Assembly (NCBI GenBank): GCA_003349915.1
Contig: QFXE01000005.1
Span: 1-64,000, forward strand
Direction of reading: 5' to 3'
From: an endosymbiont of Escarpia spicata
GTDB taxonomy: Bacteria; Pseudomonadota; Gammaproteobacteria; Chromatiales; Chromatiaceae
Length of the DNA: 64,000 bases
Shown: positions 1 to 64,000 of the stretch, one piece after another
How positions within the stretch are numbered: the first letter of the stretch is position 1
Layout: each line of letters starts with the position of its first letter
Notes under the pieces: model-generated
Told to the model about the DNA's origin: nothing
Databases searched by the model: none
What the model saw: the letters and a program-made list of their open reading frames with translations, nothing else
Position numbers and translations under genes: made by a program

Positions 1-62
1 GTCCGAATACCGGGGTCCATTTCTCCTAAAATACTTCGACAGACACAAGATGGAGATTAGTC

Positions 63-710
63 ATGAAAGTGATGCGAAAAGCAGGATTGATACTGTGTGG
101 AATAACATTTGTTTATGCTTCTGCATTTGCTGGTGAATTTATCGGAGTGGATCCACTATTTAAAAACGGCAATTTAATTACGCCGCATTTTGAAATGTTG
201 GACGACGATGCGGATGATTATCCCGACAGGTTCAAAATTTCCTTCAAAGTATGGACGGCCGGCACCACTACTTATATACGAAGGACACGGGTACGCACCT
301 TTTTATTCCCACAAACACCCTGCACTTCCCCTGCCTGGGAAGATCATGACTTCGATCTAAAGTTCACCGGGACCACCGCTGTCAGCCGGGTTCACACTGC
401 AGTGTCACTCTATTCAGAGTGTGAAGAGACCGGAAGTGGCGACTATAAGGAGAGCATTCGGACAGTGCTCTATTCTGGCAATGTCGATGATGGTGGAAGC
501 TGGATGCGGACATGGGCTGGACCAAATCTTTTAGGTATGAACCATGTGGACTGGGATTCTGATGGTACCAACGAGATGATGGTCGTGATGGCTGTTGATA
601 AGTCCGGCTTAACCACCTCATTTAGTTCACGAGTGGTTTTCGTTGATCCCTCTAATGGCACGGTCGAATCTGATAAGACCTACACAAATCTCTATATCGA
701 AAACTATTAA
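63..710 (+). CDS. secreted protein of unknown function
   Basis: I do not recognise this 215-residue protein. It starts with a typical Sec signal peptide (MKVMRKAGLILCGITFVYA, cleavage probably near Ala22), so it should be exported. A ribosome site (GGAGA) lies about 8 bases before the ATG. Near residues 160-170 there is an Asp-rich turn, DWDSDGTNEM, resembling calcium-binding loops of FG-GAP or dockerin type; this is a resemblance only. Two Cys pairs could form disulfides in the periplasm. It converges with the rml operon, and a hairpin lies between the two. The gene looks real from its ribosome site, signal peptide and length. Function unknown. Confidence 0.7.
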   Translation: MKVMRKAGLILCGITFVYASAFAGEFIGVDPLFKNGNLITPHFEMLDDDADDYPDRFKISFKVWTAGTTTYIRRTRVRTFLFPQTPCTSPAWEDHDFDLKFTGTTAVSRVHTAVSLYSECEETGSGDYKESIRTVLYSGNVDDGGSWMRTWAGPNLLGMNHVDWDSDGTNEMMVVMAVDKSGLTTSFSSRVVFVDPSNGTVESDKTYTNLYIENY

Positions 711-741
711 TAAGCAGCATGTCAGTTTTTTATCTCTTGAT

Positions 742-770
742 GCGTTTGGGGCATTTAAGCCCCTAAACGC
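742..770. terminator. hairpin between convergent genes
   Basis: GCGTTTGGGGC and GCCCCTAAACGC form an 11-bp stem with one bulged base around the loop ATTTAA. It lies between the end of the secreted protein gene and the end of rmlD. It is followed on the plus side by the moderately T-rich TCTCGTTCTTC. It probably terminates the upstream plus-strand gene; a role for the rml operon is less clear because no U-run follows in that direction. Confidence 0.5.
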
Positions 771-859
771 TCTCGTTCTTCGACATCCCACTCACCCTGT
801 TTCCGTCCCGCTTTGCTATGCCAACGAGATATGTACATACTCATGCAACAAAATCCCTA

Positions 860-1756
860 CTAGCGTTGTTCTTCCATTACCTGGTCCAGCACCAATTCCC
901 AGTCAGGAAGCACCACACCAAAATGATGTCGCAACTTGGCATTATCCAATCCTGAATAACCTGGTCTCGGTGCAGGAAGTGGATACTCCTCTGTCGTTAT
1001 AGGTTTTACAGATTGGAGTAATATTTTTTCGTCCGCTTCACGCATCAATTCAAATATTGATCTAGAAAAAACATACCATGTTGTCATTCCATCTGAACTC
1101 AGATGGTAGAGTCCCCGCTTCTCATCAACCAAATCCGAATCTACTACGCATTGCGCAACAATTTGGCCGGTTGCTTCTGCGATATGCCGGCACCAGGTCG
1201 GTGCACCATACTGATCATCGACAATCTTAAGTTCCTCACGCTCTTGCGCCAGACGCCGTATTGTCATCAGAAAGTTATGGCCGCGATTGCCATAAACCCA
1301 GCTGGTTCGAAAGATAAGATATCGCCCATCAACTGCCTCAACCGCTTTCTCACCGGCCAGCTTTGTCTTTCCGTAGACACTTAGTGGATTTGTTGGACTC
1401 TCTTCTTTGTAGGGTTCGGTTGCTTTGCCATCAAACACGTAATCTGTTGAGTAGTGGATTAGCGTGGCTTTCATGGCCTTTGCTTCCTCTGCCAATACGC
1501 CGGGTGCTGTGCCGTTTACCGCCATGGCAAGTTCATGTTCTTCTTCAGCCTTATCGACAGCTGTATAAGCGGCAGCGTTGATGATCCAGTCAGGTTTAAT
1601 TTCCCGCACAGCTTTGCGAATGGTACCGGGATCTGCAAGGTCAATAGTCAATGATTTTGTTCGGCGACCGATGGTAATGACATCGCCTAGTGTGGTCATG
1701 GCACGCTGAAGTTCCCAGCCGACCTGGCCTTGATCACCGATGATTAATATTCTTTT
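860..1756 (-). CDS. rmlD: dTDP-4-dehydrorhamnose reductase
   Basis: This enzyme reduces dTDP-4-keto-L-rhamnose to dTDP-L-rhamnose with NAD(P)H, the last step of dTDP-rhamnose synthesis in the cytoplasm. The family pattern is clear: [13 protein letters not shown] (Rossmann glycine motif), INAAAYTAVDKAE, STDYVFDG, YGKTKLAGE (YxxxK catalytic pair) and FRTSWVYG. The first ATG, at 1699, lies after the nucleotide-binding motif, so translation must begin further upstream. The frame stays open into the end of rmlC but holds no ATG, GTG or TTG near the expected start, only AAA, AGA, ATA or ATT. The start given here (1756) is where family alignment would put the first residue. It may instead be made as a fusion with RmlC by slippage on the A10 run. 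Confidence 0.88.
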   Translation of the reverse strand, partial: KRILIIGDQGQVGWELQRAMTTLGDVITIGRRTKSLTIDLADPGTIRKAVREIKPDWIINAAAYTAVDKAEEEHELAMAVNGTAPGVLAEEAKAMKATLIHYSTDYVFDGKATEPYKEESPTNPLSVYGKTKLAGEKAVEAVDGRYLIFRTSWVYGNRGHNFLMTIRRLAQEREELKIVDDQYGAPTWCRHIAEATGQIVAQCVVDSDLVDEKRGLYHLSSDGMTTWYVFSRSIFELMREADEKILLQSVKPITTEEYPLPAPRPGYSGLDNAKLRHHFGVVLPDWELVLDQVMEEQR

Positions 1757-2331
1757 TTTTTTCGCGGCAATACAATTACTTTGATTAATGGTAACCGCTC
1801 AATGGGGAAATCTTTTAAGCGTATACCTTCCTGGTCCTTAGCTGAGAGTTCCGGGTTATCAATCGGCCAATCGATAGCCAAGTCAAGATCATTCCAAAGT
1901 ATGCTGCCTTCAGCCCCTGGGTTGTAACGGTCGGTACATTTGTAGCTGAACAGGGCCGTCTCGCTGGTTACACAGAAGCCGTGGGCAAAACCCTCGGGAA
2001 TGTAGATCAGCCGTCTGTTTTCAGATGAAAGACTTACCGATGCCCACTGTCCAAATGTGGGTGAACCACGACGAATATCAACAGCTACATCGTAAACCTC
2101 ACCCTGAAGGACAGTAACGAGTTTCCCTTGGGCATTGGGATTCTGAAAATGCAGCCCGCGCAGCACCCCTCGACGTGACATGGAGAGGTTATCCTGCACA
2201 AAGTCAGACGTAATCCCCGCTTCGGTATACAGTTGCTTATTCCAGGTTTCCGCGAAGAAGCCACGCTCATCACCAAAAATTTTCGGCTCGATAATCAATA
2301 CGCCCGGCAACTCTGTTTCGATAACTTTCAT
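1744..2331 (-). CDS. rmlC: dTDP-4-dehydrorhamnose 3,5-epimerase
   Basis: RmlC epimerises C3 and C5 of dTDP-4-keto-6-deoxyglucose in the dTDP-L-rhamnose pathway. The protein has 195 residues, close to the usual 180-190. It shows the cupin signature: [20 protein letters not shown] with the catalytic His, [19 protein letters not shown], and [11 protein letters not shown]. Its start overlaps the end of rmlA by 4 bases (ATGA type). Its last codons (RKKKEY) are encoded by a run of ten A bases, 1753-1762, that also lies inside the open frame of rmlD. Confidence 0.95.
1753..1762 (-). other. A10 homopolymer at rmlC/rmlD junction (possible slippage site)
   Basis: On the coding strand ten consecutive A bases sit six codons before the rmlC stop. 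The rmlD frame is -1 relative to rmlC here. Slippage back by one base, or one extra A in the transcript, would join the two proteins in frame. rmlD has no standard start codon that would keep its Rossmann motif. Confidence 0.5.
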
Positions 2332-3209
2332 TCTAATTTCAGACCTTCTTTGAGCAATCTTTCCAGATACACCCCATAGCTGTTTTTTGACAATGCGGCT
2401 GCCTGTTTTTCCAGTGCTTCATCATCAATCCACCGACTTCTCCAGGCTATCTCTTCCGGGCAGGATATTTTTAACCCCTGACGAAGTTCCAGAGTCTGTA
2501 CAAACTGACTGGCTGCAAGCAATGAATCATAGGTACCTGTATCCAGCCATGCAGAACCTCTTCCCAACAGATGAACATTGAGTTGCTCTTTTTCCAGGTA
2601 TATACGGTTGATATCAGTTATCTCCAACTCACCACGTGGAGATGGTTTTAATGATTTAGCGATTTCCACGACCTGTTTGTCATAAAAATAGAGGCCGGTT
2701 ACCGCAAAATTCGAACGTGGATTCTCCGGCTTCTCCTCAAGACTGATTGCATGACCACTGCCATCAAACTCAATAACCCCGTATCGCTCAGGATCTGTTA
2801 CATGATAGGCAAATACTGTGGCACCATCCCTATGGTTCGCGGCATCAACCAAGATTTCTTTAAGATAGTGTCCGTAGAAGACATTGTCTCCCAGGACCAG
2901 AGCACAGTTATCATCGCCAATAAACTCTTCACCCAGAATAAAGGCCTGCGCCAGCCCTTCAGGCCTGGGCTGAATTTTATACTGAATATTTAGCCCCCAC
3001 TGAGCACCGTCACCAAGGACATCTTCAAAACGCTCTTTGAAGGTAGGTGCAGTGATGACCAGGATATCTCGGACCCCCGCCAGCATGAGGGTGCTTAGCG
3101 GATAGTAGATCATCGGTTTGTCATAGATTGGAAGGAGTTGTTTTGAAACACCTATTGTTACCGGGTGAAGGCGTGTTCCAGAACCACCGGCGAGTATAAT
3201 TCCTTTCAT
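2328..3209 (-). CDS. rmlA: glucose-1-phosphate thymidylyltransferase
   Basis: RmlA makes dTDP-glucose from dTTP and glucose-1-phosphate, the entry step for dTDP-rhamnose. The start used here gives [18 protein letters not shown], the usual N-terminus of the family with the nucleotide-binding GGxGTRL loop, and 293 residues, the normal length. A longer reading from 3236 adds nine residues unlike the family. Other hallmarks are [63 protein letters not shown] and GSAWLDTGT. It is co-directional with rmlB upstream, with an inverted repeat in the gap, and overlaps rmlC. Confidence 0.95.
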
Positions 3210-3269
3210 TGTGTTTCCTGTTTTATAACCCCTCACCCATCTGTGACGGGGGTAGCAAATGACTTTCAG

Positions 3270-3341
3270 GTAGGTCGAATTAGCGAAGCGTAATCCGACG
3301 ATAATTTGATTGTTGGGTTACGCTTCGCTAACCCAACCTAC
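3270..3341. repeat. inverted repeat, family R2 (GTAGGTTGGGTTA type)
   Basis: Two arms of about 30 bases face each other: one begins GTAGGTCGAATTAGCGAAGC and the other ends GCTAACCCAACCTAC. The stem is long and slightly imperfect. It fills the gap between rmlB and rmlA inside the operon. Related sequences occur at 15957-15995 and 45046-45220 in this window, so it is a dispersed intergenic family. Confidence 0.8.
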
Positions 3342-3344
3342 AAT

Positions 3345-4421
3345 TTAGTACATTGTCTTGTTGAGGCCCAGTCGTTCTCTGCGGTAGCTGCCATCCTGCA
3401 CTCTTCGACACCATTCCAGATTATCGAGATACCACTTTACGGTTTTCAGCATACCGCTTTCAAAGGTTTCTTCTGGGACCCAGTCAAGTTCTCTCTTAAT
3501 CTTACTGGAATCGATAGCATAACGCTGATCGTGACCTGGACGATCTTCAACATAGGAAATGAGATCAACGTAGGTATCTATCCCATGGCGGTTGGGAACC
3601 AACTCATCAAGATGGGCACAGAGCGTATGGACCACTTCAAGATTGGTTTTTTCATTGTGACCGCCGATATTGTAGATCTCACCCACTTCGCCTTGGGAAA
3701 GGACTCGATAGAGCGATTTGGCATGATCATCGACATAGAGCCAGTCTCTGATCTGGTCGCCCTTGCCATAGATAGGCAGGGCCTTTCCATCCAGGGCGTT
3801 AAGGATAATCAAGGGTATAAGCTTTTCAGGAAACTGATAGGGACCGTAATTATTGGAACAGTTGGTAATCACCACCGGCAGACCATAAGTCTCATGCCAG
3901 GCTCGTACCAGGTGATCAGATGAGGCCTTGCTGGCTGAATAGGGCGAATTGGGTTCGTATCGGGACTCTTCTGTAAACAAGCCGGTTTCGCCCAAGCTTC
4001 CATAGACTTCATCGGTGGAGACGTGGTGAAAACGGAAGTTTGCCTGTTGTTCTTCACTGAGTCCTGGCCAATAGTTACGAGCCACTTCAAGGAGGTTGCA
4101 AGTGCCAACCACGTTGGTCTGTATGAACTCCGAGGGTCCGTCTATAGAGCGGTCCACATGGGATTCTGCGGCAAGGTGCATGATTGCCGATGGCTGGTGG
4201 CGCAGAAAAATATCGCCCATGACCTCTGCATCACAGATATCAGCCAACTCAAAATGATATCGAGGATCATCAGCGACCGGCATGAGCGAGTCGAGATTTC
4301 CCGCATAGGTCAGTTTGTCGATATTGACAACCGTATGTTCGGTCTCTTCTATCAGATAGCGGATGACTGCCGAGCCGATAAAACCCGCGCCGCCTGTGAT
4401 CAATAGTGTTTCTTTATTCAC
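3345..4421 (-). CDS. rmlB: dTDP-glucose 4,6-dehydratase
   Basis: RmlB converts dTDP-glucose to dTDP-4-keto-6-deoxyglucose using bound NAD+. It is an extended SDR protein with [14 protein letters not shown] (GxxGxxG), [20 protein letters not shown] (catalytic Asp-Glu) and [12 protein letters not shown] (YxxxK). I place the start at a GTG that gives [11 protein letters not shown] and 358 residues, matching the family. The frame stays open upstream to 4586 with a hydrophobic stretch, but that part is unlike RmlB and is probably untranslated. It is the first gene of rmlB-A-C-D. Confidence 0.93.
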
Positions 4422-4687
4422 CTTATTATCTTGATATTCCCTGATTGTGATAATTGTCATCCTGGCCAGACCAAATTGCATCAGCGATGCGATGAGTGCA
4501 ATCACCAGAATATAGATCCTGCCCAAAATACCGCTCCTCGTCGGCCAAAGAGATTGGAAACACTCACAAGAAGGGCAAAAAAACACGATTGGTCAGTCTA
4601 TAGATTTGCGTTCAAAGTATCCAGAAGCCCCCTGTGGATCGCTCATCACTCAAACCCCAACATTCGATTTGATAGGTGTTTTCCCCC

Positions 4688-4716
4688 TTGACCCATCCGC
4701 CTGAAGCGGCTTTAAT
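4688..4716 (+). promoter_or_regulatory. sigma-70 promoter of vapBC
   Basis: TTGACC at 4688-4693 and TTTAAT at 4711-4716 are separated by exactly 17 bases, a good match to -35 and -10 elements. The predicted start of transcription falls in the palindrome just downstream, 40 bases before the vapB ATG. Confidence 0.6.
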
Positions 4717-4737
4717 GTGTATGAATTATGAATACAC
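4717..4737. promoter_or_regulatory. probable VapB operator palindrome
   Basis: GTGTAT and ATACAC are inverted copies separated by nine bases, immediately after the predicted -10 box. VapB-type antitoxins commonly repress their own promoter through such inverted repeats, so autoregulation by the VapBC complex is likely. Confidence 0.55.
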
Positions 4738-4755
4738 TACACACCGGATACTGCC

Positions 4756-4950
4756 ATGCGTACGAATATAGTCATTGATGACGACCTTATGGCTAACGCC
4801 TTGAAGATGACAGGTTTAAAAACAAAGCGCGAAGCCGTGGAACTTGGCCTCAAGACATTGATTAAATTAAAAAAACAAGAACATATTAGACGCTTCAGGG
4901 GTAAGTTGCATTGGAAAGGCAACCTTGATGAGATGAGGTCTGGCAGTTGA
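4756..4950 (+). CDS. vapB: VapB-type antitoxin
   Basis: This 64-residue protein has the VapB (DUF2191-like) plan. An N-terminal DNA-binding strand and helix (MRTNIVIDDDLMANALKMTG, then LKTKREAVELGLKTLIKLKKQ) form a ribbon-helix-helix. A flexible C-terminal tail (FRGKLHWKGNLDEMR) would wrap the toxin. Its stop codon overlaps the start of the next gene, the usual translational coupling of antitoxin and toxin. A promoter and operator lie directly upstream. It should neutralise VapC and repress the operon. Confidence 0.9.
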   Translation: MRTNIVIDDDLMANALKMTGLKTKREAVELGLKTLIKLKKQEHIRRFRGKLHWKGNLDEMRSGS

Positions 4951-5348
4951 TATTTGTCGATTCCAGCGTTTGGATCGATTTCTTCAACGGGACTCAGTCT
5001 GCTGAAACGAACAAACTTGATAGCCTGCTGGGTACAGAACCTATTGGACTTGGAGATTTGGTACTTATTGAGGTTTTGCAGGGATTTAGACATGACCGGG
5101 ACTACAATACCGCTAAGGAATTGCTAACGTCACTCACCGTTTTTGAACTTGGTGGCAAAAATATTGCGATAAATAGTGCTGACAATTTTCGCTTTCTCCG
5201 CAAAAAAGGTGTGACTGTACGGAAAACGGTTGATGTATTAATTGCCACCTTTTGCATTAACAATGACATTCCATTGCTTTATTCAGACAAAGACTTCGAG
5301 CCTTTTCATCTGCACTTAAAGTTACGTAATGCAATTTCTGACACATAA
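4947..5348 (+). CDS. vapC: PIN-domain ribonuclease toxin
   Basis: VapC toxins are Mg2+-dependent endoribonucleases that cut tRNA or rRNA when the antitoxin is lost. The 133-residue protein starts at a TTG inside the TTGA overlap with vapB. It carries the PIN acidic residues: FVDSSVWIDFF (first Asp), an Glu around residue 40 in LVLIEVLQGF, DVLIATFC, and SDKDFEPF at the end. The length is normal and the frame intact, so the module is probably functional. No resident mobile element is visible nearby. Confidence 0.92.
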   Translation: MIFVDSSVWIDFFNGTQSAETNKLDSLLGTEPIGLGDLVLIEVLQGFRHDRDYNTAKELLTSLTVFELGGKNIAINSADNFRFLRKKGVTVRKTVDVLIATFCINNDIPLLYSDKDFEPFHLHLKLRNAISDT

Positions 5349-5420
5349 TCAGCATTTCTCCGCACATGCTGTAATCGGAAGAGCTCCGACCCCAGCACAA
5401 AGTATGCGTAGATTCCTCAA

Positions 5421-8400
5421 ATGACCCAACAGCCAGACCACTCCACTGCCGCTTGGTTTATTGGGTTACTGCCCTACTCCACAAACCTCTATATTGATGC
5501 CGGTGTCCACAGTGTGCGGATCTTGGCCTGCGATTCCACTGATACCGAACTCGGCAGCATTGAAATAGCCAGTAATGAAGATCTCGGCGGTACGATCTGC
5601 CGGCTTGGACTTGACCGACAGCCTGAACAAACGGGTATCACCATCACGGGTAAATTGCAGGAGATCGTTCGTCGCTATATCGGCCAGGGTGAGGTGGTGC
5701 TTGGCTCGGCAGCGCTGTGGTCAGCGGCGCGCAGCCTGCTGCAGGACAAACCACTGGGCATCATCGAAATCTCCGCTTCAGGCTATATGGCCATAGGCGT
5801 CGATATCGAGGGCAATCTCAAGAACGATATGCTGGTGGTCAATCCGCGTTGCGGCGCGGGCTCTGGGGTCAACCTCGACCGCGTACTGCAAAAGCTCAAT
5901 ATCCAACGTGAAGCGGTTGACGCACTGTTGCGCGACTACCTCGGCGAGGAAAACCGCCCGCGCCGTGATGGCGTGGATATCCGTGCTGACCGCTGCGGGG
6001 TGTTTGCCTCTTCGGCGACGATCTCCGACAAGAACCAGGGTATTCCCCTCGATTTCGCCTTGGCGGTGACACTGAAATCCGAGGTGCTCAAGGCCTGTAA
6101 AAAGCTCAAACCCGGTTTTGATACGGTATGGTTGAGCGGCGGCATCTTTGCCTGGCAGTTTGCCCGTGACTGCGCTGGAGATTATCTCGAATCCGTTGGT
6201 ACCGCAGATGTACGCTACGACGAGGGCGGCAGGTTTCCGCTGCTGGGACTACAGTATCTGCGCCAGATCATCGGCGATGGCAACTTCGCCCAACCGGACC
6301 GCCGCGTTGTGCAGACGTCCAGACTCAGCGAATACCCGGCCATGTTTGACGTCAAGGCAGATCTTGAGGCGCGGCGCCTCTACCAGCGTATCCCCAACAT
6401 CGCTCCGACTCATTTTGACGCGGCCCATCTCCGCACCACACCCGTCATGATGGGGCTGGACGTAGGCTCAACCATGGCGAAGCTGATCATCAGCGATGCC
6501 TCGGGTGACACCGTTCTCTACAAGGGTGCCTACTCCAATGCCGGCGATACCATCGATACGATCAAAAAGATCTTTGCCGACATCATAACCAAGGGGGCGA
6601 AAACCCTGCGGATCGGCCAGATCGGCTTGACGGGTAGCGCCCGCTACCAGGTGCAAAAAGCCCTCATAAACATCTACCCACAACTGGCAGACCGCGTTTC
6701 GGTGCTGGTTGAGAACTACGCCCATGCACGGGGTTCCATCGACTATGCCCGTCAACATATCGAACGCCTCAAGGCGAGCGGCATCGACGACATCAATGAG
6801 GACTTCTGCCTGCTGGTCGACATTGGCGGCGAAGACACAAAGATCTCTTCCATTGCGCTGAAAAAGGCCGAACTGTTTGACAATGCGATGAACGTCAAGT
6901 GTTCCGCAGGCACAGGCAGCCTGATCGATACCCTGACCTCTATGTTCTTTCTCGATGACATCAGTGTGGCGAGTGAACTGGCCTTCAATGCCGACAAGGG
7001 TTATGCCATCAACGCCACCTGCGCGGTATTTTTGATGGAGAACGCCCGCAAGCTGCAGGCAGATGGTTATGAACTCGGCGAGATTCTCGCTTCAGCCAAC
7101 TGGGCGATCGTGGAGAACATGGCCAGAAGCCTCTGGAGCCAGATCGAGCTGCCGAAGCACACGGTCGCCCTGCTCCATGGGCAGACCATGCTCAGTGAAC
7201 CTCTGCCACTCGCGGTTGCCCAGCGCATGCAGCGTTATGTGGGCGAAGACATCTACTGCCTGGTGCCACCGGATCCGGGCCACCGCGCCTGTGTCGGACT
7301 GATTAAATCACTGGCAGAGCAGAATACCACCACGGCGCTGGAGATCGAACTTGAGGCCTTTATCGACAAGGATTACAAAAAGAAGATCGTAGTCTGCAAG
7401 GGAGCCGTGTGTGGCGACAAGGCTGCGCGCTGTAATCGCGCGCACCTCACCGGCCTCGGCAATGAGGGCAACCGCTTCACCTTCACCCTCGGCGGTTGCA
7501 CCGCGATCAACGAAGTGCAGGCCATGAAGGGCCTCAAGCGAAAAGGCAGCCCGGACAGCTATAAGCAGATCTGGGACTTTATCAACGACCGCCTGCCCCA
7601 CTCCGATGACCCAAACCGGCTGGTGATACCGCGCAGCTTCGCCGTCTCAGAGTGGGCGATGTTCTTTGCCTCTCTGTTTACACCGCTGGAGATCCCGGTG
7701 GAGGTGGACAATGTGCAGGCGTCCGATGTCATTGATGCCCAACCGCATTTTCACATCGACACCTGTGCCCCGCACATAGGCGCAGTCGGCCAGTTCCTGC
7801 GCTTGGGCGCACAGCCACACGGCATGATTCTGGCCCCACAGATCGAGTTCCTGCCCGCAAAACACTCCCTGGGACGGACCTGCACCATCAACCAGGGTGG
7901 GCTGGCGGTGGCCAAAAAGGTCACTGAATCCAAGCACCCGCAAAGCCGCATCCATCTGTTTTTTCTGGACCTCAAGTTGCAGAATGCGGAGCGGATCGCA
8001 CAGAAGATCTATCCACGCCTACAGCCGGTGTTTGAGTATTACGGCAAGCAGGTTGAGTATGAACAGTTCCGCAACATCGTTGAAGGGGCGATACAGGCCC
8101 AGCAGGGACTCAAAAAGGCGGCCGCCGATTTTGCCACTGAACTGGCCAAACAGGCCCTCAACGATGGGCGCGAAATCGCCCTGGTGATGGGCCGCGAATA
8201 TATCCTCAATCCCGGTATCTATGACAGCCACGTCGGGCGGCTGCTGCGGGACAAGAACATGATGGGCATCCCCAGCTATCTCCTCGATGCTGACTTCAAC
8301 CCCAAATTCAAGCACCTCTACTGGCGCAATCCACACATGATCGCCACCCTGGCCGATGCCTGTAGCAGGCGCGAACTGCACAGGGTAACCGGCCATGCCG

Positions 8401-10154
8401 GATTGCGACGGGTATTTGAGCGGGTGGAAAAGAACTCCGACACCCTGATGCCGGTGGTGCAGGTATCGACCTTTTTGTGTGGCCCCGACAGCGTCACCAA
8501 TCCGCTGATTGCCGAGTTGACAAAAAAACGTCCCTATCTGCTGATCCAGTCCGATGCGGCGATCAAGGAGCTGGCGCATCTTGAAAACCGCATGAACACC
8601 TACGTCAAACAACTGGAGTCAGGGCTGCATGAGGAGCTGAAAAGCGTAGAAGAGGAAGGTTTTGAGGTGAAGGTGCTCGACCGCCTGGTCAACCAGGATC
8701 CCCTCAACCCTGAAACCGATGCGATCTACTTCCCGACACTGTCTGACACACGGGGGCTGACCTCAGTCATCCGCAGCGCAGGTTTTACCTGTATCGATCT
8801 CTATGATGAGGATTATAACCTGCAGGCCGCCATCAAGGATGGGCGCTCCATGTCGGGTGACTCAGTCTGTGCTCCTTTGGCTGCGGTGTATGGCGATGTG
8901 ATGGCGGCGATGGAGGATTTCAAACGCCGCAAGCAGGAAAACGATCCTGAATTTATCAACAAGACAAGATTGCTGATATTCAACAACAAGGGACTGGGAC
9001 CCTGCCGCCAGGGGCAGTACGTCGAGACCCACAAGATCTTCATCAATCAGCAGAAGAACTCAGGCAAAGACGCAACCGAAGAGTTGGTGATGCAGTTTCT
9101 CGTTGGCCATGAGAACAAGGGATTCAATACCGGTTTTCCGGCCTGGGTCTTCGTGCGTGGGGTGCAAAGTGCGATCGTGCAGGGTGTGCTGCATCAGCTT
9201 CTGGCCGATGGCAGTTCTCAGTGCAGGGATTATGCTGAATACCAGACCTTTATGCAGGCGTATCGAAAACTCAAAGAGGAACTGCACCGGCTTATCGAGT
9301 TTGAGATGAGGCCCTCAGCTGTTGCATTGCGGGTAGCGGATGCCTTTTCCAAGGTTCCCGGCATCAACTACCTGGTCAACTATTTTGCCTACGGTCTGCA
9401 TCGGTCTGACCTGAAAGACCCCTTAAAGGCTTTTGCCCGCCAGTGGTGTGCACAGCCGCTCAAGGGTAACCCGACCCGCATCCATATCGACGGCGAAGCC
9501 TATATGCGCGTCGCCCAGTACGAGGCCGTCCATAAGACGCTGCTGGCCACTCTGGGCTTCCGGCAATTTACCCTGACCCACACACCGGTATGGAGTTTTC
9601 TGGATTATAAACTTGCAGGCATGTTGATGCGTGCTCGCGAAGCAATCGATGAAAGCAGGGCCGAACTCAAACGCCCTATTGAGAATAGCGAGCGCAAACG
9701 CATCACCCGCTACAAGCGCAAGAAGCAGCTGCGGCTGATTGGCCTCAGGGCAGTACACTTCATTTTGCGCAACATCATCGCAAAACCGCTCTATACCGCA
9801 GCCGGTCTGGAGATGCCTGCTGCGATGCTGAAGATACTCAAGATAGCCGAATCGGTCATCACCACCAAACGTCCGGGGGGTGAATTCATCCCCTATGTGG
9901 GCGAAGCCGTATTAAAGCTGCAAAAGGGGTATGACCTGATTCTGAATGTTGCCCCGGAGGGATGCATGGTCTCATCCATGGGTGAGGCAATCACGCCGGG
10001 CATCAACGCCGCCGTCCCCGAGGCCAAAGGCAAGATTCAGCACCTTTTCAGTCAGCAGGGTGATGTTGATGAAGAGCTCATCGCCCTTGCGCTACTAAAA
10101 ACGATCGGACCGGAACGCTACTACAGAGCCGCAGAGGCGAACGAAGCAGGTTAA
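5421..10154 (+). CDS. giant BcrAD/BadFG-type acyl-CoA dehydratase activase-like protein
   Basis: This 1577-residue protein belongs to the family of large activase-related proteins. It holds a degenerate ASKHA ATPase domain (about residues 10-290; VNPRCGAGSGVNLDRVL). A second, better conserved ASKHA domain follows (about 343-640): LDVGSTMAKLII phosphate loop, LLVDIGGEDTKI, and Cys494 in KCSAGTGS, like the cysteines that hold the [4Fe-4S] cluster in 2-hydroxyacyl-CoA dehydratase activators. Next comes a DUF2229-like region with a Cys cluster (VVCKGAVCGDKAARC) and further Cys up to FLCGPDSVTNP. Activators use ATP to drive an electron into a partner dehydratase or reductase. No such partner is seen nearby, so the substrate is unknown. 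It appears monocistronic. Confidence 0.85.
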   Translation: MTQQPDHSTAAWFIGLLPYSTNLYIDAGVHSVRILACDSTDTELGSIEIASNEDLGGTICRLGLDRQPEQTGITITGKLQEIVRRYIGQGEVVLGSAALWSAARSLLQDKPLGIIEISASGYMAIGVDIEGNLKNDMLVVNPRCGAGSGVNLDRVLQKLNIQREAVDALLRDYLGEENRPRRDGVDIRADRCGVFASSATISDKNQGIPLDFALAVTLKSEVLKACKKLKPGFDTVWLSGGIFAWQFARDCAGDYLESVGTADVRYDEGGRFPLLGLQYLRQIIGDGNFAQPDRRVVQTSRLSEYPAMFDVKADLEARRLYQRIPNIAPTHFDAAHLRTTPVMMGLDVGSTMAKLIISDASGDTVLYKGAYSNAGDTIDTIKKIFADIITKGAKTLRIGQIGLTGSARYQVQKALINIYPQLADRVSVLVENYAHARGSIDYARQHIERLKASGIDDINEDFCLLVDIGGEDTKISSIALKKAELFDNAMNVKCSAGTGSLIDTLTSMFFLDDISVASELAFNADKGYAINATCAVFLMENARKLQADGYELGEILASANWAIVENMARSLWSQIELPKHTVALLHGQTMLSEPLPLAVAQRMQRYVGEDIYCLVPPDPGHRACVGLIKSLAEQNTTTALEIELEAFIDKDYKKKIVVCKGAVCGDKAARCNRAHLTGLGNEGNRFTFTLGGCTAINEVQAMKGLKRKGSPDSYKQIWDFINDRLPHSDDPNRLVIPRSFAVSEWAMFFASLFTPLEIPVEVDNVQASDVIDAQPHFHIDTCAPHIGAVGQFLRLGAQPHGMILAPQIEFLPAKHSLGRTCTINQGGLAVAKKVTESKHPQSRIHLFFLDLKLQNAERIAQKIYPRLQPVFEYYGKQVEYEQFRNIVEGAIQAQQGLKKAAADFATELAKQALNDGREIALVMGREYILNPGIYDSHVGRLLRDKNMMGIPSYLLDADFNPKFKHLYWRNPHMIATLADACSRRELHRVTGHAGLRRVFERVEKNSDTLMPVVQVSTFLCGPDSVTNPLIAELTKKRPYLLIQSDAAIKELAHLENRMNTYVKQLESGLHEELKSVEEEGFEVKVLDRLVNQDPLNPETDAIYFPTLSDTRGLTSVIRSAGFTCIDLYDEDYNLQAAIKDGRSMSGDSVCAPLAAVYGDVMAAMEDFKRRKQENDPEFINKTRLLIFNNKGLGPCRQGQYVETHKIFINQQKNSGKDATEELVMQFLVGHENKGFNTGFPAWVFVRGVQSAIVQGVLHQLLADGSSQCRDYAEYQTFMQAYRKLKEELHRLIEFEMRPSAVALRVADAFSKVPGINYLVNYFAYGLHRSDLKDPLKAFARQWCAQPLKGNPTRIHIDGEAYMRVAQYEAVHKTLLATLGFRQFTLTHTPVWSFLDYKLAGMLMRAREAIDESRAELKRPIENSERKRITRYKRKKQLRLIGLRAVHFILRNIIAKPLYTAAGLEMPAAMLKILKIAESVITTKRPGGEFIPYVGEAVLKLQKGYDLILNVAPEGCMVSSMGEAITPGINAAVPEAKGKIQHLFSQQGDVDEELIALALLKTIGPERYYRAAEANEAG

Positions 10155-10238
10155 TTCCGCAGTGGACTATTAAATTGTGGGAGCGACGCCCCCGCCGCGA
10201 TTACTGAAAAGATGAAGCGCGACATTTAACTCACTCTG

Positions 10239-10295
10239 GTAGGGTGCGCCATGCGCACCAGAATAAGCAATCATGGTGCGCATGGCGCACCCTAC
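10239..10295. repeat. perfect inverted repeat, family R1 (GTAGGGTGCGCC type)
   Basis: Two 22-base arms are exact reverse complements: the left begins GTAGGGTGCGCCATGCGCAC at 10239-10260 and the right lies at 10274-10295, with a 13-base loop. The same arm, with small changes, recurs at 14772, 14844, 14888, 15928, 26955, 56671 and 56727. It would form a strong hairpin in RNA or single-stranded DNA. It resembles REP-type palindromes. Confidence 0.85.
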
Positions 10296-10393
10296 AGCCA
10301 CACACCAGCTATCTATCTGTTAAATAAGTAATAATTCTGCAATACAAACATATCCCATGATTTTTATCCTGGGTATTCCCCTTGTAATAAATA

Positions 10394-10418
10394 ATTCCTG
10401 ACTGTATTACTAGGTTAT
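10394..10418 (+). promoter_or_regulatory. IscR-type-1-like box upstream of small membrane protein
   Basis: The 25-base site starts ATTCCTGACT and ends TACTAGGTTAT. Compared from memory with the E. coli iscR promoter site (ATAGTTGACC...TTACTCGGGAAT), about 15 of 25 positions agree, including the TGAC and TTACT cores. Its right half, TACTAGGTTATA, is repeated before sufB at 10715-10727. Confidence 0.5.
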
Positions 10419-10455
10419 AGCAGCCTGCTGCCATGAAACCGGAAGAGGTGTACTC

Positions 10456-10674
10456 ATGTGGAATTCGCGAATTATATCCAGAAGCTGTTGCGGGGGACCT
10501 GTACTTGCCATGACCCTGCTCTTTGCCGGGATGGGCATCCTGTTTCTGCTCCTGTCCGCTTCTGTGCTGGGCGTGGTCTTTCTTGCCATCGGTATTCTCT
10601 CTGAAGGTCTCTGCTTTATTCTCAGCCGCACCCGTTGCCGACAAAGTTACGCAGGGCAGTTGAGGACCCGATAA
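10456..10674 (+). CDS. small membrane protein of unknown function
   Basis: This 72-residue protein is mostly one long hydrophobic region (about residues 15-58: VLAMTLLFAGMGILFLLLS and VLGVVFLAIGILSEGLCFIL), probably two membrane helices forming a hairpin, with a basic C-terminus (SRTRCRQSYAGQLRTR). A good ribosome site, AGAGGTG, sits five bases before the ATG and supports the start. It lies between two IscR-like promoter boxes and just upstream of the suf genes. A link with iron-sulfur stress is possible but unproven. A minus-strand frame over the same DNA is less convincing. Confidence 0.6.
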   Translation: MWNSRIISRSCCGGPVLAMTLLFAGMGILFLLLSASVLGVVFLAIGILSEGLCFILSRTRCRQSYAGQLRTR

Positions 10675-10701
10675 TAATCCAGGCTGAAAAAATTTACCCT
10701 A

Positions 10702-10729
10702 ATTTCACGGTATTTTACTAGGTTATAAT
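10702..10729 (+). promoter_or_regulatory. suf promoter with IscR-like half box and TATAAT
   Basis: TTTTACTAGGTTAT matches the right half of the box at 10394-10418, while the left half (ATTTCACGG) is weaker. The box overlaps a perfect -10 element, TATAAT at 10724-10729. In E. coli, Fe-S-loaded IscR represses by binding such sites over the promoter. The sufB ATG at 10743 lies only some 7 bases after the predicted transcription start. Confidence 0.5.
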
Positions 10730-10742
10730 CGGGGCAATAGAA

Positions 10743-12188
10743 ATGGGCTTACCAGATAGCGGAATGAGCGAACTTATCCAGTCGGATTATGCCCAAGGCT
10801 TTGTCACTCAGATCGAATCCGACACATTGCCTCCCGGCCTCAACGAAGGTGTCGTCCGAACCATATCCGAGCGCAAGGGCGAGCCGGAGTGGATGTTGAA
10901 GAGACGGCTGGCGGCCTACCGGTTTTGGCGCACTATGAAGGAGCCAAACTGGTCCTCGGTGCACCATCCGCCGATCGATTATCAGTCGATCTCCTACTAC
11001 TCGTCGCCGAAGAAAAAAGCTGGCCTCAAGAGTCTGGATGAGGTCGATCCTGAACTCCTGGCCACTTATGAAAAACTGGGCATTCCCATCCATGAACAGA
11101 AGGCCCTTGCCGGTGTGGCAGTGGACGCGGTGTTTGACAGTGTTTCTGTGGCCACTACCTTCCGTGAGTCCCTAGCCGAGGCTGGCGTGATCTTCTGCTC
11201 CATGTCCGAAGCGATCCGCGAGCATCCCAAGCTGATCCGGAAATATCTGGGAACCGTAGTATCGGACCGGGACAACTTTTTTGCTGCGCTGAATGCCGCA
11301 GTATTCAGTGACGGCACCTTTGTCTATATCCCCAAGGGCGTGCGTTGCCCCATGGAGCTTTCGACCTATTTTCGTATCAACGAGGCCAAAACAGGACAGT
11401 TCGAACGCACCCTGATCGTCGCCGACGCCGGAAGCTATGTGAGCTACCTGGAAGGCTGCACCGCACCCATGCGTGATGAGAACCAGCTGCATGCGGCGGT
11501 AGTGGAACTGGTCGCGTTGGAAGATGCAAAGATTAAATATTCGACGGTGCAGAACTGGTATCCAGGGGATAAAGAGGGTCGCGGCGGCATCTACAACTTC
11601 GTCACCAAACGGGGAGACTGCCGCGGCGATCGTTCTCATATCTCCTGGACCCAGGTGGAGACAGGCTCCGCCATCACCTGGAAATATCCCAGCTGCCTGC
11701 TGCGCGGCAAGGATTCGGTCGGTGAATTTTACTCGGTTGCCGTGACCAAAGGTTACCAGCAGGCAGACACCGGCACCAAGATGTACCACTTTGGCGAGAA
11801 CAGCCGCAGCACCATCGTCTCCAAGGGGATCTCCGCCATGCACGGCAGCAATGCCTATCGCGGGCTGGTCAGTGTGGCCTCCGGTGCGGAGAACGCCCGC
11901 AATCATACCCAGTGCGACTCCCTGCTGATCGGCGACCGCTGTGCCGCCCATACCTTTCCCTATATCGAGGTGAGAAACCCAACCGCCAAGGTGGAACACG
12001 AGGCGACCACATCAAAAGTGAGCGAAGACCAACTCTTCTATTGTCGTCAGCGCGGCCTGTCGCAGGAGGATGCGGTATCCATGATCATCAACGGCTTCTG
12101 TAAAGAGGTCTTCAAAGAGCTGCCCATGGAGTTCGCCGTAGAGGCACAGAAGCTACTCAACGTGAGTCTGGAAGGCCCCGTGGGGTGA
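10743..12188 (+). CDS. sufB: Fe-S cluster assembly scaffold SufB
   Basis: SufB is the scaffold on which the SufBC2D complex builds Fe-S clusters under iron limitation or oxidative stress. The 481-residue protein shows the family core: FIPKGV-like [68 protein letters not shown] split over residues 260-290, and the C-terminal [20 protein letters not shown] with the Cys and His residues thought to carry sulfur and cluster. A second ATG at 10764 (MSELIQSDY) may be the real start, because the predicted transcript leaves almost no leader before 10743. It heads sufB-C-D-E. Confidence 0.95.
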
Positions 12189-12228
12189 CCGGGAACCGAC
12201 CCCTTCGGGAATAATCGAGGTTGCAGGA

Positions 12229-12981
12229 ATGTTATCCATCAAACAACTGAAAGTGTCCGTGGAAGACAAGGAGATCCTCAAGGGGATCAATCTAAAGATC
12301 AAGGCCGGAGAAGTCCATGCCATCATGGGACCGAACGGCTCGGGTAAAAGCACCCTGGCGCATATCCTCTCGGGCCGAGACGGCTACCAGGTGACCGCCG
12401 GTCAAGTAAAATTCCTCGGACAGGATCTGCTGCCTATGGAGACCGAAGAGCGAGCCCGGCAGGGGATCTTCCTGGCCATGCAGTATCCGGTAGAGCTGCC
12501 GGGTGTGAACAACATGACCTTCCTGCGGGAATCCTTGAATGCGATTCGCCGCGCCCGTGGCGAGGAGACGATCGACGCACTCTCCTTTACGAAAAAGGTG
12601 CGCGAGAAGGCCAGGCAGGTAAAACTCGATGAGACGCTGCTGAAACGATCAGTCAATGCCGGCTTCTCCGGTGGAGAGAAAAAGCGCAACGAGATCCTGC
12701 AGATGGTCATGTTGGAACCATGTCTGGCAATTCTTGACGAGACCGACTCGGGGCTCGATATCGATGCGCTGCGTACCGTATCAGACGGGGTAAACATGCT
12801 GCGTTCACCGGCACGGGCGATGATTGTGATAACCCACTACCAGCGCCTGCTCGAATACATCGAACCTGACTATGTACATGTGCTGGCCAACGGACGCATC
12901 GTCCGCTCCGGCGGCAAGGAGCTGGCACTGGAACTGGAGGCACGCGGTTACGCTTGGCTACTTGAGGAGACTGCGGCATGA
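12229..12981 (+). CDS. sufC: Fe-S assembly ATPase SufC
   Basis: SufC is the ABC-type ATPase that drives shape changes in the SufBC2D scaffold. The 250-residue protein contains a Walker A motif GPNGSGKST, the ABC signature FSGGEKKRNEILQM, Walker B LAILDETDSGLDIDAL with the SufC-specific DETDSGLD, and the switch histidine ITHYQRLL. A ribosome site (GCAGGA) precedes the ATG, and its stop overlaps the sufD start. It is a cytoplasmic protein, not a transporter. Confidence 0.96.
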   Translation: MLSIKQLKVSVEDKEILKGINLKIKAGEVHAIMGPNGSGKSTLAHILSGRDGYQVTAGQVKFLGQDLLPMETEERARQGIFLAMQYPVELPGVNNMTFLRESLNAIRRARGEETIDALSFTKKVREKARQVKLDETLLKRSVNAGFSGGEKKRNEILQMVMLEPCLAILDETDSGLDIDALRTVSDGVNMLRSPARAMIVITHYQRLLEYIEPDYVHVLANGRIVRSGGKELALELEARGYAWLLEETAA

Positions 12982-14306
12982 GTGAACAGTCTCCATCGAT
13001 AGCCGGCTATCGACTGGCCGCTGACCGCCTCATCGACAAACTGCCAGTAGGTGACGGCCTCTGGCTGACAGATAAACGCCGCGCTGCGGCCCGGCGATTC
13101 AACGAACTGAGGTTCCCAGATACCCGCCAGGAGGACTGGCGCTACACCAGCATCAAGGGGCTGTTGGAAAAAGGCTTTATTGTAAACGACGACACCCACC
13201 GCAGCTTCGCCCCGCACACAGTGAAACGCCAGTTCCTCAACGAACCGGTAGCCGGACGACTGGTTTTTGTTGATGGGCTGTTTCAGCACGAGCTTTCCGA
13301 TACAGATCTGGAAGGGGTGCAACTGAGCAGTCTGAACAGCGTCATGACGGCAGGAGACCAAACGGTACTCAAGGCCCTGGGATCGCTCTCAGGAATCGGG
13401 GATCACGGTTTTGCCGCCCTTAACATGGCGACGATGCAGGATGGCGCGGTCATACGTATCAGCAACGGAGTCAACGTTGAGCAACCCATCGAATTACTCT
13501 ATCTGACCTCCCGGGCAGCCGCCAGTTTCAGCCTCTGCCCCCGCCATCTGATCATCCTGGAGGAGGATGCCAAGGCTACCCTGGTGGAACGTTATCTCTC
13601 TTTGGATGAAGACGAACACTTCACCAACCTGGTGTGTGAGATTGTGCTGGGCGAACGGGCGCATCTTCACCACCAGCGGGTCGAGCAGGAGAGTCCCCAG
13701 GCTTATCACCTCAGTGAACTCTATCTCGGTTTAGACGCAAAGGCTGAATACCGGCTGGTAAGTGCATCTCTCGGCGCCGGTTGGTCACGCACCAGGATCA
13801 ACAGTCGCTTTACCGCATCTGGCGCCAACTGCGAGCTGGACGGCCTCTATCTGGCAGGCGACGGCCAACTGGTGGATTATCATCTGGACATAGATCATGC
13901 CGTGCCGGATTGCAGCAGCCGGGAGAATTTCAAAGGCATACTCACCGGCCAGGGCCGCGCCGTCTTCGATGGCCGCATACTGGTGCGCGAGCAGGCGCAG
14001 AAGAGCGACGCTCATCTCTCCAATGCCAATCTGATGCTCTCGCGCCACGCCGAGATCGATACCAAACCCCAGTTGGAGATCCTTGCAGACAACGTGCAGT
14101 GCAGCCACGGCACCACCGTGGGCCAGCTGGATTCAGAGGCCCTCTTCTACCTGCGCTCAAGGGGCCTGAATATGGAACAGGCCCGACGCTTGCTCTGTCT
14201 TGGCTTCGCCAGTGAAATACTCGAACGCTTCGAATCAGAGTCCCTGCGTCAGCAGCTCTGTGAAGTGATTCGGCAACGCCTGGAAACATCGATGATTGAA
14301 TCATGA
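12978..14306 (+). CDS. sufD: Fe-S assembly protein SufD
   Basis: SufD pairs with SufB in the SufBC2D scaffold and is needed for iron entry. The 442-residue protein has the SufB/SufD beta-helix core and the conserved end: ADNVQCSHGTTVGQLDSEAL (with the His of the iron site), FYLRSRGL and ARRLLCLGFASEILERF. Near the start, RFPDTRQEDWRYTSIKGL is typical of SufD. It overlaps sufC by four bases (ATGA) and sufE by four bases, so all are translationally coupled. Confidence 0.95.
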   Translation: MSEQSPSIAGYRLAADRLIDKLPVGDGLWLTDKRRAAARRFNELRFPDTRQEDWRYTSIKGLLEKGFIVNDDTHRSFAPHTVKRQFLNEPVAGRLVFVDGLFQHELSDTDLEGVQLSSLNSVMTAGDQTVLKALGSLSGIGDHGFAALNMATMQDGAVIRISNGVNVEQPIELLYLTSRAAASFSLCPRHLIILEEDAKATLVERYLSLDEDEHFTNLVCEIVLGERAHLHHQRVEQESPQAYHLSELYLGLDAKAEYRLVSASLGAGWSRTRINSRFTASGANCELDGLYLAGDGQLVDYHLDIDHAVPDCSSRENFKGILTGQGRAVFDGRILVREQAQKSDAHLSNANLMLSRHAEIDTKPQLEILADNVQCSHGTTVGQLDSEALFYLRSRGLNMEQARRLLCLGFASEILERFESESLRQQLCEVIRQRLETSMIES

Positions 14307-14740
14307 ATGAAATCGATGAAATTGTAGACAACTTCGAGTTTCTCGATGACTGGGATCAGCGCTACCAATATCTGGTGGAACTGGGTGAGGCCTTGCCTCC
14401 CCTGCCTGAAGAATTAAAGACCCTGGAGAACTGGGTCAAGCCCTGCATGAGCACCGTACATGTGCATGCTGAGGCCATACCTGAACAGCCCGGTTTGATC
14501 CGGTTTCGCGGTGACTGTGACACTGCGATCATCAAGGGGGTGCTGGCAGTGTTGGTTGATCTGCTCTCCAGCCACACACTCGAAGAGATCCGTGCCATGG
14601 ATGTCGATGACTTGTTCAAACGGCTGCATCTGGCAGAGCATCTCAGCCCAAACCGGCATGTGGGCATCTACGCCATTGTGAATAAGATGGCTGAGCGGGC
14701 TGAAACGCTGGCTGACCTAAATGCCTCAAACGTTGCCTGA
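14303..14740 (+). CDS. sufE: SufE-type sulfur acceptor
   Basis: SufE takes persulfide sulfur from a cysteine desulfurase and passes it to SufB. The 145-residue protein fits: DNFEFLDDWDQRYQYLVELG at the start, then NWVKPCMSTVHVH, where Cys51 occupies the place of the persulfide-carrying cysteine (usually GCxSxVW; here PCMSTVH). Next is IRFRGDCDTAIIKGVLAVLV. Its usual partner SufS is not encoded in this operon. The desulfurase must come from elsewhere, for example IscS. Confidence 0.9.
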   Translation: MNEIDEIVDNFEFLDDWDQRYQYLVELGEALPPLPEELKTLENWVKPCMSTVHVHAEAIPEQPGLIRFRGDCDTAIIKGVLAVLVDLLSSHTLEEIRAMDVDDLFKRLHLAEHLSPNRHVGIYAIVNKMAERAETLADLNASNVA

Positions 14741-14771
14741 GAGGATCGCCACATATAATTCAAGTTTATCT

Positions 14772-14909
14772 TGGTGCGCACGGCGCACTCTACCAAAAGT
14801 GGTGATGTTGGCATGGAGTGTGGATTCTCTGAATCTGGCGAACGTAGGGTGTGCTGTGCGCACCATGATTGTTGTAACTGTTTATCTTGGTGCGCACAGC
14901 ACACCCTAC
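14772..14909. repeat. family R1 repeats (single arm plus perfect inverted pair)
   Basis: One R1 arm lies at 14772-14793. A perfect inverted pair of 22-base arms follows at 14844-14865 and 14888-14909, beginning GTAGGGTGTGCTGTGCGCAC and separated by 22 bases. They fill most of the gap between convergent sufE and the YheT-type hydrolase and may work as a transcript-end structure. Confidence 0.85.
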
Positions 14910-14945
14910 GTTCTTTTCAGGATGGTTTGAACTTAAGAACTTGAG

Positions 14946-15902
14946 TTACAACACTTCCTGCAGATGATCGATGATCCGTTCCTCCAACCAGTATCTTGGG
15001 CGCCATGGGAGAACACCGGCGACAAAGCCGACATGGCCTCCATGAGTCGACAACTCCAGGGTGACTGAAGAGGAGAGTTCATCGGCGTCTGGAATCGTCC
15101 CTGCCCACATGAAGGGATCATCCTCGGCATGCAGAATCAGGGTGGGTATTTCAATCTGCTTGAGATACTGCCGTGAGCTTGACCGGCCGTAATAATCATC
15201 TACCCCGGCAAAGCCATGCAGTGGGGCTGTAACTTCATCATCAAACGTTCTAAAGCTGTCCAGCCGATCGACATCGACGGATAGTGGGGATGGAATGCGG
15301 CTGAAGCGTGCTTTGTAAGATCGTCTCATTCTTCTCAGAAGATGATTCTGATATTGCCTGCTGAGTCCACGTTCAAGCCGCGCGGCACAGTCCCCCAAGC
15401 GGAAGGGCACAGAGACGGCAATCGCTGTTTTCAGCCTGCAGCCAGAAGACTTTTCAGCCAACCATTTAAGCAGGACGTTTCCTCCCAGAGAGAAACCAAT
15501 GGCTGCACTTAATGGCCTGTCCGTTCGCTGCTCTATCAACCTGGCAATAGTGTCAAGATCCCCCGTTTCCCCCGAATGATAACCACGGGGCAACCGGTTG
15601 GGCTCTCCACTGCAACCCCTGAAGTGCATAAATACGGGATTGAAGCCCTGTAATTCAAGCGCCTGCAGCAAGGTCCCAGCATAGTGGGAATCTATCGAGC
15701 CCTCCAGTCCGTGCAGCACCAGCACACTCTCCCCTGGCTGTTTGTCATGCCAAACGATATCCAGAAAATCACCGTCCGGCAGCTCGATTCTTTCATTCAC
15801 TGATGAAAAAGCAGGACGACGGCGTGCCAGCACCGGCCAGAGGGTCTGCATGTGAGGCCCCGGCAGCCACCAGGCCGGTTTGAATGTACTGCGTTTTATC
15901 AT
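14946..15902 (-). CDS. YheT-family alpha/beta hydrolase
   Basis: This 318-residue protein matches the YheT group of predicted hydrolases (COG0429). It has FKPAWWLPGPHMQTLWPVL at the start, VLVLHGLEGSIDSHYAG (oxyanion loop), GFSLGGNVLLKWL with the nucleophile serine, LHAEDDPFM with the acid, and THGGHVGFV with the catalytic histidine. All three catalytic residues are present. The substrate is not established for the family; related eukaryotic ABHD proteins act on lipids and esters. No signal peptide is visible. It is probably monocistronic. Confidence 0.9.
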   Translation of the reverse strand: MIKRSTFKPAWWLPGPHMQTLWPVLARRRPAFSSVNERIELPDGDFLDIVWHDKQPGESVLVLHGLEGSIDSHYAGTLLQALELQGFNPVFMHFRGCSGEPNRLPRGYHSGETGDLDTIARLIEQRTDRPLSAAIGFSLGGNVLLKWLAEKSSGCRLKTAIAVSVPFRLGDCAARLERGLSRQYQNHLLRRMRRSYKARFSRIPSPLSVDVDRLDSFRTFDDEVTAPLHGFAGVDDYYGRSSSRQYLKQIEIPTLILHAEDDPFMWAGTIPDADELSSSVTLELSTHGGHVGFVAGVLPWRPRYWLEERIIDHLQEVL

Positions 15903-15927
15903 GCTAACTCACGTTTTGGAGCAATCA

Positions 15928-15995
15928 TGGTGCGCACGGCACACCCTACGTTCTTGGTAGGTTGGGTTAGGCCGTCTTTTTGGCCGTAACCCAAC
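15928..15995. repeat. adjacent R1 arm and R2 inverted repeat
   Basis: An R1 arm (TGGTGCGCACGGCACACCC..., 15928-15949) is followed by an R2 hairpin. There GTTGGGTTAGGCC and GGCCGTAACCCAAC pair around a T-rich loop (15961-15995). This lies between the divergent YheT and radical SAM genes, just upstream of the latter. Confidence 0.75.
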
Positions 15996-16080
15996 AACAT
16001 GCACCATCGTTGTCGTGTTACGGGTCGGAATCGAGAACTCTAGGGTAGAATAGACCAACACCAGCCACCGGACCACACAC

Positions 16081-17817
16081 ATGAGCCTGCAGACCACCCA
16101 ACCCGCTGCCGGCCAGAATCAGGCCGAACTGAAGCGCCACTACCTGCCCGCGCTTCGATCACGCTTCAAATCCAAGGTCAACCGTCTAACCTCGGGCGGC
16201 ATGCTCCGTCTGCTCGGTATCCGGCCCGATGCGGAAGACCTCGCATTCCTCATGAGCTACCTCTACATCTATCACTGGCTGAGACAGCAGGTTGCCACCC
16301 CATTCCGTGGCGAGGTGCTGGCAAGTTTCAGCAAGGGTTCACGGGGATTTCTTATCCGCCTGCTCGATGAGGCTGAGGATGCAGATGATTTCATCCAGGG
16401 CTACATTGCCCACTGGTTGAGCGCAGATGACGAAGGGCCTGTACAGCGTCAGCAGTTGCAGCGGCTGCTGACCGACTGCCATAACGATCCGCAAGCGCTG
16501 ACCCGGCGGGTGCTCACACTCTGGGATGAGCTGGGTCTGCTGCAGCAGACACCGGCCAAAGCCTACAGCGAACTGGGCCACCGGGAGCGGGATCGTTACC
16601 GGGAGATGCTTGGGGCCGCCGACCAGCAGCGGCTGACGCTGGTGGATGCCCTGCCGGATCAGCCGGTAAAACCCGGCCGTTTCACCAAGCTGGGGCTGAT
16701 CCCGGCAATGGGCTGTCCCCAGACCTGCCGCCACTGCATGTTTATCTGGCGTCCGCCGAGCAAAGATCAACCTGACGCCGGTCCAGTGATGGAGCTGGTA
16801 GATAGCCTGACCGACAGTGTGCTCTTCACCGGCGGCGACCTGACCCGCCATATGGATCACTTCTACCGGGCGATCCGCGAGATGCCTCACATCCGCACCT
16901 TCGCCATCCTGCTCAACGGCGACTTCGCGGTGGATAAAAAGACCACCAATGAAGTACTGCGCCGCATGACCGAGGAGATTGAGAAGCGTCCAAAAAAGTG
17001 GACCAGGGCGTCGATCCTGCTACAGATCAGCTTCGATGAGTTCCATCAGGAGGTGGTGGTCGGCAAGGACGGCCGCCTCAAGGAGCGCATCCCGGTCTGC
17101 CGCATCGCCAATATCGTAGAAGCGGCGCCCCGCTACAGTCGCATACAACTCGGCCTGCTGCACAAACAGACCCATCTCAACTTCTCCATGGATCTCTTCA
17201 AACGAGGCGTCTTCAACCGGCTGGTCGAAGAGTTGGGGCGACGTAAACATCAGCTCCAGATCCTCTCGACCGCGCCTGCGCCACGCCAGAAGGCCAACCC
17301 GATGAGTCCGGGGCAGCGGGGACAGTTGGTAAAAGATGCCAGCTTTGTGCTGAGCCGATACCCTGATCGCCCGATCCTGCTCACCAGCTCCACCATCGAC
17401 GCCTATGGCCGGGCGGAGACTCTTGAAGCCGGTGAATTCGTCAAGGACCAGGGATTATTGCAGGAGGTACTGGTGGGCCGGGTACCCGAAGGCGAGGTCT
17501 TCGATATCGATATGATGTTCTGGTTCAGCGGCTGGGTAACGCTCTTCTCGGCAGTGCATATCTGCCTTGGCAACCTGCACCAGGATGGTGCTGAAACGAT
17601 TCTCGCCCGCCAGCGTAAAGATCCGTTGACCCAGGCCCTTCACCGCTTCGATCTGCGACTGCTGGAGATCTATCGAGAGGTGCACGACGACCTTGACACC
17701 ATCATCGCCAATTCCACTGGCCCCCATCACCTGTTCCACGTCATCACGGAATCCGCCGATGTTCGGCTGCACATGACGCGCCGTCTTCTCGAATCTGCAG
17801 ATCACCCGGAGTCATAG
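16081..17817 (+). CDS. orphan radical SAM protein
   Basis: This 578-residue protein carries a radical SAM cluster motif of the standard spacing, Cys212-x3-Cys216-x2-Cys219 in GCPQTCRHCMF, followed by a glycine motif VLFTGGDLTRH that would contact SAM. About 200 residues of helical sequence precede the core, unusual for small radical SAM enzymes, and about 130 residues follow it. No auxiliary Cys cluster of SPASM type is obvious. The start ATG lies in a plain context and no partner gene is adjacent: the YheT gene is divergent and an FKBP follows after 156 bases. I do not recognise the subfamily and cannot assign a substrate. Confidence 0.8.
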   Translation: MSLQTTQPAAGQNQAELKRHYLPALRSRFKSKVNRLTSGGMLRLLGIRPDAEDLAFLMSYLYIYHWLRQQVATPFRGEVLASFSKGSRGFLIRLLDEAEDADDFIQGYIAHWLSADDEGPVQRQQLQRLLTDCHNDPQALTRRVLTLWDELGLLQQTPAKAYSELGHRERDRYREMLGAADQQRLTLVDALPDQPVKPGRFTKLGLIPAMGCPQTCRHCMFIWRPPSKDQPDAGPVMELVDSLTDSVLFTGGDLTRHMDHFYRAIREMPHIRTFAILLNGDFAVDKKTTNEVLRRMTEEIEKRPKKWTRASILLQISFDEFHQEVVVGKDGRLKERIPVCRIANIVEAAPRYSRIQLGLLHKQTHLNFSMDLFKRGVFNRLVEELGRRKHQLQILSTAPAPRQKANPMSPGQRGQLVKDASFVLSRYPDRPILLTSSTIDAYGRAETLEAGEFVKDQGLLQEVLVGRVPEGEVFDIDMMFWFSGWVTLFSAVHICLGNLHQDGAETILARQRKDPLTQALHRFDLRLLEIYREVHDDLDTIIANSTGPHHLFHVITESADVRLHMTRRLLESADHPES

Positions 17818-17973
17818 TAGGAGCCGCGCCACCAATCTGCTATGGTGCTAGGATTTGATCAATTTTTCTTCACTAACGACCTTTTTCATCAGCTTGTTAC
17901 TCCAAATTCTTTCGGGTTAGCACGTCTGATTTAAGCAAATACGACGAAAAGCAAACAGACTTAGGAGACAAGC

Positions 17974-18402
17974 ATGAGCACAGCAACAGAAGGCAATACC
18001 GTCAAAATCCACTATACCGGCACGCTGGATGACGGCACCCAATTCGACAGTTCAGCAGGACGTGAGCCACTGGAGTTCGCTTTGGGCAGCGGTCAGGTCA
18101 TCCCCGGTTTTGACAACGCGGTAAGCGGTATGGCCGTTGGCGAGAAAAAGACCGTCGATATTCTGCCTGAAGATGCCTATGGTGAACGCCACGAAGAGAT
18201 GGTACAGGAAGTACCCCGCGAGGCGCTGGGCGATGACATGGAACCTGAGGTCGGCATGCCGCTGCAGGCGCAGGGCCCTGATGGTCAAGTCTTCGATCTT
18301 GTCATCATTGAGGTGGCAGAAGAGACGGTTCGCGTGGATGGCAACCATCCCCTCGCCGGCAGGACTCTGACCTTCGACATCGAACTGGTAGAGATCGCCT
18401 AA
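17974..18402 (+). CDS. SlyD-type FKBP peptidyl-prolyl isomerase
   Basis: This 142-residue cytoplasmic enzyme speeds cis-trans isomerisation of proline peptide bonds and can act as a chaperone. An FKBP half (VKIHYTGTLDDGTQFDSS, LGSGQVIPGFDNAVSGMAVGEKKTV) is split by an inserted flap region (residues about 65-125, as in SlyD). It ends with VDGNHPLAGRTLTFDIELVEI, a signature of SlyD-like FKBPs. The metal-binding His/Cys-rich tail of E. coli SlyD is absent. A strong AGGAGA ribosome site precedes the ATG. No signal peptide is present. Confidence 0.93.
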   Translation: MSTATEGNTVKIHYTGTLDDGTQFDSSAGREPLEFALGSGQVIPGFDNAVSGMAVGEKKTVDILPEDAYGERHEEMVQEVPREALGDDMEPEVGMPLQAQGPDGQVFDLVIIEVAEETVRVDGNHPLAGRTLTFDIELVEIA

Positions 18403-18495
18403 TCTCGAGGGGACTGAGTCGATCTGCCTGTGCGCAGCTTCTCCAATATCTCATCGAACTTGCATCTAACCACGCCTCGATGAACGCATTCTCAA

Positions 18496-18529
18496 CTCCG
18501 GCCCCTGGACCAATCTCCAGGGGCCGGAG
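18496..18529. terminator. strong hairpin between convergent genes
   Basis: CTCCGGCCCCTGGA and TCCAGGGGCCGGAG form a perfect 14-bp stem with loop CCAATC. It sits 94 bases after the FKBP stop and 108 bases before the end of the convergent GlsB-like gene. There is no U-run on either side, so it may block read-through or protect 3' ends rather than act as a classical intrinsic terminator. Confidence 0.6.
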
Positions 18530-18636
18530 TCGTCCCGACTATGAGGCAACCTCTCCAGCGTCGCATTGACGCAGGCATCAAACCATACCCCCGACCAACT
18601 CCCTCACGACCCCGACCCCGGGTCACTTAACCACAG

Positions 18637-18915
18637 TCAGATACTGTCTCCATTGCCGCCGCTTTTACCGCCGCGCAGCAGACGAAAAACAAACAGCAAC
18701 AGGAAAGCCCCGCCTGTGGCCATGGCGATACTGATCAGGTCGAGACCGCTGGGCGAACCAATACCGGCAAACTGGCCAATCTTGCCACCAATAAAGGCGC
18801 CAGCCACACCAAGCAGGGTGGTGAGAATCATGCCTCCACCATCCCGGCCAGGCATCAGCAACTTGGCAAGAATACCCGCGATCAAACCAAGAATAATCCA
18901 GGTGAACATACCCAT
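18637..18915 (-). CDS. GlsB/YeaQ/YmgE-family membrane protein
   Basis: This 92-residue protein has the family pattern of three short membrane helices with glycine-rich turns: WIILGLIAGILAKLLMPG, then GGGMILTTLLGVAGAFIGGKIG, then SIAMATGGAFLLLFVFRLLRG. Members are small inner-membrane proteins induced by general or envelope stress; their biochemical role is not known. A GGAG ribosome site precedes the ATG. An alternative start two codons later is possible. Confidence 0.9.
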   Translation of the reverse strand: MGMFTWIILGLIAGILAKLLMPGRDGGGMILTTLLGVAGAFIGGKIGQFAGIGSPSGLDLISIAMATGGAFLLLFVFRLLRGGKSGGNGDSI

Positions 18916-19278
18916 ACTACATACTCCAAATGAAAGATGCGGTGATTATAAGGGTTTGGCCGGGAATTGCCTGACCGAACGCGCTGACCCACGACCAACA
19001 TCCAGCAATAAACCATCCCGCAACAAAAAACAAATCCATTCCGTGGTTCAGAAAAGTTATTGCGGCACTTGACGCACAACTGCGCCATATGACGCAACAT
19101 ATTGATTTACATTGTTTTTTGTGACTTTCCTCCGCGTGCATTTTGATTACAGTCACAATACCCCGCCACATTCAGTGACAAACTGCCGCAGAAGCAGATC
19201 AGACAAACAACTCTGTTCTGAAATCGAGTTAACAATACTTATTGTTAACTATTGATATCACTCCACAGGAGCAAACCT
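18916..19278. other. divergent regulatory region
   Basis: This 363-base stretch separates the GlsB-like gene and the beta-propeller gene. It is more AT-rich than its neighbours. It holds two direct TGACGCA copies around 19070-19097 and a perfect 22-base palindrome at 19228-19249. No gene is visible. Confidence 0.5.
19228..19249. promoter_or_regulatory. perfect operator-like palindrome
   Basis: GTTAACAATA and TATTGTTAAC are exact inverted copies separated by CT. The site lies 29 bases before the propeller start codon, where a repressor would block transcription or initiation. The symmetry and size suit a dimeric HTH regulator such as a TetR or MarR type. No regulator gene is adjacent. Confidence 0.6.
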
Positions 19279-20586
19279 ATGCGGAACAAACAACATTTCA
19301 AATACACAGCACTACTGTTTTCAATGTTCTTTACGACCATAAACCTACATGCCGCACACGGACCTCAACATGCAGGCTCAAATCATCTGAATCCCGGTTA
19401 TGTTAATCAGGATGGATATGTGAGTGACAATATCTACGGCGTGAAAAATCTGGCCTATTATGGCGACTGGGATGCCAATCGGGTTTTTATTATCGATGTT
19501 GATAATATGGAGTTGCTAAAAACCGTTGAGGGCACAGGAGACGGACCGTATGGCATCGATCAACAGGGGGTATCCAAAGCCTATGCTTTAACCCGTAAAA
19601 CAGAGTCTGTGACAGTAGTAGACAATTACGACATTGAAAATGTTGGCCAGATTCAACTGGAACATAAACCCCGTTCCACGAACTTTAATGCTGACACGGG
19701 GCTCTCTTTGATATCCGGCGGTGACAAGGTAATGACCAGCATCATACGTGTTGATCATGGCGTGGTTACCAAAGTTGTGGGTTATAATGAACTCTCTGAA
19801 CCACACGACTATGGTGGTTCACTCGCGACAGGCCACCCTCTCTGGGTTGATGATCAGCGTTTCTTTATGCTCGACCGGGCAGCACGTCAGATTCAGCTGT
19901 GGAACCGTAACGGTGACCTTCTCTCAACCCTTGCCGCCCCGACTTCAGTACACCATATTTTCAAGTCACCTTTAGATGCGGATAACGATACTTTTTTCGC
20001 AGTTGCTGAGGGTAATCAGGAAGCGCAGATATCACCATCGATCTTGCGTTTTGATATCAAGAGAAAAAGGATGGTAAAAACCGGCGAGGCTATCCTCAGC
20101 GATTACGATCCTGAAATGCTGAATCCAGCTGAAATGGGAGCCCATCATGCCGACTTCCACCCGGACGGTATCCATATTTATATCGGTTCCACTGAAGGCC
20201 ACGTTTTTGTTGTCAATAAGGATTCAATGAGTGTTGAAACCATGATTGAAACGGGCATTGGTTCCGGCCACACAACATTTGCACCGATGCGTGATCTCGC
20301 ATTTGTAACCAATCACAACGACACATATATGACAGTGATCGATACCACCGATCACAGCTGGTTGAAGAACATTGAAGTCGCCAGTTCAGCTTCCCCGGAT
20401 TACAAGTCGCAAGCACACACTTCAGCGGTCAGTCCGGACATGAAATATTTCTACAGCTCTGCAAGCCATGATGGTGTGTTTTTTGAAATTGACATGGAAA
20501 CACTCGAAGTCACACGCACACTTGATCTCGGTGGAAATGCCCTCATGGGCAGCTTCATATGGGATGGCGATGGTGTGAATATGTAA
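19279..20586 (+). CDS. secreted beta-propeller protein, His-rich
   Basis: I choose the ATG at 19279 because AGGAG precedes it and it begins a clean signal peptide (MRNKQHFKYTALLFSMFFTT, cut near HA-AHG). The mature protein of about 410 residues reads as a YVTN/YncE-like propeller with repeating blades, for example NRVFIIDVDNMELLKTVEGTG, HIYIGSTEGHVFVVNKDSMSVE and KYFYSSASHDGVFFEIDMETLE. Histidines recur at blade tips: TGHPLW, VHHIF, GAHHADFHPDG, GSGHTTFAP, AHTSAVSPD. This may indicate metal or haem binding, but that is inference. Function unknown; it should be periplasmic. Confidence 0.75.
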   Translation: MRNKQHFKYTALLFSMFFTTINLHAAHGPQHAGSNHLNPGYVNQDGYVSDNIYGVKNLAYYGDWDANRVFIIDVDNMELLKTVEGTGDGPYGIDQQGVSKAYALTRKTESVTVVDNYDIENVGQIQLEHKPRSTNFNADTGLSLISGGDKVMTSIIRVDHGVVTKVVGYNELSEPHDYGGSLATGHPLWVDDQRFFMLDRAARQIQLWNRNGDLLSTLAAPTSVHHIFKSPLDADNDTFFAVAEGNQEAQISPSILRFDIKRKRMVKTGEAILSDYDPEMLNPAEMGAHHADFHPDGIHIYIGSTEGHVFVVNKDSMSVETMIETGIGSGHTTFAPMRDLAFVTNHNDTYMTVIDTTDHSWLKNIEVASSASPDYKSQAHTSAVSPDMKYFYSSASHDGVFFEIDMETLEVTRTLDLGGNALMGSFIWDGDGVNM

Positions 20587-20619
20587 AACCATCCCGCTGC
20601 AAGCAGACAGGGTATTAAA

Positions 20620-20650
20620 TTGCAGGAGCGGCGGGGCGCCGCTCCTGCAA
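20620..20650. terminator. perfect GC-rich hairpin between convergent genes
   Basis: TTGCAGGAGCGGCG and CGCCGCTCCTGCAA form a perfect 14-bp stem with loop GGG. It lies between the ends of the propeller gene and the DNA ligase gene. Similar GC-rich pieces occur at about 10178 and 28933, so it may also be a dispersed repeat. There is no clear U-run. Confidence 0.55.
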
Positions 20651-20680
20651 TCGGTCGCTGCAAGCTGCGAAAAGTTAGAT

Positions 20681-21517
20681 TCAAAGTGTCTCCCTGATAC
20701 GCAGAAATGATGCGAACCGGGGTATCCCGTTGGCGGTGTAGCCTTGATGCTTGAATGTGATGGTCGAGCCTATCGATGGGGGCTCTTCCCGCTCCCGATC
20801 ACTCAGGCCGGTACCGATATAGAAACGCCTGCCATCCTTCAGTTCCACCCAGAGTGCACCAACCTTTCCTGTATATTTGCCCTTTCCGGGCCGATAGCCG
20901 ACCACCCTGCCCTCCCGATCATCAAAGCGCTTTACCTTGAGTGCGTTGGGACTGCGACTGAACTCGTAGGGGATATCCGGATTCCTCAAGACCAGACCTT
21001 CACCACCTACGGCTTCAACCTCGGCCAACCGTGCCTGCAGGTGATCATCGCTACTACAATGCATCTGGGGAATAATATGGATACGAGATACTGGATATTG
21101 CTTAAGATAACTCTGCAATCGTCCCAGACGGGCACCCAGATTCCCCGGCGCATTGGGCACCTCGAATATATTGTAGGTGACTCGTTGCCAGCCATCGTGG
21201 GGCTGGTCGCGTGAGGTAATGGAGGCAACCTCCTCAAACCGCCCCCGGGCAATCCAAAGTTCACCATCCAGCTCAAAAGGCGGGAAATCTTTTGTGAACC
21301 AGTCCGGGGTGGCGAACGGGTTGCCTTGGCGGGAGATGAGTTGCCGGCCATTCCAGTAAGCCCGCACCCCATCGAGTTTTTCACTCATGTACCAGCCAGT
21401 GATTTCCATCCCCGGCCGATAGTTTTTCAGCAGAAGAAGGTTTGGCGCATCCGCCGAAGCGGTGAGAAAGGGCAGAATAAACAGCGCAAAAATAAGACCC
21501 GTCCCTGTCTTTTTCAT
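20681..21517 (-). CDS. exported ATP-dependent DNA ligase (LigE-type)
   Basis: This ATP-dependent DNA ligase seals nicks by way of a lysine-AMP intermediate. With the ATG at 21517 it has a signal peptide (MKKTGTGLIFALFILPFLTA, ending ASA-DA), typical of the small LigE ligases predicted to work in the periplasm, possibly on DNA taken up. Motif I is SEKLDGVRAYWNG (Lys nucleophile). Others are PFELDGELWIARG, EGLVLRNPD and LKVKRFDDREGRVVGYRPGKGKYTGKVGALWVE split over residues 190-225. A ribosome site, AAGGAAA, precedes the start. Its first 30 codons and promoter are duplicated at 24589-24777. Confidence 0.92.
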   Translation of the reverse strand: MKKTGTGLIFALFILPFLTASADAPNLLLLKNYRPGMEITGWYMSEKLDGVRAYWNGRQLISRQGNPFATPDWFTKDFPPFELDGELWIARGRFEEVASITSRDQPHDGWQRVTYNIFEVPNAPGNLGARLGRLQSYLKQYPVSRIHIIPQMHCSSDDHLQARLAEVEAVGGEGLVLRNPDIPYEFSRSPNALKVKRFDDREGRVVGYRPGKGKYTGKVGALWVELKDGRRFYIGTGLSDREREEPPSIGSTITFKHQGYTANGIPRFASFLRIRETL

Positions 21518-21616
21518 GATCACTTTTCCTTGTTGATCCAGGTAAACAGCGATTATATTTTAGCGCATTATCCGCCACCCCAGAAACTCAGAATTAAGTA
21601 GACTGTCACCAGAACC
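21428..21616. repeat. 189-bp direct repeat, left copy
   Basis: This segment covers the first 30 codons of the ligase gene and its upstream region. It recurs in the same orientation at 24589-24777 with about 12 differences (roughly 94% identity). The two copies flank the P-type ATPase gene. Confidence 0.9.
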
Positions 21617-21743
21617 CTCCTAATTAGTATTTAAGAAAAGCATTTCGTAGCCTAAATTTAGAGATAACAGCTGTTTGCACCCTCCGGGTATAAGTTTCGT
21701 TTGAGCAGACGAGCTGCTCAACTCAGCTTTATGGAGTACTCGC

Positions 21744-24566
21744 ATGGCTAGGAATCTCTTCGATTGGCATAAGTTGCCCCATTTCAGCGTAATGGCTCAC
21801 ACCGGGTCGGATACCCATCACGCCTCAGCGCAGAAAGAGGCATCCCCCTCCACTGAATCCGACTTGCCTTGGCACGCCATGGAGGCGGATCAGGTACTCA
21901 CTGCCTTCAAATCCACCAAACAGGGCCTCAGTGGCGAAAACGCCCAGCTGCGACTGCAACAGTACGGCCCCAACCAACTCCCCGAGGTGAGTCCTCGCGG
22001 ACCGCTGCTGCGTTTTCTCGCCCAGTTTCACAACGTCCTGATCTATGCGCTTCTGGTGGCGGGCATCGTGACGGCGATGCTCGATCATCTGGTGGACTCC
22101 GGCGTGATCATGGGGGTGGTGTTGATCAACACCATCATTGGTTTCATACAGGAGGGCAAGGCGGAGGATGCCCTGCGAGCCATCCGCCAGATGCTCTCCG
22201 CCAAGTCGCTGGTGTTGCGTGACGGCCAACGGATATCCATTCCCGCAGAGGAACTGGTCCCTGGTGATGTGGTGCTGCTGCAATCCGGCGACAAGGTTCC
22301 CGCCGACCTGCGGCTGTTCCGGCTCAAGGGGTTGCAGATCCAGGAGGCCGCCCTTACCGGTGAGTCGGTTGCAGTGGAGAAAGCGATTGAAGCTGTGGCA
22401 GCCGAGGCTGCATTAGGGGATCGGCTCTGCATGGCCTACTCAGGCACTCTCGTGACCTATGGTCAGGGGGCCGGGGTGGTAACCGCCACAGGCAGTAAGA
22501 CCGAGATCGGGCGCATCAGCGCCATGGTGGCCGGGGTGGAGCAGCTCACCACCCCCCTGCTGCAACAGATGGACCAGTTCGGGCGCTGGCTCACCGCAGG
22601 CATCCTGGGACTGGCTCTCTTCACCTTCACCTTCGGTGTACTGGTGCGTGACTACTCATCCTCCGAGATATTTCTCGCTGCGGTAGAACTGGCAGTAGCA
22701 GCCATTCCCGAGGGGCTGCCGGCCATCATGACCATCACCCTGGCCATCGGTGTGCAGCGCATGGCGGGACGCAATGCCATTATTCGCCGCCTGCCGGCGG
22801 TAGAGACCCTGGGAGCGGTGACCGTCATTTGCTCCGACAAGACCGGCACTCTCACCCGCAACGAGATGACCGTGCGCAACATCGCCACCGTCGACGATCT
22901 CTACGACATTAGCGGCACTGGCTATGATCCTCACGGAGGTTTTTCCTTTCAGGGCAAGGAGGTCACTCTGGCAAAGCACCCGGTGCTGTCGAAGATGCTC
23001 CGGGCCAGTCTGCTGTGCAACGAGACCGCACTGCGGCACTCGGACCACGGTTGGCAGGTCCATGGTGATCCCATGGAAGGTGCCTTGATGATAGCCGGCC
23101 TGAAGAGTGGGCTGGATCCTGAGACCGAGGCCGCTCTCTACCCCCGTGACGACATTATTCCCTTCGAGTCAGGCCACAAGTTTATGGCCACTCTGCACCA
23201 CAGTCATAAGGGGCAGTATTTCATCTTCATCAAGGGAGCGCCGGAGCGGATCCTCGAACGCTGCGCCACCCAACTCAGTCTTGAAGGCGAAAAACCACTC
23301 GACTGTGACAGCTGGGAGCGGCACATGCAGACCATGGCATCCAAGGGACAGCGCCTGCTGGCGGTAGCCATGCGCCCGGCTCACGGTGGACGTCTGGACC
23401 TGGAGTTCAAAGACGTGGAGAAGGATCTCACCATGCTCGGTCTCTATGGCCTGATCGATCCTCCACGGGAAGAGGCCATTGCCGCCGTGGCCCGCTGCCG
23501 CGAGGCGGGAATCCAGGTGAAAATGATCACCGGCGATCATGCCGATACCGCAACTGCCATCGCCCGCCAGCTGAAACTGGCAAACACTGACAATGCCCTC
23601 ACGGGCCAAGCCCTGGATGCCCTCTCGGATGAGGAATTGTTGGCGCGGGTTCAAAAGGTGGACATCTATGCCCGGGTCAGTCCTGAGCACAAGCTGCGTC
23701 TGGTGACGCTGCTGCAGAAAAGCGGCATGATCGTCTCCATGACCGGAGACGGGGTCAACGACGCCCCGGCCCTGAAACGCGCAGATGTTGGCGTGGCCAT
23801 GGGCGACAAGGGCACCGAAGCGGCCAAGGAGGCAGCGGAGATGGTGCTCGCCGACGACAATTTCGCTTCCATCACCCACGCGGTGGAAGAGGGCCGAACC
23901 GTCTACGACAATCTGAAAAAGGCGATCCTCTTCATCCTTCCCACCAATGGCGGCGAGGCGCTGGTGATCCTCGGCGCAGTGCTGTTGGGCTTTCAGGAGC
24001 TGCCGCTCACCCCGGTGCAGATCCTCTGGGTCAACATGATCACCGCCGTCACCCTTGCCTTGGCGCTCGCCTTCGAGCCACCCGAACACGGTGTAATGAA
24101 ACGTCCCCCCCGCGACCCGGTCCAGCCTGTATTGAGCCGCCACTTTCTCTGGCGCATCGCCTACGTATCGCTGGTACTGATGGCGGGGACCTTCGGCCTT
24201 TTCGTGTGGGAGATCGAACAGGGCGCGAATATCGAGGTGGCCCGTACCGTAGCGGTGAACACCCTGGTCTGCTTCGAGATCTTCTATCTGTTTAACTCCC
24301 GCTACATCACCGAGCCGGTACTCAACCGGCACGGCCTATTCGGCAGTCGCTACGTGCTGGCGGCGGTGGCCACCCTGGTGCTGTTCCAGCTCGCCTTTAC
24401 CTATACGGGGCCTCTACAGACCCTGTTCGGCACCGCTGCAATAGGAGCCGACGTGTGGCTGCGCATTCTTTTGGTCTCCTCCAGTGTGTTGTTCCTGGTG
24501 GAGGGGGAGAAGGCTCTGGTACGGCGGTTTCAGGAAAAACAGGTGCACCAGAGTGTTAAACCGTAG
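21744..24566 (+). CDS. P2-type cation-transporting ATPase
   Basis: This 940-residue P-type ATPase pumps a cation across the inner membrane. It has the N-terminal cation-ATPase segment; the actuator (GDVVLLQSGDKVPADLRL, LTGESVAVEK); the phosphorylation site ICSDKTGTLTRNEM with Asp365; MKMITGDH-like QVKMITGDHADTA; and the hinge MTGDGVNDAPALKRADVGVAMG. Membrane helix 4 reads AVAAIPEGLPAIMTI, the PEGL type of P2 ATPases (Ca2+, Na+ or Mg2+-like pumps), not the CPC type of heavy-metal pumps. The exact ion cannot be read from this. A GGAG site precedes the ATG. The gene sits between two 189-bp direct repeats, suggesting it was inserted. Confidence 0.93.
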   Translation: MARNLFDWHKLPHFSVMAHTGSDTHHASAQKEASPSTESDLPWHAMEADQVLTAFKSTKQGLSGENAQLRLQQYGPNQLPEVSPRGPLLRFLAQFHNVLIYALLVAGIVTAMLDHLVDSGVIMGVVLINTIIGFIQEGKAEDALRAIRQMLSAKSLVLRDGQRISIPAEELVPGDVVLLQSGDKVPADLRLFRLKGLQIQEAALTGESVAVEKAIEAVAAEAALGDRLCMAYSGTLVTYGQGAGVVTATGSKTEIGRISAMVAGVEQLTTPLLQQMDQFGRWLTAGILGLALFTFTFGVLVRDYSSSEIFLAAVELAVAAIPEGLPAIMTITLAIGVQRMAGRNAIIRRLPAVETLGAVTVICSDKTGTLTRNEMTVRNIATVDDLYDISGTGYDPHGGFSFQGKEVTLAKHPVLSKMLRASLLCNETALRHSDHGWQVHGDPMEGALMIAGLKSGLDPETEAALYPRDDIIPFESGHKFMATLHHSHKGQYFIFIKGAPERILERCATQLSLEGEKPLDCDSWERHMQTMASKGQRLLAVAMRPAHGGRLDLEFKDVEKDLTMLGLYGLIDPPREEAIAAVARCREAGIQVKMITGDHADTATAIARQLKLANTDNALTGQALDALSDEELLARVQKVDIYARVSPEHKLRLVTLLQKSGMIVSMTGDGVNDAPALKRADVGVAMGDKGTEAAKEAAEMVLADDNFASITHAVEEGRTVYDNLKKAILFILPTNGGEALVILGAVLLGFQELPLTPVQILWVNMITAVTLALALAFEPPEHGVMKRPPRDPVQPVLSRHFLWRIAYVSLVLMAGTFGLFVWEIEQGANIEVARTVAVNTLVCFEIFYLFNSRYITEPVLNRHGLFGSRYVLAAVATLVLFQLAFTYTGPLQTLFGTAAIGADVWLRILLVSSSVLFLVEGEKALVRRFQEKQVHQSVKP

Positions 24567-24678
24567 GGATGGTCGTTGGGTTCGGTGGCAGCAGAAGAAG
24601 GTTTGGCGCATCCGCCGAAGCGCTGAGAAAGGGCAGAATAAACAGCGCTATAACAAGACTCGTCCCTGTCTTTTTCAT
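24556..24678 (-). pseudogene. truncated ligase 5' end (duplicate)
   Basis: The minus strand here encodes the first 30 residues of the LigE-type ligase (MKKTGTSLVIALFILPFLSA, then SADAPNLLLL), with four conservative changes from the intact copy. It then runs into unrelated codons and stops, overlapping the end of the P-type ATPase gene. The ribosome site is retained. It is a leftover of duplication or of replacement of the rest of the gene. Confidence 0.8.
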
Positions 24679-24777
24679 GATCACTTTTCCTTGTTGATCG
24701 AGGTAAACAGCGAACATATCTTAGCGCATTATCCGCCACCCCAGAAACACAGAGTTAAGTATACTGTCACCAGAACC
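24589..24777. repeat. 189-bp direct repeat, right copy
   Basis: This copy matches 21428-21616 in the same orientation and same length. It contains the ligase gene start and its upstream region, and ends 17 bases before the sensor kinase start, so it must form part of the kinase promoter region. Confidence 0.9.
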
Positions 24778-24794
24778 TGTGACAGGAAAAAGGA

Positions 24795-26216
24795 ATGAGC
24801 ACGACTCCAGAGGAGATTAAAACCAGCGAGGAACACTTTCGCCGGCTCTATGAAGAGACTCCCCTGCCTTACCAAAGCCTGGATGAGAAAGGCAGAATTC
24901 TCTCCATCAACCGAGCTTGGGAAGAGACATTGGGTTATACCCGTGAGGAAGTTCTTGGCCAATTCATCGGCGAGTTCCATGCGCCAGGCCAGGAGGTAAA
25001 ACTCAGCAAAGCTTTTGCCGAATTTCTAGCGTGCGGTTTGGTCGACAGGGTCGAAATCCTGTTCCAATGCAAGGACGGCACTGAAAAACTCTTTTCGATA
25101 AACGGCCGTATAGCCCATGACGGGCAGGGCCGCTTCCTGCGCACCCACTGCATACTCACCGACATCACGGACATCCAAAAAACCGAGATGGAATTGCTGC
25201 AGAAAAACGCTGAGTTACACAGCCTGCTCGACACCATTCCCGCACCAGTCTATGTTATGGATCGCCAACTGCGTTACCAGTCTGTGAACCAGGCATTTCT
25301 GGCCTTCATGGAGATATCTGCAGAGCAGATCATCGGTAAAACAGACGCAGATATTTTTCCCCCGAACACGGCCAAGGAATTCGAATCCAACGATTATAAG
25401 GTAATCAACGATGGACGCATCTTTACCGACCTGGAGCAGGCGGTTTCCGACCCAGCGGGTACCATCCGCTGGTTCTCCACCACCAAAACCCCGGTATTCG
25501 ACACAAATGGCGCCGTGACGGGACTGGTGGGAGTCAGCTTCGAAATCACCGAGCATAAGCAGGCCCAGGAGAGACGCCTGGACGAGGAGAAAACCCACCG
25601 GGAAACGTTGGTCCGTGAGGTGCACCACCGCATCAAGAACCATCTTCAGGGGGTAATTGGACTGCTGCACAATCTTTCACAGAGCGGTCTCCCTGCCGAA
25701 GAGGCCCTTAACAAGGCCATCTTCCAGATACGCTCCATTGCCACCGTTTACGGGCTGCAGTGTGACACCGGCGGTGGACGCATAAAGATCAGCGAACTTC
25801 TCCTGGCCAGCCTCAATGTCTACCGCAACACACGCCCTGCACACATCGTGCTGGAGGTCGACGAGGTCTGCTCGATGGAACTGAATCGGGAAGAGTCCAT
25901 ACCTGTTGCTCTGGTGATCAACGAACTGATCACCAACGCGGTCAAACACGCTTCACCACCACCCGGGAAGCAACCGGTAGTGATTCAATTTGGCACAACG
26001 GATACCGGTGTCCGCCTGCGGATACGTAACCACAGCAAGCATCTGCCGGAAAGCCTTGATCTCGATACAGCAGCGACTCTTGGGACGGGCCTCAAGATCG
26101 TTCGCACGCTGCTGCCGACCAAAGGAGCCAAACTTTCACTTGAGTCCAAATCGGGGTATGTGGTTGCGGAACTGCTGTTGGAACCTCCAGTGATCTGGAG
26201 TACAAAAGAGCCGTAA
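24795..26216 (+). CDS. PAS/PAS sensor histidine kinase, HisKA_2 type
   Basis: This 473-residue kinase has no membrane helix, so it senses a cytoplasmic signal. Two PAS domains (about residues 10-130 and 135-255; FRRLYEETPLPYQSLDEKGRILSINRAWEE in part, and LDTIPAPVYVMDRQLRYQSV) are followed by the HisKA_2 dimer and phosphoacceptor segment VREVHHRIKNHLQGV with His277. A HATPase domain ends the protein (VINELITNAVKHA; LGTGLKIVRTLL). It probably phosphorylates the ANTAR regulator downstream, as in EutW-EutV and related pairs. An AAAGGA ribosome site precedes the ATG. Confidence 0.92.
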   Translation: MSTTPEEIKTSEEHFRRLYEETPLPYQSLDEKGRILSINRAWEETLGYTREEVLGQFIGEFHAPGQEVKLSKAFAEFLACGLVDRVEILFQCKDGTEKLFSINGRIAHDGQGRFLRTHCILTDITDIQKTEMELLQKNAELHSLLDTIPAPVYVMDRQLRYQSVNQAFLAFMEISAEQIIGKTDADIFPPNTAKEFESNDYKVINDGRIFTDLEQAVSDPAGTIRWFSTTKTPVFDTNGAVTGLVGVSFEITEHKQAQERRLDEEKTHRETLVREVHHRIKNHLQGVIGLLHNLSQSGLPAEEALNKAIFQIRSIATVYGLQCDTGGGRIKISELLLASLNVYRNTRPAHIVLEVDEVCSMELNREESIPVALVINELITNAVKHASPPPGKQPVVIQFGTTDTGVRLRIRNHSKHLPESLDLDTAATLGTGLKIVRTLLPTKGAKLSLESKSGYVVAELLLEPPVIWSTKEP

Positions 26217-26342
26217 CAGGAACTAGATTCCTTTTATTTCCAGGCTTTTTCGGTAGAATGAACTAATCTGCTATAAACAGGCAGGAGCATTTTAATAAGG
26301 GAGCGGCTCCCCTCCGCAGTTCAATGGACATGAAGATAGGGA

Positions 26343-26948
26343 ATGACAATGGGCAGTACAAAAATCCTCTTGGTCGATGACGACCGTCTGGTTCTCTCCA
26401 CCTTGGGCGAGGGATTACGCCTCGCAGGTTACGAAGTGTCGGAGGCGGACAGCGGTGAAACTGCCATCGAACTCTGCAGCAGACACCATCACCATTTAGT
26501 GGTTCTCGACATACGTATGCCTGGGATAGACGGTGTCGAAGTCGCCCGTTGGCTACGTCAGAATAGCGACATCCCTTTTATCTTCCTCTCCGCCTACGGC
26601 GACGACGACGTGGTGGACCGGGCCGTGGCGGAAGGTGCGCTGGGTTACCTGATCAAACCGGTGGACCCGCCTCAACTCCAGGCAGCAATACGGGCGGCTT
26701 TGGGACGCAGCACCGAGATCCGCCAGTTGCGCGAGAAAGAGGGTCAACTGTCACAAGCTCTGAGCGGGGAACGAACAATAAACACCGCTGTGGGCATCCT
26801 GGCCTATCGCCAAGGCCTAAGTGAACACGAAGCCTTTGAAATGCTGCGCCACCACGCCCGTTCCAACCATCGCAAGCTCACAGAGGTGGCCGAGGATCTT
26901 GTAAGCGCACTGGAAACGCTTAACAGCGTATCTTCCAGGAACGCATAG
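26343..26948 (+). CDS. response regulator with ANTAR RNA-binding domain
   Basis: This 201-residue regulator has a receiver domain (ILLVDDDRLVLSTL; phosphorylated Asp56 in VVLDIRMPG; Lys in YLIKPVDPP). A coiled segment and a C-terminal ANTAR domain follow (about residues 130-190: INTAVGILAYRQGLSEHEAFEMLRHHA in part). ANTAR proteins bind paired hairpins in nascent RNA and prevent terminator formation, so this pair should act by antitermination. The kinase ends 126 bases upstream. A second ATG six bases in is an equally good start. The target RNA is not evident in the window. Confidence 0.93.
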   Translation: MTMGSTKILLVDDDRLVLSTLGEGLRLAGYEVSEADSGETAIELCSRHHHHLVVLDIRMPGIDGVEVARWLRQNSDIPFIFLSAYGDDDVVDRAVAEGALGYLIKPVDPPQLQAAIRAALGRSTEIRQLREKEGQLSQALSGERTINTAVGILAYRQGLSEHEAFEMLRHHARSNHRKLTEVAEDLVSALETLNSVSSRNA

Positions 26949-27289
26949 CCATCATGGTGCGCACAGGGCACCCTACGTTCTCCACATTTAGAGAAACCGC
27001 ACCCCATACCAACCATCATCACGAACTCCGAAACTTGAGTTGTAAACAGCCGACAACACACCTGAATTGAGGAATATAGCGTTGTTCTCATTTTTCATTC
27101 TTTTGGATTAAAGATCCAACCTACGCTGCCGAAAAGATCTGAAAGCAACTCTGTTTTTCCCGCTATCGGGGGCCAGGACCCGTCCCCGAAAGCGTTCACA
27201 GGATTGGCCAAGTGCCTTTCCCGGCCCCGAACCGCCATTCTGCAGTGCCTAGCGGCGCTGCCTGACTACTTTTTCAGGAAAATGGCGAT
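26949..27289. other. intergenic region with a lone R1 arm
   Basis: This 341-base stretch has a single R1 arm at 26955-26976, right after the regulator gene. The remainder shows no gene, and I saw no clear ANTAR-type double hairpin. It ends at the EAL stub and probably contains the chemoreceptor promoter. Confidence 0.4.
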
Positions 27290-27526
27290 ATGGGTGCTTT
27301 GCCCCAGAAGAATAAGACCTCTCCCCCCGAATCGACTGGCATCGCCAGCGGACTCTCCCTGCGTTTGATGCCCCGGTTACAAGAGCAGTTACAGTTTCAG
27401 CGTGACGACGGGTGCGATTGTGTGCAGGGTTACCTGTTGGATCGTCCGATGTCGTGGGAGGCAATCGCCAATTACTTTTCCTCAGAAGCCGGCTTTTATC
27501 GGGTATTTCAAGGAGGATTCTCTTGA
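27290..27526 (+). pseudogene. C-terminal stub of an EAL-domain phosphodiesterase
   Basis: The last 45 or so of 78 residues read RLQEQLQFQRDDGCDCVQGY followed by LLDRPMSWEAIANYF. This matches the end of EAL domains (QLxFLRxLGCDxVQGYLFSRPMP). All catalytic parts (EAL, DDFG, and the rest) are missing, and the first 29 residues look unrelated. It is therefore a remnant of a cyclic-di-GMP phosphodiesterase. Its stop overlaps the TTG start of the chemoreceptor, whose ribosome site lies inside it. It may still be translated and couple to the receptor. Confidence 0.75.
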
Positions 27527-28923
27527 TCAACGAAGAGAAAAACACGGGGAACATATTGAATCGTCTCAAGGAGAGTTTTTCCTATTTCAGCATCAAACAG
27601 CGGCTGTTCGCCGGAGCCGTATTGATTGGACTGGTCTTCTTTCTGGGCCTGGCCAGTGCGGCCCACTCCCAACATGAGATCGAAGCGAGCCTGCATGCCA
27701 TCGCCGCACTGACACTGTCACCCCAGGCGGAAGCGGTAGTTGCCGAGGCACTGATCCAAGTAAGCAGTGGCGCACAACGCCTCTACCTGATCGGCGGCGC
27801 AGGATTCCTGCTGCTTCTACTATTGACCATGAGTGGATTCTATATCCTCACACACCCGCTTGGGCGATGCGTGAAAGCCATGCAGGAGTTTGCGAATAAC
27901 GGAGATCTCGGGTGCCGCATGCCGGTGCGGGGAAAGAATGAATTCACCGAACTCGCGGATGCCTTCAATAATTTCGTAGGAAGAATGAGCCAGATTGTAG
28001 ACCTGGTGAACGCCTCCTCGGGTACTCTGGTGACAGAATCACAACGGCTCACCAATGTTACCAGCCTGAACCGGGAGCGTGCAGGCACCCAGAATGAGCG
28101 GGTTCAGGAGGTGACGGTCGCTGTGCAGGCTATGAATGAAACCCTCTCAAGAATCGAGACCCTGACCTCTGATGCGGCTACCAAAGCAAAAATGGTGCGC
28201 GACGAGGCGGATCGCGGCAGCCGGATTGTGGAAAATGCTGTCGGGGCGATCAACGAAGTCGCGGCCCAGGTTGACAGCGCAAACCGGGCGATCGGTGAAC
28301 TGAAAGCGGCAAGTGAACGCATCGGCAACATCGTCGTCCTGATTGGAGGCATCACCGATCAGACCAATCTATTGGCCTTGAACGCCGCCATCGAAGCCGC
28401 CCGAGCCGGAGAGTACGGTCGTGGTTTTGCCGTGGTGGCCAACGAGGTGCGCGCGCTCTCACAGGAGGTGGCGGAGCAGAATGCCCGCATCGGCCAACAG
28501 ATCCAAGAATTGCGTTCGGCCACCAACAAAGGGGTGGACATTATCAGCAGCGCATTCGAGAAGGCCCATAACAGCGTGGATGTGGCTGCGCAGGCCGGTA
28601 CTGCCCTGATTGCCATTACCGAAGCCGCAGAGGAGATATCCGGTATGAACGCGCACATTGTCGATGCCATGGCCGGTAATCGCAAACAGACACGGCATGT
28701 CGATCACAATCTGGATCGGATCGTCGCACTGTCCACCGAGACAATGGGGATCGCCGACGAGACAGCAGCCTTGGGTAACGAGTTCAAGGTACTGGCCCAG
28801 CAACTGGGCAGCCTGGTAACCCAGTTTCTGGGTGGTGAGCGCCAATCGCCGGATAGCGAAGTGGAACAGCAATCAAATATGGGAACTGTGACCGTCTCCG
28901 GCAACGGCGCTGAGCTATTTTGA
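27523..28923 (+). CDS. methyl-accepting chemotaxis protein with minimal periplasmic loop
   Basis: I take the TTG at 27523 as start because AAGGAGGA lies just before it; the frame is open further upstream but lacks such a site. The 466-residue receptor has membrane helix 1 (LFAGAVLIGLVFFLGLASAA), only about 50 periplasmic residues, and membrane helix 2 (LYLIGGAGFLLLLLLTMSG). A HAMP domain (RCVKAMQEFANNGDLGCRMP) and a long signalling domain follow, with the hairpin tip TDQTNLLALNAAIEAARAGE and GRGFAVVANEVRALSQE. It relays signals to CheA/CheW. The loop is too short for a normal 4HB or Cache sensor, so it may sense through the membrane or HAMP region. Confidence 0.93.
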   Translation: MINEEKNTGNILNRLKESFSYFSIKQRLFAGAVLIGLVFFLGLASAAHSQHEIEASLHAIAALTLSPQAEAVVAEALIQVSSGAQRLYLIGGAGFLLLLLLTMSGFYILTHPLGRCVKAMQEFANNGDLGCRMPVRGKNEFTELADAFNNFVGRMSQIVDLVNASSGTLVTESQRLTNVTSLNRERAGTQNERVQEVTVAVQAMNETLSRIETLTSDAATKAKMVRDEADRGSRIVENAVGAINEVAAQVDSANRAIGELKAASERIGNIVVLIGGITDQTNLLALNAAIEAARAGEYGRGFAVVANEVRALSQEVAEQNARIGQQIQELRSATNKGVDIISSAFEKAHNSVDVAAQAGTALIAITEAAEEISGMNAHIVDAMAGNRKQTRHVDHNLDRIVALSTETMGIADETAALGNEFKVLAQQLGSLVTQFLGGERQSPDSEVEQQSNMGTVTVSGNGAELF

Positions 28924-28971
28924 CAGCATGCTATTGCAGGAGTGGCGCCTACGGCATTAAACCCAAAAGAT

Positions 28972-31284
28972 TCAAAACAGGTCCATCTGGTTGGTGGTGA
29001 TACGTTCGAAACTCCCGCCGACAAAATGGAGAATACCGTCCGCCACCGGGGCCAACTGCCGATCGATGTAGTGTTGATAATCAATAGGACTCCGCAGATC
29101 AGCAAGCGGCTCGGGACCATTGAGGGTGATCAGATAGCTGATCCAGCGCCCCGCCCGCTCCAGCTTGCGGGCCGCCTGGATATGGGGCGGCACATTGCGC
29201 TGGTAACTTTCCAAAGGATTGCGGATGCGCTTACGATAGACCAGCTGTTCATCAAGTGCGCCCGATTTGAGGCTTGCGACCGTCTGCCGGATGTAATCGT
29301 CCCAGGGTTCATTGAAAAAGACCCGCCGGTAGAGTTCCCGCTGAAAGGACTGAGCCAGCGGAGTCCAATCACTACGCACACTCTCCAACCCCTTGAACAC
29401 CAGTTCATACTCTCCTTCCCCATTACGCACATAACCCGCGTAGCGTTTTTTGCTACCGGTTTCCGCCCCCCTAAGGGTAGGCATTACAAATCGAATGAAA
29501 TGGGTCTCGAATTCAATCTCCAGGGCCGATTTCAAACGGTATTCAGTCTGCAGTCTGTCAGTCCACCACTGGTTGAGGGTGGTCGCGAGTTGTCGGCCGA
29601 TACGCTTTGATGCCGCTTCGTCGTGCTCCGGCCCAAGCAACACGAAGACCGAGTCCGTATCCCCATAGATAACACGATAACCCTGCTGTTCGATGTAGTC
29701 CCGACTGGTAGTGATAATCTCATGTCCCCGACGGGTAATGCTGCTGGCCAGGCGAGCGTCATGGAAACGGCAACCGCTGGAACCCAGCACTCCGTAGAAG
29801 GAGTTCATGATGATCTTGATCGCCTGGGAGAGTGAACGGTCTCCCTGCCGTTTGGCCTCATCACGCTGTTGCCAAAGCTGGGTGATGATGTCCGGCAGAA
29901 TCGGCGCTTTCCGGGAAAAAGCGGCACCCAGAAAACCCGGCACCGGGTCATCTCCCGGACGGACCAGACCGAGTGGGTCTATGAGGAAGGTACGGATGAT
30001 GCTGGGATAGAGACTCTTGAAATCGAGTACCAGTACATTTTCATAGAGCCCCGGCTGGGAGTCCATCACATAACCGCCGGGACTGGAAACTCCGTCTCTG
30101 TTGGCGCCGATATCCGGAGCCACGGCACCCGCCCGGTGGAGTCTGGGCAGATAGAGGTTGTCGAAGGCGGCTACCGATCCACCCTGGCGTCCCAGTGGCA
30201 GTCCCGTCATCACCGATCGCTGAATCACGAAATTGAGCAGATCGGTCTTTTCAAAGATCGCCTCCACCAGTCGGCAATCTTCCAGGTTATAAGCCGCCAG
30301 AGCAGGTTTATCCTCCCGAAATAACCGAAGAATCTCCTCGACCTTACCCTCACTCCCTTCGATCAACTTCTTGCGGCCCAAGAGTTTGTGCGCCACAAAA
30401 CCCAAGGCAAAACTGTCGAAACGCCAGAAGGCCGCCTTCAGATTATCGATACCATCCAGCACCACCCTGCCGGGAATGCTGGCGATCCTGACCTGTCCTG
30501 TCTGCTGAGGCTGCAGAATAGCCGCCTGTTCTTCCCCGCGCCCCATGTCGAACCGTAAACGATGGTAGCGACATCGCAACTCGATGGTATTCAGGTCGAA
30601 GTTGATGACATTCCAACCCAGGATAAGATCCGGATCCCACTCTCGCAATCGTGCAAAAAAACCAATGAGCAGTTCACGTTCGCCTGGAAACCATTCGACA
30701 GGCAGATCGGTCGTCCAGTCCGCTCCATCTCCCTGCATCAAAATGGCCTCGCGACCCCGGCAACTCAAGGCGATGGAGAGTATTTCGCTGCTGAATGCAT
30801 TGGTCTCGATATCGAGACTGACATAACTGAGTTCGGGAGTGATCGTCGCTGGGCGCAGTCGTGGATTGACCAACTCCCGGTAACCCGCCTTTTGGACTGG
30901 ATGACCCAACACCTCCAATGGAGCAGTGATAAAACGCTCCATCAAATAGCGGTCATGGGGTTTGATGTCCGATTCGTAGAGGGGAATGGCATCGGATGTG
31001 GCCCGTTCCCGGAACTGCTGCAGCAATTTCTGCGCAGAAAAGTAGAGTCCATCGACGGTCACGCCATCCAGCCCATGCAGTTCCAAAGGCTTGCGTTCAG
31101 GAGAGCATCCCGGCAGGTAATCCGGCCCCAGCTGGATTTCGGATGGAATGAAACAGACGGCACGCTGATCCGGATAGACACAGCGCAGTGGCCCTTCCTG
31201 GGTGTGAACCCAAAAGACGAGATCGATCCCGTTAGGCCTGTCTCTCCAGTGACGGGTTAGCAAAAATCCAGTGGCTGCCAGCAT
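28972..31284 (-). CDS. polB: DNA polymerase II (family B)
   Basis: This 770-residue enzyme is a family B polymerase close in length to E. coli Pol II (783), used in replication restart and translesion synthesis, often under SOS control. It has the exonuclease site YVSLDIETNAF, WNVINFDLNTIE, the polymerase motif A DFKSLYPSIIRTF (near residue 420), motif B IKIIMNSFYGVLGS and motif C YGDTDSVFV (near residue 541). All catalytic acids are present. I did not find a clear LexA box in the short gap before the divergent lipoprotein gene. Confidence 0.96.
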   Translation of the reverse strand: MLAATGFLLTRHWRDRPNGIDLVFWVHTQEGPLRCVYPDQRAVCFIPSEIQLGPDYLPGCSPERKPLELHGLDGVTVDGLYFSAQKLLQQFRERATSDAIPLYESDIKPHDRYLMERFITAPLEVLGHPVQKAGYRELVNPRLRPATITPELSYVSLDIETNAFSSEILSIALSCRGREAILMQGDGADWTTDLPVEWFPGERELLIGFFARLREWDPDLILGWNVINFDLNTIELRCRYHRLRFDMGRGEEQAAILQPQQTGQVRIASIPGRVVLDGIDNLKAAFWRFDSFALGFVAHKLLGRKKLIEGSEGKVEEILRLFREDKPALAAYNLEDCRLVEAIFEKTDLLNFVIQRSVMTGLPLGRQGGSVAAFDNLYLPRLHRAGAVAPDIGANRDGVSSPGGYVMDSQPGLYENVLVLDFKSLYPSIIRTFLIDPLGLVRPGDDPVPGFLGAAFSRKAPILPDIITQLWQQRDEAKRQGDRSLSQAIKIIMNSFYGVLGSSGCRFHDARLASSITRRGHEIITTSRDYIEQQGYRVIYGDTDSVFVLLGPEHDEAASKRIGRQLATTLNQWWTDRLQTEYRLKSALEIEFETHFIRFVMPTLRGAETGSKKRYAGYVRNGEGEYELVFKGLESVRSDWTPLAQSFQRELYRRVFFNEPWDDYIRQTVASLKSGALDEQLVYRKRIRNPLESYQRNVPPHIQAARKLERAGRWISYLITLNGPEPLADLRSPIDYQHYIDRQLAPVADGILHFVGGSFERITTNQMDLF

Positions 31285-31394
31285 CTATCAGTTCTTTTCC
31301 TGGACATCCGTAACGATTAAACCCTAAAGAGATTGCAAATCAGACCGATAAAAAACTACACCGTAGCCGACAGAAAGGGTAGTTTATTATCACT

Positions 31395-31895
31395 ATGCCC
31401 AATATTACCCCAAATCCCCAAACCCTCAGGCACAAGAACAGCGTCTTCCCACTGATGTCTCTGATTCTCAGCCTCTCTCTCATCGGCTGCAGTGTCAGCG
31501 AATCACCAGACACCATCTCGACTTCCGAAGAACCGGCAGGCACTTTGACCGAATCAGCGATGGATCAGGACTATTTGCAAAGCGTTCGTCAGCAAACAGC
31601 TGAAGCTGCCAATCATCGCTTGCAGCAAGCCTACGAGCGCAACAACGTCCCCCAGCAGCAGCGCAATGGGCGAGCCCGGGTGAGTGGCCAGTACATTAGA
31701 CTACACTCGAGAAAACTGGCTCTGCTTGATCTCAGTTATACGTCAGGGCCTGTACGGGTTACCCGAATCACGGGACTCAAGGCGCCATTCATAGTCTCGA
31801 TCAGTTGTGTTTCTGCCAGCGGAAAAGCTTTCGACATCAGCGATATCGAAAACAAGTGCGGCCAGACCGTCGAGCTGGTCTTTGGAATGGACTGA
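31395..31895 (+). CDS. lipoprotein of unknown function
   Basis: This 166-residue protein has a basic N-terminus and hydrophobic stretch ending in a lipobox (MSLILSLSLIGCS, Cys near residue 33), so it should be a lipid-anchored envelope protein. The mature part begins with an acidic, Ser/Thr-rich linker, then a Gln-rich helix (LQSVRQQTAEAANHRLQQAY). It ends with a compact domain containing two Cys (ISCVSASG, ENKCGQTVELVFG) that could form a disulfide. I do not recognise a family. Confidence 0.7.
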   Translation: MPNITPNPQTLRHKNSVFPLMSLILSLSLIGCSVSESPDTISTSEEPAGTLTESAMDQDYLQSVRQQTAEAANHRLQQAYERNNVPQQQRNGRARVSGQYIRLHSRKLALLDLSYTSGPVRVTRITGLKAPFIVSISCVSASGKAFDISDIENKCGQTVELVFGMD

Positions 31896-32002
31896 TGTCC
31901 AATCAAAACCGGTTAGAATGTTAAAGCACAGGGAGAGACCCGCCGTGATTTCTCACGCTTCACGACAAGGTGCGGGGAATTAACCCCATAGAGATTAGCG
32001 CC

Positions 32003-32581
32003 CTACCAAAATCGGACGCGGCCTGTATCCAGATGGACAAAATCTGATTTTGGATAGTAACCGACACCACCGCCCTTCAGGGCCAGTGCCGCCTTGCGAA
32101 GATTGCGAAGCTCTGTCCCTGGCAGGCGCACGTCGATCGCCTTGCCCTGCATGTGCAGACTGCGCTTGGCCACGCCACTCTTCCCACTCTTGCCCCGCAG
32201 CATCGCGTTGGTATGGGGGGAACGGTAACCTGAAATGATGCGGAAGGATCGATTGGAGCCGAGCCCTGTTTTCAGCGTGTGCAGCAGGTCCAGTAGATCC
32301 CGGTCGATTGACTGGGCATCTCCGGTACGGTGATCTCTAAGCAGATGACTGATCTCCTGAAGCCCGTCATCCAGATATTCTCCATTGGCCCAGTAGGTGG
32401 CCGTCAGCCGTTCCCCGGTATGCAGATGGCGAAAAGCCAGGCTCCGCGCTTCACTACGGGCGGCAGCTGCGACCCAGGATGGCGCTATCAAACCACTGGC
32501 CATTACGGCGCAACCACTCAGAAAGCGGCGACGGCTGATTGTGTCTTGAGATTCGACAGAGATTTTGTTCCGTAACTTCAT
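32003..32581 (-). CDS. YcbK-type M15 murein endopeptidase, Tat-exported
   Basis: This 192-residue protein matches the DUF882/YcbK (MepK-like) group of zinc metallopeptidases that cut peptidoglycan cross-links. It begins with a twin-arginine signal (ISRRRFLSGCAVMASGLIAP). Zinc ligand motifs are visible: HMQGKAIDVRLPG (His and Asp) and FVHLDTGRVRFW (final His), plus SGYRSPHTNAMLRG. MepK acts on the 3-3 cross-links made by L,D-transpeptidases. The usual neighbour YcbB is present about 3.2 kb away in the same orientation, with two opposite genes between them. Confidence 0.92.
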   Translation of the reverse strand: MKLRNKISVESQDTISRRRFLSGCAVMASGLIAPSWVAAAARSEARSLAFRHLHTGERLTATYWANGEYLDDGLQEISHLLRDHRTGDAQSIDRDLLDLLHTLKTGLGSNRSFRIISGYRSPHTNAMLRGKSGKSGVAKRSLHMQGKAIDVRLPGTELRNLRKAALALKGGGVGYYPKSDFVHLDTGRVRFW

Positions 32582-32903
32582 GGGCCTTCAATTTTCATCC
32601 AGCAGGTTGTTTCTGCTAACTATTTTCGGCCATCCGGCAGATAAATTGAGGGCAAGGTTAACAGAACATGAGGGAGAAATGCCAAACCTGTGACCAAATT
32701 CACGGGATTGGGCGGCAATTCGGCCGGTTTTCGGCCCCCTCTCCCTCAGGGAGAGGGTTGGGGTGAGGGATTTCACTTGACTGCTGTATTTTGGCCCCAC
32801 ATCTCGAATAATTGGATAACGATTGATCTGAATCATGAGTGTCAGCCGAATAGCAAATCAGCCATCACGAAGTTAACTACTATTGGAGTAGAGGAGGCGG
32901 CAG
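32582..32903. other. intergenic region with a GGGAGAGGG palindrome
   Basis: This 322-base stretch between divergent ycbK and the membrane protein gene contains a palindrome at 32737-32757 (CCCTCTCCCT, C, AGGGAGAGGG) followed by GGGTGAGGG, a repeat type common in bacterial intergenic DNA. Promoters for both sides should lie here; none is clear. No gene is visible. Confidence 0.5.
32737..32757. repeat. palindrome of dispersed CTCTCCCT type
   Basis: Ten-base perfect arms, CCCTCTCCCT and AGGGAGAGGG, around one base. It is followed by TTGGGGTGAGGG, which together form a dispersed intergenic repeat known from many proteobacteria. This is the only copy I saw in the window. Confidence 0.6.
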
Positions 32904-33401
32904 ATGGCTGCTTTTGGGCGTTCGGGTCGGATTTTATCGGCGATGGCCCTAGGGCTGTTGTTGCTGGGTGGGCTTGTATATCTGGTTTGCCGCAACAGCG
33001 CTTCAGTCTATTTCCTGGCAAGCATCTTTCCTGAAGCGGTCGGTTACTCCATGCCGGCCGCAACTGTTTGTAGTTCGGTTCCCTCCTTCATCCATATCTA
33101 TGCGTTTATTTTACTCACAGCCATCGTGCTTAATCCGTCCAGGGCTGGACTGATCCTGATCTGTCTTGGCTGGATAGCCATAGAACTCTTTTTTGAATTC
33201 GGTCAGCACCCATTTTTTGCACAATACCTGACTGAAATGATACCCGCGTGGTTTGAAGACTTTCCTTTCCTCGAAGTCGCGGACACCTATTTTCTAACCG
33301 GTACATTCGATCCCCTGGATGTACTTTTCATTCTCTTTGGCACAGCTGCGGCATTACTAACCCTGCATAAGGTCCAGCGGTGGGAGGTGGATCATGCTTA
33401 A
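32904..33401 (+). CDS. small integral membrane protein of unknown function
   Basis: This 165-residue protein has about four hydrophobic segments: ILSAMALGLLLLGGLVYLV, FIHIYAFILLTAIVLN, LILICLGWIAIELFF and PLDVLFILFGTAAALLTLH. It overlaps the PKD protein gene by eight bases, so the two are probably co-translated and functionally linked. I do not recognise a family. It may belong with the PKD protein as an envelope unit inserted between ycbB and ycbK. Confidence 0.7.
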   Translation: MAAFGRSGRILSAMALGLLLLGGLVYLVCRNSASVYFLASIFPEAVGYSMPAATVCSSVPSFIHIYAFILLTAIVLNPSRAGLILICLGWIAIELFFEFGQHPFFAQYLTEMIPAWFEDFPFLEVADTYFLTGTFDPLDVLFILFGTAAALLTLHKVQRWEVDHA

Positions 33402-35784
33402 AATCAATAAGGGTTTACAGGCCTGGAGAATGCTGTTGCTCGTTGTAGTGGTGGCCTTTGGTTTATTAACGATCTTAGGTACTGCTGACGAAGAGCTTTA
33501 TGTCGATCGCTACGGTATTGCCGATGCGGGGCCTGATCAGCATGTCGGGGTCTATGAAACTGTCTATCTCGATGGCAGCGGCGGTAACACGGCCCTTGGA
33601 GCGAATCCGGGAGATAGTGGCATTTTATACAGTTGGGAGATAGTAAAGCAACCAGCAGGCACATCATTTTGGATAAGTGCTACAAACATTATTAATCCAA
33701 CATTTAGCGCCGGTCCTGAGCCAGGTGAATATGTTATTCAGCTAACGGTCTGGTATAACGGCTTTAGAGGGTCGGACATAGTCAAGATTACTGCTTACGC
33801 GAGAGCTGATGAGGTTCTTCCGGTCGCCAACGCGGGTGCGGATATTGTGGTAAAGCATGGTGCCTTGGTTGAGTTGAATGCCCGCCATAGTTTCCATAAA
33901 AAAACTTTTATGCCGCTGACCTACACTTGGTACATGACAGAGCGTCCTTTGGATAGTACTTCAGCGCTCTCTTCAACAGAGGTAGTCAATCCCTCTTTTA
34001 TTGCTGAATTCAATGAGAATGATATGGCAGCAGGAACGAGCCATTATGAGGTTCGCCTGCATGTGATTGAGATAAATGACTGGGTAAGCTCGCCTGATCA
34101 TATCGACGTCTATGTCTATCCATCGGAAGGTTATGTCCATCCCATGCCGATTGCCGGGCCTGATCAAAGAGTCAGCACTGGCACACAGGTAAACCTCGAC
34201 GGGAGTGAAAGCCATGATGTGGATGGCAGGCCTCTGAGCTACGAATGGCAGTTCTATTCAAGGCCTCAGGGGAGTCATGCCGTTCTCTCAAATGCCAATA
34301 CCCCAACACCTTCCTTTACCCCTGATGTAGACGGTGTCTATGTGCTTTTTCTGTCGGTCGATAATGGTGAATATAACAGCAGCAGTGATCTGATCGGTGC
34401 TTTTAATCAAAGTATTTATGACCGTCAGCTTCAGGACCGGATGAAGGTGGTTGCAACTTCAAGTACGCCTGAACCTGTCTCCATCCTTGGGCCGGATCAG
34501 CGGGTCGCCTATGCTGGACCGGATAGCCTGATACTGGATGCCAGTCGTTCTACCCCTGTCATTTCTGGAGTCACTCGTTATCAATGGGGGTTGATCAACA
34601 AACCGGCCACCAGTAACGCCACTGTCGTAACTTCTGATCTATTTGATCCGAATGGTGGTCAGCTGAATTATGATATGGAGGGGGATTATGTTGTAAGAGT
34701 GAGTGCAGCAAATGTCGCTCGCTTGGACTACGACACAATAGTCTATAAGGTCACCACGAATACCCCGCCGGTCGCGGATGCTGGCACTGATCAGAATGTC
34801 ACGGCCAATTTCCCGGTCACATTGAACGGCAGCAATAGCAGTGATGTTGACCTTGACCCTGTAGCCTACAGTTGGAGCCTGGTCTCCACGCCGGTAGACT
34901 GGACATCCTGGCCAGGCGCGTGGCCACTGCTTTCCGAAGGCAGAGAGGCCAGTCCGACCTTTACCCCGACAGTGAACGGCAACTATCTTTTACGGCTGAC
35001 CGTTAATGATAATCAGGTTTACAGCGAAGCTGACAGTGTAACTGTCACTGTCTCCGGATCGATGATCAATTCACCGCCGGTCGCCGATGCAGGCCCCGAC
35101 CAGCCCAATGCGGTAACAGGGGTGCAGGTTACCCTGGACGGCAGTGGCAGCAGTGATCCTGATACGGATCCAATCACCTTCCTCTGGCATTTTGAATCCG
35201 TGCCTCTGTTGAGCATGATGTCCGATGCCTCACTGGCAACGCCAACCCTTGAGCAACCGGTTTTTACACCCGATATTGAGGGTATCTACCAACTCTCGCT
35301 TATCGTAAATGACGGCCAAGTCAACAGCACTGCGGATACGGTAAATATAACCGCCACAGATCCGGGGGGTGTTTGCAGCAATCCTCTTACCCTGCAAACC
35401 GCCTTGCCTTATCTGCCAGGACTTGGAGAGATGCCATCGATTATCCAGATCGATGCCTCAGGGATAGACACGATCAGGGTTGTCACCACAACTGATCCCA
35501 GTGCATTATCGGACGTATCTGCACTACAGGCATTCATTCCTGACCAGAATCAGATATCGGAAGCCAATTTTATTACGATTGTTGGAAACTGGACGATATT
35601 CAGCAGGACACATGACAATCCAGTGAGTGACACCGTAGCCCCGTCATTCGTCCTGGAACGGCAGAGCGATAACATCTTCTTTAAGGTCGATGTGGCGTTC
35701 ACCGGTTCTGACGCGCTCGCCGAGGTGCAGATCGATTCACTGACGGCTTGCCGTTGTGGTGCGGATGCGGGAGATTGTCCATAA
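33394..35784 (+). CDS. large secreted protein with about six PKD-type repeats
   Basis: This 796-residue protein starts with a membrane or signal segment (WRMLLLVVVVAFGLLTILG). At least six PKD-like Ig folds follow, starting near residues 43, 145, 250, 365, 460 and 563. Their marks are ADAGPDQ, LDGSGSSDPDTDP, YSWSLVSTP, PTFTPTVNGNYLLRLTVND. The last 130 residues are different and end CRCGADAGDCP. PKD repeats act as spacers or adhesion modules on surface proteins. No enzyme domain or LPxTG-like tail is seen. It may be a surface or periplasmic adhesion-like protein. Confidence 0.85.
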   Translation: MLKINKGLQAWRMLLLVVVVAFGLLTILGTADEELYVDRYGIADAGPDQHVGVYETVYLDGSGGNTALGANPGDSGILYSWEIVKQPAGTSFWISATNIINPTFSAGPEPGEYVIQLTVWYNGFRGSDIVKITAYARADEVLPVANAGADIVVKHGALVELNARHSFHKKTFMPLTYTWYMTERPLDSTSALSSTEVVNPSFIAEFNENDMAAGTSHYEVRLHVIEINDWVSSPDHIDVYVYPSEGYVHPMPIAGPDQRVSTGTQVNLDGSESHDVDGRPLSYEWQFYSRPQGSHAVLSNANTPTPSFTPDVDGVYVLFLSVDNGEYNSSSDLIGAFNQSIYDRQLQDRMKVVATSSTPEPVSILGPDQRVAYAGPDSLILDASRSTPVISGVTRYQWGLINKPATSNATVVTSDLFDPNGGQLNYDMEGDYVVRVSAANVARLDYDTIVYKVTTNTPPVADAGTDQNVTANFPVTLNGSNSSDVDLDPVAYSWSLVSTPVDWTSWPGAWPLLSEGREASPTFTPTVNGNYLLRLTVNDNQVYSEADSVTVTVSGSMINSPPVADAGPDQPNAVTGVQVTLDGSGSSDPDTDPITFLWHFESVPLLSMMSDASLATPTLEQPVFTPDIEGIYQLSLIVNDGQVNSTADTVNITATDPGGVCSNPLTLQTALPYLPGLGEMPSIIQIDASGIDTIRVVTTTDPSALSDVSALQAFIPDQNQISEANFITIVGNWTIFSRTHDNPVSDTVAPSFVLERQSDNIFFKVDVAFTGSDALAEVQIDSLTACRCGADAGDCP

Positions 35785-35818
35785 GTCCAAGCCTCCTGAG
35801 CGGGGTCGACACCCCGCT

Positions 35819-37528
35819 TTAGCGAGTCATCGAATCGGAAGAGACAGGCAGTCCCGCTACCGACAGACTGGGCAACTTGTTGCCACCGGCTGCCAAAGCT
35901 TGAATCAAAGGGGCATCCAGGCCATAGACGTCAGCCCGGAATTGGGGGATGCCATCCTCATTCGCCCATGCAGAGAAGTAGGCCAGGTAGACCGGTATCG
36001 GTTGTTTTAGCCGCCAGATCATCGTCTGACCGGAGTCTATACCCTCCTGCAGCGCCAATGTCGTAGCCTGTTCGCTCTCCCCCTGTAGCAGCTGTGTAGC
36101 CAGTAGGGAGGCAGACTCAACCCGCACGCATCCTGAACTGAAAGGGCGGGTTGGCCGCTCAAAGAGTCCTTTTGCAGGGGTATCATGAAGAAAGACCGCG
36201 TAGGGGCTGACCATATGAAATTTGATTTGGCCCAGACTATTGCGGGGACCCGGCATCTGTCTCAGGACAAAGGGGAAGTCGTTCTTGTGATACAAACTCC
36301 AATCGATAGCCGCCGCATCCTCCTGAATCCAGCCCCCTTCTTCTCCCTTACGAAATACTGCAATCCCCTTGCTGTCGAAAAAATTGTCGTCCCGTAACTG
36401 TTTTGGCAGTAAATCCTCCACTGCAATACGTCTTGGGACCGTCCATTGCGGATTGAGCACCAGATGGGTAATCCGGCTTTTGAAGGAGGGCGTTTCACGT
36501 TCCAGCTTGCCACCGACAGTGCGTCGGTGAAAAACCTCTGCACCCTGATCCCTCATCGTCACTTCGAAACCTGCAGTGTTGACCAACAGATAACGTTCTT
36601 CCAAAGAGTGGGGCAACCAACGCCAACGCTCCATATTGGCCTTGATCTGGGCAATGCGGTGTCCCACGGATACATTCAGCGCAGCCCGTGTTTTCGGGCC
36701 AACCCGCCCGTCCACATCCAGCCCATGGCGCTGCTGGAAACGTCTCACCGCAGCTTCCAGCGGTGGATTAAAATAGTCATCCCCGTCCGCCGGTGGTTCG
36801 GGATAGTCGCCTTCAATACGCAACCGCTCCCGTAGCAACAAAATTGAGGGATGACGATCACCTGGACGCAGAATCTGAACCGCAGGAAAGGGTTTCCAGC
36901 CCCCTCTGCTCTCGATTTCATGGTAATCGTATAGCACCTGCCGCAAACGCTTGTACTCCAGCGCGCCTGGAGCCAGATCACTCAACAGGTCAGACAGGCC
37001 ATCTGCCGACAACGCAGCCTGCAGGAGTTCCATCGGTTCAGCCCGGTCAAAATCGAAGTGCCAGAGCGGATCCAGTTCCGCCGCTTTGACACGGCCTCCA
37101 CGAAGATCGCCTGCATAGCGGAAAAAGGCATCGGTGAGCAGAAGTTCCCGCTCCAAAACCCCAGACGGACCCAGCTGGGGTCGTGATGCTTTCAAACGCG
37201 GGAAATGATAGTCAACAGGTTCCAAACCTTCCGTCAAGGCACTGTCAAGCAGGGTCAGTAGTGTCTCACCCTGAGCATTGAGCTGCTCGCCCTCATGCCA
37301 TACCGCTCGTCCTTTCCGGTCCTTGTAGAAGACCTGTAACAGCATCCAATTGGGTTCGCGGGCGGGAATGGCGACTTCTACATCCTGTAGCACAGCCTGC
37401 AGACGGCCACGAATCGCCACCACTCCTCGCAGCTCGTCTTCAAGCGACGCGCTGTTCGCTGTTCCGTACCACAACACGACGCAGAACAGCCCAATAATGG
37501 TCGAGATGTGGTTATGCGATTTTCCCAT
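35819..37528 (-). CDS. YcbB-type L,D-transpeptidase
   Basis: This enzyme forms 3-3 cross-links in peptidoglycan. With the ATG at 37528 it has 569 residues and a signal peptide (HISTIIGLFCVVLWYGTANS). It has an N-terminal scaffold, a peptidoglycan-binding domain (PLEAAVRRFQQRHGLDVDGR) and a YkuD domain. In the latter MVSPYAVFLHDTPAKG supplies the His and RPFSSGCVRVES the catalytic Cys. A longer reading to 37624 has no family support. It would be the usual partner of the YcbK-type endopeptidase at 32003-32581. Confidence 0.94.
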   Translation of the reverse strand: MGKSHNHISTIIGLFCVVLWYGTANSASLEDELRGVVAIRGRLQAVLQDVEVAIPAREPNWMLLQVFYKDRKGRAVWHEGEQLNAQGETLLTLLDSALTEGLEPVDYHFPRLKASRPQLGPSGVLERELLLTDAFFRYAGDLRGGRVKAAELDPLWHFDFDRAEPMELLQAALSADGLSDLLSDLAPGALEYKRLRQVLYDYHEIESRGGWKPFPAVQILRPGDRHPSILLLRERLRIEGDYPEPPADGDDYFNPPLEAAVRRFQQRHGLDVDGRVGPKTRAALNVSVGHRIAQIKANMERWRWLPHSLEERYLLVNTAGFEVTMRDQGAEVFHRRTVGGKLERETPSFKSRITHLVLNPQWTVPRRIAVEDLLPKQLRDDNFFDSKGIAVFRKGEEGGWIQEDAAAIDWSLYHKNDFPFVLRQMPGPRNSLGQIKFHMVSPYAVFLHDTPAKGLFERPTRPFSSGCVRVESASLLATQLLQGESEQATTLALQEGIDSGQTMIWRLKQPIPVYLAYFSAWANEDGIPQFRADVYGLDAPLIQALAAGGNKLPSLSVAGLPVSSDSMTR

Positions 37529-37721
37529 CCTGTTACCTGAAAATGTCCTCAACCGTTTCACAGTTGCAGCTTTTCCCAGGGGAAGCGTACATGGAAAAAG
37601 AAGCCAGTACACTGATGCACACAAGAAGGGTAACTCAGCAACTCCTTACATTCAGAGTATATGGGCCAGAATAAATTCAACAGTTATCACCCTTTTCTAT
37701 CAAGGGTCTGCCAGATTATGG

Positions 37722-38780
37722 CTAGAAAAGATCGATCTCACCGCTTTGCGGCTGTTCGGCGTTTTTCAGCAAATTCTTCTCGACCAGATCTTCGTAGATA
37801 TGCAGTTGATTCCGTCCGTTGTTCTTAGCGTAGTAAAGTGCTCTGTCGGCACTTCCGATCACGTCTGCAGTACCGTTTTGATCCCTGATTTCAACCGCCC
37901 CGATACTGATAGTGACACGACCTGCCTGCGGCATCTCGTGGGATCCTACCGTCCTGAGGCAGCGCTCCAGTACAGAAACCGCATCTTTCCGGGAAAATAC
38001 CTTGAGTAAGACGACGAACTCCTCACCACCATAACGAAAAAGGAGATCCCCATCGCGGAAGGTATCTGTCAGCAGACGCGCTAACAGGATAAGCACTTCG
38101 TCCCCGAATAGATGACCGAATCGATCATTAATCTTCTTGAAATAATCAACATCAATTAACGCCAACCAGTAGGTGGCCTCATCTTCAGAACGGCGCTTTA
38201 CCTCAGACTTGGCGCTGTTGCGTTTGTGGCAGCTCAAAGTCAACTGTTTCATCACTTCACTGCTCAGGGTTTCGCGATTCAACAGACCGGTGAGTTTATC
38301 CTTCTGATTTTCGTCCAGCAGAGTGAGGTAATTTGAGTAGACTTTTAGCAGTCCATAGGTCAGGCGTTGAAGTTCAAAACTGGATTTTTCAGTAAACTGC
38401 ACCAACACGGCGAAAACTTCGTTCCTGGTATTGAATACCGGATATACAGTATCTGTTATGCCACGCCTTTCATCGTCCACCGAGACAACCTCGCCCTCCT
38501 CCACGGCAGCGGCAATACCTTCGGAAAGCGTTTTGGAGATATGCCGTTCAATTGCAGGAATACCTGAAACCTCCTTGTTCTCGATCATGTGAGCAAGCAG
38601 AAGCAGATCGAGATTCTCTGCTTCACCAGACACCTGGTAGAGACGCAGTTCCTTACAGGGTGCAACCTCAGCCAGGGTTTTCACCAAGCTTCGTTCGATC
38701 AAATCACGGTCATGAAACCGTGTGATCTCCGCCAGAGAATCGATTACCTGGACGGTTGAGATTTTTTTCAAAACTGCCAT
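37722..38780 (-). CDS. diguanylate cyclase
   Basis: This 352-residue cytoplasmic protein makes cyclic di-GMP. Its C-terminal GGDEF domain has the active site RYGGEEFVVLL, preceded by RDGD at the right distance (five residues) for the inhibitory I-site, plus IDVDYFKKINDRFGHLFGDEVL and SIGAVEIRD. The first 170 residues look like a GAF-type sensory domain (HDRDLIERSLVKTLAEVAPC; VYPVFNTRNEVFAVLVQF); no membrane helix is present. I chose the ATG at 38780 over an upstream TTG. Confidence 0.92.
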   Translation of the reverse strand: MAVLKKISTVQVIDSLAEITRFHDRDLIERSLVKTLAEVAPCKELRLYQVSGEAENLDLLLLAHMIENKEVSGIPAIERHISKTLSEGIAAAVEEGEVVSVDDERRGITDTVYPVFNTRNEVFAVLVQFTEKSSFELQRLTYGLLKVYSNYLTLLDENQKDKLTGLLNRETLSSEVMKQLTLSCHKRNSAKSEVKRRSEDEATYWLALIDVDYFKKINDRFGHLFGDEVLILLARLLTDTFRDGDLLFRYGGEEFVVLLKVFSRKDAVSVLERCLRTVGSHEMPQAGRVTISIGAVEIRDQNGTADVIGSADRALYYAKNNGRNQLHIYEDLVEKNLLKNAEQPQSGEIDLF

Positions 38781-39096
38781 ACTTTGTTTTTTCTTTGTAA
38801 TCAGATATTTAAGAGAACAAAGCAACAACGGAAACAGGTGCTTCCGCTTGCAGGAAAAATATGAGTAACCGCGCTGAAACGATCATTTTCAAGTACAATT
38901 TGACCTACAGCAGAAAATTTTTCCATATCTGGGCACCCAATGTCTCTATTCAATTTTCCTTGGCGGTATTTTACATTCATTACAAAGCTGCTACCTGGAG
39001 AATCATGCGCTTCAACAATTTGCTTCGCTAGTATTAACGGCAGCTAGTTGAAAACCTTGAAATCGAGACTTCTTAGTTTATAGAATTCAGTCATCA

Positions 39097-39489
39097 ATGA
39101 AGTTACTCTTCCTGCTGGTACTACTCACCCGCAACGGCGCCGGTGATATCAACGTATCCTTCGTCAACACGGAAACACTGGAGCAGTGTGATCTAAAGAC
39201 GTTGATGCTCAGTGGCATCTTCTCTACGGCAGGTATCGACATCGTCGAGAGCCGCTGCATTCCGAGTCAGATGCAATTTTCCGAGTTTTCCCACGCCTCT
39301 TCGTCGAACATCGCCCACACTTTCTATCTGATCCATTTCAGTGATGAGGCGGTAGAGATCCAGCCCATGCCAGACTGGCGTAGTTGCATGATCAAACAGC
39401 GGGAGGCAGGCAACCGGACGCGGGTCTACTGCAGCAGTACGCTTCAATCCCTCTTGACCCACGAGGGGCCGGAGTCAACCAACCCCTAA
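39097..39489 (+). CDS. small protein of unknown function, probably exported
   Basis: This 130-residue frame begins with a short hydrophobic stretch ([17 protein letters not shown]) that could be a weak signal peptide. It has four cysteines ([27 protein letters not shown]) that could pair in the periplasm. The ribosome site is weak. Its end overlaps the end of convergent xthA by four bases. The gene is likely but not certain, and I do not recognise it. Confidence 0.5.
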
Positions 39490-40301
39490 AAATCGAACTC
39501 TGCCCAGATTGGGCAGTGATCCGATGGCTTCTCCATCCCCCGGATCTCATGGGCGATCCCCGCGCCAGTGCAGCTCCGGTTCATGGGCTCGCTCGCCAGG
39601 ATCAAATCGATACGCAATCCCCGTTTCGGCTCCCGGTCAAATCCCCGGCTGCGATAGTCAAACCAGCTAAACTGGTCATCCACATCCGGGTAAAGGGTGC
39701 GATAGGTGTCGTGCAATCCCCAGGACTTCAGACGCTCAAGCCACTCTCTCTCTTCCGGCAGGAAGCTGCACTTGCCGGTACGCAACCAGCGCTTGGCGTT
39801 GTCCGGGCCGATACCTATATCGAGATCCAGCGGTGCAATATTCATATCGCCGATCACCAGCACTGAGTCAGTAGGCTTGTGATATTCGTTCAGGTAGTTG
39901 AGCAGATCCGCGTAGAATTTCCGCTTGGCGGGGTATTTCGTCTCGTGATCCTGGCTTTCACCCTGGGGAAAATAGCCGTTGATCACGGTGACTTCGTTAC
40001 CCTTCCCCGAGGCATAGCGAGCGATGATCAAACGTCGCTGGGCATCTTCATCATCCGCGGGGAACCCCTTCTCTACCGCCAATGCCGGCTGTTTGGAGAG
40101 CAGCGCCACGCCATAGTGGGTCTTCTGTCCGAAGAACTCTGCCTGATATCCCAGGCTCTCCATCATCCCGAGGGGGAAATCCTGATCCTGAACCTTGCTC
40201 TCCTGAATGCCGATGACATCCGGATCATAGGATTCCCGGAGTCTGGCAAGCTGATGTTCACGTGTGCGGATACTGTTGGTATTGAAGGAGACGACTTTCA
40301 T
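39486..40301 (-). CDS. xthA: exodeoxyribonuclease III
   Basis: XthA is the main AP endonuclease and 3'-repair exonuclease in base excision repair. The 271-residue protein shows [30 protein letters not shown] with the metal-binding Glu, [27 protein letters not shown] and the final [12 protein letters not shown] with the catalytic His. The length is normal for the family. Confidence 0.95.
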
Positions 40302-40323
40302 AATTACACCCTTAATCCAGTGC

Positions 40324-40436
40324 CTGCCAGGAAAACCCTATCTAACCACAAAGAACACGAAGGTAAGCGATTGATTAACAATAAGCTTTCTTCGTGTCCT
40401 TCGTGCACTTCGTGGTTGTAGCGTGTTTCCCGGCAG
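40324..40436. repeat. long imperfect hairpin (CACGAAG repeat type)
   Basis: The outer bases CTGCCAGGAAAAC and GTTTCCCGGCAG, then CCACAAAGAACACGAAGG and TTCGTGCACTTCGTGG, pair as inverted arms around an AT-rich middle. The total is about 113 bases and fills the gap between xthA and the next minus-strand gene. It looks like a MITE-like or transcript-end element; the inner TTCGTG copies are repeated in tandem. Confidence 0.65.
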
Positions 40437-40452
40437 ATACAAATCCAATTTA

Positions 40453-40746
40453 TCAGAGCACTTCCCGGGTCTCTTTCTCACCCATCTCGAAACCGTGCAG
40501 ATAGGCCTTGCCCCAAGGCAGAAACTCCTGCCCCACGATACGCTCGTCACTGTCTGCATCGACTGTCTTGGATATCTGCACTCCAAAACCCAGATCCCGC
40601 AGGGCGCGGATCATACCGTTGGCATAACCCCGGTTATACCAGAGTTGCAGATCGCCATCCGATTCGGCCAGTCCGTCGCTCTCCACATAGAGCCGCTGCA
40701 GCAACCGCAACATTTTTTCTGCAACAATCTCTCTATCCTGGTTCAT
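40453..40746 (-). CDS. small cytoplasmic protein of unknown function
   Basis: With the ATG at 40746, supported by AGGTC upstream, this is a 97-residue protein without a signal peptide or membrane helix. It reads as helical and acidic ([41 protein letters not shown]) and ends [23 protein letters not shown] do not recognise the family. It is divergent from yaaA and upstream of xthA on the same strand. Confidence 0.6.
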
Positions 40747-40893
40747 TTTCAGACCTGCATTGATATTGCGGGAAAGGCTAACACGCGACTGCAATCTGCA
40801 CTACTTCACCATAACCACAGACCGGTTGCAGTTGTATTTCACCTCCAGGATCGCGATTATTCGAATCTCCGTCAGCAATTCGGCCACCACACC

Positions 40894-41661
40894 ATGTTAA
40901 TCGTCATCTCTCCTGCCAAGACCCTGGACTATGAAACGCCCCCTGTCACGAAAACCCATACCAAACCGGCATTTCTGAAACAGTCCCAGCAGTTGATCAA
41001 TAATCTGCGCAACTATTCGGCACTGGACCTGGCGGAACTGATGAAACTGAGCATGAAGCTGGCTGAACTCAATTTCGACCGCTATCACGACTGGAAGACC
41101 CCTTTCACCACAAAAAATGCCAAACAAGCGGCATTGGCGATGAAGGGCGATGTCTATACGGGACTGGATGCAGAGAGCCTGAATGAAGATGATTTCACCT
41201 TTGCCCAGGATCATCTGCGCATCCTCTCCGGACTCTACGGTCTGATGCGGCCCCTGGATCTGATGCAGCCATACCGACTGGAGATGGGCACCAAACTGCC
41301 CAATGAGTTGGGCAAGGATCTCTACGCCTTCTGGGGAACCACCATTACCGATGCGATCAATAAGGCGCTGGCGACACAGGGGTATGATGTGTTGATCAAT
41401 CTCGCCTCGAATGAATACTACAAATCCGTCAAGCCCAAACTGGTGAAGGGACGTATCATCACCCCACAGTTCAAAGAGAATAAAAACGGCAGCTATCGCA
41501 TGATCGGCGTCTACGCCAAAAAGGCCAGGGGACTGATGAGCCGCTACATCATCGAAAACCGGCTTACCGACCCGGAGGATATCAAAGGCTTCGATGCAGC
41601 GGGTTACGACTACAATGCAGCGCTCTCCCAGGGGGACCAATGGGTCTTCTCCCGAGGCTGA
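40894..41661 (+). CDS. yaaA: peroxide stress protein YaaA (DUF328/UPF0246)
   Basis: This 255-residue protein begins [19 protein letters not shown], the conserved start of YaaA, which fixes the start codon although the frame is open for 157 codons upstream. Other conserved parts are [55 protein letters not shown] split over residues 110-135, and [12 protein letters not shown]. YaaA protects DNA during peroxide stress by limiting free iron. Its end overlaps the TatD-family gene by 22 bases. Confidence 0.95.
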
Positions 41662-42431
41662 TCGACTCCCACTGCCACTTTGACGATACCCGTTTCGACC
41701 AGGACCGGGAGCAGGCCTTTCAGCGAGCAAGGGAGGCGGGAGTTACCAGCCAGATCATCGCCGGGGTGAAGGCCGAATGGTGGCCGCGGCAGAAGCAGGT
41801 CTGCAGGGATTATCCTGGACTCTACCCCGCCTACGGCTTGCACCCTATGTTCCTTGAGGATCACCGCCCACAGGATATAGAGCGGCTCGTTTCCTGGATC
41901 GAACGGGAGCAGCCGGTCGCCGTCGGCGAGTGTGGTCTGGACTTCTTCATCGAAGATCCCCAGCCGGAAGCACAGCAGGCGCTGTTCGAGGCACAACTTG
42001 AACTGGCCCGACACTGCCGATTGCCGGTAATCATCCATGCCCGCCGTTCCGTGGACCAGGTTTTCAACGCCCTGAAACGATTCCCCGGCCTAAAGGGAGT
42101 GGTACACAGTTTCTCCGGCAGTGAACAGCAGGCCCGCCGACTGATCGATCTGGGTTTTCTTTTGAGCTTCGGCGGCCCCATCACCTATGAGCGGGCCAAA
42201 CGCCTGCGCAGTCTGATCCAGAGACTGCCCCTGGAAAGTTTGATGCTGGAGACCGATGCACCGGATCAGCCAGATAGCCAGCACCGGGGGGAACGCAACG
42301 AATCAGCCTATCTGCCAACCGTGTTGCAAACAGTCGTGGAGCTGCGCAACCAACCCGCTGCGGAGATCGCTGCCATAACCTCGAAAAATGCCGTGCAGCT
42401 GTTCAATATTCCCCCCAACGACGAGTCGTGA
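41640..42431 (+). CDS. TatD-family metal-dependent hydrolase
   Basis: This 263-residue TIM-barrel enzyme has the TatD metal sites: [10 protein letters not shown] near the start, [24 protein letters not shown] and LETDAPDQP. TatD proteins are DNases or phosphoesterases, probably with a 3'-5' nuclease role in repair; this one is nearest the YjjV-like group by its short length. It overlaps yaaA before it and the phosphopantetheinyl transferase after it (GTGA), so the three are coupled. Confidence 0.93.
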
Positions 42432-43135
42432 CAGGCATGATGTTTCAGCCAGAATCCCCTGTAGCAGACCTCACCAACCTCTGGCTGTCCGAGCGTCCGG
42501 AATCGGCGCCCGACCCGGGTACTCTGCATCTCTGGTCCATCGATCTGGACCGTTCTGACTTCCGCCACTACCTTTCACAGGATGAACTGACTCGCGCCAG
42601 CCGGTTCACACTGGAAACCCCCAAAAGCCGCTTTATCGCCGGCCGGAGCGCCTTGCGATCCATCCTTGGACACTATCTGGCCACCCCGCCTCTATCTGTC
42701 CGGCTAAAATATGGCGAACACGGCAAACCTGAACTTGCCGGTCTTCCGGGTGATATCCACTTCAATCTGGCGCATAGCGGCCATCTTGCGATCCTGGCAG
42801 TCAGCTGCGACTGTCCTGTGGGGGTGGATGTGGAAAAGATCCAATCACGCAGATATATGCTCGGCATTGCCGAGCGCATGTTCAGCGCAGAGGATTTCAC
42901 ATCGTTGGAACCGCTTTCCGGTTCAGCCCAGACCAGACGATTCTGCCACTTGTGGACTGGCCTCGAAGCGCGGCATAAATGCCTTGGCACGGGGCTGTTC
43001 ACGCCCACCCTGGCAAGTGGCGACGCCATGCCCTGTGGGGAAAACTTCACCCCTGAAGCCGGTTTTTGCGGCGCAATCAGCATGCAGAAGGAAATTCCAA
43101 AAACGGAAAACTGGACCGGCTTCAAGTTTCAGTGA
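42428..43135 (+). CDS. Sfp-type 4'-phosphopantetheinyl transferase
   Basis: This enzyme moves phosphopantetheine from CoA to a carrier protein serine. The 235-residue protein has RFIAGRSALRSIL, YGEHGKPEL, NLAHSGHLAILAVS and the metal-binding GVDVEKIQSR. The second motif, normally WxxKEAxxK, reads WTGLEARHKCLG, with Leu at the place of the first Lys. That could lower or change activity. It may start at the GTG at 42428 or the ATG at 42437. No polyketide or peptide synthetase lies nearby; the target carrier protein is unknown. Confidence 0.87.
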   Translation: MTGMMFQPESPVADLTNLWLSERPESAPDPGTLHLWSIDLDRSDFRHYLSQDELTRASRFTLETPKSRFIAGRSALRSILGHYLATPPLSVRLKYGEHGKPELAGLPGDIHFNLAHSGHLAILAVSCDCPVGVDVEKIQSRRYMLGIAERMFSAEDFTSLEPLSGSAQTRRFCHLWTGLEARHKCLGTGLFTPTLASGDAMPCGENFTPEAGFCGAISMQKEIPKTENWTGFKFQ

Positions 43136-43217
43136 CATTCAGTCACGGAGACATGACGCAACCCGCCGCTCCCGGTATGATGAGCCGGTTTTGATCATAT
43201 CGACAGCGGAGCGAGTA

Positions 43218-44216
43218 ATGACCAACAAAGGGATTCTGATCACCGGTGGCGCCGGCTATATCGGCAGCCACACTGCACACCAGTTGGGGGAAGCCGGGGA
43301 ACGTCTGATCACCCTGGACAATCTCTCCACCGGCTTCAGAGAGGCGGTACTCTACGGTGAGCTGGTAGTCGGCGATACCGGCGACCAGGCGTTGGTCAGT
43401 CGCGTGCTCAAGGAGCATGATATCGACACGGTACTGCACTTCGCAGCCCACACCGTGGTACCCGAATCGGTCGAGGATCCACTCAAGTATTACGGCAACA
43501 ATACCTGCAACACCCGCAGTATGCTGCAGTGTTGCGCTGAGGCCGGGGTAGAAAACTTCATCTTCTCCTCTACCGCCGCCGTTTACGGTACGCCCGAGAG
43601 CGGCATTGCCCATGAGGACACCCCCACCAGTCCGATCAATCCCTATGGCACCTCCAAGCTGATGTCGGAATGGATGTTGCGTGACCTCTCCGCCGCCACC
43701 GATATGAAACACGTCATCCTGCGTTACTTCAATGTCGCCGGTTGTGACCCGGAAGGGCGCATCGGCCAGGCCACCCCCAATGCCACACTGCTGACCAAAG
43801 TGGCCTGCGAAGCGGCTGTGGGAAAACGGGATTCCGTCTACATCTACGGCACAGACTACCCTACACCAGACGGTACAGGGGTGCGTGACTACATCCATGT
43901 GGAGGATCTGGCGGCTGCGCATGTAAAGGCGATAGAACACCTGCGCAGAGGGGGGGACTCCGCTATCCTCAACTGTGGTTATGGACATGGATTCAGCGTG
44001 CGCGAGATGTTGCAGGCGGTGGAGAAGGCAGGCAACATCAAACTCGATATCATCGAGGCTGACCGCCGGGCAGGCGATCCACCGGCCTTGATCGCCGGTG
44101 CTGAGAAGGTGCGCGAGGTGCTGGGCTGGAGTCCGGCCCACGACGATCTTTCGGTCATTGCCAGTTCTGCGCTCAACTGGGAAAAGAAACTGCTGAAATC
44201 ACCCTGGAAAAAATAG
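43218..44216 (+). CDS. galE: UDP-glucose 4-epimerase
   Basis: GalE interconverts UDP-glucose and UDP-galactose for surface polysaccharides. The start fixed by MTNKGILITGGAGYIGSHTA gives 332 residues, the usual length; a longer frame upstream has no family match. Motifs: TGGAGYIGSH, LHFAAHTVVPESVEDPLKYY, FSSTAAVYG, PYGTSKLMSE (YxxxK) and LRYFNVAGCDPEGRIG. It lies just before uppP, nine bases away, so the two are probably co-transcribed. Confidence 0.95.
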   Translation: MTNKGILITGGAGYIGSHTAHQLGEAGERLITLDNLSTGFREAVLYGELVVGDTGDQALVSRVLKEHDIDTVLHFAAHTVVPESVEDPLKYYGNNTCNTRSMLQCCAEAGVENFIFSSTAAVYGTPESGIAHEDTPTSPINPYGTSKLMSEWMLRDLSAATDMKHVILRYFNVAGCDPEGRIGQATPNATLLTKVACEAAVGKRDSVYIYGTDYPTPDGTGVRDYIHVEDLAAAHVKAIEHLRRGGDSAILNCGYGHGFSVREMLQAVEKAGNIKLDIIEADRRAGDPPALIAGAEKVREVLGWSPAHDDLSVIASSALNWEKKLLKSPWKK

Positions 44217-44225
44217 AGCCCCATC

Positions 44226-45029
44226 ATGGAACTGCTTCAGATATTCATTCTCGCCGCTCTCCAGGGGCTGACCGAGTTTCTCCCTATCTCCAGTTCAGCG
44301 CATCTGATCCTCGCCCCTCTTGTGCTGGGCTATGCCGATCAGGGGCTGGACTTCGATATCGCAGTCCATGTGGGTTCTCTGCTTGCGGTCATCAGTTATT
44401 TCCGCAAAGAGGTCGTCAGTATCACCAGTGATTTTTTCCGCTCGCTGGTGAATCCTAGAGCCAGTTCGGCAGACTCCCACTTGGGCTGGATGATCATCGT
44501 CGCCACCATTCCTGTCGGTCTCTTTGGGCTGCTGATGAAATCGCTGGTCGAGACCGATCTGCGCACCCCGCTGGTAATCGCCATCACCACCATCAGCTTC
44601 GGTGTCGTTTTGCTGATGGTGGATCTGCTCGGTCGCCACACACGGGACGAATACTCCATTAAATGGACAGACGCCCTTGTCATCGGCATATTTCAGGCAT
44701 TTGCCATCATTCCAGGCACCTCCCGCTCTGGTGCAACCATGACGGCAGGACTGCTGCTGGGGCTCTCTCGCGAGGCGGCTTCCCGCTTCTCCTTCCTGAT
44801 CTCCATCCCGACCATTCTCATGTCCGGTGGGCTGGTAACGTTGGAGTTGATAGAGAGCGCCAATCCCGTGGAGTGGGATTCACTCTTTATCGGTGCCGGA
44901 CTCTCGTTTGTCACGGCCTATCTCTGCATCCATTTTTTCCTGCGGTTCATCGAAAAAATCGGCATGCTTCCCTTCGTGATCTATCGACTGATTCTGGGCG
45001 TCGGAATTCTCTATATCTTTCTGCCCTAA
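44226..45029 (+). CDS. uppP: undecaprenyl-diphosphatase
   Basis: UppP (BacA) removes a phosphate from undecaprenyl diphosphate, recycling the lipid carrier for peptidoglycan and O-antigen. The 267-residue membrane protein has the two consensus regions: LTEFLPISSSAHLIL and, with the other half of the active site, IPGTSRSGATMTAGLLLG. About eight membrane helices are visible. Its position after galE fits envelope polysaccharide synthesis. Confidence 0.96.
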   Translation: MELLQIFILAALQGLTEFLPISSSAHLILAPLVLGYADQGLDFDIAVHVGSLLAVISYFRKEVVSITSDFFRSLVNPRASSADSHLGWMIIVATIPVGLFGLLMKSLVETDLRTPLVIAITTISFGVVLLMVDLLGRHTRDEYSIKWTDALVIGIFQAFAIIPGTSRSGATMTAGLLLGLSREAASRFSFLISIPTILMSGGLVTLELIESANPVEWDSLFIGAGLSFVTAYLCIHFFLRFIEKIGMLPFVIYRLILGVGILYIFLP

Positions 45030-45374
45030 GGTTTAGACCACCTTAGTAGGTTGGGTTAGGCGCACATCACCGCTAAAATCAATGACTTCCACCAAAGCAA
45101 AGCGTGTGCCGTAACCCAACAGTTTACGTTAATTTCAAGCTCCACCGTTGGGTTACGATGCGCTCAAACAGCGTCAATAAACAATAATCGTGGCATGTTG
45201 CGCATCTAACCCAACCTACGTTTTCTGATGACTCTTATCCAGTGTCAGAATATTCCTACAGAAACGTCAGGATTATCGGCTTCTTCCAATACGCAGGCTG
45301 GGATATTTTGAACACGTCTTGAATGATCCAAGACCTCCAAACGGAGTTGGAGCCATTGCAAAGGAGTGCTTACG
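45030..45374. other. intergenic region with two R2 hairpins
   Basis: This stretch between uppP and the PEP-CTERM protein contains two R2 inverted repeats, 45046-45120 and 45147-45219, in tandem. The remaining 150 bases before the ribosome site probably hold the next promoter. No gene is visible. Confidence 0.6.
45046..45219. repeat. two tandem inverted repeats, family R2
   Basis: The first unit starts GTAGGTTGGGTTAGGCGCAC and closes with GTAACCCAAC. The second starts GTTGGGTTACGATGCGC and closes with GCGCATCTAACCCAACCTAC. Outer ends also pair with each other, giving alternative folds. Confidence 0.75.
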
Positions 45375-46073
45375 ATGCCCATCCCAAAACGTCCCACTAT
45401 TTTTCAACGCCTGCTGTTCGCCGTCTGCCTGACATCCATCTCCCCGGTAAATGCGACACTTGTCATCAACGAGGTCGATTATGATCAGCCAGGCAGCGAC
45501 CAGGCGGAATTTATAGAACTGTTCAACACGGGGGGCACCACCCTCAACCTTGACGACTACACACTACAACTGGTCAACGGGACCAACAGCGCACCCTACC
45601 GAACCTACGACCTGCCCACTTTCACCCTGGATGCCAACGCCTACTTTGTGCTCTGCGGCAATGCCGGCAACCTACTCAACTGCAACTGGGATGTATCACC
45701 GGACAGCAACCTGATACAGAACGGAGCGCCCGACGCCATCGCCCTGTTTCTGGGAAATACACTGATCGACAGCCTCAGCTATGAGGGGGATATCGCTGGA
45801 TATACTGAAGTTTCCGGCAGCAATCTGGTCGACCCGTCAAATGCTGCATTTCTCGGCCTATCACGCTCCCCGGACGGTGCCGACACGAACAACAACGATC
45901 TCGATTTCGATCAGGCCTGTATCACCCCCGGCATGCGCAACAGCACCCAGACAAACAGCTACAGTGCCCCCGTTAATCCGGTTGCCCTGCCGGAACCCTC
46001 CAGCTGGCTGATTATGATGATTGGATTGGTGGGCATGTTGCTGCCGAAGAGATTCCGCGATAAAGAGATGTGA
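45375..46073 (+). CDS. lamin-tail-domain protein with PEP-CTERM sorting signal
   Basis: This 232-residue protein begins with a signal peptide (PTIFQRLLFAVCLTSISPVNA). A lamin-tail-type Ig domain follows (LVINEVDYDQPGSDQAEFIE, FNTGGTTLNLDDYTLQLV), as in many secreted nucleases and surface proteins, but no enzyme domain is seen. The C-terminus LPEPSSWLIMMIGLVGMLLPKRF is a PEP-CTERM signal: PEP motif, membrane helix, basic tail. Such proteins are processed by an exosortase, so the genome should encode one; it is not in this window. AAGGAG precedes the ATG at 45375. Confidence 0.88.
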   Translation: MPIPKRPTIFQRLLFAVCLTSISPVNATLVINEVDYDQPGSDQAEFIELFNTGGTTLNLDDYTLQLVNGTNSAPYRTYDLPTFTLDANAYFVLCGNAGNLLNCNWDVSPDSNLIQNGAPDAIALFLGNTLIDSLSYEGDIAGYTEVSGSNLVDPSNAAFLGLSRSPDGADTNNNDLDFDQACITPGMRNSTQTNSYSAPVNPVALPEPSSWLIMMIGLVGMLLPKRFRDKEM

Positions 46074-46081
46074 ATTGGGTT

Positions 46082-46111
46082 GCCCGATCCGCTGCGCTTG
46101 ATCGGGCCTAC
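46082..46111. repeat. family R3 arm (CCCGATCCGCTGCGCTTG type)
   Basis: GCCCGATCCGCTGCGCTTGA followed by TCGGGCCTAC. The same element in paired form occurs at 47463-47547 and 60283-60370. The arm itself holds CCCGATC and GATCGGG, a small inverted pair. It lies between the PEP-CTERM gene and the SPL-like gene. Confidence 0.7.
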
Positions 46112-46149
46112 CATCACTTCAATATCATCGCTTGCATGCCAATCCCCGC

Positions 46150-47466
46150 ATGCGTACAACTACGGCCATGAGCAGCCAACCCGCTTACGCCGAAAAACTC
46201 CCCCGTCTGATCGATCAGACAGGTATCGGGAAACTGCCTGAGGTACAGAGGAAATTTCTGCAGTCTCAGGCGCTGATCTATCGCTTCACTCTGCAGGAGC
46301 TGCAAACTCTGAGTGAGATCTGCCTTGATCTGAACATGTGGGGAGAAGACCCTATCGAGCAGATATGGCCATCTGAAATTTCCTCAGACTTGGCGCCAAA
46401 AAAGAGACGGCAAGAGATTTTAGGGCTGATTCGGAAACATTGGGAGGATCTTCGCCAACAGCCAAACCAATATCCCGTCTCTTTTGACAAGACTGAATAT
46501 CAGCCGGACAGAATCAAGCGGGTTATGGTGGAAAGACCCAAACTCGGTCTGGGTTATTGCCCGGTGGCATCATCCCGCACCCGCTGCTGCAATCTGCTGA
46601 CACTGGATGCGGTGGAGAACTGCGGCTTCGACTGCAGCTACTGTAGCATCCAATCCTTCTATCATGGAGACGAGGTCCGCTTCGACAGCCGATTCGCCGA
46701 AAAACTGGCCCAGATCGAGATCGATCCTGACCGGATCTACCACATCGGCACCGGGCAATCCTCCGACTCCCTGATGTGGGGCAACCAGGCGGGTATTCTC
46801 GATGCGCTGAGCCATTTTGCCACTGAACATCCCAATGTCATTCTGGAGTTGAAGACCAAGTCGAAAAACATCAGCTACCTTGAAAAGAATCCGCTACCGG
46901 CAAATATCATCTGTACCTGGTCTCTCAATACCCAGACGCTGATTGCCAACGAAGAGCATCTGAGCGCATCACTGGAGGATCGTCTTATGGCTGCCCGGCG
47001 TCTGGCGGACAAAGGCATCATCGTGGGCTTTCATCTCCACCCGATGATCCACTACGCCCAGTGGCGAGAAGACTACACTGAACTCTTTGAACGGATGACA
47101 TCACTGTTCGACCCGGATGAGGTGGCCCTGGTCTCAATCGGCACCCTTACCTACATCAAGCCGGTGATCAAAAAACTGCGGGGCCGGAGTAACTTTCACA
47201 GCAAGATCCTGCAGATGCCAATGGTGGAGAGTGACGGCAAGCTCTCTTATCCGGAAGAGATAAAACTGGAGATGTTCTCCCACGCATACCAGCAGCTTGC
47301 GCCCTGGCACGATAAAGTCTTTTTCTACCTCTGCATGGAGAACCAGCGTTTGTGGAAACCGGTCTTCGGTTTTGAATATGCAAGCAACGATGAGTTTGAG
47401 AACGCAATGAAAACGAGCTATCTGGCAAAGATCGAGCAGCACAGGCAAGGGTCTTGCTATCCGTAG
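46150..47466 (+). CDS. spore-photoproduct-lyase-like radical SAM protein
   Basis: This protein of about 438 residues has a CxxxCxxC radical SAM motif (CGFDCSYCSIQSFY) and other features of the SPL group: RVMVERPKLGLGYCP, SRTRCCNLLTL, HIGTGQSSDSL and GFHLHPMIHYAQW. Spore photoproduct lyase repairs a thymine dimer in spores, but gammaproteobacteria do not form spores. Their homologues are annotated as photolyase-like radical SAM proteins of unproven function. The exact start is unclear: TTG 46132, ATG 46150 or ATG 46168. Confidence 0.85.
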   Translation: MRTTTAMSSQPAYAEKLPRLIDQTGIGKLPEVQRKFLQSQALIYRFTLQELQTLSEICLDLNMWGEDPIEQIWPSEISSDLAPKKRRQEILGLIRKHWEDLRQQPNQYPVSFDKTEYQPDRIKRVMVERPKLGLGYCPVASSRTRCCNLLTLDAVENCGFDCSYCSIQSFYHGDEVRFDSRFAEKLAQIEIDPDRIYHIGTGQSSDSLMWGNQAGILDALSHFATEHPNVILELKTKSKNISYLEKNPLPANIICTWSLNTQTLIANEEHLSASLEDRLMAARRLADKGIIVGFHLHPMIHYAQWREDYTELFERMTSLFDPDEVALVSIGTLTYIKPVIKKLRGRSNFHSKILQMPMVESDGKLSYPEEIKLEMFSHAYQQLAPWHDKVFFYLCMENQRLWKPVFGFEYASNDEFENAMKTSYLAKIEQHRQGSCYP

Positions 47467-47547
47467 GCCTGATCAAGCGTAGCGGGTCAGGCAACAGATA
47501 CAAAAAACAGATAGTGTTGCCGGCTCCGCTAGCTTGAACCGGCCTAC
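47463..47547. repeat. inverted repeat, family R3
   Basis: The left arm GTAGGCCTGATCAAGCGTAG and its continuation pair imperfectly with a right arm ending GCTTGAACCGGCCTAC. The repeat overlaps the last bases of the SPL-like gene and fills the gap to putP, ending 29 bases before its ATG. Confidence 0.7.
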
Positions 47548-47576
47548 GCTGAAGATTGCGCTAACCAGAAAATCTC

Positions 47577-49007
47577 ATGACACAAAATCAACTACTGATC
47601 GGCCTTACCTTCGTACTCTATCTGGTCGCCATACTGGGGATCGGCATCCACGCCTGGCAGCGCACTCGCAACCTTTCCGATTTCGTCCTCGGAGGACGCC
47701 AACTCGGCAGTTGGGTGACCGCTCTGAGCGCAAGTGCCTCGGATATGAGCGGCTGGCTGCTGCTCGGTCTGCCGGGTTACGCCTATCTCTCCGGACTGGA
47801 ATCCATCTGGCTGGCAGGCGGTCTGCTGATCGGCACCTGGCTCAACTGGCGTTTCATCGCCGCTCCGCTACGAGTCGCATCGGAGCAGGCAGGCAACGCC
47901 CTGACCCTGCCGGAGTATCTCTCCAACCGCTTCGACGACAGGAGCGGCCTTATCCGCACCATCTCATCTCTCTTTATCCTGCTCTTTTTCCTCTTCTACA
48001 CCAGCTCCGGTCTGGTGGCTGGCGGCAAGCTTTTCGAATCAGTGTTTGGTCTGCCCTATCTCTGGGCAGTGGCGGCCGGCACCCTCACCATTATCCTCTA
48101 CACTTCTTTTGGCGGTTTCCTCGCAGTCTCTTGGACCGATCTGCTGCAGGGACTGATGATGGCGGCGGCACTGATCATCGTGCCGCTGATGGCATTCGGA
48201 GAGCTGGGTGGAACAACGCAGACCATCCAGCGCATCTCCGAGTTTAACCCGGCACTGCTCGACCCATTTACCGACAACAAGGGTGTGCCCCTCGGTTGGA
48301 TAACCATCGCCTCCCTGCTTGCCTGGGGGCTGGGCTACTTCGGGCAGCCTCACATCCTGGCTCGTTTCAAAGCGATCCGGCGTGTGGAGCAGATTCCAAC
48401 TGCCCGGCGTATTGCCATCACCTGGGTGCTGTTAACCCTGGCGGCAGGCTGTCTGGTGGGTCTGACGGGTATCCCGGCTTTTGAGACACCGCTGGCCGAC
48501 CCGGAGCGGGTGTTCATCCACCTGGTGGATCTACTCTTCCATCCGTTGATTGCAGGCATCTGTCTCGCCGCTATCCTGGCAGCCATCATGAGCACCGCCG
48601 ATTCCCAACTGCTGGTGGCCTCCAGCGCATTCACGGGAGACCTCTACAAAGGCCTTTTCCGCCGTAACGCAAACGACCGCGAGTTGATGATCACCGGCCG
48701 ACTGGCTGTCGTCGGCATCGCCGCCATCGCCTTTATGCTTGCACTTGATCCCGACAGCAGTGTGCTCGACCTGGTCTCTTACGCCTGGGCGGGATTCGGT
48801 GCCGCCTTCGGACCCGCCATCCTCTTCTCGCTCTACTGGAAACCCATGACCCGCAATGGCGCACTCACCGGCATCATCCTCGGTGGTCTGACCGTGGTCA
48901 TCTGGAAACAGCTGTCAGGAGGGATCTTCGATCTCTATGAGATATTGCCGGGCATCGTCGTTTCAATCGCCGGTATACTGATTTTCAGCAGGAATCGCCT
49001 ATATTAA
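47577..49007 (+). CDS. putP: sodium/proline symporter
   Basis: This 476-residue permease of the solute:sodium symporter family imports proline with Na+ across the inner membrane. It has about 13 membrane helices and the PutP-type regions: FVLGGRQLGSWVTALSASASDMSGWLLLGLPG, GLGYFGQPHILARFKAI, and AAIMSTADSQLLVASSAF split across residues 320-350. PutP versus a close relative such as a pantothenate or other symporter cannot be settled fully here, but the whole-length pattern favours PutP. The start lacks a strong ribosome site. Confidence 0.9.
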   Translation: MTQNQLLIGLTFVLYLVAILGIGIHAWQRTRNLSDFVLGGRQLGSWVTALSASASDMSGWLLLGLPGYAYLSGLESIWLAGGLLIGTWLNWRFIAAPLRVASEQAGNALTLPEYLSNRFDDRSGLIRTISSLFILLFFLFYTSSGLVAGGKLFESVFGLPYLWAVAAGTLTIILYTSFGGFLAVSWTDLLQGLMMAAALIIVPLMAFGELGGTTQTIQRISEFNPALLDPFTDNKGVPLGWITIASLLAWGLGYFGQPHILARFKAIRRVEQIPTARRIAITWVLLTLAAGCLVGLTGIPAFETPLADPERVFIHLVDLLFHPLIAGICLAAILAAIMSTADSQLLVASSAFTGDLYKGLFRRNANDRELMITGRLAVVGIAAIAFMLALDPDSSVLDLVSYAWAGFGAAFGPAILFSLYWKPMTRNGALTGIILGGLTVVIWKQLSGGIFDLYEILPGIVVSIAGILIFSRNRLY

Positions 49008-49103
49008 AGAAGGCTAAATACTCCAGCACAATTGATTTTTGCCCCAACCCCTTCAATATTTTCTTGGTAAAATAAAAAGGTACGAGTTAAGGAAAGAATC
49101 AAA

Positions 49104-50003
49104 ATGGAAGTATTAATATTTGGCGGCACACTCTTCATGGGGAAAATTCTCTGCGAAAAACTGTTCGCCAATGGACACAAACTAACGATAGTTTCCAGAA
49201 GAAAACCAGATAACCTGACCGAAATTGAATATATAGACGCTGACAGAAAATCATATCAACAATTAGCAACTAAGCTACAAAACCGCACGTTCGATACTGT
49301 CATCGATATGCTCAACTACTCCTCCTTCGACTCATCAGTCATCGAGAAACTGATCAATCAGAAGATTATCTCGTGTGACCACTATATTTTTACTTCTTCA
49401 TCTCACGTATACCTCCCTGAAGGAGGAACGGAATTGAAGGAGAGCGCATTTGATCCATTCACCTATAATTCGACAGTAAGTGACAGACCAACAATCTCCT
49501 ACAGCGAAGGCAAGAGGAGGGCTGAAGCCTATCTCTTCCAAAACATGGTGGGGACGCCGATCACGGCGATCAGATTTCCTGTCGCGCTTGGCACCAATGA
49601 CCCCTCCGAACGTTTCACCAAATTATTTGAAAAAATCCTGGATAAAAAACATGTTCCACTTTCAAACAGCGCGCAGCCCATAAGCCTGGTCTGGGCCGAT
49701 GACGTCGCAGGTTTCCTCTATTGGACAGCCACAAAAAAACTCTCTGGCATATATAACGCCTGCTCCCCTGAAGCGTTCACGGAAGGCGAAATATATGAAC
49801 TTTTTCTTTCTGAACTAAAATCCAAAAAAAAGATCACCAGAATTAACTACAGGCGTGAAAAGAGACCTTTTTATTCAAAAGTACCTTTAACCCTGGATTG
49901 CTCTAATGCCACATCGCAAGGCTTCAATTTTACTCCAGCTTTCGATTGGATCAGACTTGAGGTTTCTCAGCTACTATCAAAATGGGGATACAACCCCAGT
50001 TGA
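49104..50003 (+). CDS. NAD-dependent epimerase/dehydratase-like protein
   Basis: This 299-residue atypical SDR begins MEVLIFGGTLFMGKILCEKL, a nucleotide-binding loop (GGTxFMG) typical of the CSP41-like or NAD-dependent epimerase group. It has FTSSSHVYLPEGG and YSEGKRRAEAYLF with the YxxxK pair. It uses AT-rich codons and is flanked by AT-rich DNA, unlike the genes on each side, which suggests horizontal origin. AAGGAAAG precedes the ATG. Substrate unknown; a sugar nucleotide is likely. Confidence 0.82.
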   Translation: MEVLIFGGTLFMGKILCEKLFANGHKLTIVSRRKPDNLTEIEYIDADRKSYQQLATKLQNRTFDTVIDMLNYSSFDSSVIEKLINQKIISCDHYIFTSSSHVYLPEGGTELKESAFDPFTYNSTVSDRPTISYSEGKRRAEAYLFQNMVGTPITAIRFPVALGTNDPSERFTKLFEKILDKKHVPLSNSAQPISLVWADDVAGFLYWTATKKLSGIYNACSPEAFTEGEIYELFLSELKSKKKITRINYRREKRPFYSKVPLTLDCSNATSQGFNFTPAFDWIRLEVSQLLSKWGYNPS

Positions 50004-50058
50004 ATTCAGGTTGCTATATTAGGGCCTGTTAACCCTATTCAGATACCCATCGACAGGC

Positions 50059-51270
50059 CTAGTCCAGATCAGGGAAGGTCAGCTTCTTCCAGGGGATGGA
50101 TATACTTGCCCTGCCGGTTTCATCCGGGCCATTGATCTCGAAATTTTTCACGGGTTGATTATCGATTGTCAGTCGGATGGATTCAGGTTTTTCAGTGTAG
50201 ATAGTCAGACCCGACAGATCATATTCCGCTCCACCTGTAACGAGATTGATCAGGATCAGACCACCGTTCCCGGTCTCTTCGACACGAATCTGCTCCGTCA
50301 TTTTCGTGTACTGCAGCAACCGGTAGGTCGTGGCGACAAGAATCTCCCGTCGGTCGGCGTACCCCTTAAGCCGACGAAACCCGTTGCGGGTCGCCTCGAA
50401 GAAGATCTCTGCCCTGTCTGTGATCTTGCCCAGATGAGTATAGAAAATGCTCTTGCCCCGCTTGCGTGTCAGGGTCGACAGCACCCTGTCCGTCAACACC
50501 TCGGGAATACCCTGGGCGGTCTCCCCCGCACTCACACCACCCCAGTGGGGATTGCAGCGCATGAACTCGATCACCGATTCACCGCTGCGAAGGCTGGCAG
50601 GATAGATCAACCGGTTGCCTTTGTGCAGCGCATATTTTGGATGATTCTTGAGCGCCAGCAGACTTTTGACGAAATCCTTCAGGATCGTCTTTGCCGCCGT
50701 CACCGCATGTTTTATCGACCAAAGCCCGCCGTACCCCTTCGCACAATCCTGACCGATGACGCTGGTGACGCGGCCCCGCCAGACATAACGCACGCCGTGC
50801 CGATAGGTAAGATCAGAGTGGAAGGCCTCATCTCCTTCGAGATCCCCTTTGCCAAACATAATACCGGGGTCGAAGTTGGTGGCCGCCTTGGAGTGGTCCA
50901 CCCAAACCCTGATGCAACAGTCATATGACTCCAGCTCACTCAGCGCCCGTTCCACATAACCTCTATCCACCGCAAGATCGCCATAGGAGTGGAAACAGTC
51001 GATATGACCGGAACGGATCATACGCCGTGCGTTCTCCCGTCCCTCATCATCGGTATTCCAGTAGGCGAACTGGTTATCGGGCATATCGAAATAGAGCGTA
51101 TTGCCGATCTCCAACCCGACACCCGGCCCCATTGCCGTCTCCTCTTCGGTATTGAGGAATCTGGCGATTTCAAAATACTCCCGCTTTGTTGGCGTCTCAT
51201 CCAGATCACTGCAGATTGCCAGCATCGCGTGGTAGGGATAGGGGATCTTCCTGATTTTTGGGTCGGTCAT
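50059..51270 (-). CDS. polysaccharide-deacetylase-like protein
   Basis: This 403-residue protein has no signal peptide. Near the start, YHAMLAICSDLDETPT followed by IDCFHSYGD recalls the SDD/HSxxH-type metal site of NodB-fold polysaccharide deacetylases, though the second His is Asp here. The end (about residues 330-400) looks like a beta-sandwich domain (GLTIYTEKPESIRLTIDNQP). I would call it a distant carbohydrate-esterase-fold protein of unknown substrate. It may relate to the adjacent sugar-type epimerase. I chose the ATG at 51270; the frame is open to 51324. Confidence 0.6.
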   Translation of the reverse strand: MTDPKIRKIPYPYHAMLAICSDLDETPTKREYFEIARFLNTEEETAMGPGVGLEIGNTLYFDMPDNQFAYWNTDDEGRENARRMIRSGHIDCFHSYGDLAVDRGYVERALSELESYDCCIRVWVDHSKAATNFDPGIMFGKGDLEGDEAFHSDLTYRHGVRYVWRGRVTSVIGQDCAKGYGGLWSIKHAVTAAKTILKDFVKSLLALKNHPKYALHKGNRLIYPASLRSGESVIEFMRCNPHWGGVSAGETAQGIPEVLTDRVLSTLTRKRGKSIFYTHLGKITDRAEIFFEATRNGFRRLKGYADRREILVATTYRLLQYTKMTEQIRVEETGNGGLILINLVTGGAEYDLSGLTIYTEKPESIRLTIDNQPVKNFEINGPDETGRASISIPWKKLTFPDLD

Positions 51271-51346
51271 GATAACTGAGCCTGTCGGGTCTTCTTGATT
51301 ATTTTTCAGCACGGATCGCCGCACACCGGTTCGATTATTTTACGCA

Positions 51347-53302
51347 TCACTGGTTTTCCGAAACCGGTGGCGTCGGATTTTCCTGCACACCATCGTGATA
51401 GGCAAAAAAACGTTTCACATTATTGAAATCACGGCTCTTTGTCATCGGTGGCAGGCTTTTGATAAAAACTTTTCCGTAGGGTTTGCTGAGCAGACGTGGA
51501 TCACAAAGCACCAGCACACCACGATCCTTCTCATCCCGGATCAGGCGTCCGGCACCCTGTTTCAGTGCGATCGCCGCCTGGGGCAGTTGAAAGGTCATGA
51601 AGGGGTTGCCGCCCCGTGCCCGCAGTGCGTCGATCCTCGCCTGCAGGACAGGATCACCCGGCGAGGCAAAGGGCAACTTATCGATGATCACGCAGGAGAG
51701 CGCATCTCCCCGCACATCCACCCCCTCCCAGAAACTGGAGGTTCCCAGCAGCACCGCATTACCGATGCTGCGGAACTGCTCCAGGAGTTCACCGCGAGGT
51801 GCGGTTCCCTGTACCAGCATGGGAAATTCGATACGATCCTGCAGATAATCGGCCGCCTCCTGCAGGGCGCGGTGGCTGGTAAAGAGCAGAAAGGCGCGGC
51901 CACCGCTCGCTTCCAGAATAGGGATGGAGAGATCGGAGACGGTGCGGTTGAACTCAGGGTTGTTGGGTTCCGGCAGGTCACTGGGCACATACCAGAGCGC
52001 CTGTTTCGGATAGTCGAAGGGGCTGTCCCAGCAGTGGGTCTCGGCATCCTCCAGCCCCAACTGATTGGCAAAGTGGCTGAAACTGCCCCCCACCGCCAGG
52101 GTTGCGGAGGTAAAAATCCAGGCCGCCGGATTGTTCGCCATTCGCTCCCGGAAGATAGCAGAGATCTCCAGCGGCGTCCGGTTGAGTCGGAAGCTCTGAC
52201 GCTGGGTCTCGAACCAGCGGATATCCTGCGCCTCATTCTCATCGAAGAGTTGATCCAGACGCGATGACAACTCCTTGCAGCGATCGCGGCAGCTGTCGAG
52301 CCCCTTGCCCCGTCCTGCAATCGCTTCGAGCATGTCACCCAGAATCGATAATTCGCTGCGCAACCGCTCCAGCCCGGCCTCCACTGCTGGGTTGTTCTCC
52401 ACATCGGACCATGCGCCACGCCGCATCTCCAGACCAAAGGCGAGACGCATATCCCGGGTGACCTGTTTCAGACGATCGGCCTGATCCACGATCTTTGGCA
52501 GATCCCCCGCTTCACGGTGATACTCCGACACGGTATCCCTGGCCAGATCGAGCAGCTGACGGCCGCTCAGACTCATGCCGAAGAAGCTACCCGCCACATC
52601 CGGCAGTTGATGCGCCTCGTCCAGGATAAAACAGTCTGCACTCGGCAACAGTTCACCAAAACCCTCGTCCTTCAGCGCCATATCGGCACAGAGCAGATGG
52701 TGATTGATCACCACCAGATCCGCCTCCTGGGCACGCCGCCGCGCTTCCACCAGATGGCACTTGCTGTAGGCGGGACACTCCTGGCCCAGGCAGTTCTCAG
52801 TGGTGGAGGTCACCATCGGCCAGATGGCGGCATCTTCAGGGATCGCCGACATCTCGGCGACATCGCCGCTTCTGGTCTGTCCCGACCAGCTACGCACCTG
52901 CTGCAGTTGGTGGCTCTGCTCGGCAGTCAAACGCCGATCCTCCAGCATGGCTGTCTCCATGCGATGGGTACAGAGGTAGTTGGCACGCCCTTTGAGCAGG
53001 GCGACGGAAACAGGGCTGGAGAGGCTCTCCCGCACCAGTGGCAGATCCCGATGGAACAGCTGATCCTGCAGATTCTTGGTGCCCGTGGAGACGATGACCT
53101 TGAGACCCGACATCAACGCCGGTACCAGATAGGCAAAGGTCTTGCCCGTCCCCGTGCCCGCCTCACAGATAAGAACTCCGCCATCGTTCAGGATGCGGCC
53201 GATCGTTTCCGCCATCTCCTGCTGCTGCGGGCGGTGGGAGAAGCCGTCGATGCGCCGGGCGAGCCAGCCGTCAGGCCCAAAGATCTCGCCAATATCGGTC
53301 AT
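51347..53302 (-). CDS. DinG/YoaA-type Fe-S helicase
   Basis: This 651-residue superfamily 2 helicase unwinds DNA 5' to 3'. It has a Walker A motif AGTGTGKTFAYLVP near residue 50, a DEAH box FILDEAHQLPD, the Fe-S cluster cysteines (LCTHRM and CLGQECPAYSKC), FTSATLAVGG, and the end motifs GTSSFWEGVDVRGDAL and QGAGRLIRDEKDRG. YoaA is the nearest relative by length and order. It removes blocks and R-loops or repairs forks. The small gene upstream ends 39 bases away and may be in one operon. Confidence 0.94.
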   Translation of the reverse strand: MTDIGEIFGPDGWLARRIDGFSHRPQQQEMAETIGRILNDGGVLICEAGTGTGKTFAYLVPALMSGLKVIVSTGTKNLQDQLFHRDLPLVRESLSSPVSVALLKGRANYLCTHRMETAMLEDRRLTAEQSHQLQQVRSWSGQTRSGDVAEMSAIPEDAAIWPMVTSTTENCLGQECPAYSKCHLVEARRRAQEADLVVINHHLLCADMALKDEGFGELLPSADCFILDEAHQLPDVAGSFFGMSLSGRQLLDLARDTVSEYHREAGDLPKIVDQADRLKQVTRDMRLAFGLEMRRGAWSDVENNPAVEAGLERLRSELSILGDMLEAIAGRGKGLDSCRDRCKELSSRLDQLFDENEAQDIRWFETQRQSFRLNRTPLEISAIFRERMANNPAAWIFTSATLAVGGSFSHFANQLGLEDAETHCWDSPFDYPKQALWYVPSDLPEPNNPEFNRTVSDLSIPILEASGGRAFLLFTSHRALQEAADYLQDRIEFPMLVQGTAPRGELLEQFRSIGNAVLLGTSSFWEGVDVRGDALSCVIIDKLPFASPGDPVLQARIDALRARGGNPFMTFQLPQAAIALKQGAGRLIRDEKDRGVLVLCDPRLLSKPYGKVFIKSLPPMTKSRDFNNVKRFFAYHDGVQENPTPPVSENQ

Positions 53303-53341
53303 GAAGACATTCCCGGATGCACCTGGATAACAATCAGGGTT

Positions 53342-53839
53342 TCAGCCGGACTGGTTGTCCCAGACCTCGGATTCGAGCCCATCCTCGCGGGTCCAGACCA
53401 GACGGCCGATGATCTTGAAACGGGCCACCGACATGGCGCCACGCTTGGCCCGGCTGCTGCTGGAGTCATTGACGAACTCAAGGATCTCATCCTTATCCGC
53501 CTCGTAGATTTCGTAGGGTTCATAATCCTCGTCCATGAGTACCAGCACCACGCTGTCCCACTCCCGATCGAGTTTGAGTTGACCGATACGTTGTCCGGAC
53601 TTGCTCTCGTCGAAGATGGTGCGGGATTTTATCTGCACCCGCCAGCCGTCCCGTGACGGGTCGATGGCATTGTAGCCGGTCTCACCCTCGGGACGCGGTT
53701 CCAGCCGCAGCAATTTTACTGCGTCATGTTCGGCAATCTCATTGCTGATACCAGGCAGTGGCTTACCCATGGTGCGTCGATACTCTGCCGCGAGCAGACG
53801 GGCCTGGGCGATCAGTTTGTCGGCGGCGTAGACGGTCAA
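53342..53839 (-). CDS. putative PD-(D/E)xK-fold protein
   Basis: This 165-residue cytoplasmic protein has no clear annotation. Residues 34-71 have an acidic residue on a helix (Glu34/Glu37), then GYNAID (Asp60), then WRVQIKSRT with Gln69 and Lys71. This order of E, D and QxK resembles the PD-(D/E)xK nuclease fold, but it is a motif reading only. The second half is acidic and then basic (DSSSSRAKRGAMSVARFKII). It lies just upstream of the DinG/YoaA helicase gene in the same direction. Confidence 0.6.
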   Translation of the reverse strand: MTVYAADKLIAQARLLAAEYRRTMGKPLPGISNEIAEHDAVKLLRLEPRPEGETGYNAIDPSRDGWRVQIKSRTIFDESKSGQRIGQLKLDREWDSVVLVLMDEDYEPYEIYEADKDEILEFVNDSSSSRAKRGAMSVARFKIIGRLVWTREDGLESEVWDNQSG

Positions 53840-54305
53840 GCCGGGTTCCTCATGGGTGCTATTCCTGGATTGTATCTGAATGTGGGGGGTGTGGCACAGG
53901 GTTGGAGTTGATTTATTGTGTCGCTGCGCGACGGTTTTTTGATCGGCGCTTCCTTACTCTGTCGTTTTTTCTTTTATTGCGGAAAGCGTGTTCCTCGCCC
54001 CGCTGGGCGAGTCACTTTTCTTTTTCGTGAAAAGAAAAGTGACCAAAAGAAAGCACGCCCGGCTGTCACGCCCTGCGGGCCGCTGCGATGCTCGCAAAAG
54101 TCGGCGGGACCGGAACTCGCTACGCTCAAACAGCCGGTCCCTTCTCCCGACTTTTCCTGCGCTTCTCGCTCGTGACAGAAACGGGGTTATCCACTGGCAG
54201 ACAGCGCCTTACCTGACTAGTGGCAGGGCGGCTTTCACACCACCGAGCAACACAGTAAAACAGGGATAAGAGCCGCAGTTGTTTGAGCCCAGCGAGTTCT
54301 GCAAA
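53840..54305. other. intergenic region with a nested palindromic element
   Basis: This 466-base gap between the nuclease-like gene and the end of the PBP1b gene holds the structured element at 54011-54178, surrounded by sequence without genes. Several open frames on the plus strand run through it but they show no ribosome site or family match. Confidence 0.6.
54011..54178. repeat. nested palindromic element
   Basis: A perfect hairpin (GTCACTTTTCTTTT, loop TCGTG, AAAAGAAAAGTGAC; 54011-54043) is followed by a larger nested structure. CTGTCACG at 54063-54070 pairs with CGTGACAG at 54171-54178, and inside it AAAAGTCGG and GGGACCGG pair with CCGGTCCC and CCGACTTTT. The sequence type is one I recall as dispersed in gammaproteobacterial genomes. 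It could be a non-autonomous mobile element or a structured RNA. Confidence 0.7.
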
Positions 54306-56639
54306 TCACCGAAACAACTGCTGAAACCAGTCGATATTATCATCGACAAAAGTCTCACTGCCTCTCTGTGCAGAGGCGCACTCAGCCCGTCGCGTCGGCT
54401 CACTACCACGGATGAACGGCATCAGTCTCGCCTCCGCACATCCAGCGCCAAGCAGTCCCGATTGCGGGTCGATGGCAACCGGCACAATGCCTTGCGGCAT
54501 CTTTTCCTCCAGGCGCGACACACCGATACGCCGCATCAGGTCTCCCCATACACGCATAGCGCCGTTGGAGCCAGTGAGACCGGTACCTTTATTGTTGTCG
54601 CGACCTACCCAAACGACAGCCACCCGCCTGCGGTCAAACCCGGCAAACCAGCTGTCCCGTAACTTATCGGTCGTCCCGGTCTTTCCTGCCAATCCCCCCA
54701 CATTGGAGAGCTGGTTCACAAGCCCCCGGCCTGTCCCCTCGAAAATCACCTGCTGCAGGGCTTTGCTCAGGAGAAAAACCGCCTTTTTGTCGGCAACCTG
54801 AGACACGGACAGGGAGTAGCGGGAGAGCGGCCTGCCGCCCGCATCCGTCACTGCGCTGATCGCCCTCAGTCGGGCCAGCAGGCCACCTGTCGCCAGCGCC
54901 TGATACATCTGAGCCATCTCCAGGGGAGAGAGAGAGACCGCCCCCAGCAGCATGGATGGATAGATATTCAACGGCCGTTCGACACCCAGATCCCGCAGGG
55001 TTGCCGTCACCTTTTTCAGACCGACATCCATGCCCAGTCGCACGGTCGCCAGATTGTAGGAGTGAGCCAGCGCGTCCTGCAACAGGACCTTACCGTGACT
55101 CTTACGATCGTAGTTGCGGGGCGACCAGATATTACCGTCCGAGCCTTTAAGACGAATGGCGCTATCCTGCAGCGAAGTGGCCAACGTATAACGCCCGGGC
55201 TCGGAGAGCGCCGTGAGAAAGACCGCCGGTTTTATCAGCGAACCCACCGGCCGTATTGCATCCAGCGCACGGTTGAAACCGGCATAGCGGGGATTGCGGT
55301 CACCCACCAGCGCGCTGACTTCCCCCGTCTCCACATCGGCCACAACCAGTGCACCCTGCAAAGTGCCAGCCTTGATTCCAGGACGTTTCTCGATCTGTTT
55401 CAACTGACTGCTCAGCGCCTGCTCCGCCCGTTCCTGTACCCAGGGATCGAGGGTGGAGAATATGCGCAGTCCCTCACTGTTGAGATCTGCTTCGTCATAG
55501 TCCCGCCGCAGTTGCCTTCGCACCAGGTCGATAAACGCAGGGTAGCTACCCGCCCCCGCCCGGCCCTTCTGCAAACCCAAGGGCGCCTTTAATGCCGATG
55601 CTGCCTGACCTGCGCTGAAGAGACCCTGCTCCTGCATCAGATTCAGCACCAGTGTGCGGCGTTTCAACGCGCGCTCGGGGTGACGTTTGGGATCGTAGGC
55701 AGACGGACCCCGAACCAGCGCCACCAGCAGTGCTACCCTCGGCAGGTCCAGTTCAGCCAACGGACGGTTGAAGTAGAAGCGGCTTGCCAGTCCGAAACCG
55801 TGGATTGCACGGCCGCCATCCTGCCCCAGATAGATCTCGTTGGCGTAGGCTTCGAGGATCTCATCCTTGCTGTAGTGAAACTCCAGAATCACCGACATCA
55901 GCGCTTCATTTACTTTTCGCAGCAGGGAACGCTCTCTGGTAAGGAAAAAATTCTTCACCAGTTGCTGGGTCAATGTGCTCCCCCCCTGCACGACCCCACC
56001 GGCGCGGATATTGGCTATCAGCGCCCGGCCTATGGCCAGCAGGTCGAGACCGAAATGGGACTGGAAATGGCGATCCTCCACGGCGAAAAGGGCCGACACC
56101 AGCAATTCCGGCAACTCACTGCGTCGCAACAGCACCCGGTCCTCGCTGTGGGCAGGATGCAGGCTGCCGATCAATGCCGGTTCAAGGGGGTAACTGTCGA
56201 AACGTTTGCCGTTCGCCGCCTGTTTGAGGGTTTTGACACGCCCCTTCGCGATACGGACTTCCAGATAGTCGGAACCCCGTTGGCCTGTGGCGAAGTGGAA
56301 CGGGCGGGTACGAATCAGGAAACGCCCTTTATAGCTAGAGTAGCTGCCGGCATTGTCGGGGTGTTTGATCCGGCGATAACCCAATCCATCCAGCGTCTGA
56401 CGCAGACGTTTTTCAGTGAGCGGCACACCTGGCTGGAGCAGCAGCGATCGTCCATAAACCTGTGCCGGCACAGCCCAGCGGCGTCCCTCGAAACGAACCT
56501 GCACGATCCGGTCGAGATAGAGCACATAGAGTGTGGCGCTGAAGATCAACGCCGCCAGGCCCAGCCATATCCATCGCTTCCATGACGTTGCAGCCCGCCG
56601 GGCGCTCCGTCTGCCCCGCTTTTTCCTGCGTTTTGCCAT
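54306..56639 (-). CDS. mrcB: bifunctional penicillin-binding protein 1B
   Basis: PBP1b polymerises and cross-links peptidoglycan in the periplasm, anchored by one N-terminal helix (WIWLGLAALIFSATLYVLYL). Domains in order: UB2H-like (VYGRSLLLQPGVPLTEKRLR), glycosyltransferase GT51 (AVEDRHFQSHFGLD; QGGSTLTQQLVKN; LEAYANEIYLGQ), then transpeptidase with SLIK (nucleophile Ser), SYN (SHSYNLAT) and KTGTTD. I use the ATG at 56639 (MAKRRKKRGRR), giving 777 residues with a basic cytoplasmic tail. A longer reading would start inside a repeat. Confidence 0.95.
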   Translation of the reverse strand: MAKRRKKRGRRSARRAATSWKRWIWLGLAALIFSATLYVLYLDRIVQVRFEGRRWAVPAQVYGRSLLLQPGVPLTEKRLRQTLDGLGYRRIKHPDNAGSYSSYKGRFLIRTRPFHFATGQRGSDYLEVRIAKGRVKTLKQAANGKRFDSYPLEPALIGSLHPAHSEDRVLLRRSELPELLVSALFAVEDRHFQSHFGLDLLAIGRALIANIRAGGVVQGGSTLTQQLVKNFFLTRERSLLRKVNEALMSVILEFHYSKDEILEAYANEIYLGQDGGRAIHGFGLASRFYFNRPLAELDLPRVALLVALVRGPSAYDPKRHPERALKRRTLVLNLMQEQGLFSAGQAASALKAPLGLQKGRAGAGSYPAFIDLVRRQLRRDYDEADLNSEGLRIFSTLDPWVQERAEQALSSQLKQIEKRPGIKAGTLQGALVVADVETGEVSALVGDRNPRYAGFNRALDAIRPVGSLIKPAVFLTALSEPGRYTLATSLQDSAIRLKGSDGNIWSPRNYDRKSHGKVLLQDALAHSYNLATVRLGMDVGLKKVTATLRDLGVERPLNIYPSMLLGAVSLSPLEMAQMYQALATGGLLARLRAISAVTDAGGRPLSRYSLSVSQVADKKAVFLLSKALQQVIFEGTGRGLVNQLSNVGGLAGKTGTTDKLRDSWFAGFDRRRVAVVWVGRDNNKGTGLTGSNGAMRVWGDLMRRIGVSRLEEKMPQGIVPVAIDPQSGLLGAGCAEARLMPFIRGSEPTRRAECASAQRGSETFVDDNIDWFQQLFR

Positions 56640-56670
56640 ATACGCGCCAGGAGTTCCTTCAACAGGATTT

Positions 56671-56748
56671 GTAGGGTGCGCCATGCGCACCAGAACAAGC
56701 CGTATTCACGGTATACACGCTGATCATGGTGCGCGCAGCACACCCTAC
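56671..56748. repeat. imperfect inverted repeat, family R1
   Basis: Two R1 arms, 56671-56692 and 56727-56748, face each other with 34 bases between and about 18 of 22 positions matching. They lie in the gap between the L,D-transpeptidase and mrcB, both on the minus strand, upstream of the mrcB start. Confidence 0.8.
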
Positions 56749-56779
56749 ATCCTTTTTACTGCGTTTAACCATATGAGAG

Positions 56780-57508
56780 TCAGTGCACCGCTGCCAGACG
56801 ATCGCACTCGCTGTTACAGGGGACCACCTTGGCTGCCAAGGGAAACTGCTGCAAACGTGCAGCGAGATAGCGATAGAGTTCCCTGACCCACGCCGCGCTA
56901 TCCTGTTTGGCCGCAACAGAGTGCTGCCGGAAATCCCGCGGGGTGATCAGCACACCAGCCTGCTCCACACCGATGCGTGCCGCCAGCACAAAAAGCTCCT
57001 CGATCCCGCGATTTCCCATTGCCAGACAACCGGCAGACCAGGTGCTACCGTGAATAAATATATTTGACCCAGGCTGCATCCGTCCCTCTACTGAGGCGTT
57101 GGCCCAATCGAAGGTGTTGGGATAGTCGAGTTTCATCGAAAGGTGGAAGGCACTATTGGGGTTGAGGGCCTCGATGCGGTAGAAACCTTCGGGTACCTGC
57201 CGGTCCCCTTCCCGCAGTTTGGGTCCGCTCCCTCCGCTGGCGGCCAGCACGGGGTAATCGTGGATATGCTTCCACTGAGTATCGCTGAAGACCCACAACT
57301 CCACGATGCGGCGATCCTTCAATGCTATAAACTGGATCTGCTGCGGCGGGTATTCAACTCCTGCGTGATGAAAACGTTTCTCCAGTACCGCTTCGGCGGC
57401 AGGGGCGTAACGCTCAAGCACGCGTTTAAGATCAGGATCGATGATTGCCGAAACCTCTGCCAGAACCAGACTGCTCCACAGCAGCAGCAACAGGAGCGGC
57501 AGTCTCAC
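56780..57508 (-). CDS. YafK-type L,D-transpeptidase-family protein
   Basis: This 242-residue protein begins with a signal peptide (MRLPLLLLLLWSSLVLA) and has a YkuD-type catalytic domain. The signature is IFIHGSTWSAGCLAMGN, with the His and the catalytic Cys in the HG...GC pattern. YafK-like enzymes (DpaA) release lipoproteins from peptidoglycan rather than form cross-links, so either activity is possible. Its start overlaps the amidotransferase gene by four bases. Confidence 0.87.
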   Translation of the reverse strand: MRLPLLLLLLWSSLVLAEVSAIIDPDLKRVLERYAPAAEAVLEKRFHHAGVEYPPQQIQFIALKDRRIVELWVFSDTQWKHIHDYPVLAASGGSGPKLREGDRQVPEGFYRIEALNPNSAFHLSMKLDYPNTFDWANASVEGRMQPGSNIFIHGSTWSAGCLAMGNRGIEELFVLAARIGVEQAGVLITPRDFRQHSVAAKQDSAAWVRELYRYLAARLQQFPLAAKVVPCNSECDRLAAVH

Positions 57509-58212
57509 TTGCGTCGAACCCGTTCAAGCCAGTTGCCGTAAATCACATCAGAAACCTGATGCAGCTGTTTTATCTTTGCCGACAGATCATCGGTAATGGT
57601 CGTGGAGGATTGTGCGCAGCGGGAGGTCAACATCAGATCGCTGCCATACTTGGACAACCAGGCCTCCACCATCTCCTCGGTCATCTCCAGATGGAACTGC
57701 ATGCCGATGTGGTCGCCAAAAATATAGGCCTGATTGCGGAAACACTTGCTCTTGAGCAACGGTTCACTGCCGGGAGGCATGGAGAAGGTGTCGGCGTGCC
57801 AGTGAAAAGTATCGAAGGAGGTTGGAAGTCCATCAAGCCAGCCGGTGTGCTCTTCACCATTGATGCGCTGCAGTGGATACCAACCGATCTCCATCCCATC
57901 TCCCTTGGTGACCTCACCGCCGAGCGCCTTGCTCATCAACTGTCCACCAAAACAGATCCCCATCATCGGCACCCCGGCCTGGTGTGCCTTGCGGATCACT
58001 TCCAGCTCGGCATCCCGCCACGCCAGCGAATCGTTCACGCTCGCCTGAGCCCCCATAAAGACCAGCCCGGAGACATCATCCACCTGCGGCGGCACCGGGC
58101 GGTCCGCATCAATACAGACCAGTTCCCAGGGAACCTGATGACGATCGAGGAACTCCCCAAGATAACCGGGGCCTTCACAGGCGATATGGCGAAAGATGCG
58201 GATCGGTTTCAC
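57505..58212 (-). CDS. class I glutamine amidotransferase
   Basis: This 235-residue stand-alone amidotransferase has the catalytic Cys in GVPMMGICFGGQLMSKALGG and the His-Glu pair in GMQFHLEMTEEM, plus FHWHADTFSMPPG typical of the GMP-synthase-like subgroup. It would hydrolyse glutamine or a gamma-glutamyl compound and transfer or release ammonia; the acceptor is unknown. It is translationally coupled (ATGA overlap) to the following YafK-type protein. Confidence 0.9.
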   Translation of the reverse strand: MKPIRIFRHIACEGPGYLGEFLDRHQVPWELVCIDADRPVPPQVDDVSGLVFMGAQASVNDSLAWRDAELEVIRKAHQAGVPMMGICFGGQLMSKALGGEVTKGDGMEIGWYPLQRINGEEHTGWLDGLPTSFDTFHWHADTFSMPPGSEPLLKSKCFRNQAYIFGDHIGMQFHLEMTEEMVEAWLSKYGSDLMLTSRCAQSSTTITDDLSAKIKQLHQVSDVIYGNWLERVRRK

Positions 58213-58435
58213 GTTGACTCGGACAGCGGGGTTTAGAACTCCATTTTAACCGCGGATTCAAGGATTAGAAACCATCTAAACAGTCCACTTTAGGAATAAT
58301 CCATCACAGGCTGAAAAACAGGATTTCTAACCTTGCAGAGTCGATATTCTTGAACTATGGATTATCTGTTGAGTCGTTTATTTCCGCCCTCGCTCACCAC
58401 CAAATGGATAAAACACAACTATAAAGGGGAATGCC

Positions 58436-60262
58436 ATGTCCACAGAGATTCTCGAAACACCCGACGGCTACAAGCTCAATGCCGATAACGATACCCCGGA
58501 CTCTCGGGACCACTTCTATCAACCATCGTTGATACAACTCAAACCGGCCGTGGAACCCGACTACGTCAGTCTGAAGATTCTGGATCAGGGCAAGGAGGGC
58601 GCCTGCACCGGCTTCGGTCTGGCGGCAGTCATCAACATGCTGAATCAGAAACGGGACAGCGATATCAGGGTCAGCGCCCGCATGCTCTACAACATGGCAA
58701 AAAAATTCGACCGTTGGCCAGGTGAAGCATACTCCGGATCCAGTTGCCGGGGTGCTATTCAAGGCTGGAAGAGTATGGGTGTCTGCAGTGATGAACTCTG
58801 GCCCTATCGAAGTGAAGACCGCTCCTACCTGACCATCGAGCGCGCCAAAAACGCACGCAACAATACCGTTGGCGCCTACTACCGTCTGAAACACAACATT
58901 GCTGATTTCCACGCCGCCCTGAACGAAACCGGGGTAATCTACGTCTCCGCCAACGTCCACTCCGGCTGGTGGCCACGCAACGTCCGCCGCGGCCGCATAC
59001 ATTTCCGGGACCGTCCCCAGGGCGGACATGCCTTTGCCGTCGTCGGCTACAACGAAGCGGGTTTTCTGGTGCAGAACTCCTGGGGGCCAAGCTGGGGCCA
59101 AGACGGCCTCGCCCTCTGGAGTTATGAGGACTGGCAGGCCAATATCAAAGACGCTTGGGTGGTCCGGCTCGCCCTGCCCACGCCAAACATCTTTCCTGGG
59201 GTGGCGCATGCCAATGGCAATGAGACCGGCGAGAACTTCTCCCTCTTCAAAAAACGTCCAACCCGGGGAGAGATCGCTGGCCATTTCGTGCATATCGACG
59301 ATGGCGACCTGCATGACCAGGGACGTTACTGGAGCAAACGGGTAGACCTGCGGCAAACCGCTGATCTGGTCGCAGACAGCGAGGATTACGACCACCTGCT
59401 CTTCTACGCCCACGGCGGCTTGAACAGCATCTACGACTCTGCGCGGCGTATCAAGGCGATGAAACAGGTCTTCAAGGACAATCGCATCTACCCCTTCCAC
59501 TTCATGTACGACACCGGACTGCTGGAGGAGCTCAAAGACATCCTGTTGCGGCGCCACAGGGAAGGAGGTGAGAAAGTTGCCGGTTTTACCGACTACACCG
59601 ACAAGTTGCTTGAGAAGTCGACCCGCCCCCTCGGCCGCGCCCTCTGGCGGGAGATGAAGCTCGGCGCCAAGCGCCCCTTCAGCAGCAATGCCCGCGGCGG
59701 CATGCAGACCCTCAATGTCTTTCTCGATGCACTGTCCGAAAGCGACAAGCCCAAGAAGATCCATCTTGTGGGTCACAGCACCGGCGCCATCCTGCTGGCT
59801 TGGCTGATCAAGGCACTACCGAAAGCCAACGAGAACACAACCATCGCCAGCTGCAGCCTGATGGCCCCTGCCGCCACCGTTGATCTGTTCAGGAAAAACT
59901 TCTCCCCCGAAATCGGCAAACTGATCGAGCAGTTGCGTATCTACAGTCTCTCCAAAGAGTTGGAACTGGATGACCATGTCGCCTATGTCTATCGCAAGTC
60001 ACTGCTCTACTACGTCTCACTAGCCTGTGAAGAGGAACTGGGAGAGCAGATCGTGGGTATGGTTGAGCATAACGAACAGTTCCCCCAGGATAAGAAATTT
60101 AAAATCATCATCAGTAAAGGAAAGGATGGAGGCGAAAAACGCAGCCATAGCGAGGAACATGGTGGTTTCGATAACGACCGCACCACCATGAACGACATCC
60201 TGAAAACCATTCTTGGCAAAAAACCGAAGCGGTCTTTTGAGGACGATGACCTCGATTATTAA
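58436..60262 (+). CDS. papain-like peptidase fused to an alpha/beta hydrolase
   Basis: This 608-residue protein has two hydrolase domains. Residues about 40-260 form a papain-like C1 peptidase: oxyanion Gln51 in LDQGKEGACTGFG, nucleophile Cys57 (spacing of six, as in papain), His198 in GGHAFAVVGYN and Asn214 in VQNSWGPSWGQDG. Residues about 300-608 form an alpha/beta hydrolase: LLFYAHGGLNS, nucleophile Ser448 in VGHSTGAILL, and a late His in EEHGGFDND. It has no signal peptide, so it should work in the cytoplasm or be delivered by another route. It is preceded by an AAGGGGAA ribosome site. It stands alone, divergent from the amidotransferase gene. Substrates unknown. Confidence 0.88.
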   Translation: MSTEILETPDGYKLNADNDTPDSRDHFYQPSLIQLKPAVEPDYVSLKILDQGKEGACTGFGLAAVINMLNQKRDSDIRVSARMLYNMAKKFDRWPGEAYSGSSCRGAIQGWKSMGVCSDELWPYRSEDRSYLTIERAKNARNNTVGAYYRLKHNIADFHAALNETGVIYVSANVHSGWWPRNVRRGRIHFRDRPQGGHAFAVVGYNEAGFLVQNSWGPSWGQDGLALWSYEDWQANIKDAWVVRLALPTPNIFPGVAHANGNETGENFSLFKKRPTRGEIAGHFVHIDDGDLHDQGRYWSKRVDLRQTADLVADSEDYDHLLFYAHGGLNSIYDSARRIKAMKQVFKDNRIYPFHFMYDTGLLEELKDILLRRHREGGEKVAGFTDYTDKLLEKSTRPLGRALWREMKLGAKRPFSSNARGGMQTLNVFLDALSESDKPKKIHLVGHSTGAILLAWLIKALPKANENTTIASCSLMAPAATVDLFRKNFSPEIGKLIEQLRIYSLSKELELDDHVAYVYRKSLLYYVSLACEEELGEQIVGMVEHNEQFPQDKKFKIIISKGKDGGEKRSHSEEHGGFDNDRTTMNDILKTILGKKPKRSFEDDDLDY

Positions 60263-60282
60263 CCTCCAGAAATAGACAGGAC

Positions 60283-60370
60283 GTAGACCCGATCAAGCGT
60301 AGCGGATCGGGCGTCCTCAAATTGACTGAACGCCTGGATTGCCGGTTCCGCTGCGCTTGAACCGGCCTAC
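60283..60370. repeat. inverted repeat, family R3
   Basis: GTAGACCCGATCAAGCGTAG with continuation GCGGATCGGGC (a small inverted pair itself) faces GCCGGTTCCGCTGCGCTTGA with GAACCGGCCTAC. It lies between the convergent ends of the peptidase-hydrolase gene and the sortase gene. Confidence 0.7.
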
Positions 60371-60394
60371 CTCCGGTCAGATATTTTGGCCGGA

Positions 60395-60958
60395 TCACAT
60401 CGCCATCTCTTCGGCCATGACTACATACCTCAGCGGACCACCCGGCACCAGGGCATCGAAGGGGTAACAGGTGATGAGCAATAGCTGATTATGCGCATCG
60501 GGTAACAACAGTCCGATCTCTGTTTCGTGACGTACACTCTGCTGCAAAACAGCGTAGTGGACCAGTCCCCTATCAGGGCGTTCTATCACCAGCCGATCAC
60601 CCTGTTTTAGCTGTTGCAGAAAACGGAAGTGGGTGTCCCGGTGGCCACTGACAATGCTTTTGCCCGCACTGCCGGGACGAGCGCTATTTTCGATCCAGCC
60701 CGGCCCGAAGGCGAGGGTGCGGCCACTGGCTCCGGCCAGGATGTAGCGCTCTATCTCCAACCCAGGCACCGAGAGCTTCGCCACCGGCCAAGTGTCGGCC
60801 CAGTCCCAGGGGGGTACATGATCAGATTCTGATCGGGTCTTTTCCCAGGCATCGGCGATCAGAACTTCGGAGAGCCATGCCTTGGCATGAATCCACCCCC
60901 CAGCGGTCAATTGCCAGACGGCGGCCAACAGAAGGGTTATCACCAATAATCGCTTCAT
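60395..60958 (-). CDS. class GN (proteobacterial) sortase
   Basis: Sortases cut a C-terminal signal on a partner protein and anchor it. From the ATG at 60958 this is a 187-residue protein with one N-terminal membrane helix (LLVITLLLAAVWQLTA). The sortase core has VSGHRDTHFRFL with the catalytic His, LLLITCYPFD with Cys164, and GGPLRYVVMA with the Arg. Its start overlaps the stop of the target gene (ATGA), so both are translated together. Such Gram-negative sortases usually serve a single dedicated target protein, here the VIT/VWA protein upstream. Confidence 0.94.
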   Translation of the reverse strand: MKRLLVITLLLAAVWQLTAGGWIHAKAWLSEVLIADAWEKTRSESDHVPPWDWADTWPVAKLSVPGLEIERYILAGASGRTLAFGPGWIENSARPGSAGKSIVSGHRDTHFRFLQQLKQGDRLVIERPDRGLVHYAVLQQSVRHETEIGLLLPDAHNQLLLITCYPFDALVPGGPLRYVVMAEEMAM

Positions 60959-63096
60959 GTCCTGCGTTTCCACGTCAGAACGAGCACGCTCATCAGCAAA
61001 AAAAGGCCGATCAAAAGATGTAGTGAGGCGGGAGTGGCGGTTTGAGGCATACGGCCGAACACCTTGTTCGCCTTCCAACCATGAGGCAGGTTGGTCGGCA
61101 TCGGTTTTGTTTTCAACATCTCTTCGAGTTGGCGGACGGGGGTTTTGTCCACCGCAACCAGGCTGGTGTATCGGCTGACCAGTTGGTGTTTCAGTGCGAC
61201 TTCAAGGACTGCTTTACGAATTTCCGGTTCCGGCCTGCCGCGATTGCGCTGGGCCATCAGTTCAGCGATATTCGCCCTGGCCCAGAGCAGATGCACACCG
61301 GCCCGATCACCACCACCCCCCAGCTGGATACGCCGCTGCCAAGACTCCCCTGCTCTGTCACCCTTGATGGTCAACAAACCTTGTAGTTGGTCTGCCTTCA
61401 ACACCAGCAGGATCGGCTCTCCCGCATAGAGATCAGGTAGTGGATTTGGATAGCCCTCCACCTCGACACCATCAGGCCACTGCAACTGAATATTGGTCAG
61501 CAGAGGCTGTTCCAGTTTTAGAAAGAGTGCCGCCAAACGTGACTCAACCTCTTCCAGATCCCCCACATAGGTGAAGCTGCCACGGCCAAACTCCGCAGCC
61601 TGGGACATGAAGAAGCTGTTGGGCGCTGAACCTATGCCGATGGTGAAGAGACGACTCGCTCCCAAACGACGATGGATCAGCTTAAACAGTTCATCCTCAT
61701 TGCCTACGCTGCCGTCGGTGAGGAATATCACCTGGCGCAAACGGTCGTGGGACTCCCTGCCATTGAGGGCCAACTCAAGCGCCGGTAGCATCTCAGTACC
61801 GCCATCGGCTGCCAGCGACGAAACATAATCCAACGCCTGTCTGAGATTACGCGGTGTAGCATCCACTGCATGTTGATGGAGGGCACGGGTATAGCTGCTG
61901 AACTGGATGATATTGAAGCGGTCATCCGGCCGCAGACGCCGCAGGGCAATTTTGAGCGCGGCTTTGGCCTGGGCAATGGAGGTCCCATGCATGGAGCCGG
62001 AGGTGTCGACCACAAAGATGATTTCCCGTGGTTGGGTTGGCATCACAGCATCTCCCTGGGGCGGCATTACCATCAACAATCCATATACCTCGTTGTCCCA
62101 CAACTCGGTGAAGAGAGCCGCATGAGGGGCAACTCCGAGCTTCGGCACCCAGGTCAACTCGAAATCCCGATCCGCCGGAACCTGTTTCGACTTCAGGCCG
62201 ATTTGATATCGCCCTCTGTCATCCTGGGTATGGACTATAGGATGATAGCGGCTCTCCAGAGATGCCAGCGGCAAACCCGCATCCAGATGGATATTGAAAG
62301 AGACCGGGTTGATCCGCCCCAACGCAGGATCGGCCACACTGGGCGTGATCCGGCTGGCATCAGGCACCTGATCGGTATCCGCAGCCCAGCCAGTGCCGCT
62401 GAAACCACTGCTCTCCTCCGGCACTATCGGGACGCCGGGGATATAACGCGGTGCGATGACCAGTGGGAAACGGATCTGAAATCGTCCCTGGTCATAACCC
62501 AGGCTCTGCTGGTATTCGATCTCGATAACAATCGACTCCCCCGGCCCGATATTTGCCACCGACGTGGTAAACATATTGGGCCGTTGTTGACTCAACAGAC
62601 TCGCCTTGCGCCCTTCCGACTTGGCCTTTTCGTAGGTCCTCCTGGCCTGCTGTTTCTCCTGAATCTCGCCTTCGATGACCCGCTCGCCAATGCGCATCCA
62701 CAGCCGGTCTACCGCCGCATCCTCCGGCAGGGGGAATTGATAGATCCCCTCGACCCAATCCTGACTGGGATTACTGAAGCGCTGCGCCACCTTTACCCGT
62801 GCCAGCATGCCGCTGATCTGCATCTCCACATCGGTGCTCAGGTTGGGTGCATCATCTATGCGCCGACCATCCAGTGAGTAGAGATTGAGGGTGCCGCGCA
62901 TCACCTCGTCGGCCGCCGCCAGCGCACTGCCGCTGGTACTGAGGACCAGCAGGACGAAGAACACCGATCCCGCCAGACCTGCGCCAATAGCAGCAACCAG
63001 TGTCAGCAGCATATCCTTGACGAATTCCCGGTTTCGGAGATTGATCCTGACCGGCACGTCAACGTTATCACCCGCCTGCATGAGTGAATGGCTCAT
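60955..63096 (-). CDS. sortase target protein with VIT and VWA domains
   Basis: This 713-residue protein matches the marine proteobacterial sortase target. A signal or membrane segment lies near residues 30-60 (LLTLVAAIGAGLAGSVFFVLL). A VIT domain follows (LSTDVEMQISGMLARVKVAQ; IYQFPLPEDAAVDRLWMRIG), then a VWA domain with its metal site IFVVDTSGSMHGTSI and VIFLTDGSVGNEDE. The C-terminal signal is MPQTATP, then a membrane helix and KRRT, a variant of the LPxTG/LPxTA motif for the adjacent sortase. It likely binds ligands at the cell surface. Confidence 0.93.
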   Translation of the reverse strand: MSHSLMQAGDNVDVPVRINLRNREFVKDMLLTLVAAIGAGLAGSVFFVLLVLSTSGSALAAADEVMRGTLNLYSLDGRRIDDAPNLSTDVEMQISGMLARVKVAQRFSNPSQDWVEGIYQFPLPEDAAVDRLWMRIGERVIEGEIQEKQQARRTYEKAKSEGRKASLLSQQRPNMFTTSVANIGPGESIVIEIEYQQSLGYDQGRFQIRFPLVIAPRYIPGVPIVPEESSGFSGTGWAADTDQVPDASRITPSVADPALGRINPVSFNIHLDAGLPLASLESRYHPIVHTQDDRGRYQIGLKSKQVPADRDFELTWVPKLGVAPHAALFTELWDNEVYGLLMVMPPQGDAVMPTQPREIIFVVDTSGSMHGTSIAQAKAALKIALRRLRPDDRFNIIQFSSYTRALHQHAVDATPRNLRQALDYVSSLAADGGTEMLPALELALNGRESHDRLRQVIFLTDGSVGNEDELFKLIHRRLGASRLFTIGIGSAPNSFFMSQAAEFGRGSFTYVGDLEEVESRLAALFLKLEQPLLTNIQLQWPDGVEVEGYPNPLPDLYAGEPILLVLKADQLQGLLTIKGDRAGESWQRRIQLGGGGDRAGVHLLWARANIAELMAQRNRGRPEPEIRKAVLEVALKHQLVSRYTSLVAVDKTPVRQLEEMLKTKPMPTNLPHGWKANKVFGRMPQTATPASLHLLIGLFLLMSVLVLTWKRRT

Positions 63097-63234
63097 CTTT
63101 GCGCCCTCCCCGCGGCTGGTTGTCTCCTTTTATCGCCCGAATCTCCTCCTCCGATAACCACCTGGCCGACTGGGTTGAGATCCGTTCCGGCGATCCGTAA
63201 AGAAATGCCTCGCTCAGAGGCTGCGGACAGCGCT

Positions 63235-63921
63235 TCATCGTCCCGATCCCGGGACAAATGAGAGCAGCACGAAACGATCGAAACCGAGTCCTTCCAGATC
63301 TACTGAGGGATAGAGCGCCATCCCCTCACCCTCAACTCGCTGTTGAATGCGTTCTGCATCCACCCCGGCAGCAACCAACCGTCGGGATACGGTTTCGGCC
63401 CTCAGTTTTGACAGCTCCCGGTTGTAGTCGTCACTGCCCCGATGATCAGCTGAAGCAAGGATCTTGATATCAAGATCGGGAAAGGCATTCAGCATGCCCG
63501 CCAGGGCGTCGAGCTGCGGCTGAAAACGGGATTCCAGATCGGCACTCTCGGTGCGGAACTGCAGACAGAAGGAGAAACCCTCCGCCACTGCCTGTTGCCG
63601 ATCCTGCTGCAGACGCAGCTGCCGTTCGATCTGCTCCGATTGACTGCCGCTCTGCTGTTGCAGCTGCTGCACCTGTTGACGGGTATCGGCCAATTGATTC
63701 TGTTGCAGACTCAAGGCTGTTTTCTGCCCGTCGATCGTTCCGATCAAGGCCCCACCAATGGCACCTACGACCAGACCGGGAGGGCCGCCCAGCACCCCGC
63801 CAATCAGCATACCAATGGCTGGCCCCTTCAGTTCGTTGGTATCGTTTACGGCAGCATTGGCCAGCAGTGGCGTGGTAAAGAGCAATCCCATAATTGCTAA
63901 GCTGAGCATTTTTCTTTTCAT
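63235..63921 (-). CDS. pdsO: sortase-associated OmpA-family protein PdsO
   Basis: This 228-residue envelope protein matches PdsO, the OmpA-family member of the proteobacterial dedicated sortase system. It has a signal peptide (SLAIMGLLFTTPLLANA), a glycine-zipper segment (GMLIGGVLGGPPGLVVGAIG), a Gln-rich coiled coil (about residues 70-110) and a C-terminal OmpA-like peptidoglycan-binding domain (DIKILASADHRGSDDYNREL; LRAETVSRRLVAAGV). It is first in the order pdsO, target, sortase on the minus strand. Regulator genes pdsR/pdsS often lie nearby and may be beyond the window edge. Confidence 0.92.
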   Translation of the reverse strand: MKRKMLSLAIMGLLFTTPLLANAAVNDTNELKGPAIGMLIGGVLGGPPGLVVGAIGGALIGTIDGQKTALSLQQNQLADTRQQVQQLQQQSGSQSEQIERQLRLQQDRQQAVAEGFSFCLQFRTESADLESRFQPQLDALAGMLNAFPDLDIKILASADHRGSDDYNRELSKLRAETVSRRLVAAGVDAERIQQRVEGEGMALYPSVDLEGLGFDRFVLLSFVPGSGR

Positions 63922-64000
63922 GATAATTCCCTCTGATTATTCCAGCGCACCATCCCTGGCGGAAAACGACAGACCTTTGTCTGCGCCGGGTTGGGGGTAT

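What the first reader, a model, noticed from the sequence alone, without database searches (positions are those of the whole stretch)
58436..60262. Cytoplasmic fusion of a papain-like peptidase and a Ser hydrolase
Gln51, Cys57, His198, Asn214 of the C1 domain and Ser448 with a late His of the alpha/beta hydrolase are all in place, so both halves look active. There is no signal peptide and no operon partner. A protease joined with a lipase-like enzyme in one cytoplasmic chain suggests a toxin, effector or defence enzyme rather than housekeeping. This is the best candidate in the window for an undescribed system.
Basis: partly seen in the sequence, partly recalled or inferred. Interest (0 to 1): 0.7.

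Follow-up and report, generated by a model that had tools for sequence, protein, structure and literature searches.

The report
Latent papain-lipase fusion enzyme
A deep-sea tubeworm symbiont carries a single gene that joins a papain-type protease, apparently made in a locked form, to a lipase-like enzyme, and its relatives elsewhere are joined to or sit beside cell-wall-cutting enzymes, caspases and other proteases, which suggests a cell-killing (lytic) enzyme of a kind not yet tested.

Summary
Window 58436-60262 (+) encodes a 608-aa protein: papain-type peptidase (Pfam C1, 5.7e-11; Gln51, Cys57, His198, Asn214) fused to an alpha/beta hydrolase (DUF900; Ser448, Asp513, His575). There is no signal peptide, no operon partner and no known-defence match. 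All six genomes of the genus keep it under purifying selection (pairwise dN/dS about 0.1). About 5% of sampled Gammaproteobacteria have a relative, and both active sites are nearly invariant among full-length relatives. The two domain trees show the same clades, so the fusion is old and travels as one unit. The papain model (pLDDT 87) matches xylellain and procathepsins, including an N-terminal pro-segment, so the protease is probably latent. Relatives are fused to or sit next to endolysin-type wall hydrolases (GH108, GH19, muramidase, amidase, CHAP), GDSL-lipase-caspase/trypsin fusions or subtilisin. In one clade the same hydrolase domain is paired with a caspase instead of papain. T6SS is not enriched, and no immunity gene recurs. 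I read it as a latent protease-lipase lytic effector: a papain version of the caspase-alpha/beta-hydrolase pairs described for bacterial conflict systems. Whether the target is the producing cell (suicide) or another cell is unresolved. No activity has been shown.

The parts
58423..58429 (+). Shine-Dalgarno-like AAAGGGG, 6 bases before the ATG
   Evidence: direct reading of the sequence
58436..60262 (+). papain-alpha/beta hydrolase fusion gene, 608 aa, no signal peptide
58436..58534 (+). residues 1-33, predicted pro-segment with the conserved D-x-x-D-x-R-D motif (residues 19-25)
   Evidence: motif near-invariant and aligned to xylellain; in the model residues 2-24 align with the pro-segments of procathepsins, and mature cathepsins start at model residue 33-35
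58535..59182 (+). residues 34-249, papain (C1) peptidase domain; Gln51 58586-58588, Cys57 58604-58606, His198 59027-59029, Asn214 59075-59077
   Evidence: Pfam; invariant residues; model pLDDT 86.9 and xylellain match Z 28.3
59183..59260 (+). residues 250-275, variable linker
   Evidence: alignment A1
59261..60259 (+). residues 276-608, alpha/beta hydrolase domain; His326 59411-59413, Ser448 59777-59779, Asp513 59972-59974, His575 60158-60160
   Evidence: Pfam DUF900; invariant residues; fold not confirmed by a model (one search failed)

Best explanation
A latent two-enzyme lytic effector. The protein is made in the cytoplasm with its papain domain held inactive by an N-terminal pro-segment of the xylellain/procathepsin type. 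On an unknown trigger the pro-segment is removed or displaced; the protease then cuts proteins (possibly also the linker or a lid of its own hydrolase half), and the serine hydrolase attacks an ester substrate, most likely membrane lipid. In many relatives a cytoplasmic endolysin-type peptidoglycan hydrolase is co-encoded or fused, and it could reach the wall only after the membrane is damaged. Protease, lipase and endolysin together would dissolve a cell. The most likely use is a conflict (suicide or cell-lysis) response in the producing cell, equivalent to the caspase-alpha/beta-hydrolase pairs of described conflict systems, with papain in place of the caspase. Shown by computation: both active sites conserved, a predicted pro-segment, old fusion, the same hydrolase domain found beside papain or caspase, co-occurrence with wall hydrolases and lipase-protease fusions. 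Inferred: lipid substrate, trigger, self-target, any lethality.
For: Active-site residues near-invariant across full-length relatives; purifying selection on both halves; sporadic distribution, 19 of 369 Gammaproteobacteria and rhizobial, Paracoccus and Ideonella plasmids. Papain and hydrolase trees share their clades, and caspase-linked hydrolases form one clade nested among papain-linked ones. Amidase_2-hydrolase-caspase in one chain. Muramidase-, GH19- and PG-binding-papain-hydrolase fusions and adjacent GH108, adjacent CHAP. In three genomes the only GH108 gene is the adjacent one (frameshifted in G014). Neighbours in four loci share a GDSL-lipase half with a swapped caspase, trypsin or caspase-M15 half. 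Model matches zymogens over the N-terminal segment. Published precedents: caspase always beside an alpha/beta hydrolase in VMAP systems (PMC7159879); proteases activating co-encoded pro-nucleases in antiphage systems (PMC12799240).
Against: In the window's own genus the gene stands alone, with no sensor, NTPase, wall hydrolase or second protease beside it on its strand, and no GH108 in the genome. No defence-library match, and no recurrent defence neighbour. Caspases as such are not enriched in genomes that carry it (12 of 28 against 9 of 28). Most relatives have no recurrent partner. Lipid activity is not shown, and the hydrolase fold could not be modelled. The GH108 link may be one ancestral event.
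Confidence: 0.42

Rival explanations
1. A released lytic enzyme aimed at other cells: made without a signal peptide, let out by a holin/endolysin-type (T10SS-like) route or by lysis of part of the population, then digesting competitors, prey or surrounding polymer.
For: GH108 plus PG_binding_3 proteins without signal peptides directly adjacent in L065 and L066, and a broken one in L064; fused endolysin-type domains. Holin/endolysin routes export signal-less proteins (papers listed).
Against: No holin was found or searched for; no GH108 in the window genome; no immunity gene, which an antibacterial weapon would usually need; most loci lack an endolysin.
Confidence: 0.22
2. Ordinary intracellular or envelope turnover: a stand-alone peptidase-esterase used in protein or lipid recycling.
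For: Kept in all six genomes of the genus, in the same gene neighbourhood in the two close relatives examined, pairwise dN/dS about 0.1, no conflict genes beside it in the window.
Against: Absent from about 95% of sampled Gammaproteobacteria, horizontally distributed, repeatedly fused to endolysins, trypsin or caspase; predicted latency.
Confidence: 0.2
3. A host-directed effector used in symbiosis (tubeworm, plant), delivered by an injection machine.
For: Found in animal symbionts and on plasmids of rhizobia from nodules; xylellain-like peptidases were proposed to act in plant colonization; the window genome has a contractile-injection cluster.
Against: No T6SS in the window genome and no enrichment of T6SS or sheath genes with the gene; the gene lies on a different contig from the injection cluster; several carriers come from soil, sludge or sea water.
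Confidence: 0.1
4. A peptidoglycan- or lipoprotein-processing enzyme: the papain half cuts wall peptides, the hydrolase half cuts esters on wall or lipoprotein.
For: Wall-hydrolase partners; EAD1-linked lysozyme and papain-like wall peptidase domains are mentioned in PMC7159879.
Against: The C1 domain resembles xylellain and cathepsins, not the NlpC/P60 or CHAP wall peptidases; no export signal.
Confidence: 0.06

Closest known systems
Xylellain (3OIS), C1A peptidase of Xylella fastidiosa
   Same: Closest solved structure by sequence (profile E 9e-27) and by fold (Z 28.3, rmsd 2.4, 242 residues aligned), including the N-terminal D-x-x-D-x-R-D segment
   Different: Xylellain is a 291-residue single-domain chain with no hydrolase half
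Caspase plus alpha/beta-hydrolase pairs of VMAP (vWA-MoxR) ternary conflict systems (Kaur et al. 2020, PMC7159879)
   Same: A cysteine peptidase regularly paired with an alpha/beta hydrolase; caspase-linked hydrolases recovered here are sequence relatives of the window's hydrolase. Whether the paper's hydrolases are the same family was not tested
   Different: Papain replaces the caspase, the two are one chain, and no VMAP, MoxR or vWA conflict gene is present
Protease-activated pro-nuclease pairs and caspase-nuclease (Canu) antiphage loci (PMC12799240)
   Same: A swappable protease partnered with another, latent enzyme (analogy only)
   Different: The effector there is a nuclease; here a serine hydrolase in the same chain
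TtsA/T10SS-type GH108 muramidase modules
   Same: GH108 plus PG_binding_3 directly beside the gene in three relatives, one of them broken
   Different: No GH108 in the window genome; holin not examined

Membership tests
Peptidase family C1 (papain), xylellain type | Pfam PF00112 above gathering score and Gln-Cys-His-Asn catalytic residues | tested here: met
   43.4 bits against 20.7; Q51, C57, H198, N214 invariant in A1
Peptidase family C1 (papain), xylellain type | papain fold with N-terminal pro-segment | tested here: met
   AlphaFold model pLDDT 86.9; best match 3ois Z 28.3 over residues 1-249, then procathepsins aligned from residue 2-8; predicted, not solved
Alpha/beta hydrolase (DUF900-like) | Pfam match above cut-off, G-x-S-x-G nucleophile with acid and late His | tested here: met
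   22.7 bits against 20.5; S448, D513, H575 invariant in A1
Alpha/beta hydrolase (DUF900-like) | alpha/beta hydrolase fold | tested here: inconclusive
   full-length model failed for lack of permitted relatives (pLDDT 37)
Alpha/beta hydrolase (DUF900-like) | lipase or esterase activity | not testable with these tools
   needs biochemistry; only weak lipase/esterase matches in PDB (E 0.04 and above)
VMAP (vWA-MoxR) ternary conflict system | adjacent VMAP, MoxR and vWA genes | tested here: not met
   window neighbours are GATase, YkuD, PBP1b-like, sortase and sortase target; the VWA domain there belongs to the sortase target
VMAP-type peptidase plus alpha/beta-hydrolase pairing (works like) | peptidase linked to a related alpha/beta hydrolase | tested here: met
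   caspase-linked hydrolases nested in the same tree; caspase domains in L089, L090, L097
T6SS effector | T6SS in the genome, linkage to VgrG/PAAR/Hcp, immunity gene | tested here: not met
   no VipB in G000; rarer among carriers; no such recurrent neighbours
T10SS substrate | adjacent TtsA-like GH108 muramidase | tested here: not met
   no GH108 in the window genome; met in relatives L065, L066 and, broken, L064
T10SS substrate | adjacent holin | not tested
   -
Catalogued anti-phage defence system | PADLOC model match | tested here: not met
   no match at E 0.1

The most novel reading that the evidence does not exclude
A widespread, undescribed family of latent papain-lipase lytic effectors in Pseudomonadota, in which papain, caspase, trypsin and subtilisin are interchangeable protease partners and endolysin domains are optional add-ons: a self-contained single-gene (or few-gene) bacterial cell-dissolution module.
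Probability: 0.35. Interest if true: 0.75.

Novelty: new variant of a known kind. Interest (0 to 1): 0.5.

Why it matters
Bacterial proteases that activate or accompany killing enzymes (caspases, trypsin-like proteases) are an active field; a papain-type member fused to its hydrolase would add a third protease family used in the same way and a simple, single-gene test case. That the same hydrolase domain is found with papain or with a caspase makes the functional equivalence directly testable. It would also identify a possible self-lysis or release enzyme in the uncultured tubeworm symbionts.

Tried and rejected
Full-length AlphaFold model from six close sequences: pLDDT 37, unusable; more hydrolase relatives from permitted collections were too few, so only the papain half was modelled. 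T6SS and contractile-sheath co-occurrence: no positive association. Caspase co-occurrence at genome level: none. Defence-island test on 127 neighbours: PADLOC hits were scattered, no family in more than 4 of 127 neighbours, and Pfam families did not recur strongly. Antisense ORF 58394-59776: broken by stops in the relative L001, so probably spurious. Literature searches for the fusion returned nothing that describes it; the library lacks most subscription papers and preprints. Proteomic expression in Riftia symbionts: the main text names no such peptidase; supplements could not be read.

Full report
Observation. The gene at 58436-60262 (+) is real and as described. Pfam assigns Peptidase_C1 at residues 47-230 and DUF900, an alpha/beta hydrolase of unknown function, at 424-504, both above the gathering scores. 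Hydropathy shows no signal peptide and no membrane segment. The neighbours lie on the opposite strand: a glutamine amidotransferase, a YkuD/DpaA-like protein and a PBP1b-like protein upstream, a class GN sortase and its marine target downstream.

Origin and selection. The window is G000 contig C2. The nearest named relatives (93-94% identity) are symbionts of the tubeworms Lamellibrachia and Escarpia. All six genomes of the genus carry the gene. Nei-Gojobori estimates inside the genus give dN/dS 0.10-0.14 for the whole gene, 0.15-0.21 for the papain half and 0.08-0.11 for the hydrolase half. Outside the genus it is sporadic: 19 of 369 Gammaproteobacteria and 17 of 272 genera, other proteobacterial classes, and plasmids of Sinorhizobium, Rhizobium, Ideonella, Eleftheria and Palleronia.

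Conservation and evolution. In 19 full-length sequences Q51, C57, H198, N214, H326, H447, S448, G450, D513 and H575 are invariant. In a wider set only one alphaproteobacterial branch (L031, L032, L033, L035, L088) has lost the GxSxG serine, and it keeps the papain residues. Separate trees of the two domains recover the same clades, so the fusion is old and moves as one unit; the tree does not follow taxonomy. Hydrolases linked to a caspase (L089 and L090, single chains with Amidase_2 and caspase; L034 and L097, hydrolase gene followed by a caspase gene; L094, same gene order by homology) form one supported clade inside the papain-linked ones. The same hydrolase domain is therefore found with either protease. 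The trees are midpoint-rooted, so which pairing came first was not determined.

Latency. A model of the papain half from 25 sequences has mean pLDDT 86.9. Its best structural match is xylellain (Z 28.3), followed by zymogens (procathepsin B and K, later procathepsin L and pro-Der p 1) whose pro-segments align with model residues from about 2-8 onwards, while mature cathepsins begin at model residue 33-35. The conserved D-x-x-D-x-R-D motif at residues 19-25 also aligns to xylellain by sequence. The protein therefore looks like a cytoplasmic zymogen; this is a prediction.

Partners in relatives. The same type of protein is fused to a PF11860 muramidase (L074), GH19 (L082) and PG-binding plus GH19 (L083), or to Trypsin_2 (L032). 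Directly adjacent, same-strand genes include GH108 plus PG_binding_3 muramidases (L065, L066, and a frameshifted one in L064), and in G126, G361 and G014 that gene is the only GH108 of the genome. A CHAP protein overlaps it by 4 bases in L035, and a divergent CHAP plus PG-binding protein sits beside it in L026. In four loci (L027, L035, L080, L088) a nearby protein has a shared GDSL-lipase half of about 310 residues joined to a caspase, to Trypsin_2, or to a caspase plus peptidase M15. Subtilisin and an animal-type haem peroxidase (L031), a peroxidase (L080) and a YLATT protein and trypsin (L027) complete the picture. The wall hydrolases of L065, L066, L074 and L090 carry no obvious signal peptides. 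Most loci, the window included, have no recurrent partner.

Tests of delivery. With 28 carrier and 28 non-carrier genomes, T6SS VipB is rarer in carriers (3 against 11, Fisher p 0.03); contractile sheath (8 against 6) and caspase (12 against 9) do not differ. The non-carriers were a convenience sample, so these tests are rough. There is no PADLOC match for the protein and no recurrent defence family among 127 neighbours.

Interpretation. A latent cytoplasmic cysteine protease fused to a serine hydrolase, with endolysins and further lipase-protease fusions as partners in a minority of relatives, is best read as a lytic effector. The closest described logic is the caspase plus alpha/beta-hydrolase pairing of VMAP conflict systems (PMC7159879) and the protease-activated pro-nucleases of antiphage systems (PMC12799240). 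It is not a member of the VMAP systems, whose core genes are absent. Self-killing is preferred over attack on others because no immunity gene recurs and the parts lack export signals, but release through an endolysin-type route is a serious rival. Substrate, trigger and lethality are inferred.

Limits. Neighbour genes in unannotated genomes were called as longest open frames; the GH108 link may be a single ancestral event; the hydrolase fold was not modelled; no activity data exist.

Noticed in passing
L154:6074-15613 (G000 contig C3, about 184-194 kb): A contractile injection cluster (sheath, spike/hub and baseplate J proteins), possibly an eCIS, in the tubeworm-symbiont genome.
   Followed up: partly
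window 60395-63096 (-): Class GN sortase (TIGR03784) and its marine proteobacterial VIT/VWA sortase target (TIGR03788) as a pair in a Gram-negative symbiont.
   Followed up: no
window 56780-58212 (-): A YkuD protein resembling DpaA/LdtF (far below its equivalog cut-off) overlaps a class I glutamine amidotransferase gene by 4 bases, beside a PBP1b-like gene.
   Followed up: no
L027, L035, L080, L088: A family of proteins with a shared N-terminal GDSL-lipase half and exchangeable C-terminal protease (caspase, trypsin, caspase plus M15).
   Followed up: partly
window 58436-59191: Inside the genus, synonymous divergence of the papain half (dS 0.13-0.21) is less than half that of the hydrolase half (0.32-0.48); the antisense ORF there is not conserved, so the cause is unknown.
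   Followed up: partly
L064:310-729 (-): The GH108 gene beside the relative in G014 is broken by frameshifts.
   Followed up: yes
L100:1139-1909 and L101:7548-8732; L156:4600-6990: Contigs of the viral collection carry stand-alone papain domains 43-46% identical to the window's, and one a full-length papain-hydrolase fusion.
   Followed up: partly
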